The position numbers were made by a program, and so were the translations under genes. From a virus, in IMG/VR virus record IMGVR_UViG_3300048930_000158, positions 1-24,144 of that record: a stretch of 24,144 nucleotides of DNA. One strand, written 5' to 3'. A model generated the notes under the pieces. That model was not told the DNA's origin, did not search any database, and saw only the letters and a list, made by a program, of their open reading frames with translations. Shown piece after piece: positions 1 to 24,144 of this stretch; the first letter of the stretch is position 1; each line of letters opens with the position of its first letter.

Positions 1-2
1 TG

Positions 3-299
3 CTGAAGGCCCGGCATTACATCCAGTTTATCGAGGAAGCACCGCTGTACCGCCGCATGCTGTACCAGGTGCGCATGGTCTGCAATATCGGCGCTTGGTG
101 GAGCCACGCACTGGACGTCGACCGGTTTATCACTGCCAACGGGGTAGCAAATCCCCGCGCCGGCGTGATCCGGCACATCGCATTTTGGAATTGCCGGGGC
201 CAGCTGGCTGACCTCGAGGCCGCAGCGAAGTGGCTCGATGAGGCGATCGCCCTGGCAAAAAACGAAACCGCTGCGGTCCCGGATCACCATCCAGTATGA
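3..299 (+). CDS. Hypothetical phage protein, 5'-truncated by window edge
   Basis: The reading frame is open from the first bases of the window to the TGA at 297-299, so the gene begins upstream. Met codons at 57 and 75 are available, but the in-frame sequence before them reads as ordinary protein, so they are probably internal. About 98 residues are visible. They are tryptophan-rich and mostly helical in appearance, with a segment resembling a helix-turn-helix-free globular domain, and there is no signal peptide or membrane segment. I do not recognise a family. The stop overlaps the next start (ATGA at 296-299), so it is translationally coupled to the DUF1064 nuclease. By position it belongs to the end of the early/middle operon of a lambdoid phage. 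The function is unknown. Confidence 0.6.
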   Translation: MKARHYIQFIEEAPLYRRMLYQVRMVCNIGAWWSHALDVDRFITANGVANPRAGVIRHIAFWNCRGQLADLEAAAKWLDEAIALAKNETAAVPDHHPV

Positions 300-664
300 A
301 GACCGGCAGCAAGCGATCGAAGTACGGCGCGCGCAAATCCATTGTGGACGGCATCACCTTCGACAGCCAGGCAGAGGCTACTCGATACACTTTCCTGCGA
401 CACATGCAGCGGATGGGGACGATCGGCGGCCTACAGTTGCAGGTACGTTATCGGCTGATGGCCGGGGACACGGTGCTCAAGATCACATCACCAACCTATC
501 CCAAGGGGCGCGCCGTGACCTACGTGGCGGATTTTGTCTACACCGAGAACGGCAAGACCATCATCGAGGACGTGAAGGGCATGCAGACGCCGGTCTACAA
601 ATTGAAAAAGGCGATCATGGCGGCGATGGGGCACGAGATCCGCGAACATAAGGGGCGAGGCTGA
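296..664 (+). CDS. DUF1064 family PD-(D/E)XK-like phage endonuclease
   Basis: This 122-aa protein has the layout of the DUF1064 family, small phage proteins thought to be Holliday-junction-resolvase-like nucleases acting in recombination or DNA processing. Visible family features are the basic N-terminus with a KYGARK-type motif (residues 9-14), FDSQAEA with Glu27, a VADFVY strand with Asp79, and EDVKG with Asp92-x-Lys94. Glu27, Asp79, Asp92 and Lys94 fit a PD-(D/E)XK active site. The length is typical for the family. The start ATG at 296 overlaps the upstream stop and the stop overlaps a possible start of the next gene (TGATG at 662-666), so it is embedded in a compact operon. The family assignment is from recognised motifs; nuclease activity is inferred from the residues and not established here. 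Confidence 0.8.
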   Translation: MKTGSKRSKYGARKSIVDGITFDSQAEATRYTFLRHMQRMGTIGGLQLQVRYRLMAGDTVLKITSPTYPKGRAVTYVADFVYTENGKTIIEDVKGMQTPVYKLKKAIMAAMGHEIREHKGRG

Positions 665-693
665 TGCTGGCACAACAACAACGAGGGGCTTGT

Positions 694-1347
694 ATGGAAT
701 CGAATTACCCCGGGGAAGATATCGACAGGGTGCGCGCTATCGTGCAGTGGGCATACTCGGAGCAGGGCGGTGTGGAGGGTTCGATTTTTGAGCTGTTCAG
801 CGGACGGAAAACCAAAACCGCGAACATCAAGCCAAGCCGCCACCACGACGGCCTGAGCGCCTCCAGGGTCCACGCGACAGAAACCCGTAAGCAAGGCCGC
901 GCGAGAATACCTATTGCCAGCGGGCGCAGCGGTGGCGAGGTTAAGCGCATTGTGGATACACTGCCTTCAACCGATCAACATTGGGTGCATTGGGTGTACA
1001 ACCCGAGCCGTATACGCAAGGTGTTTGCAATTCAGCGCCTTGCCCCTGCAATGTGGAATCTGTACCAGCGCGAGAACGACTTAACCGGTGTGCATGGCAG
1101 AACGCTGGTTATCGCAAATTACATGGTCCGCATTCAACTGGAGCAGGCGCGCACCTATCCCAGCTTTCAAAAGTGGAGCGCTTCGCGGCCCGAGCAGTTT
1201 GCCAACAGCATCAGCAGATCATCATGGAGCGACACACATTCAGCACGCTGGAAGTCGATCCGTTCCATGCTGCTGCGGCTGGACGATCAGGCGCTTGCGG
1301 GCATCCAACGAGCGATGGCGCGGGCTAATCGGGCGCGTCCAGTTTAG
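694..1347 (+). CDS. Unrecognised 217-aa protein; possible late-gene regulator by position
   Basis: I chose ATG 694 because a purine-rich GAGGGG stretch lies about 5 bases upstream. An in-frame ATG at 664 overlaps the previous stop and would add ten residues (MLAQQQRGAC) that look like a translated ribosome-binding site. The protein is basic, with tryptophan-rich central and C-terminal helices and a C-terminal pattern of the type WSDTHSARWKSIRSML...LDDQAL. I cannot assign a family from sequence alone. It lacks the CxxC zinc motif of lambda or phage 82 Q proteins. Its place, the last plus-strand gene before a putative late promoter followed by tandem terminators, is where lambdoid phages encode the antiterminator Q. 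A late-transcription role is therefore a reasonable but unproven inference. Its 3' end converges with, and overlaps by 23 bases, the minus-strand cassette. Confidence 0.7.
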   Translation: MESNYPGEDIDRVRAIVQWAYSEQGGVEGSIFELFSGRKTKTANIKPSRHHDGLSASRVHATETRKQGRARIPIASGRSGGEVKRIVDTLPSTDQHWVHWVYNPSRIRKVFAIQRLAPAMWNLYQRENDLTGVHGRTLVIANYMVRIQLEQARTYPSFQKWSASRPEQFANSISRSSWSDTHSARWKSIRSMLLRLDDQALAGIQRAMARANRARPV

Positions 1348-1492
1348 CAATGACCCATGCCGACAGTTTCATGCCCTCGGACTGCGCCCGCTTTACGTAC
1401 CCGGCCTTTCGGGACTGAGTGACCCTGACCTGTAGCCATGAGGAGGCGACAGCCTCCGGCGCTTTGGGCGGCTGGCCACGGCGCTTATCCAT
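1325..1492 (-). CDS. Small ribbon-helix-helix-like protein (55 aa)
   Basis: The 55-residue protein starts MDKRRGQPPKAPEAVA, followed by a strand-like WLQVRVTQSRKAGYVKRAQ and a helical SEGMKLSAWVIAKL segment. This resembles small RHH/Arc-type DNA-binding proteins (basic GRPPK-like leader, beta strand, then a KLSAWV-type second helix), such as antitoxins or MobC-like repressors. The start ATG at 1490-1492 lies inside an 8-base ATGGATAA overlap with the end of the upstream gene, implying translational coupling. The longer frame to 1567 is only the antisense extension through that gene and is not needed. It is the last gene of the three-gene minus-strand cassette and overlaps the 3' end of the convergent plus-strand gene. 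DNA binding, and perhaps autoregulation of the cassette promoter, are inferences. Confidence 0.65.
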   Translation of the reverse strand: MDKRRGQPPKAPEAVASSWLQVRVTQSRKAGYVKRAQSEGMKLSAWVIAKLDAPD

Positions 1493-1733
1493 TATCACGC
1501 ATCCACGCGATGTGCCGCACATAGGCGCGATACCAGTCGCGGCAGATACGAGCGAAAACTGCATCACTATCCCCGCTGTAACTAATCGTGCTGCCGGTCG
1601 TCGCGCCGTGGTCGCAAATTTGATTGCCCAGCGTACCCGGCTCTCCGTTCAGATCGACGTAGATGTAGGATTTGCCTGGGCGTGAGAATTCCAGTTTTTT
1701 ACCTAATGTTTTGCTCTTGATTGTTAGTTTCAT
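1485..1733 (-). CDS. Small phage protein of unknown function (82 aa)
   Basis: I start at ATG 1731-1733 because AGGAG lies 8 bases upstream on the minus strand; the alternative GTG at 1740-1742 is almost on top of that AGGAG. The product begins MKLTIKSKTLGKKLEFSRPG, then has a GTLGNQICDHGATTGSTISYSGD segment and a tryptophan/arginine-rich helix near the C-terminus (CRDWYRAYVRHIAW). It is soluble, with no signal or membrane segment. This looks like a recurring type of small accessory phage protein, but I cannot give it a function. It is the middle gene of the minus-strand cassette and its stop overlaps the next start by 8 bases. Confidence 0.65.
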   Translation of the reverse strand: MKLTIKSKTLGKKLEFSRPGKSYIYVDLNGEPGTLGNQICDHGATTGSTISYSGDSDAVFARICRDWYRAYVRHIAWMRDNG

Positions 1734-1752
1734 CTCATTCACTCCTGCTATG

Positions 1753-1764
1753 CCCCCGTAGGGG
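1753..1764 (-). other. Small UACG-loop hairpin between cassette genes
   Basis: On the minus strand the sequence reads CCCC-TACG-GGGG: a 4-bp GC stem with a UNCG-type tetraloop, just upstream of the AGGAG of the 82-aa gene. There is no U run, so it is not a terminator; it could stabilise or punctuate the mRNA between the first and second genes. The palindrome is seen directly, while the role is a guess. Confidence 0.3.
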
Positions 1765-1775
1765 TTGTGTGTGGG

Positions 1776-1979
1776 TTAGTCGTTACCAAAAACAGCCAGC
1801 TCGGCAGCATTTACCCCTACAAAGTCAATTAATTGCTGTCTTGTGTAGGCGGGCGACTGCCATCCGTTGTGCGTGCAGATTTGGTAGCAATCAAAGTGAA
1901 CAGAGTCTTTACACACAGCAACAACGGTCATCTCGATTCCAGCCGTGGTGTACTTAACCGGGGTAACTTTAGTTTGCAT
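1776..1979 (-). CDS. Small phage protein of unknown function (67 aa), first gene of minus-strand cassette
   Basis: I chose ATG 1977-1979 because a GGGAG-type ribosome site sits 7 bases upstream and because the putative promoter (-10 at 2020-2025) lies just outside it. The longer frame to 2048 would begin within the promoter. The product (MQTKVTPVKYTTAGIEMTVV...) has several beta strands, three cysteines and a C-terminal helix; no family is recognised. It is followed after about 40 bases by the 82-aa gene. This opposite-strand placement next to a late control region is typical of a phage moron or accessory cassette expressed from its own promoter. Confidence 0.6.
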   Translation of the reverse strand: MQTKVTPVKYTTAGIEMTVVAVCKDSVHFDCYQICTHNGWQSPAYTRQQLIDFVGVNAAELAVFGND

Positions 1980-2019
1980 TTCCCTTCTCCCTATCCGGCG
2001 TTGTGCCGTCCATGTACGA

Positions 2020-2048
2020 ACTATAGCCCTAGCAGGATTAAACGTCAA
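2020..2048 (-). promoter_or_regulatory. Sigma-70 promoter of the minus-strand cassette
   Basis: On the minus strand, TTGACG (2048-2043) is followed by a 17-base spacer and TATAGT (2025-2020). This is 5/6 at both hexamers with ideal spacing. Transcription would start near 2013, about 35 bases before the ATG at 1979. No other signal on this strand in the region is as good. Confidence 0.75.
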
Positions 2049-2051
2049 TAC

Positions 2052-2095
2052 GATTAATTGGATTCAGATATGATATTTTGTTATTACAATTAATC
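2052..2095. repeat. 9-bp inverted repeat GATTAATTG / CAATTAATC
   Basis: GATTAATTG at 2052-2060 and CAATTAATC at 2087-2095 are perfect inverted copies separated by 26 bases (35 bases between equivalent positions). The repeat lies just upstream of the minus-strand -35 and upstream of the possible plus-strand late promoter, in an AT-rich stretch. It could be a pair of operator half-sites for a regulator. The arm sequence is itself AT-rich, so chance is possible. Confidence 0.4.
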
Positions 2096-2117
2096 AGGAT
2101 ATGCCGAAAGAAAATTC

Positions 2118-2150
2118 TTGACGTTGCTGTATAAAATGTTCAGGATACAG
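2118..2150 (+). promoter_or_regulatory. Possible plus-strand late promoter (pR'-like)
   Basis: TTGACG at 2118-2123 is a good -35. At 17 bases spacing the -10 would be the poor CAGGAT (2141-2146), while a much better TATAAA-type element (2130-2135) is too close to that -35. Either a weak activator- or antiterminator-associated promoter, or a -10-driven promoter, could lie here. Support is mainly positional: it precedes two tandem terminators and the lysis genes, as lambda pR' does. An 8-base direct repeat TCAGGATA (2094-2101 and 2140-2147) flanks it. Confidence is limited. Confidence 0.35.
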
Positions 2151-2195
2151 GGCAGTTTATGTAGAGTTCCGATTTAGACCCCTGAATTTGAGAAG

Positions 2196-2217
2196 CCCGC
2201 CCCGAGCGGGTTTTTTT
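2196..2217 (+). terminator. Intrinsic terminator 1 upstream of lysis genes
   Basis: A CCCGC/GCGGG stem (2196-2200 with 2206-2210) and a 5-base loop are followed by seven T's. It reads on the plus strand, so it would end transcripts from 2118-2150 or read-through from the early genes after about 60-100 bases. Confidence 0.8.
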
Positions 2218-2250
2218 GTGCCCGAACATTGATCAACCTAACCCCTAATT

Positions 2251-2275
2251 GCCCGCCATGTGCGGGCTTTTTTTT
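2251..2275 (+). terminator. Intrinsic terminator 2 upstream of lysis genes
   Basis: A GCCCGC/GCGGGC stem (2251-2256 with 2262-2267) with loop CATGT is followed by eight T's. It is the second of two tandem plus-strand terminators immediately before the lysis cassette, so late expression needs a promoter beyond them or antitermination. An in-frame ATG in its loop (2260) is not used as the start of the next gene. Confidence 0.85.
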
Positions 2276-2304
2276 GGCCGACAGAAGTGAGACAGCCGCC
2301 TCAG

Positions 2305-2568
2305 ATGGACGAATTGAAGGTAGACGGCGGCATCGTTGCGGTAGTTCTGGCCGCACTTGGAACGGGGTGGGCCATGATTCGCATGTTTTTCAACCTCGTG
2401 AAGCGGGTGGAGAACAACGAAACGGACATCCGAGCGCTGAAGCTCGCACACGATGAAAAGCTGGACCAGATGCGAACTGACATCCAGACATTGGCTGACC
2501 GCACCGACAAACGGCACGACTCGATAGAGCACAAGATTGACAGGCTGATTGAGCGGGGAATGAGATGA
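2305..2568 (+). CDS. Lysis-cassette TM/coiled-coil protein (XhlA-like or spanin-like)
   Basis: The start at ATG 2305 is chosen because the upstream in-frame ATG (2260) sits in a terminator loop and its extra residues translate the T run. The 87-aa product has one N-terminal transmembrane segment (about residues 9-30, GGIVAVVLAALGTGWAMIRMFF) followed by a charged heptad-rich coiled coil to the C-terminus. This layout fits XhlA/DUF2730-like small phage lysis accessories and also an inner-membrane spanin (Rz-like); I cannot decide between them from sequence. No lipoprotein partner of the Rz1 type is visible nearby. The stop overlaps the holin start (ATGA at 2565-2568). Confidence 0.75.
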   Translation: MDELKVDGGIVAVVLAALGTGWAMIRMFFNLVKRVENNETDIRALKLAHDEKLDQMRTDIQTLADRTDKRHDSIEHKIDRLIERGMR

Positions 2569-2975
2569 CCATCGTTTCCGACATCGTAAGCGGACTGGCC
2601 AAGCCCGTAACCGATCTGATCAGCGAATTCATCACCGACAAAGACAAAGCGGCACAGTTAGCGTTTGATATTTCCACACTGGCAGCGACTCAGGCGCACG
2701 CCCAGGTTTTGGCCCAATTGGCCGTAAATCAGGCTGAGGCGTCTAGCGGCTCCATGTTCGTCGGTGGCTGGCGTCCGGCTGTTGGCTGGGTGTGTGTACT
2801 GGCTATGGCGCTGAATTTCATCCTGACGCCAATGCTTGGCCCTGTGGTCGAGGCTTACACGCCGATAGTCATGGCCCCGCTTGAGATGGGCGAGATGATG
2901 CCGATTCTGCTTGGCATGTTGGGCCTGACCGCCGCCCGCACTTACGAAAAGCGGCAAGGAGTGGCAAAGCCGTGA
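2565..2975 (+). CDS. Holin, 3-TM (GTA_holin_3TM family)
   Basis: The 136-aa product has an amphipathic N-terminal region (residues 1-60, TDLISEFITDKDKAAQLAFDI...), then the signature FVGGWRPAVGWVC at about residues 65-77. Hydrophobic segments follow around 69-90, 92-105 and 108-122. This is characteristic of the 3-TM holin family found in phages and gene-transfer agents. Such holins form membrane holes that release the endolysin to the periplasm at a set time. It lies between the TM/coiled-coil protein and the endolysin and overlaps both neighbouring starts (ATGA before, GTGA after), as expected for a tightly coupled lysis cassette. Confidence 0.85.
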   Translation: MTIVSDIVSGLAKPVTDLISEFITDKDKAAQLAFDISTLAATQAHAQVLAQLAVNQAEASSGSMFVGGWRPAVGWVCVLAMALNFILTPMLGPVVEAYTPIVMAPLEMGEMMPILLGMLGLTAARTYEKRQGVAKP

Positions 2976-3064
2976 AAACCGCCGCCTTCGTTGTATTAGT
3001 GTCCGTCTCCGTGATTGTGATCGCAGTTGTGTGGGCATTTTCGGCATTGGTGGCGCAGATATGA
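2972..3064 (+). CDS. 30-aa single-TM lysis-cassette peptide
   Basis: This short frame starts with GTG at 2972 (overlapping the holin stop as GTGA) and ends TGA at 3062-3064, overlapping the endolysin ATG as ATGA. AAGGAG lies about 10 bases upstream of the GTG. The peptide (MKTAAFVVLVSVSVIVIAVV... to QI) is one hydrophobic segment with a lysine at position 2. There is no cysteine, so it is not an Rz1-type lipoprotein. Stop/start overlaps on both sides and the ribosome site argue that it is translated. It may be a second holin, an antiholin, or simply a coupling ORF; the function is unknown. Confidence 0.55.
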   Translation: MKTAAFVVLVSVSVIVIAVVWAFSALVAQI

Positions 3065-3582
3065 CTGACGTGCAAGAAATGATCGCCCGAATTATTGGGC
3101 GAGAGGGTGGCTATGTTAACCACCCAAGCGACCATGGCGGACCAACGAATATGGGCGTTACTCTTGACGCGCTTTCCGAGTACAGGGGTGTTGGCGTCAC
3201 TGCTGCCGATATCAAGAACCTGACGCGAGAGGAAGCAGAGGCAATTTTTTATGAGCGGTATTGGGTCGATCCCGGATTCGATCAGCTAAACGTATCGTCA
3301 ACCGTGGCAGAAATGCTACTGGATATGAGCGTACACCACGGCGCTTTTGGCGCTGCGAAACTACTACAGAAGGCGGTCAATGTCATTCCTGATGGGCAGA
3401 TTGGCGCAATAACGGAAAAGGCCGTCAATGGCACGCGAGGCCCAATATTGGCCGCAGCGGTCATGGGTGAACGTATAGCGAAATTGGGATCAATCATCAC
3501 CAAAAACCCTAGCCAAGCGGTGTTTGCTGCGGGCTGGATGAATCGCATGAAAGAGCTGGTCAATCGGATTCCAAATGCCTGA
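3061..3582 (+). CDS. Endolysin, glycoside hydrolase 108 (N-acetylmuramidase) with C-terminal PG_binding_3
   Basis: The 173-aa product matches GH108 lysozymes: an N-terminal helix, then REGGYVNHPSDHGGPTNMGVT (catalytic Glu15), the YWVDPGFDQL and VAEMLLDMSVHHG segments, and a C-terminal domain of the PG_binding_3 type (about residues 95-170). It cleaves the peptidoglycan glycan strand during host lysis. There is no signal peptide, so export depends on the holin. I chose ATG 3061 because the frame from 3031 would add ten residues that overlap the TM peptide, whereas 3061 overlaps its stop (ATGA) and places the Glu at the usual distance from the N-terminus. The stop overlaps the tail-fibre start by 8 bases. 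Confidence 0.92.
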   Translation: MTDVQEMIARIIGREGGYVNHPSDHGGPTNMGVTLDALSEYRGVGVTAADIKNLTREEAEAIFYERYWVDPGFDQLNVSSTVAEMLLDMSVHHGAFGAAKLLQKAVNVIPDGQIGAITEKAVNGTRGPILAAAVMGERIAKLGSIITKNPSQAVFAAGWMNRMKELVNRIPNA

Positions 3583-4879
3583 TTTCGTACTAAACTGCGC
3601 CGGCACGTCGCGCACGACCGGCACTGCAGGATATGTTATATCGGGCACGACCGGCAAAAGCCGGTCCATGGTTTCGGCTTTGACCAATGGGCAACAGGTC
3701 GCATATCACATCGAGTACAAGTCCAGCAAGGCCGGATTTGAGGATGGCATAGGCACCTGGAACAGCAGCACCTCCACCCTAGCTCGGACGGCTATCAGCG
3801 CATCCAGTAACGCTGACGCAGCAGTGTCTTGGGGCGTAGGTGAAAAGGTTCTCTATTGCACCGTCAACCCCGACATGCTCACCAATGCCAATTACCTGGC
3901 TACAGGCACCGTACCTGCAGCCCGTGTACCGGCAGGCACCACTGCCGATACTTTTGCGGTTGGCAATGATCCGCGTTTCGACACCATAGACCCCGTCGAC
4001 ATGGACCCAGCCGAGACTCTGGATGGAACCGAGATAATCCCCATCGTGCAGGACGGTGACGGGGCACAGACAACCGTGCAGGGAATTGCCGGAAACCCAC
4101 TTACTGCGCAGCTTGGCCACGCCAGAAACACCAATAAGTCATTTAGCAACTTCACTAAGTTGTCAAAAAGTTTTATTGCTGCCGCCGGGTCTTCTGGTGT
4201 TGCTGCTGGTCTTGAGCCGTTCCTGTGTTATGCGAGCGGAACCGGGGCTGGCTTAGCAAACTTACAACTTTTCACGCAAACACCGGCGATGACGCTAGAT
4301 ACAGGGACGACAACAACAGGGCGCGTCTGCCTAGAGCACCTTGAGTACCCGATACTGTATGACCCTGTACAGTTTGATAGGGATTATCGAAAAACGGTGT
4401 CTATGGGGGGTAATCTGCCCGTCAGCGGTAATGATTTTATAATTCAGTGCGGTTTTTTGGACAGCGCGCCCGAAATAGCGACTCTCGGTACTGGACTAGG
4501 CGTATTTTTTGAGCTGAAAACGGGTGATACAAATTGGCAAGCATGCTGGATAAGCCGCACATCAGGGGAGTCGAATTATCGTCGAGTGGATACCGGCGTA
4601 TTAGCTAGCACCTCGACCACTTACACATTCAGAGTGCATTTAAGGTCGTCACAAACTGTCAGTGCCGATAGAAAAGCTGATTTTTATATTAACAACGAAC
4701 TGGTAGCCAGCATTTTACATAATGACACCGGCGTTACAGTCATGCCAACTAACACAAGGCTGAGCATGGCAGAGGTGGTGAAAAAATCCTCGGGGTCTAC
4801 CGGAGGGGCCATCACAGTTGTCGCGCATTATAGTGAAATCGAAGCCTTATACCCGTCCAGAGAAGGTATGTCGCCGTGA
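3575..4879 (+). CDS. Tail fibre-like receptor-binding protein
   Basis: This 434-aa protein has three parts. Residues 20-95 carry the recurring phage-fibre module of the type YHIEY...GIGTWNSSTSTLARTAISASSN..LYCTV. Residues 96-235 form a Thr/Ser/Gly-rich linker with a TGTVPAARVPAGTTADTFAVGNDPR repeat-like segment seen in phage fibres. Residues 235-434 look like a beta-sandwich (lectin or concanavalin-like) domain: FIIQCGFLDSAPE, VFFELKTGD, TYTFRVHLRSS and KADFYINNELVAS. It most likely binds host surface glycans. It sits between the endolysin and the glycoside hydrolase and overlaps both (ATGA at 4876-4879). The 3' half is clearly less GC-rich than the head and tail genes, suggesting exchange. 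The exact fold of the C-terminal part is an inference. Confidence 0.8.
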   Translation: MPDFVLNCAGTSRTTGTAGYVISGTTGKSRSMVSALTNGQQVAYHIEYKSSKAGFEDGIGTWNSSTSTLARTAISASSNADAAVSWGVGEKVLYCTVNPDMLTNANYLATGTVPAARVPAGTTADTFAVGNDPRFDTIDPVDMDPAETLDGTEIIPIVQDGDGAQTTVQGIAGNPLTAQLGHARNTNKSFSNFTKLSKSFIAAAGSSGVAAGLEPFLCYASGTGAGLANLQLFTQTPAMTLDTGTTTTGRVCLEHLEYPILYDPVQFDRDYRKTVSMGGNLPVSGNDFIIQCGFLDSAPEIATLGTGLGVFFELKTGDTNWQACWISRTSGESNYRRVDTGVLASTSTTYTFRVHLRSSQTVSADRKADFYINNELVASILHNDTGVTVMPTNTRLSMAEVVKKSSGSTGGAITVVAHYSEIEALYPSREGMSP

Positions 4880-6021
4880 AAATCGCTATAAACGGCGTGC
4901 CAATAACCTTTGGCGGCTTAAAAATATCTTTTCCATCGCCAAGAATCACAGTCGCCGGGGAAGAGTTAAGTCGGCTCGGCTCGCGCTTTAAATCGTGGGG
5001 CTATCAGCATCTTAATTACGAGTACATGGCCGACTATTTCTTGCTGGGTGGCGCACCGGAGCGGGCGCAGGTTGCACAAGATATTTACGGCAATCGGCGG
5101 ATGGGGGCCAATTCCATCCGGCTGCATATGGACTTGTGGTGGTTTATCGATGGGCCGGATAAAGACAACCTGGAAATGGTGCAAACACCGCTCGACAACC
5201 TGATTTTCTTTTTGGACGTTTGCAGGCGCAACGGAATCTATGTGCTGCTCGCGGGCAATAACACATGGGACCCGACAGTGATCCCGAGTTGGTTTGATGA
5301 TCTCACCTACACCGAGCGGTGGGACGTAAGCCAATTCTACTGGGAGGGGATTGCGACCGCAGTTGTCGCTGCCGGGCATTCGACCACTGTGCTTGGATAT
5401 GAGCTCGCTAACGAACCCAGCATGAGCACAGACCCTGATTGGGAATGGTATGGCGATGATGTTTTCGGAGTTGGGATATTCTACCGTCACCTGATCGCCC
5501 GAGGCGCTGAAGTTAACGGGACTACAGTCAGGAACTGGATCACGCAACTGCGTGACGCAATTAAAGCCATCGACACAAAGGCGCTTGTCACATTTGGCGC
5601 GCTCCCGTATTGGGATGATGAGGACTTTCCGGTAACTATCACGGCCTTCGCGTATGAAAACACCGAAGACTTGCTGGATTTCATGTCACCTCACTGTTAC
5701 CCGCCCTTTGTGTTTTTCGGCCAAACACAGGAAGAAATGATGGGGTATCTCATCGGGTGGACAGCATCGACCAAGCCGCTGGTTATCGGAGAAACATCAC
5801 TTTGGTCTACCACAGAAAATAACGCCGAATACATGGACTATGTGGTTGATTATTACGACGGTGTAATTAATTTCTCCTATGGGTATACGCCCGGAGAGTT
5901 TACAGTCCCGCCTGATTTGCCAAAGTTCCCGTGCGACCCAGCCACGCCCGACAACATCTATCAGGCGCAGCGTGGGCAATTGGAGCAGTTCAATAGCTAC
6001 CGTGAAGCGTTTCTAGTATGA
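4876..6021 (+). CDS. Glycoside hydrolase, clan GH-A (GH5/cellulase-like), virion-associated depolymerase candidate
   Basis: The 381-aa protein reads as a (beta/alpha)8 retaining glycosidase of clan GH-A. After an N-terminal cap (MKIAINGVPITFGGLKI) come ANSIRLHMDLWWF (about residues 78-90, beta-2/3), DVCRRNGIYVLLAGNNTW, and GYELANEPS with Asn179-Glu180 as the acid/base. SPHCYPP follows with His273 and Tyr275, then KPLVIGETS with Glu306 as nucleophile. The 126-residue gap between the two glutamates is typical of GH5-like enzymes. There is no signal peptide, cellulose-binding module or membrane segment. Coupled to a fibre gene (ATGA overlap), it probably digests host capsule or exopolysaccharide during adsorption or release; substrate is unknown. 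A lysogeny-conferred metabolic role is an alternative. Base composition is lower in GC than the structural genes. Confidence 0.85.
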   Translation: MKIAINGVPITFGGLKISFPSPRITVAGEELSRLGSRFKSWGYQHLNYEYMADYFLLGGAPERAQVAQDIYGNRRMGANSIRLHMDLWWFIDGPDKDNLEMVQTPLDNLIFFLDVCRRNGIYVLLAGNNTWDPTVIPSWFDDLTYTERWDVSQFYWEGIATAVVAAGHSTTVLGYELANEPSMSTDPDWEWYGDDVFGVGIFYRHLIARGAEVNGTTVRNWITQLRDAIKAIDTKALVTFGALPYWDDEDFPVTITAFAYENTEDLLDFMSPHCYPPFVFFGQTQEEMMGYLIGWTASTKPLVIGETSLWSTTENNAEYMDYVVDYYDGVINFSYGYTPGEFTVPPDLPKFPCDPATPDNIYQAQRGQLEQFNSYREAFLV

Positions 6022-6092
6022 GCTGGTACAACCTTGACCCAGCAGGAGCCGCCAGGAGTGCTGATGGACCCGCCCCCAGGCTGCACGGATGA
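6018..6092 (+). CDS. 24-aa coupling ORF
   Basis: ATG 6018 overlaps the hydrolase stop (ATGA) and the TGA at 6090-6092 overlaps the next start (ATGA at 6089). The encoded peptide is MSWYNLDPAGAARSADGPAP followed by RLHG. No strong ribosome site is seen for it or for the following gene, so coupling through this short frame is a plausible way for the next gene to be translated. The function is unknown, and it may have none beyond coupling. Confidence 0.4.
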   Translation: MSWYNLDPAGAARSADGPAPRLHG

Positions 6093-6547
6093 TTCCCGGC
6101 AACGGCCCCATAGGCTCGACACCGCTGGGTGGGGATCCGGTTGCTTACTTCGCAGACAACCAGGTTGCCGCGATATATGAGTTCGTGAGTCCGCTGCTCA
6201 CACTAACCCAAACGAGAGTAGGCCCCTGTATGCAGTCAATCACAATGGCGCAAGGCGAAAGCCTGGGACTGACGTATGGGCTTGGCAGCGACGCGGTATA
6301 CGACTTCATGTGTGAGGTGGCGGTTAAATCCATAAGCGGCGACGTAGTCCACCGGCAGGAGCTGGAGGACTTGAACGAGGACGGCACGCGATTCGTTGGC
6401 ATCCTGGGCAAGGATGTGACCAAGGATTTCGAACCCGGCGATTACTACTTGGTTGCCGACCTGTGGAACGAGGACACCGGCGAAGCCAGGGAGTACCAGG
6501 CATTACTCGCAGTCACAGCGCAGGCTCTTGAGCAGATAGCGGATTAA
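6089..6547 (+). CDS. Hypothetical phage protein, probably fibre/hydrolase-associated
   Basis: The 152-aa product has an N-terminal Gly/Pro motif GNGPIGSTPLGG (residues 4-15), a central linker, and from about residue 45 a beta-strand-rich domain ending in DYYLVADLWNEDTGEAREYQALLAVTAQ. There is no signal or membrane segment. Similar short glycine-proline N-terminal motifs occur in proteins encoded beside phage fibre genes, which hints at a structural or assembly role, but no family is recognised. It is encoded between the glycoside hydrolase and the cos site and overlaps the 24-codon frame as ATGA. Confidence 0.7.
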   Translation: MIPGNGPIGSTPLGGDPVAYFADNQVAAIYEFVSPLLTLTQTRVGPCMQSITMAQGESLGLTYGLGSDAVYDFMCEVAVKSISGDVVHRQELEDLNEDGTRFVGILGKDVTKDFEPGDYYLVADLWNEDTGEAREYQALLAVTAQALEQIAD

Positions 6548-6557
6548 GGCAATGGCA

Positions 6558-6818
6558 ATGGCAAAACCCAAAGTAGTGACAGCAACCGTGCAGCAGGCTG
6601 GTGCAGCGCATATGCATGCGAGCGCGTACACAATCGGCGACAAGGTGCGCAACCGGCACATCGATCAGGTGGGCGTCGTCGATACGGTGGCGATAAATGC
6701 TGCAGGGGCGTGGTACTACGTCACTACACAGTCCGGTATGTCTGTCGGTTGGTGGCACGAAACCGACATCGCGGGTGCTCCGAGGACGTTGCCGCCGGCC
6801 GAGAAGACGCAGGCCTAG
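6558..6818 (+). CDS. Small hypothetical protein with SH3-like look
   Basis: Two ATGs are in frame (6552 and 6558). I favour 6558 because the only ribosome-like sequence, AAGG at 6546-6549, is 8 bases from it and just 2 from the other. The product is about 86 aa: a short Ala/Lys leader, then IGDKVRNRHIDQVGVVDTVAI...WYYVTTQSG...GWWHETDI, a pattern of short beta strands with a tight KV..VGVV turn that resembles SH3-like barrels, and a Pro/Lys tail. No family is assigned. It is the last gene before the cos site, i.e. the right end of the virion chromosome. Confidence 0.65.
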   Translation: MAKPKVVTATVQQAGAAHMHASAYTIGDKVRNRHIDQVGVVDTVAINAAGAWYYVTTQSGMSVGWWHETDIAGAPRTLPPAEKTQA

Positions 6819-6856
6819 ACGGATGGCCGCGTTGACTAGCCCACCCACCCCCGTCT

Positions 6857-6932
6857 GGGTCCTTCCATAGCCCAAGGCTATTACGGGTGGCGGGCCTCGC
6901 GATATTTCGCTATTTCCCGGGATTTTCCAGGG
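6857..6932. other. Lambda-type cos site (cosQ + cosN + start of cosB)
   Basis: Compared with the lambda chromosome end as I recall it, this non-coding stretch lines up base for base. GGGTCCT (cosQ) is at 6857-6863. TTACG at 6881-6885 precedes a presumed 12-base overhang GGTGGCGGGCCT (6886-6897; lambda GGGCGGCGACCT). Conserved CTCGCG, TTTCGCTATTT and ATTTTCC blocks then follow at lambda spacing. The cosQ-to-nick distance is 22 bases here and about 23 in lambda. The site directly precedes Nu1- and A-like terminase genes. Downstream, TCCCGGGA (6915-6922) and nearby TTCC/GGGAA elements could be terminase-binding sites. The interval to the small-terminase gene (about 70 bases) is shorter than in lambda, so cosB is reduced or extends into the gene. 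Exact nicks are inferred. Confidence 0.8.
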
Positions 6933-6968
6933 AATTGGTTGTTGATGATTATGACTTCGGACTAGGCA

Positions 6969-7550
6969 ATGGGCGATGTCAGAGAGGACGCGCTACTAAA
7001 CGGCCGGCAGTGCGCTGAAAGTATCGGGATCTCGCAGACCGCATTCCTGAACTGGAAGATCCCTGCAGTCGGCACTAAGGGGCGGCAGAAACTCTACTCG
7101 CTCAAGGCGGTGCTGGAGGTCTATCGCGAGCGATGCCGGCGAGAACTGGAAAAAGAGCTTCGCCAGGAAATCGTTGCCGAGCTCTCCCGCTCGGGTGATG
7201 GTTCCGGGCTGCCAGACGACTACGAGCTTGTGCGCCTCGAGCTGGAAAAGGAGCGCACCCGACTCACCCGGGCCCAGGCCGATGGCCAAGAACTGAAAAA
7301 CGAAATCGCCCGGCACGAGGTCGCGCCGTTTGACTACCTGGTGTATGTCCTGGGAAAAACTGCGAACGAGATCGCGGGGGTGATGGACGCGCTGCCGGTC
7401 GAGATGATGCGCAAGCTGACATTGAAGCCGCAGGAGGTCGAGAAGGTCAAAGGGATCACGGCTCTGGCAGCCGATGCAATCGTGAACCTGGGCAATCAGG
7501 AGTTTCTGGAGGCAGCGCTTGACGAGTTTATCGCGCAAGCAGATCAGTAA
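6969..7550 (+). CDS. nu1: Terminase small subunit, Nu1/DUF1441-like
   Basis: The 193-aa protein begins with a winged helix-turn-helix of the Nu1 type (about residues 8-50: LNGRQCAESIGISQTAFLNW...GRQKLYSLKAVLEVY). A long charged helix follows (50-110, ELEKELRQEIVAEL..LEKERTRLTRAQADGQELKNEI), then a C-terminal helical domain for contact with the large subunit. Nu1 proteins bind cosB and direct the large subunit to cut at cosN; the cos site lies about 70 bases upstream. The start ATG at 6969 gives the expected N-terminus for the DNA-binding domain. The C-terminal end overlaps the large-subunit start by 32 bases and contains its ribosome site. Confidence 0.88.
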   Translation: MGDVREDALLNGRQCAESIGISQTAFLNWKIPAVGTKGRQKLYSLKAVLEVYRERCRRELEKELRQEIVAELSRSGDGSGLPDDYELVRLELEKERTRLTRAQADGQELKNEIARHEVAPFDYLVYVLGKTANEIAGVMDALPVEMMRKLTLKPQEVEKVKGITALAADAIVNLGNQEFLEAALDEFIAQADQ

Positions 7551-9480
7551 CGCCGCTCACAGTTTCAGGATTGCGCTCGATGTGCTGCGCCGGCCGCTGC
7601 CGGTCACGCCCTCGGACTGGGCTGACGCCAATTTTTTTATGTCGGCGGAGTCGTCATACATCGAAGGGGTGTGGCGCACCAGGCCTTTTCAGCGTGTACC
7701 GCTGAACATGATGGGCAATGACGCGATCCAGGAGCTGGATATTTTCAAGTCCGCCCGGGTCGGCTACACCAAGCTGATCATGGCCGCCGTCGCCTACATG
7801 GCGGAGCACAAACGCCGGAACCAGATTATTTACCAGCCGACCGACCAGGCGGCAAAAGAGTTCATGAAAAGCCACGTCCAGCCGATGATTCGGGACGTGA
7901 AGCCGGTCCGGGCCCTGGCGAGCTGGTACGGAAAGCGCCACCCGGACAACACGCTGGACGTTAAAACATTCGACCACCGCCGCAAGCTGTATGTGATGGG
8001 CGGGGCTGCTGCCAAAAATTTTCGGGAAAAATCAGTCGACACCGTTTACATGGACGAACTCGACGGGTTCGACCAGGACATTGAGGGCGAAGGGCGCCCA
8101 GACAGGCTTGCTAACAAACGAACTGAGGGTAGCTATTTTCGCAAGCTGATTTGCGGCAGCACTCCAACAACAGAACTCGACTCGATTATTAACAAGCGCG
8201 CAATGGTGGCGGACTGCCTGTTGCGATGCCACATTCCATGCCCGCATTGCGGTCATGCGCAGCATCTCGAGTTTGGCAACATGCAGATGCTGGAGAGAAA
8301 GAAGCCGGAGACGACGCAGTATGCCTGCGTTGGGTGCGGTGCATTTTTCGATTACCGCCGGTCGCAGGAACAGCAGATTAACTGTTTCTGGCGAGATCCG
8401 GAACGGGGCATTACGACCTATGACGGATTTGATTTTTTCGATATCGACGGCGAACCGATAGAGACGCCGCGCCATGTGGCGGTGCATATCTGGTCCGCCT
8501 ACAGCCCGATGACGACCTGGGAAGTCATCATGCGCGAGTTTCTGGCGCAGAAGGACAACCCGGTGGAGTTCCAGACCTGGGTAAACCAGACTCGCGGCGA
8601 AACATGGAAAATCCTTGGTGATGCTCCGCCATGGAAACCTCTGTACGACCGCACGCGCGGGGACGCATTCACCCCAAACATCATCGCCGAGTGGGTAACG
8701 ATCATCACCTGCGGCGTGGACGTGCAGCGCAACCGTCTAGAGCTGGAGCTTGTCGGCTGGGGTGAGGGCAAGCGCAGTCAGTCCATCGACTACCGCGTGA
8801 TCATGGGGGACACGTCGAACCTGTCGGCCAGCGGCCCTTGGGAAGAGCTCCGGGCGCTGATCCGTTCGGAGTGCTGGACGCACCAGGGCGGCACGTTCCT
8901 GCCGGTCAGCTGCACGGCGATCGACTCGGGCGACCAGACGCAGACCGTTTACACGTTCTGCCGGGAGTTCGCGCAGCCGCAAGTGGTGCCGATCAAAGGC
9001 ATGGACAACATGACGGTGCTGGTGGGTATTCCGAAGCCAGCGGATGTATCGGCCGGCGGCAAGACGATCCGCCGCGGCGTGATGGTCTGGCCTGTCGGGT
9101 CGTCGCTCCTGAAGGACGAATTATATTCAGCGCTGAAGCTGGAGCGCCCCACCGCAGAGAGCGGCGATCCGCTGCCGCCGTTGTGGTGTGATTTCCCCGA
9201 GTACGGGGAGGATCATTTTAAGGGCTTGTGCTCTGAACAACGGATGCGCAAAAAGAACAAGCGGGGCTATACGGTGCATGAGTGGGTCAAGGTCCACGAG
9301 CGCAACGAGCCCCTGGATTGCCGCAACTACGCGCGGGCAGCGGCTGCCATCAAAGGCATAGACCGCTGGAAGCCGGAGGACTGGCGGGCGCTGCGGGCAA
9401 GCCTCGGCGCCAAGGAGCCGGCGGGCACCACCACAAAGCACGGCGTTACGTTTCGTAAGTCGACATTCTGGAATAAGTAA
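7519..9480 (+). CDS. A: Terminase large subunit, lambda gpA family
   Basis: The 653-aa protein matches lambda gpA along its length: SDWADANFFMSAESSYIEGVWRTRPFQ near the N-terminus, an ATPase Walker A-like KSARVGYTK (Lys77 to Lys85), Walker B YMDELDGFD (Asp179-Glu180), and the WYGKRHPDNTL segment. It continues with a CxxC..CxxC zinc-ribbon-like pair (CPHC, CVGC, about residues 240-280), and nuclease-domain strands with GVDVQRNRLELELVGWG and AIDSGDQTQT. It packages DNA and cuts cos. TTG at 7519 is the start: GGAGG lies 6 bases upstream and the N-terminal residues after it align with gpA. It overlaps the small-subunit gene by 32 bases and the gpW-like gene as TAATG. Confidence 0.93.
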   Translation: MTSLSRKQISNAAHSFRIALDVLRRPLPVTPSDWADANFFMSAESSYIEGVWRTRPFQRVPLNMMGNDAIQELDIFKSARVGYTKLIMAAVAYMAEHKRRNQIIYQPTDQAAKEFMKSHVQPMIRDVKPVRALASWYGKRHPDNTLDVKTFDHRRKLYVMGGAAAKNFREKSVDTVYMDELDGFDQDIEGEGRPDRLANKRTEGSYFRKLICGSTPTTELDSIINKRAMVADCLLRCHIPCPHCGHAQHLEFGNMQMLERKKPETTQYACVGCGAFFDYRRSQEQQINCFWRDPERGITTYDGFDFFDIDGEPIETPRHVAVHIWSAYSPMTTWEVIMREFLAQKDNPVEFQTWVNQTRGETWKILGDAPPWKPLYDRTRGDAFTPNIIAEWVTIITCGVDVQRNRLELELVGWGEGKRSQSIDYRVIMGDTSNLSASGPWEELRALIRSECWTHQGGTFLPVSCTAIDSGDQTQTVYTFCREFAQPQVVPIKGMDNMTVLVGIPKPADVSAGGKTIRRGVMVWPVGSSLLKDELYSALKLERPTAESGDPLPPLWCDFPEYGEDHFKGLCSEQRMRKKNKRGYTVHEWVKVHERNEPLDCRNYARAAAAIKGIDRWKPEDWRALRASLGAKEPAGTTTKHGVTFRKSTFWNK

Positions 9481-9680
9481 TGGCCTACACCCAAACACAA
9501 CTGGATGCCATCCAGGAAGCGTTAGCGCGCGGCGTTCTGGAAGCCACCCTGCCCGATGGTTCGAAGGTGCGCTATCGGTCGCTGGATGAGATGGAGCGAA
9601 TTATCAACAAGATGGAGTCGAATATCAGCGCGCCGCGCAATAACGTCGTATATCCGTCGCACTCGCGGGGCTATGAGTGA
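9480..9680 (+). CDS. W: Head-tail joining protein gpW-like
   Basis: A 66-aa protein placed exactly between terminase and portal, as gene W is in lambda. The pattern of helix (TQTQLDAIQEALARG), beta hairpin (EATLPDGSKVRYRS), second helix (LDEMERIINKMESNI) and basic tail matches gpW. gpW seals the packaged head below the portal and prepares it for tail joining. The start ATG overlaps the terminase TAA (TAATG) and the stop overlaps the portal GTG (GTGA). Confidence 0.88.
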   Translation: MAYTQTQLDAIQEALARGVLEATLPDGSKVRYRSLDEMERIINKMESNISAPRNNVVYPSHSRGYE

Positions 9681-11164
9681 AGCCGCCGATTACTGAGCGG
9701 GTACTTCTCGCGGTTGCGCCTGGCTGGGCTGCCTCACGCGCGCGCGGTCGCCGGGAGTACCTGCAGCACTCGGTCGCCACTGAGCACCTGCGCAAGTACG
9801 AAGCCGCCAGCTCTGGCCGGCGCACGGATGGATGGAAGCGGCCCAGCTCCTCGGCCAACGCAGAAGTTTTGTCAAGCCGGGAAACGGTACGCAACGGCGC
9901 CCGGCAGTTGGTGCGCGACAACGGGCATGCCGCCAACGCGCTGAATGTGCTGGAAAGCAATGTCATTGGCACCGGTATCCACCCGGATATTGAGTCCGGC
10001 AACGACAGAATGAATTCGCTGCTGGAGGAGATCTGGCAGGAGCACTGCGAAAAGGACGCGAGCGGCGCGGAAGAGGTTGGGAATTTCTACGACCGGCAGA
10101 GCCTGGGCTTTCGCAGCATCGTAGAGAGTGGTTCGGTGATCCTTCGGCAACGCCGGCGTGCCGATGGCGCGCTGCCCTACCGCGTGCAACTGCTGGAGCC
10201 TGATTACCTGTCGCCGATGAACGACGGCACGAAGGGTAATAGCGTCATTATTGGCGGCAAAGAGTACAACTCACGCGGCGAGCTGGCGGCGCTGCACCTG
10301 TACACCGTGCACCCGGGCGATGCCTACAACTTTTCGCACGGATTCGGCAAAACGGTGCGTGTTGACGCGCGGGATATCAGCCACGCCTACCGCATGGACC
10401 GCCCTGGGCAGATGGACGGCGTGTCTTGGCTCGCTCCAGTGATGGGCACCCTGCGCGATCTGGGCGACACGCGGGACGCATACCAGCTCCGGCAGAAAAT
10501 TGCGGCCTGTTACACGGTTTTTGTGCACGGGGATGAAGTAGGTCCCAGCGCCGCATCGGAAGCTACGCCGATCTCCGACCACATAGAGCCGGGGCGCGTT
10601 GAATCTCTGCCGGTCGGGCGCGACGTCACGTTCGCGAACCCGCCCGGCGTGGACGGCATGTCGGATTTTGACCGCGATCAGCTTCTGACCATTGCCGCCG
10701 GTATCGGGATGCCCTACGAGGCGCTGACCGGCAACCTGCGGAACGTCAATTTTTTGTCTGGCCGCATGGGCTGGCTTGCGTTCTACCGAAACATCGACAA
10801 GTGGCGTTCTCGCATCGTGATTCCGCGCATGTGCGAGCCAGAAATGCGGTGGTTCTTCCAAGCTGCCACGTTAAAGCTCGGCGATCTTGGCCGCGTGCAA
10901 GTTACTTGGACATCTCCGCACCGCGACCTGCTGGACCCTGTGAAAGAGATCAAAGCCCTGCGCGAAGAAATGCGCCTGGGCGCGCTCTCTTATCCCGACA
11001 TGGTGCGGATGAGAGGCCGGGACCCGGAAAAAGTGGTCTCGAGCTTCGAAAAATGGGCGAAAAAGCTCGATGAGAAAAAACTGGTGTTCGACTGGGACGC
11101 CACCAAGGTCAGCCTGGCCGGGAACGCAAACCCTGCTGAAAAAGACGATGAGGACGAAGAATGA
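9677..11164 (+). CDS. B: Portal protein, lambda gpB / Phage_portal_2 family
   Basis: The 495-aa product has the features of lambda-type portals: an Arg-rich N-terminus, NGARQLVRDNGHAANALNVLESNVIGTGIHP (about residues 73-103), then a stem/clip region with QRRRADGALPYRVQLLEPDYLSP. It also has DARDISHAYRMDRPGQMDGVSWLAPVM, the crown-side NFLSGRMGWLAFYRNIDKW, and an acidic C-terminus. The portal is the 12-fold channel at one head vertex, through which terminase packages DNA and to which the head-completion proteins attach. GTG at 9677 is the start, overlapping the gpW-like stop as GTGA; no better ATG lies upstream. The stop overlaps the capsid gene ATG (ATGA at 11161-11164). Confidence 0.92.
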   Translation: MKPPITERVLLAVAPGWAASRARGRREYLQHSVATEHLRKYEAASSGRRTDGWKRPSSSANAEVLSSRETVRNGARQLVRDNGHAANALNVLESNVIGTGIHPDIESGNDRMNSLLEEIWQEHCEKDASGAEEVGNFYDRQSLGFRSIVESGSVILRQRRRADGALPYRVQLLEPDYLSPMNDGTKGNSVIIGGKEYNSRGELAALHLYTVHPGDAYNFSHGFGKTVRVDARDISHAYRMDRPGQMDGVSWLAPVMGTLRDLGDTRDAYQLRQKIAACYTVFVHGDEVGPSAASEATPISDHIEPGRVESLPVGRDVTFANPPGVDGMSDFDRDQLLTIAAGIGMPYEALTGNLRNVNFLSGRMGWLAFYRNIDKWRSRIVIPRMCEPEMRWFFQAATLKLGDLGRVQVTWTSPHRDLLDPVKEIKALREEMRLGALSYPDMVRMRGRDPEKVVSSFEKWAKKLDEKKLVFDWDATKVSLAGNANPAEKDDEDEE

Positions 11165-13125
11165 CAAACGCAGCGAGAAAATCCGAGACGGTCGACGTCC
11201 CGATGCTGGATATCCGGGCCGCCATTCAGCCTGCATCGCTCGATGTCGAGGCGCGGACCGTTACATTCATCGCCAGCACAGGTGCCCGAGGCCTGCGCAG
11301 GAGTTGGAACGGCGATTACTACGAAGAGCTGGACGTCTCCGACACCGCTATCCGCATGGGTCGGCTGCAGAACGGCGCTCCGTTCCTCAATTCGCACGGC
11401 AGCTGGGATGTCAGCGATGTCCTGGGCGTGATCGTCAAGGCGTGGATTGAGAACGCGGCGTTAATGGTGACCGTCCAGTTCAGCAAGCGGGCCTATGTAG
11501 AGCCGATTTTCCAGGATATCCGCGACGGCATCCTGCGGCATGTGAGCATCGGTTACAGGGTTTATGAATACGTAGTCAGCGAGAAGCAGGGCGAGCTGGA
11601 TGTGCGCCGCGCCGTTGACTGGGAGCCCATGGAGGTATCCGTGGTTCCAATGGGTTTCGACGACGCAGCGGTTTCTCGCAGTGCCGAAAAGCAAGTAAGT
11701 CAGGCAAAACTAACGTACCGGGGCGAAGGCCTCACAACTGAAGGAGGGCGGATCATGCCCAATGTAAACGAGCAAGAAAACACCCCGGCGGTTGTGGCTG
11801 ACCCCGGCCCCGAAACCCGAGGCGTCACTACCGAGGAAGTAACCCGCATTGCCAACGAGGCCGCCACCCGAGCAGCCGAGGAAGGCGCACGCGCAGAGCG
11901 TAAGCGCGCTGCCGATATCCGCCAGGCTGTAACAGCCTCCGGTCTCGGCGATGAACTGGCCACGCGATTGATCAACGAGGGCGTCGATATCCACGCCGCC
12001 CGCGAGCAGATCATCGATGCATGGGCGGCTGCTGAACCCGGCGACACGCGCGGCATCCGCACCAGCACCGATCACACTGTGGTTGAGGCAATGCGTGATG
12101 GTGCCGTGAATGCGCTGCTGCACCGCGCCAATCCCTCGATCGAACTGACCGAAGGCGGCAAGGCGTTCCGCCATATGTCGCTGGTTCGCCTGTGCGAGGA
12201 CCTGCTGCAGCGTCAGGGCGTCAACTGCCGTGGCCTGTCGCCGATGGAGATCGCCACCCGCGCGATCAGCACCAGCGACCTGACCAACATCGCCGGCTCC
12301 ACCATGAACCGCACGTTGCGCCAGGGTTACGATTCCGGACGGCGTACGTTCGTCGGTGTGTTCCGCCAGGGTACTGCTCCGGACTTCCGCTCAATGTCTC
12401 GCGTGAATCTCTCCGGTGCTCCGTCGCTGCTGGAGGTCAAGGAGAACGGCGAGTTCACATACGGCGCCGTGACCGACGGGAAGGAAACGTACCAGCTCGC
12501 CACCTATGGCCGCATCCTGCCGTTCACCCGACAGATGATCATCAACGACGACATGGGGGCACTGACCCGTATCCCTATGATGTTTGGTCGCGCCGCGGCG
12601 GATCTGGAAAGCGACATTGTGTGGGGGATCATCACCGCCAACGCCGCCCTGGCCGACACCATCGCGCTGTTCCACGCCAGCCACGGCAACCTGGCCGCGA
12701 GTGGCGGGGCTATCGACATCACCACTGTAAGCGCTGGTCGCGCTGCGATGCGTGTTCAGACGGGCCTGGAAGGCCGCCTGATCAACGTGATGCCGCGATT
12801 CCTGATCACAGGCGCGAATTACGAGACGGCGGTCGACCAATTGCTGGCAAGCATCACGCCGGCGACTGTTGCCGCCGCCGTACCCTCGGAACTGCGCTCA
12901 TTGCAGCCCGTGATCGAGCCGCGCCTTACCGGCAACCAGTGGTATCTGGCGGCTGATTACAACCAGGTGGATACCATCGAGTACTCCTACCTGGAAGGCA
13001 ACCAGGGCGTCTACATCGAGACCGAAATGGGCTTCGAGGTCGACGGCATCAAGATCAAGGCACGCCACGATTTCGCGGCGAAAGCGATCGATCACCGAGG
13101 CATGTACAAAAACCCCGGCGCTTGA
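11161..13125 (+). CDS. Fused prohead protease / major capsid protein
   Basis: This 654-aa protein joins two functions normally encoded separately. Residues 1-180 resemble S78-type (HK97 gp4-like) prohead proteases, with FLNSHGSWDVSDVLG (candidate catalytic His79) and RHVSIGYRVY (candidate Ser129). Residues 200-300 form an acidic, helical scaffold-like linker (TTEEVTRIANEAATRAAEEGARAERKR). Residues 370-654 look like a Mu gpT/HK97-fold capsid protein (QMIINDDMGALTRIPMMFGRAA, IEYSYLEGNQGVYIETEMGFEVDGIKIKARHDF). Such protease/capsid fusions are known in tailed phages. An internal in-frame ATG at 11755 preceded by AAGGAGG suggests a second, shorter product (described separately). A strong terminator follows the gene. 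Confidence 0.88.
   Translation: MTNAARKSETVDVPMLDIRAAIQPASLDVEARTVTFIASTGARGLRRSWNGDYYEELDVSDTAIRMGRLQNGAPFLNSHGSWDVSDVLGVIVKAWIENAALMVTVQFSKRAYVEPIFQDIRDGILRHVSIGYRVYEYVVSEKQGELDVRRAVDWEPMEVSVVPMGFDDAAVSRSAEKQVSQAKLTYRGEGLTTEGGRIMPNVNEQENTPAVVADPGPETRGVTTEEVTRIANEAATRAAEEGARAERKRAADIRQAVTASGLGDELATRLINEGVDIHAAREQIIDAWAAAEPGDTRGIRTSTDHTVVEAMRDGAVNALLHRANPSIELTEGGKAFRHMSLVRLCEDLLQRQGVNCRGLSPMEIATRAISTSDLTNIAGSTMNRTLRQGYDSGRRTFVGVFRQGTAPDFRSMSRVNLSGAPSLLEVKENGEFTYGAVTDGKETYQLATYGRILPFTRQMIINDDMGALTRIPMMFGRAAADLESDIVWGIITANAALADTIALFHASHGNLAASGGAIDITTVSAGRAAMRVQTGLEGRLINVMPRFLITGANYETAVDQLLASITPATVAAAVPSELRSLQPVIEPRLTGNQWYLAADYNQVDTIEYSYLEGNQGVYIETEMGFEVDGIKIKARHDFAAKAIDHRGMYKNPGA
11742..11757 (+). 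promoter_or_regulatory. Strong Shine-Dalgarno for internal capsid start
   Basis: AGGAGG (11742-11747), 7 bases before ATG 11755. It is nearly a full anti-SD match inside an open coding frame, where the flanking codons encode a linker (TTEGGRI). Confidence 0.7.
11755..13125 (+). CDS. Internal in-frame start: scaffold + major capsid product (456 aa)
   Basis: Within the fusion gene, codon 199 is an ATG (11755-11757) led by AGGAGG at 11742-11747 with a 7-base spacer, the best ribosome-binding site in the head region. It lies exactly at the junction between the protease-like domain and the scaffold/capsid part. Initiation here would give a protease-free protein, MPNVNEQENTPAVVADPGPE onward. Making capsid in excess over protease by a nested start parallels lambda, where Nu3 is nested in gene C. 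The in-frame ATG and the SD match are seen; use of the start is an inference. Confidence 0.6.
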   Translation: MPNVNEQENTPAVVADPGPETRGVTTEEVTRIANEAATRAAEEGARAERKRAADIRQAVTASGLGDELATRLINEGVDIHAAREQIIDAWAAAEPGDTRGIRTSTDHTVVEAMRDGAVNALLHRANPSIELTEGGKAFRHMSLVRLCEDLLQRQGVNCRGLSPMEIATRAISTSDLTNIAGSTMNRTLRQGYDSGRRTFVGVFRQGTAPDFRSMSRVNLSGAPSLLEVKENGEFTYGAVTDGKETYQLATYGRILPFTRQMIINDDMGALTRIPMMFGRAAADLESDIVWGIITANAALADTIALFHASHGNLAASGGAIDITTVSAGRAAMRVQTGLEGRLINVMPRFLITGANYETAVDQLLASITPATVAAAVPSELRSLQPVIEPRLTGNQWYLAADYNQVDTIEYSYLEGNQGVYIETEMGFEVDGIKIKARHDFAAKAIDHRGMYKNPGA

Positions 13126-13143
13126 TTCTGGGCACTGACAAAT

Positions 13144-13167
13144 AAGGCCCTTCGGGGCCTTTTTTTA
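13144..13167 (+). terminator. Intrinsic terminator after the capsid gene
   Basis: A perfect 7-bp stem AAGGCCC/GGGCCTT (13144-13150 with 13155-13161) with a TTCG tetraloop is followed by a T run to 13166. It lies in the 67-base gap between the capsid gene and the DUF2190 gene. It may lower tail-gene transcription relative to head genes, or be ignored by an antiterminated polymerase. Confidence 0.85.
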
Positions 13168-13192
13168 CGAACAATTTTCAGGAGTACTTCAC

Positions 13193-13549
13193 ATGGCTAC
13201 AAATCAAGTGCAGGACGGCAAAATCTTGACCCTTATCGCGCCTTCTGGCGGTGTAGTGTCCGGTGCCGGTTATGTCATCGGCTCGCTGTTCGTCGTGGCT
13301 CTGGTCACGGCGGCGGAGGGCGCTTCATTCGCGGGAGCAACCGAGGGCGTTTTCGAGATGACCAAGGTGGCATCTGGTAGCGGCAAGGCGTTCACCGCCG
13401 GCGAGCACATCTGGTACAACAACACCAGCAAATCGTGGGATAAAACCGGCTCTGGCCTATTCCAAATCGGTGTTGCAACGGAAGCTGCCGCCACAACTGC
13501 GACGGCCTGCAAGGTGCAGATCAATCGGCGCGTGCTGGCAGCAACCTAA
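13193..13549 (+). CDS. DUF2190 capsid cement/decoration-like protein
   Basis: The 118-aa protein fits the DUF2190 family (capsid stabilising or decoration proteins, lambda gpD position). It has MATNQVQDGKILTLIAPSGG, the VVSGAGYVIGSLFVVALVTAAEG segment, GVFEMTKVASGSGKAFTAGEHIWYNNTSKSWDKT and a short C-terminal strand (KVQINRR). It is compact and beta-rich, with no membrane anchor despite the hydrophobic stretch. ATG 13193 is preceded by CAGGAG at a good distance. It follows the terminator after the capsid gene, so it may have its own read-through-dependent level of expression. Confidence 0.85.
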   Translation: MATNQVQDGKILTLIAPSGGVVSGAGYVIGSLFVVALVTAAEGASFAGATEGVFEMTKVASGSGKAFTAGEHIWYNNTSKSWDKTGSGLFQIGVATEAAATTATACKVQINRRVLAAT

Positions 13550-13551
13550 CA

Positions 13552-13854
13552 GTGTTTGACGACATGGCGCGCAGCGTGGCCGGTACTCTCTCTGGCGTAT
13601 TCGGCGACACTGCGCGCATTTCGCGCGGCCAACAGGCACCGTGGAATATCCGCGCCATTGTGCGCAAGGACATCGAATTACTCGACGACCAGGGTCAGGT
13701 TGTGACGCGCACCAATACCATCAGGATTGCGCACATCGACACAGAAATCATCCCGCTGCGCGGTGATCGCGTAGATTTCGGTTGTGCAACCTACACGCTC
13801 GGCAGGCGGCTTGCCGACGACGGCTACGCCTATGTTTTTGAGGCGACGCTGTGA
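13552..13854 (+). CDS. FII: Head-tail joining protein, gpFII-like
   Basis: The 100-aa product has the size and layout of lambda gpFII: an N-terminal helical arm (FDDMARSVAGTLSGVFGDTARISRG), then beta strands ending in IIPLRGDRVDFGCATYTLGRRLADDGYAYVFEATL. gpFII-like proteins sit at the head-tail interface after DNA packaging. GTG at 13552 is used because the arm residues it includes align with gpFII; ATG at 13564 is an alternative that would remove four of them. No clear ribosome site is seen for either, so coupling to the gene 2 bases upstream is likely. Its stop overlaps the minor tail Z-like GTG (GTGA at 13851-13854). Confidence 0.75.
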   Translation: MFDDMARSVAGTLSGVFGDTARISRGQQAPWNIRAIVRKDIELLDDQGQVVTRTNTIRIAHIDTEIIPLRGDRVDFGCATYTLGRRLADDGYAYVFEATL

Positions 13855-14432
13855 AGCTGTCATTTAAGTTTGAAAACCTCGAACAACTGCGCCAGGTTTA
13901 CGACCCGGCCGTTGTCGAGAAGGCTGCGCACGCGACGGTAAAGCAGCTGCAGTCGAAGGCAGCGACGGAAATCAGCAAGACAGTGCGGCAGCGTTACAAT
14001 GTTAGCGCTGCGGCTATCAAGTCCGTCATGACGCCCAGGGTCAAAGTCAGCGGCGGAGTGCCTACTGGATTTTTGATCTATCTGAGCAAGCGTATCTCGC
14101 TGCGCCATTACGCAACAGGTTCCCGCCCAAAGATCAAGACCAGGCGAGGCATTCGCTACGGCGCAAGGGTGAAGGAGTACAGGAGTAAGCGCGCAGAGAT
14201 TGTGCCCGGGGCGTTCTTCGGCACCGCAAAAACCAGCGGCAGCGGGCAGATATTCCAACGGCTTGGACCTTCCAGGCTTAAAATCAAAAAACTCACCGGC
14301 CCTGCTATTGCGCAAATGGTTGGGGGTGAAGCTCCGATCAAGGCACTGAACGACCTGGTGCAGCGTGAGGGAGATGAGAAGTTTGCGCACAACCTCGACC
14401 ACTTCCTGAAAAAGCAAACCGGCATCCGATGA
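13851..14432 (+). CDS. Z: Minor tail protein Z-like (tail completion)
   Basis: The 193-aa product matches the Minor_tail_Z family: an N-terminal amphipathic stretch (FENLEQLRQVYDPAVVEKAAHATVKQLQSKAATEI), then VRQRYNVSAAAIKSVM, a basic central part with LSLRHYATGSRPKIKTRRG-type strands, and IVPGAFFGTAKTSG. The C-terminal half includes APIKALNDLVQREGDEKFAHNLDHFLKK. In lambda, gpZ acts at the top of the tail during head-tail joining. GTG at 13851 is the start, overlapping the upstream stop. The stop overlaps the tail-terminator gene start (ATGA at 14429-14432). Length equals lambda gpZ (about 192 aa). Confidence 0.85.
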   Translation: MKLSFKFENLEQLRQVYDPAVVEKAAHATVKQLQSKAATEISKTVRQRYNVSAAAIKSVMTPRVKVSGGVPTGFLIYLSKRISLRHYATGSRPKIKTRRGIRYGARVKEYRSKRAEIVPGAFFGTAKTSGSGQIFQRLGPSRLKIKKLTGPAIAQMVGGEAPIKALNDLVQREGDEKFAHNLDHFLKKQTGIR

Positions 14433-14812
14433 TCGCGGAATTTATCGACTACCTGCAATACGCGGGGGTGACCCCGCGCGTGCTGTTTGCGTTCACCACT
14501 GACCCGGTGGAGGACTACACCGAGGAGCTGCCGGTAATCATGGTGTACCCACAAGGGTACTCCGCGCAGCCGAGCGAGATCGACAACCTGGTCGTTCAGG
14601 CGGTGGATATGGAAATCGTCTGCCTGCTGGGCTGCAAAATCGAGGACTACGAGACGCTCCTGGCAGAAATGCAGGCGGCAGTCATCGGATGGACCTACGA
14701 ACACTATGACGCATTCGAGCTGGTCGGCGGATCCATTGAAGGCATCAACAGCGGGTACATCTGGTGGCGTGAAACCTACACCACCCGCGTCCAATTCAGG
14801 CAATCAACGTAA
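14429..14812 (+). CDS. Tail terminator-like protein (gpU position)
   Basis: The 127-aa protein lies between the Z-like and tail-tube genes, exactly where gene U is in lambda. It shows the alpha/beta pattern of tail terminators: an N-terminal helix (AEFIDYLQYAGV), a strand-rich core (EELPVIMVYPQGY, VVQAVDMEIVCLLG), a long helix (DYETLLAEMQAAVIGWTY) and a C-terminal strand (WWRETYTTRVQF). Such proteins cap the tail tube once its length is fixed by the tape measure. Assignment is mainly by position, size and fold pattern; I do not recognise a signature motif. Confidence 0.7.
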   Translation: MIAEFIDYLQYAGVTPRVLFAFTTDPVEDYTEELPVIMVYPQGYSAQPSEIDNLVVQAVDMEIVCLLGCKIEDYETLLAEMQAAVIGWTYEHYDAFELVGGSIEGINSGYIWWRETYTTRVQFRQST

Positions 14813-14824
14813 CCGGAGGCAGAT

Positions 14825-14983
14825 ATGTCGCGCGAAGGCGGGAGTTATCTCATTGACAAAAGCGGCAAGAAGACACTGGTAGAGCGCACCTTGCCTGCCG
14901 GTTCCGCGCCGTCCGAATCCACAGCGGAGGCAGTCGCCACCGAAAAAGCGAAAGAGGTGAGCAGCAATGAAAACGAGAAGTAA
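14825..14983 (+). CDS. Small 52-aa phage tail-region protein
   Basis: ATG at 14825 is preceded by GGAGG (14815-14819) with a 5-base spacer, and the frame runs 52 codons to TAA 14981-14983. The product (MSREGGSYLIDKSGKKTLVE, then a polar Ala/Glu/Lys-rich tail) is soluble and hydrophilic. Small proteins starting this way are often found just before the tail-tube gene in lambda-like phages; function is unknown. It overlaps the tail-tube start by 17 bases, so tube translation is likely coupled to it. Confidence 0.7.
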   Translation: MSREGGSYLIDKSGKKTLVERTLPAGSAPSESTAEAVATEKAKEVSSNENEK

Positions 14984-15893
14984 GTATCTCCTGGCGAAAA
15001 TGGAGACGACCTACGGCACAGACCCTACGCCTGCCGCCGCGAATGCTATCATCACTGGAAACCTGGCCCGAGATATTTACGCTGGGAATACGGTCACACG
15101 TGAGAACGATCGCACCGCGCTGGGTGCCCGGGAGGTCATTAATACCGCACCGATGGTGATGCAGACGTTCACAGCCGAGATGATGGGCTCAGGAACTCTC
15201 GGAACGCCGCCAAACTATGGCTGTATCCTGCGCGCGTGCGGATTCGATGAAACCATCACTGCGTCCACGAAGGTAGAATACCTGCCGGTGTCAGCGTCCT
15301 ACGAGTCCATCACGACGTATTACGACCGGGGCGGCGAGCGGCAGATATCCAAGGGCATGCGCGGCACTGGCGGACTCTCGTTTGCAGCCGGCCAGATCCC
15401 GCGATTCAACTTCAGCCTGACCGGGTTTTATCAAAAGCCTGCCATTGCCACGATGGTCACGCCGGCGCCGACACCGAACATCAAGCCGCGCCCGGTGAAC
15501 AAGGCCAACACGCCCACCTGCACTATCGGCGCCTATGCCCTGATTCTGCAGTCGCTGGATATCGATTTTGGCAACCAGGTTCCGTACATGAACATGGTTA
15601 ACTACGAGGAAGTGCTTATCACCGACCGCCTGATGAGCGGGACAATTGTGTGCCTGGCGCCGCTGGTCAGCGACAAGGATATGTTCGCCCTTGCTGAGAG
15701 CCACTCCAGCATCACCACCAGCGCATTCCAGCTGATCCACGGTGCGACGCCGAATATTATCCAGCTGGATGCACCGGCCATGCAGATCACCAGCATCGCC
15801 GAAACCGACATCAACGGCGAGCAGGGTTATACCCTCGGTTTTGTGCTGCTGCCCAGCACGACCGACGACGAGCTGAAAATCAGCTTCCTGTAA
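14967..15893 (+). CDS. Major tail tube protein (Phage_tube_2-like)
   Basis: The 308-aa product fits the tail-tube family of long non-contractile tails: LLAKMETTYGTDPTPAAANAIIT near the N-terminus, TAEMMGSGTLGTPPNYGCILRACGF (about residues 68-92), YYDRGGERQISKGMRGTGGLSFAAGQIPRFNFSLTGFY, and IDFGNQVPYMNMVNYEEVLITDR. It forms the stacked rings of the tail shaft. ATG 14967 overlaps the preceding 52-aa gene. The gene is followed by a 110-base non-coding stretch with a candidate structured RNA before the chaperone gene. Confidence 0.85.
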   Translation: MKTRSKYLLAKMETTYGTDPTPAAANAIITGNLARDIYAGNTVTRENDRTALGAREVINTAPMVMQTFTAEMMGSGTLGTPPNYGCILRACGFDETITASTKVEYLPVSASYESITTYYDRGGERQISKGMRGTGGLSFAAGQIPRFNFSLTGFYQKPAIATMVTPAPTPNIKPRPVNKANTPTCTIGAYALILQSLDIDFGNQVPYMNMVNYEEVLITDRLMSGTIVCLAPLVSDKDMFALAESHSSITTSAFQLIHGATPNIIQLDAPAMQITSIAETDINGEQGYTLGFVLLPSTTDDELKISFL

Positions 15894-15898
15894 CGAAT

Positions 15899-15984
15899 TC
15901 AGCCCGCCCGCTTTACGTTCCCATTGCCTGGCGACTCGGAGAAATCCGGGGGCGCGGCGGGCTGATCTTTTAAATCAGGCAATG
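15899..15984 (+). ncRNA. Candidate pseudoknot/attenuator RNA between tail tube and chaperone genes
   Basis: Two perfect pairings cross each other. Arm TCAGCCCGCC (15899-15908) pairs with GGCGGGCTGA (15956-15965), 10 bp. CATTGCCTG in its loop (15922-15930) pairs with CAGGCAATG downstream (15976-15984), 9 bp. An inner hairpin CTCGG/CCGGG (15935-15939 with 15946-15950) with a 6-base loop also fits. After the outer arm comes TCTTTT, so a terminator-like reading is also possible. A second AGGCAAT copy overlaps the ribosome site (15992-15998) of the next gene. Pairings are seen directly; formation and role are inferred. Confidence 0.45.
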
Positions 15985-16003
15985 ACATAAAAGGCAATCA
16001 ACT

Positions 16004-16414
16004 ATGGCAATTCTGAAAGGCGTTAAAGACCGTATTGACGTGAAGGTCACGGCAGTAGTCGAGACCGACAATGGCAAGGACATCAACGTCCCGTTTGTCG
16101 TCACCTACAAAAAGTGCACCGTGCCCGAGACGGTCGAGATCGAAGAAAAGCTCAAGACACAACTTGACGCGGCCGGCAACGTGACTGCGGAGCCTTTGAG
16201 CGACCCGGATCTGGTGAAGATGCTGGTGCTCGGCTGGTCACAGGTTCCCACCCAGACGGGCGAGGAATACGAATTCAGCGACGAGCACCTTGCTGAGATG
16301 CTGGATACGCGCGAATACCTTGTTGCGCTGGTGACTGGCGCAAAACAGGTGCTGTGGGGGAGGGAGGCTGTTCTCGCAAAAAACTCAATGAGGCCGGGGC
16401 TGCGTGGGCGTTAG
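16004..16414 (+). CDS. G: Tail assembly chaperone, gpG-like (0-frame product)
   Basis: The 136-aa product is an acidic chaperone with N-terminal beta strands (IDVKVTAVVETDNGKDINVPFVVTYKKC) and helical C-terminal parts (SDEHLAEMLDTREYLVALVTGAKQVLW). It lies between the tail-tube and tape-measure genes, the fixed position of gene G in lambda-like phages. It carries A_AAA_AAC in frame at 16378-16384, at which a fraction of ribosomes are expected to shift -1 into the T extension. Without shifting, translation ends at TAG 16412-16414. G and GT proteins bind the tape measure and recruit tube subunits. ATG 16004 has AAGGC upstream at 15991-15995. Confidence 0.82.
   Translation: MAILKGVKDRIDVKVTAVVETDNGKDINVPFVVTYKKCTVPETVEIEEKLKTQLDAAGNVTAEPLSDPDLVKMLVLGWSQVPTQTGEEYEFSDEHLAEMLDTREYLVALVTGAKQVLWGREAVLAKNSMRPGLRGR
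16361..16384 (+). other. Programmed -1 ribosomal frameshift signal (slippery A_AAA_AAC with upstream SD-like element)
   Basis: In the G frame the codons are GCA-AAA-AAC, giving A AAA AAC at 16378-16384, a textbook X_XXY_YYZ slippery heptamer. The downstream open frame to 16743 is exactly -1. AGGGAGG (16361-16367) lies 10 bases upstream, the same kind and distance of SD-like stimulator as in E. coli dnaX. I did not find a convincing downstream stem. Shift efficiency is unknown. Confidence 0.85.
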
Positions 16415-16743
16415 AGCTTCGGTCTGCTTTTAATACACCCACTGATCTGGACGAAAACGACGGCAGTCAGAACATCCTTCTAAGCGAGGATCAGGCGCCA
16501 CCAGAAGAGCCGGAACGGGAGGACTTCTTTATACACCCATCCGGGTGGCGGGCTTTCCAGATTTTTCAAGCCTGCGTCACCCAGTGGCGCGTTATCGCAT
16601 CAATGAGTGGCGTGCGATTTCAGGGCCTCGATTACACCGCAGTCTGGACAGTGATCAACGGCCAGAAAGTGAAAAAACCCCGCCGGATATTCCGGCAAAT
16701 CCAATCTCTGGAATCTGGCGCGCTGCGAGAGATCAATGGCTGA
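16384..16743 (+). CDS. T: Tail chaperone T extension (expressed as G-T fusion by -1 frameshift)
   Basis: After shifting at 16384 the frame encodes LNEAGAAWALELRSAFNTPT onward, 119 residues, making a G-T fusion of about 246 residues. The extension has an acidic linker (DLDENDGSQNILLSEDQAPPEEPERED) and a helical domain with a WRAFQIFQACVTQWRVIASMSGVRFQGLDYTAVW core. The apparent stand-alone start in this frame (GTG 16354) overlaps the G gene and lacks meaning for this family. The stop overlaps the tape-measure start by 8 bases (ATGGCTGA at 16736-16743). GT is required to assemble the tail around the tape measure in lambda; here by analogy. Confidence 0.8.
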   Translation, partial: LNEAGAAWALELRSAFNTPTDLDENDGSQNILLSEDQAPPEEPEREDFFIHPSGWRAFQIFQACVTQWRVIASMSGVRFQGLDYTAVWTVINGQKVKKPRRIFRQIQSLESGALREING

Positions 16744-19726
16744 GAAAACCTATCAAACGACACTGCTGATTCGGGGCGACTCGAAAGACGCCGTGCGATC
16801 CGTGCAGTTGACGCGCGAGGAGCTGGACAAACTGACCGGCACGCAGCGCAAAGCCACGGACGAAACCGGACGGCTGAGCGGCGCGTATGAAAAACTGGCG
16901 TCGGTTGGCAAGGCTGTGGGTATCGGTTTGGCTGCTGCGGTGGCCGGCGGCGCAACGGTACTGCGTACCGTGATCAAAAACACGGCCGAACAAGACCGCG
17001 TGACGGCTCAGCTCAACGCCACACTGAAAAGCACCGGGGGCATCGCAGGAAAAACCGCCGACGACCTATTGCGCACCGCATCAGCACTCCAAAAAATCAC
17101 CACGTATGGCGACGAGGCCATCATCTCCGCGCAGTCGCTGCTGGCGACATTCAAGAACATCAACAAGGACGGCGAAATATTCGACCGCACCACGCGCGCC
17201 GTTCTCGATTTGTCCACAGCCATGGGCACCGACCTGAAATCCTCTGCAATTCAGTTGGGCAAGGCACTGGAGAATCCCACCAAGGGCATCAGCGCCCTGA
17301 CTCGTTCTGGCGTCTCGTTTTCTGAGGCCCAGAAAGAGGTCATCAAGTCACTCGCTGAGTCTGGCCGTTTGGCCGAAGCGCAGACGATAATTCTGAAGGA
17401 GCTGGAGACGCAATTCGGTGGATCTGCCGAGGCCGCCCGCAACACTATGGGCGGGGCATTAAAGGCTCTGAGCAACTCCTGGGGAGACCTGTTCGAGGTC
17501 CAGCAAACCGCCTCAGCGGGCATGACGGATTCCGTAAACAGCCTGAATGCGACGATATCGGACCCGTCCTTTAAGTCGGCGATAGATTCGGTGATTCACG
17601 GACTGATCGATATAGTCAACTGGGCGGCAAAGGGCGCAGCGGCCCTTGTGTGGATGTTTCAGACGATGGCTGGCACCCAAAACCAGGGGTTGGTTGACCT
17701 GTCGGACAGAATCGACGAGGTAACCAAATCTCTCGCCAGCATGGAAAAGCAGGGCCGCGGTGGATCGTTGGCAGCGCAAAAGAACCGCGCAGCGCTGAAA
17801 GAACTGCAAAAGCAGTACGACGAACTAGAAGCCTCAATTATTGCGGCCAGCAAGCCTGTCGAGCAGCTTTCCCCGATCATGGTCACCGCTGAACAGCGCA
17901 CCACAAAGCTGTCGGTCGCCACTCAATCCCTCGCCAAATCCTGCGACACGGTAAAAATGTCTGTCGCTGACCTTTCCCCCATCATCGTCACCGCCACACG
18001 CAAGACCGCAGACTTTGGCACAACCTCGGAGGATGTGGCTTCTACCACATCTGGGGTATGGGAGGACGTGCGCACCACTCTGTCAGGCATGTTCTTTGAG
18101 ATGGCTGCTGATGGCCAGAATGCCTTTGATGTACTCGTGAACGGCTTCAAGGCCATGATAGCCAAGATGGTGGCCGAGGCCGCAGCGAACACTATCCTGT
18201 TGGCTGTCGGTGTCGGGGCTGCTGGTACGGCGTCAGCTGGTGGAGCCTCCGCCGCTGGCGGGGGTGGCGGTATTGGCAGCCTTTTCAGCACCGCATCGTC
18301 CGGTTATTCGTGGCTCAAAGGTGGTGGTATCGGCAGCTCGGTACAGGGCGGCTTTAACGCGCTGGCTACCGGCTACGAGGGTGTTGCGCAGTTTGCATCC
18401 CAACAGGGCTGGCACGGCGTAGCGGGTGCGGCGCAGACATCGGCAGGGCAGTATACCGGTGGACTGGGTGCCAGTGCCGCAAATCTGGGGCTCAATGTTG
18501 GGGCTGGCATGATCGGCACTTATGCAGGCCAGCAGGTGTTTCAAAATAAGGGTTCTACGGGCATCGGCGCAACAGGTGGCGCAATTGTTGGCAGTATCTG
18601 GGGCCCTATCGGAACCGCTGTCGGCGCGTTCGTTGGCGAGGGTATTGAAAAAGCCTTCGCGTCTGCCTTCGGCTATAGCGGCCAGAAGAAAAACCGGGCG
18701 TCTATTGGATTCGACACATCGACCGATTACGCGGCGGCGCTCGGCGGCAAGCACGACAAAGACAATTTGCGCAACGCAAACGACCTGTTTTCCGTCATCA
18801 ACCAGATGGCTGACATGCTGGGCGGCAATCTCTCGGGCACGATCCGCGTCAGTAATCGCGATGGCGTGGAGATCAGCGGCCTGGGCAAATTCAAGTCATC
18901 GACCGAGGCGTTCAACGCGGTGGTGAAAAAGCTGGTGGAGAGCTCCACCACGATCACCGCCGAGCTGAAGCCGCTCATCTTGAACATGAAGGGCACAGCA
19001 GAGGAAATATCCCGGTTTGCGGTGGCCATTTCCTCGATCGACACGATGGCCGGGATCAATACGGTCACGAACTCGATCAAGGATTTCGCGGCGGTTCAGC
19101 CCACGGCGGCGCAGTCGTACCAGGCCCACACGGACGCCCTGATGGAGCAGATCCGCGCGTTCGACGGCTCGCTGTCGGCGGCCGAGTCGCTCAACGCCGT
19201 GCTCTACGAGAACAAAACAGCCGCGTATGAGTTCGCCACGGCCATCCAGAGCATCGGCAAATCGATCAGTGACCAGGCGGCCGCCCAGGCCAACGAGCTG
19301 CGAGAATCGGCGCTCACTCCCCAGCAGTTGCTGGATAAGCGCATCGGTGAGTCTGCCTACCTGAAGTACGGCCTGGAAAGACAGACTGACCCTGAAAAGG
19401 CGGCGGGGATCGCGCAGCGCATCCTGGCTTTGGATAAGCAGATTTTCGGCTCGATCACGGACGCCCAGCAGGCAGCGAACGCAGAAGCGTTTGCGGCGAT
19501 GGCCGAGGAAACCAACTCGACGTACCAGTCTATCCAGAAGAAGTTCCTGGACGGAATGACCTCGACCCAGGAGACGGTGAACCAGCAGGTGATAACAGCG
19601 CTGCGAGATGCCACGGCGCAATTGGCTACCGGGATGCAAAAAGCCGCCGACACGCAATTGCAGGCCGCTAACATTATGCTGGCAGCGGCGCAGTCCAGTG
19701 GCGGGCGCGGGCAGGTGGCTGTATGA
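16736..19726 (+). CDS. Tape measure protein
   Basis: At 996 aa it is the largest complete gene. Residues 1-60 are a basic/acidic helical start (REELDKLTGTQRKATDETGRL). Residues 60-300 match the lambda gpH/Prophage tail-length domain with IGLAAAVAGGATVLRT, FDRTTRAVLDLSTAMGTDLKSSAIQLGKALENPTKGISAL and NTMGGALKALSNSWGDLF. Then come coiled-coil and glycine-rich stretches (about 500-640, GGASAAGGGGGIG) and a helical C-terminus. A 35-residue duplication begins with LSPI[MI]VTA at residues 378 and 413. It sets tail length; at roughly 0.15 nm per residue this implies a tail near 150 nm, a lambda-like siphovirus tail. It is preceded by G/GT and ends ATGA at the next gene. Confidence 0.92.
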   Translation: MAEKTYQTTLLIRGDSKDAVRSVQLTREELDKLTGTQRKATDETGRLSGAYEKLASVGKAVGIGLAAAVAGGATVLRTVIKNTAEQDRVTAQLNATLKSTGGIAGKTADDLLRTASALQKITTYGDEAIISAQSLLATFKNINKDGEIFDRTTRAVLDLSTAMGTDLKSSAIQLGKALENPTKGISALTRSGVSFSEAQKEVIKSLAESGRLAEAQTIILKELETQFGGSAEAARNTMGGALKALSNSWGDLFEVQQTASAGMTDSVNSLNATISDPSFKSAIDSVIHGLIDIVNWAAKGAAALVWMFQTMAGTQNQGLVDLSDRIDEVTKSLASMEKQGRGGSLAAQKNRAALKELQKQYDELEASIIAASKPVEQLSPIMVTAEQRTTKLSVATQSLAKSCDTVKMSVADLSPIIVTATRKTADFGTTSEDVASTTSGVWEDVRTTLSGMFFEMAADGQNAFDVLVNGFKAMIAKMVAEAAANTILLAVGVGAAGTASAGGASAAGGGGGIGSLFSTASSGYSWLKGGGIGSSVQGGFNALATGYEGVAQFASQQGWHGVAGAAQTSAGQYTGGLGASAANLGLNVGAGMIGTYAGQQVFQNKGSTGIGATGGAIVGSIWGPIGTAVGAFVGEGIEKAFASAFGYSGQKKNRASIGFDTSTDYAAALGGKHDKDNLRNANDLFSVINQMADMLGGNLSGTIRVSNRDGVEISGLGKFKSSTEAFNAVVKKLVESSTTITAELKPLILNMKGTAEEISRFAVAISSIDTMAGINTVTNSIKDFAAVQPTAAQSYQAHTDALMEQIRAFDGSLSAAESLNAVLYENKTAAYEFATAIQSIGKSISDQAAAQANELRESALTPQQLLDKRIGESAYLKYGLERQTDPEKAAGIAQRILALDKQIFGSITDAQQAANAEAFAAMAEETNSTYQSIQKKFLDGMTSTQETVNQQVITALRDATAQLATGMQKAADTQLQAANIMLAAAQSSGGRGQVAV

Positions 19727-20058
19727 GCACTGTCGCGTTCCCCTCCGGTTACAACCTCTCGCGCTCCAGTACGTTCCGGCACCACCCTGCAGCTGCGGTG
19801 GACATTATGAGCGACGGCACGCCGCGCGCGCGCACGCTGACCACTGGCCGATTCGTGACAGTCTCCTGCCTGTTTGAGTACCTCACCCTCTCGAAAATGC
19901 AAATTCTGATGCTTTTTTTGCTTGTAAACGAAGGCAACACGGTGACGTGGACCATCGACGGCATCAATTATTCCGGGAAGGTCACCAACGGCCAGCAGCG
20001 CTCGATGACCGGCCCGTTGTTTTCCGTCACATTTGAATACTACGCGCAGATACTATGA
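19723..20058 (+). CDS. Minor tail protein (gpM position)
   Basis: The 111-aa protein follows the tape measure directly, like lambda gene M (109 aa). Its pattern of beta strands (TLTTGRFVTVSCLFEYLTL, NTVTWTIDGINYSGKV, GPLFSVTFEYYAQIL) fits a tail-tip protein of the M/distal tail type. ATG 19723 overlaps the tape-measure stop (ATGA) and the stop overlaps the next start (ATGA). No signature motif is recognised, so the assignment rests on position, size and strand pattern. Confidence 0.75.
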   Translation: MSTVAFPSGYNLSRSSTFRHHPAAAVDIMSDGTPRARTLTTGRFVTVSCLFEYLTLSKMQILMLFLLVNEGNTVTWTIDGINYSGKVTNGQQRSMTGPLFSVTFEYYAQIL

Positions 20059-20576
20059 CCGTCGGAATAACCACAGGCCAGTTCAACAATACTGGCGAGA
20101 CTTCAACGCGCCCCATTCGCGTCCTGCGACTGGAGCACTCCGGCTCACTGGAGTTGATCAGCGAAAACGGGGACATTGAATTCAACGGCGAGCTGTTCTC
20201 GGCCGGGGGCATCATGGCCATGAGCGTGGAGGATGGCCGACGCGCTACCCTCACGCTATCCGGCAGCACCACCCGAATCGCGGAGTCCGTGGCCGGCCGC
20301 TGGCGCAACGGTAAAATCTGCCAAATCTACGCCGTTCCCGGCCTGCCCACTGACACCGGTGTCTACGACCTCGCGGATGGTGTCCTGCTGCTGGACGGCA
20401 TTATCGATGCCTCTGGGTATTCCGGCGGCGTGGTGACTGTCCGCGTGGTGCATAAAAGCCTGAACGGCAGACTTACCCCGCGCCAGACCTTCAACCTGTA
20501 TTCCGAATACATCCCTCCGCCCAACTCAATTGTCGAGTGGGAGGGAGAGTCCTACATGCTCAGGTCCAGACGATGA
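20055..20576 (+). CDS. Minor tail / tail-tip protein (gpL or DUF2163-like position)
   Basis: The 173-aa product contains IRVLRLEHSGSLELISENGDIEFNGELFSAGGIMAMSVEDGRRATLTLSGST, then AESVAGRWRNGKICQIYAVPGLPTDTGVYDLADGVLLLDGIIDASGYSGGVVTVRVVHKS. This is a beta-rich tail-tip protein with the look of those linking the distal tail to the hub. It is clearly a tail gene by position between the M-like protein and the hub. Lambda K and I homologues (NlpC/P60 peptidase and its partner) are not seen, so this phage has a shorter tail-tip set. Both ends overlap neighbours as ATGA. Confidence 0.75.
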   Translation: MTVGITTGQFNNTGETSTRPIRVLRLEHSGSLELISENGDIEFNGELFSAGGIMAMSVEDGRRATLTLSGSTTRIAESVAGRWRNGKICQIYAVPGLPTDTGVYDLADGVLLLDGIIDASGYSGGVVTVRVVHKSLNGRLTPRQTFNLYSEYIPPPNSIVEWEGESYMLRSRR

Positions 20577-23500
20577 CAGCAACCGGCAGCCTGCGCGGAG
20601 TATTGACAGCCCGCGAGATCAACTCTTTCCGCTCGGACGGGCTCGACACCAACGGCATTGAATCCACTGCTGCAGGAGCTCCGGTCCCGCCCGCGTTCGG
20701 CAACGTCACAATCCCTGGCCTGATCTCGCTTTCCGGTGTTGACGGTTCCGGCGATGGTATTTTCCGCGTGTTCTGGTGTGCCGGTGAGATTTACCAGATC
20801 GACGATGTATACATCAACGGCGAGGCTCTCCCGTCCAGTGTGGAGGTCAGGCACTACCGGGGCGCTATCCATCAGGGCGTCGATGATCTCGTGGAGTCCA
20901 TCACCACCCTCACCGGATATGCGGAAACGATGGTGCAGGACTATCCGGCGGGGCTATGCGCTGTTGCTTACTCGGTGTTCAGGATTCCTGCCGGCGCTAT
21001 CTCAGGCGCGCCCAGATTCCAAGCTGTCGGACGCTGGGCCGTGGTCTATGACGTGCGCAAGAGCCTGGTCTCGGATTACATCTTTGACGATGTGGTTGGA
21101 TACAACCTCGATTTCACGCAGGCGGCTGACGGCACTGGCACCACGGGCGTGGATCTTTCCTACAACGCGCACACGGTAACCTGGTCGGGCAATGCCCAGG
21201 TATCTGGCGGGGAAGCGACATTCGACGGCAACGGCGACTATCTCACCCTGCAGGACACCACTGCTGCCGATTTTGGCACTGGCAAGTGGACGCTGGAGGT
21301 CTCGATTGCGACGTCCGACACCACCGGCACGCAGCACATATTCAGCAAGGGCGACGGGGCGAGCGACAGGGCTATCATCCTGTCACTTATCACTGATGAT
21401 CTGTACGTCTCGATGTCGAGCACCGGCACCACGTGGGATATCGCCTCTGTTGTCCTCCTGAAAACCGCCGTATCACCGACGGGTGCAGCCCGCATCACGG
21501 TTGAATACACTGAGCGCGAATACCATTTTTACGTTGACGGATTCCACGTCCACGTTATCCAAAACGCTGACCCTCTCTTTGCCACCACGCGCCCGGTCCG
21601 GCTCGGACTGTACGACGGCGGCACCGCGACTGATGGATTCAACGGCACCATGTACGGCTGCCGCATGACCAAAGGAGTCTGCAGGTACGGCGGCGTGCAC
21701 GGCTCGATTGTGGCCGGGACTCCGCTGCCGTATCAGGACGTGGACAACCTGCGGCCTGGATATGTTTACAGCAATGTGCCCTCTCTCGCGCTGGGTGAGC
21801 TGGCCCGCAATCCGTTTTATGGCCTTGGCGTGACCAATGTCTACAACGAACTGGAGGCGATGGAATTTAACGAGGAATTGCTGCCATCCGGCGAGCCGCG
21901 TGCGGAGATGAACCTGGTGTTATCGCAGGTTCGATCTACAGAGTCATGGATGGACCTGATCGCCACCTACGCGGAGTGCTTCTGGTTTTTCCTGGACGAC
22001 GGCATCTACATCAAGCCCGATAGACGCATCACCGCGAAGCGCCCGGCAGGGTGGGAGATGGGCGAGGACGGAGAATTCCTGGGTGACGGGTCGACATGGA
22101 CGGCGGGCAGCGGCTGGACGTTTTTCGGTGGCGACCTGAACCTGTTTTCCAAAACAGCGGGGGTGGCCTCCTCGATCTCCCAGGCCATGGTCAAGGAGTT
22201 TGAATCGGGCGTCACCTACTGCGCAGTTATGGATGTGGGCCTGCGCTCTGCCGGCACTGTGGCGCTGACATTCCAAGGCATCACCGTGATAGCCGCTGTA
22301 AGCGCTGCAGGCCGCTACGCCTACGAATGGGTGGCCACAGGCGGGGAAGACGGCCAGACGATCTCCTGCGATGCGGACAGCGCGTTTGTCGGGCTGATCG
22401 GCGAGGTATCCATCCGGCGCAAATACTGGCCAGAAACCAGCATCGTGCAGGGATCGCTCGCGCTGTCCGGGGCCCCCAACTCCGACAGCCCGACATCGGT
22501 CACACTGCAGTACACTGCGCCGGTTGCAGATTCGCCCAATTGGGGCAGTGCCATGCCGGTGATCGCCACGATGCCGGGGGTGGACACGTCGCTGGTTCCG
22601 TTGCTGGACACCAGCATTGATTTCCCGGGCATCACGCGCATCGAGGAAGCCGAGAACAAGGCATTGTCCCGGCTGCTGAGAATGCAGAACGCCGTCTATG
22701 CTTCGTGGGTGTCTGCCGATCGTGCGATTGCATTGCGGCGCGGCTTTGTCGTGAACCTGATCGACCCCGAGACCGCCACGGACATGCTCGTGCGGGTAGA
22801 TTCTGTCACCGCCACCACTGATAACGGGCGCTACCGCGTATCCGGCCAGCGGTACGATGACGAGCACTACCCCTCAGAGACCGACCTACCGGCAGTCGCC
22901 ATTCCGGTGAACGCGATCACGATCAGCCGGGACGGCGTGGTTCCATCGGGTTGGGCGGCGTACACAGCGGCGGATGGCAAGTACATCAAGTGCGCCGGCA
23001 CCGGCGTCACCGCCGAATCTACCGGGGGTGCAGCGACCCTGGCCGCAATCACCGGCAATGTGGAACTGGCCGGGGAGCATGGGGATACTGCCGCGCCTGA
23101 AATGCTGCCGGTTTACATCGACGGCTTTGTCTCAACTGGCGGCAGCGGGTCAGGCGATCTATACACCGCTACAGAGGAGGACGCAGGCGGCCACCAGCAC
23201 ACCTACGACACCGGCACAATCACTCCCGAGCTGTACACGATTGAATCCGTTCTGGTCCAGAAAATAACCTCCACGGCAACGACGATGCCGGGCAACCTGC
23301 TGGTGTTCGGCAAGGCTGGGCTCAAGTTTAGGAATATGACGCGGTGGTTGTACGCGGCCCAGCGACTGCTCAAGGCGGCAGCAACGGCGGCAGCGACAGG
23401 GATGAAAGATCAGGCTATCACGCTGACCAGCGGCAGCACAGATGATACCCACGAGCACTACACCCGTTCGGCCACGTCCAGCGGCACGCCGTCATCACCG

Positions 23501-24144
23501 TCTGCGCAATCGAATATTTACAATTACACCAACGGCGGAGGTGCACACACCCATCTATCCACCATCGGGCTGATCAGGTCGCCGAAAAAATACCGGCTCT
23601 CGCTCTACGGCGGAACAGACGATTACGGAATCAGCGAGGGCTGCATGCTCATGTGGCCCAACCTTTCCCTGCCAACAGGTTGGACGCTGTGCAACGGATT
23701 ATTAGGCACACCCAACCTTGCCGACTATTTCATCGAGATTGCTGCGGAGGGCGAGGAGGATACTTACGAGGGCGACAACACTGTTGGAATTTTCGGCTAC
23801 ACGAATTACTCGGCGAACCACAGCCACCAGGGCACCAGCGATGCCAGTGTGTATAACATCCTCGGCGTCTCACACTCGAATAACTACCGCCATCGCCACC
23901 TGATCTACGCCACTGGCTATGACTGGGAGCCCGAGTACTACGCCCTGAGCATGATCATGTACAACCCGGCACCCGTGCCCGGCTATCCTGATGCCCTCCT
24001 GCTGATCTCTGGCGGCGAGGCAGACGGCACTACCACGCTGGTGGATGACTCCACGCACGCGCGCACCGCGACGGTCACCGGTGGCACCGGGTCGCTGCAG
24101 TACGATGATGCGCAGTTGCTGTTTGGGCGTACCACCGTCAATAC
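20573..24144 (+). CDS. Central tail hub/host-recognition protein with LamG, jelly-roll and collar modules, 3'-partial
   Basis: Open from ATG 20573 (ATGA overlap) to the window end, 1,190 codons without a stop, so the C-terminus is missing. Residues 1-176 and about 372-490 look like a tail hub. Residues 177-370 form a LamG/concanavalin-like insertion (FDGNGDYLTLQDTT, FGTGKWTLEVSIATS, YHFYVDGFHVHV, LGLYDGG). Residues 490-618 form a jelly-roll (WTAGSGWTFFGGDLNLFSK, TVALTFQGITV). Residues 640-770 resemble hub domains of gpJ-type tail proteins (NKALSRLLRMQNAVYASWV). From about 870 there are HxH pairs at 874/876, 960/962, 992/994, 1083/1085 and 1107/1109. Around 1023-1060 is a tail-collar motif (GCMLMWPNLSLPTGWTLCNG). 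It probably binds the host receptor. The assignment as a gpJ counterpart is by position and modules. Confidence 0.8.
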   Translation, partial: MTATGSLRGVLTAREINSFRSDGLDTNGIESTAAGAPVPPAFGNVTIPGLISLSGVDGSGDGIFRVFWCAGEIYQIDDVYINGEALPSSVEVRHYRGAIHQGVDDLVESITTLTGYAETMVQDYPAGLCAVAYSVFRIPAGAISGAPRFQAVGRWAVVYDVRKSLVSDYIFDDVVGYNLDFTQAADGTGTTGVDLSYNAHTVTWSGNAQVSGGEATFDGNGDYLTLQDTTAADFGTGKWTLEVSIATSDTTGTQHIFSKGDGASDRAIILSLITDDLYVSMSSTGTTWDIASVVLLKTAVSPTGAARITVEYTEREYHFYVDGFHVHVIQNADPLFATTRPVRLGLYDGGTATDGFNGTMYGCRMTKGVCRYGGVHGSIVAGTPLPYQDVDNLRPGYVYSNVPSLALGELARNPFYGLGVTNVYNELEAMEFNEELLPSGEPRAEMNLVLSQVRSTESWMDLIATYAECFWFFLDDGIYIKPDRRITAKRPAGWEMGEDGEFLGDGSTWTAGSGWTFFGGDLNLFSKTAGVASSISQAMVKEFESGVTYCAVMDVGLRSAGTVALTFQGITVIAAVSAAGRYAYEWVATGGEDGQTISCDADSAFVGLIGEVSIRRKYWPETSIVQGSLALSGAPNSDSPTSVTLQYTAPVADSPNWGSAMPVIATMPGVDTSLVPLLDTSIDFPGITRIEEAENKALSRLLRMQNAVYASWVSADRAIALRRGFVVNLIDPETATDMLVRVDSVTATTDNGRYRVSGQRYDDEHYPSETDLPAVAIPVNAITISRDGVVPSGWAAYTAADGKYIKCAGTGVTAESTGGAATLAAITGNVELAGEHGDTAAPEMLPVYIDGFVSTGGSGSGDLYTATEEDAGGHQHTYDTGTITPELYTIESVLVQKITSTATTMPGNLLVFGKAGLKFRNMTRWLYAAQRLLKAAATAAATGMKDQAITLTSGSTDDTHEHYTRSATSSGTPSSPSAQSNIYNYTNGGGAHTHLSTIGLIRSPKKYRLSLYGGTDDYGISEGCMLMWPNLSLPTGWTLCNGLLGTPNLADYFIEIAAEGEEDTYEGDNTVGIFGYTNYSANHSHQGTSDASVYNILGVSHSNNYRHRHLIYATGYDWEPEYYALSMIMYNPAPVPGYPDALLLISGGEADGTTTLVDDSTHARTATVTGGTGSLQYDDAQLLFGRTTVN

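Follow-up and report, generated by a model that had tools for sequence, protein, structure and literature searches.

The window, i.e., the whole stretch of DNA analysed here, is a 24.1-kb virus record (IMG/VR record IMGVR_UViG_3300048930_000158, positions 1 to 24,144) whose + strand carries a lambda-like late region. The late genes run from a Q-like antiterminator through holin, endolysin, tail fibre, a GH5 glycoside hydrolase and two small genes to a Nu1-type small terminase, a gpA-type large terminase, portal, a fused protease/capsid protein, tail genes and tip. The features around the hydrolase gene are:

2565..2975, + strand: holin (GTA_holin_3TM), by family match
3031..3582, + strand: endolysin (Glyco_hydro_108 and PG_binding_3), by family matches, directly upstream of the fibre and GH5 genes
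3575..4879, + strand: tail fibre, 434 aa, with an N-terminal tail-fibre resemblance and a C-terminal region in common with the fibre of another phage (L085/L086)
3926..6021, + strand: putative exchangeable two-gene module (fibre C-terminal region and GH5), from the comparison with L085/L086
4876..4879, + strand: 4-nt translational overlap, GTGA, of fibre stop and GH5 start, read from the sequence
4876..6021, + strand: GH5 glycoside hydrolase, 381 aa, GTG start, from the ORF, a Pfam match, the model and conserved residues
6089..6547, + strand: 152-aa protein of unassigned function, adjoining the GH5 gene downstream

Elsewhere in the window, two small ORFs (about 85 and 70–90 aa) lie on the − strand at 1485–2048, flanked by the Q-like gene and the holin, and one of them has, by eye, a good ribosome-binding site ahead of its start. 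The 152-aa protein had no match of any kind in the family profile search; on the contig of L003 (L095), downstream of the tip gene, lies a gene for a small Ig-like baseplate-type protein that looks similar to it by eye. The tip protein (20537–24142) had no family match except one weak match; by eye, a LamG-like (concanavalin-type) segment is apparent at about residues 185–390, and His-rich collar-like motifs stand close to its end. No Rfam match was found anywhere in the window.

The ORF at 4876–6021 is real, and an AGAAGG Shine-Dalgarno-like sequence stands just 5′ of its GTG start. The first-pass annotation described this gene as fused into the fibre region and coupled to the fibre gene by ATGA. 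The overlap instead reads GTGA, and the hydrolase adjoins the fibre as a separate ORF, which rules out a gene fusion. The same annotation placed an NEP motif at Asn179-Glu180, His273 and Tyr275, and Glu306 in an IGE context, and all of these residues (N179-E180-P181, H273, Y275, E306) are found at those positions, together with an N-N-x-W-type motif after strand 3. By analogy to characterised GH5 enzymes, Glu180 is the predicted acid/base and Glu306 the predicted nucleophile. Pfam Cellulase (PF00150) matches residues 73–336 with 52.3 bits (E 7e-14) against a curated cut-off of 23.5 bits, well above what chance would give, and all five homologues match it as well. By eye, the protein has no N-terminal signal peptide, and no virion anchor was recognisable in it.

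A single-sequence AlphaFold2 model of the protein (pLDDT 30) was discarded. The model used here was built on a five-sequence alignment of the window protein and its homologues in L085 and L090–L092, and has a pTM of 0.69 and a mean pLDDT of 56, with 70–90 in the core and low confidence outside it (residues 1–43, 180–212, and 331–381). In Foldseek searches with this model mannanases rank first, the top match being tomato endo-beta-mannanase (1rh9; E 2e-7), while VIA-align returns GH5 mannanases, mannosidases and GH5_18 with nearly tied Z values of 20.5–18 over 280–300 residues (rmsd 3.4–4.0). Structure prediction and fold search, which had been proposed as the check for a TIM barrel, thus found one, and a (beta/alpha)8 TIM barrel is supported as the predicted fold. 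In clan GH-A, the catalytic Glu pair sits at strands 4 and 7. In the model, N179-E180 come after a predicted strand at 172–176 and E306 lies within a strand near 302–307, so that the two glutamates coincide with predicted strands 4 and 7 or come directly after them. Taken together, the family score, the fold and the conserved catalytic residues support the earlier assignment of the product of 4876–6021 to GH5 (clan GH-A). Mannanases lead its PDB matches, with GH5_18, glucanases and mannosidases scoring nearly equally, so that subfamily 7 (endo-beta-mannanase) is a candidate assignment.

With the GH5 protein alone as query, no relative appeared in phages, plasmids, viral contigs or genome contigs, and the PDB gave a single weak match (1rh9, E 0.015). 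Phage relatives surfaced only once GH5 fragments from PDB alignments had joined the query. Profile matches obtained with a query that contained 1rh9 are circular and were dropped as evidence for mannanase specificity, while in the PDB a profile of the phage GH5 sequences alone retrieves both mannanases and glucanases of GH5. The closest homologue, in L085/L086, has 36–38% identity to the window protein (38% at E 3e-63; 36% across residues 16–380 at E 2e-61), and lacks the extra N-terminal stretch of about 15 aa that the window protein has. The homologues in L090–L092 are at 25% identity (E about 1e-19). No bacterial relative was found in genome contigs, and a search of 47 phages with a related terminase or capsid, many of them fragments, gave no GH5; the contigs of the closest relatives (L002–L009) end near the terminase, short of the position at which the fibre and GH5 genes lie in the window.

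R82, N179, E180, H273, Y275 and E306 are invariant between the window protein and four phage homologues at 25–39% identity. Since the relatives were found by patterns with N-E or H-x-Y-P motifs, the invariance of N179, E180, H273 and Y275 is partly a product of selection, whereas that of R82 and E306 is unaffected by it.

The distant homologues (L090:7851-9044, L091 and L092), on three related phage contigs of 28–49 kb, each stand alone among small non-structural ORFs, and have a hydrophobic N-terminus ending in Cys that looks lipobox-like by eye. They are a different deployment of the same GH5 enzyme family, and because they stand apart from fibre genes, the family is not always fibre-linked.

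In L085/L086, by contrast, a fibre gene precedes the GH5 homologue, with a TAA stop followed at once by ATG. The N-terminus of the window fibre (approximately residues 11–97) is like the start of other phages' tail fibres, and like that of an ORF, itself scoring against tail-fibre families, in the phage L060, which has a related capsid. This N-terminus is not homologous to that of the L086 fibre (L086:4218-6080); the homology between the two fibres is limited to the C-terminal ~320 aa (BLASTP E 1e-21, 29% identity). By eye, that C-terminal region is probably beta-rich and glycan-binding; it has no credible match in PDB or Pfam, where the two matches returned were spurious.

The phage that carries this second pair (IMGVR 3300009512_002372; 55.6 kb, in four pieces, L085 and L096–L098) is podovirus-like, with an integrase, a PHROG head protein and large virion-type proteins. 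A GTA_holin_3TM gene lies just downstream of its GH5 gene. Its fibre gene spans both contig ends, so circularity or terminal redundancy of the record is probable. When 26 window proteins were compared with this record by tblastn, the matches were confined to the fibre C-terminus and the GH5 protein, and there was no detectable homology to the window structural proteins. Since this ordered pair is the sole detectable overlap of two unrelated phages, the fibre C-terminus and GH5 appear to form an exchangeable cassette, known so far from two independent phage backgrounds, and since the enzyme travels with the C-terminal region of the fibre, it seems to be tied to the distal part of the fibre.

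Base composition is in line with such an exchange. A lower GC of the fibre/hydrolase block, which the first-pass annotation had reported and linked to acquisition by exchange, is borne out by values of 52.3% for the fibre gene and 51.6% for the GH5 gene vs. 58–62% in the terminase, portal, capsid, major tail, tape-measure and tip genes. The two genes also deviate in codon usage (fibre z −11.3, GH5 z −8.0). Acquisition of the fibre/GH5 pair by exchange is, from these sequence comparisons, strongly supported. The GH108-type endolysin at 3031–3582 is likewise deviant (low GC, codon usage z −6.9), and the exchanged stretch may include it.

We hypothesize, with somewhat better than even confidence, that the GH5 protein is a retaining beta-glycosidase and, alongside the tail fibre, the second subunit in a receptor-recognition cassette that moves by horizontal exchange. 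We infer its catalysis, attachment to the virion, substrate and role in adsorption as follows. The N-terminus of the fibre would anchor it to this phage's own tail, while the C-terminal region would move with the enzyme. Fibre and hydrolase would be co-translated from their overlapping genes, and the hydrolase subunit, which is without a long anchor or signal peptide, might dock at the fibre tip or close to it. Upon contact, it would hydrolyse a beta-linked host surface polysaccharide, perhaps a mannan/glucomannan-like or cellulose-like exopolysaccharide, and the tail could then reach the outer membrane once the polysaccharide is cleared.

Alternatively, the GH5 protein may be a soluble enzyme that is absent from the particle and freed at lysis to digest biofilm matrix or environmental polysaccharide, i.e., auxiliary metabolism or biofilm dispersal, in which case its location would give it late expression only. 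The lack of an anchor and, by eye, of a signal peptide would suit a free enzyme, as would the position of the gene close to lysis genes in both phages and the existence of homologues (L090–L092) that stand alone with their hydrophobic, Cys-ending N-termini. Active viral GH5 enzymes have moreover been read as auxiliary in two reports, on a peat endomannanase (PMC6786970) and a rumen cellulase (PMC10465536). However, a free enzyme would not need its start to overlap the fibre stop or lie right against it, as is seen in the two phages, nor would it need to be inherited with the C-terminal region of the fibre by unrelated phages that share nothing else. We therefore regard a soluble role as the less probable explanation, to which we give perhaps one chance in four. 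Because the cassette is shared with an unrelated phage, a tail-linked polysaccharide depolymerase is a better fit than a stray metabolic gene, and a capsule or exopolysaccharide depolymerase, which the first-pass annotation had offered as a possibility, is what we infer as the most likely reading.

The protein could also have kept the GH5 barrel to recognise the host polysaccharide while no longer cutting it. At the −1 subsite, where GH5 enzymes usually have a Trp on strand 8, the alignment apparently puts Phe333 in the window protein and Phe in L085, in a segment (331–381) where pLDDT is <50, and such a replacement would fit a non-hydrolytic glycan-binding protein. Against this, six core catalytic residues, including both Glu, are invariant down to 25% identity, which is unexpected for a pseudoenzyme, and we consider loss of hydrolysis improbable. 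That an assembly artefact joined a GH5 gene from a bacterial fragment to a phage contig, as might be suspected from the block's low GC and its deviating codon usage, is hardly credible, since the endolysin, fibre and GH5 ORFs overlap in one continuous series, phage genes flank both sides and the fibre-GH5 order recurs in an independent phage.

Returning to the tail-linked depolymerase, the shared pair suggests, as far as comparison of genomes can indicate, that phages trade fibre and GH5 as a kit against the sugar coat of the host. There is about an even chance, in our judgement, that this is a new depolymerase lineage in which binding by the fibre and catalysis by a free-standing GH5 protein are split over two co-translated genes, as a cassette that crosses siphovirus- and podovirus-type phages and has the fibre N-terminus swapped to suit each tail. 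When cellulase and mannanase genes are described from phages, it is usually as auxiliary metabolic genes that act on plant carbon. A GH5 gene inherited with the C-terminus of a fibre argues that some of them encode adsorption enzymes instead, and such a role would change how viral carbohydrate-active enzymes in metagenomes are read. The same finding hints at a source of depolymerases other than the beta-helix fold, and at hosts with a mannan- or cellulose-like coat.

Several known systems share parts of this arrangement. The nearest precedent in function is Erwinia phage S6 (Schitoviridae), which uses host cellulose as its first receptor; its gp095, encoded in a polymorphic region near the endolysin gene, is a GH5 cellulase that cleaves carboxymethylcellulose (PMC9544554). 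A gp095 homologue stands among the structural genes of Klebsiella phage SopranoGao, and degradation of host exopolysaccharide has been proposed by the authors of a related phage (PMC10052179). As in the window, a GH5 catalytic domain is thus encoded in the tail/lysis region of these phages. However, the S6 and SopranoGao proteins are one-piece, multi-domain proteins of 782–826 aa with N-terminal anchor-like domains, whereas in the lambda-like phage of the window enzyme and fibre are separate, overlapping genes. While the GH5 domains of S6 and SopranoGao are 47% identical to each other, the window protein matches them only at BLASTP E 1.9 (gp095) and 0.8 (SopranoGao), and the A7 profile scores −3.1 and 2.0 bits against them, respectively. 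With no homology beyond the general GH5 level, we rejected placement of the window protein in the gp095 cellulase lineage.

Two further viral GH5 enzymes, a peat endomannanase (Emerson et al., 2018; PMC6786970) and a rumen enzyme reported in 2023 (PMC10465536), were found on phage contigs and were active when expressed. Like the window gene, they lie between viral genes, but they were interpreted as auxiliary metabolic genes, and the accessible portions of both accounts describe no fibre cassette. A GH5 enzyme in this position had been called unusual, a description that holds only in part, since S6 gp095 and SopranoGao provide examples of tail-region GH5 enzymes and earlier studies have assayed viral GH5 proteins. 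What is newly recognised here is the fibre-enzyme cassette, tail-region GH5 enzymes of phages being already known.

Among characterised enzymes, the tomato endo-beta-mannanase (1rh9) and the Podospora mannanase (3ziz) share with the window protein the TIM barrel, the NEP motif, the catalytic Glu pair and the N-N-x-W-type motif, but identity to them is only about 14–17%, and the window protein differs in having no secretion signal and, apparently, Phe in place of the strand-8 Trp. Finally, beta-helix tailspike depolymerases do the same job as is proposed here, opening the host polysaccharide layer at adsorption, whereas the window enzyme is predicted to be a TIM barrel and would act as a separate subunit rather than as the spike itself.
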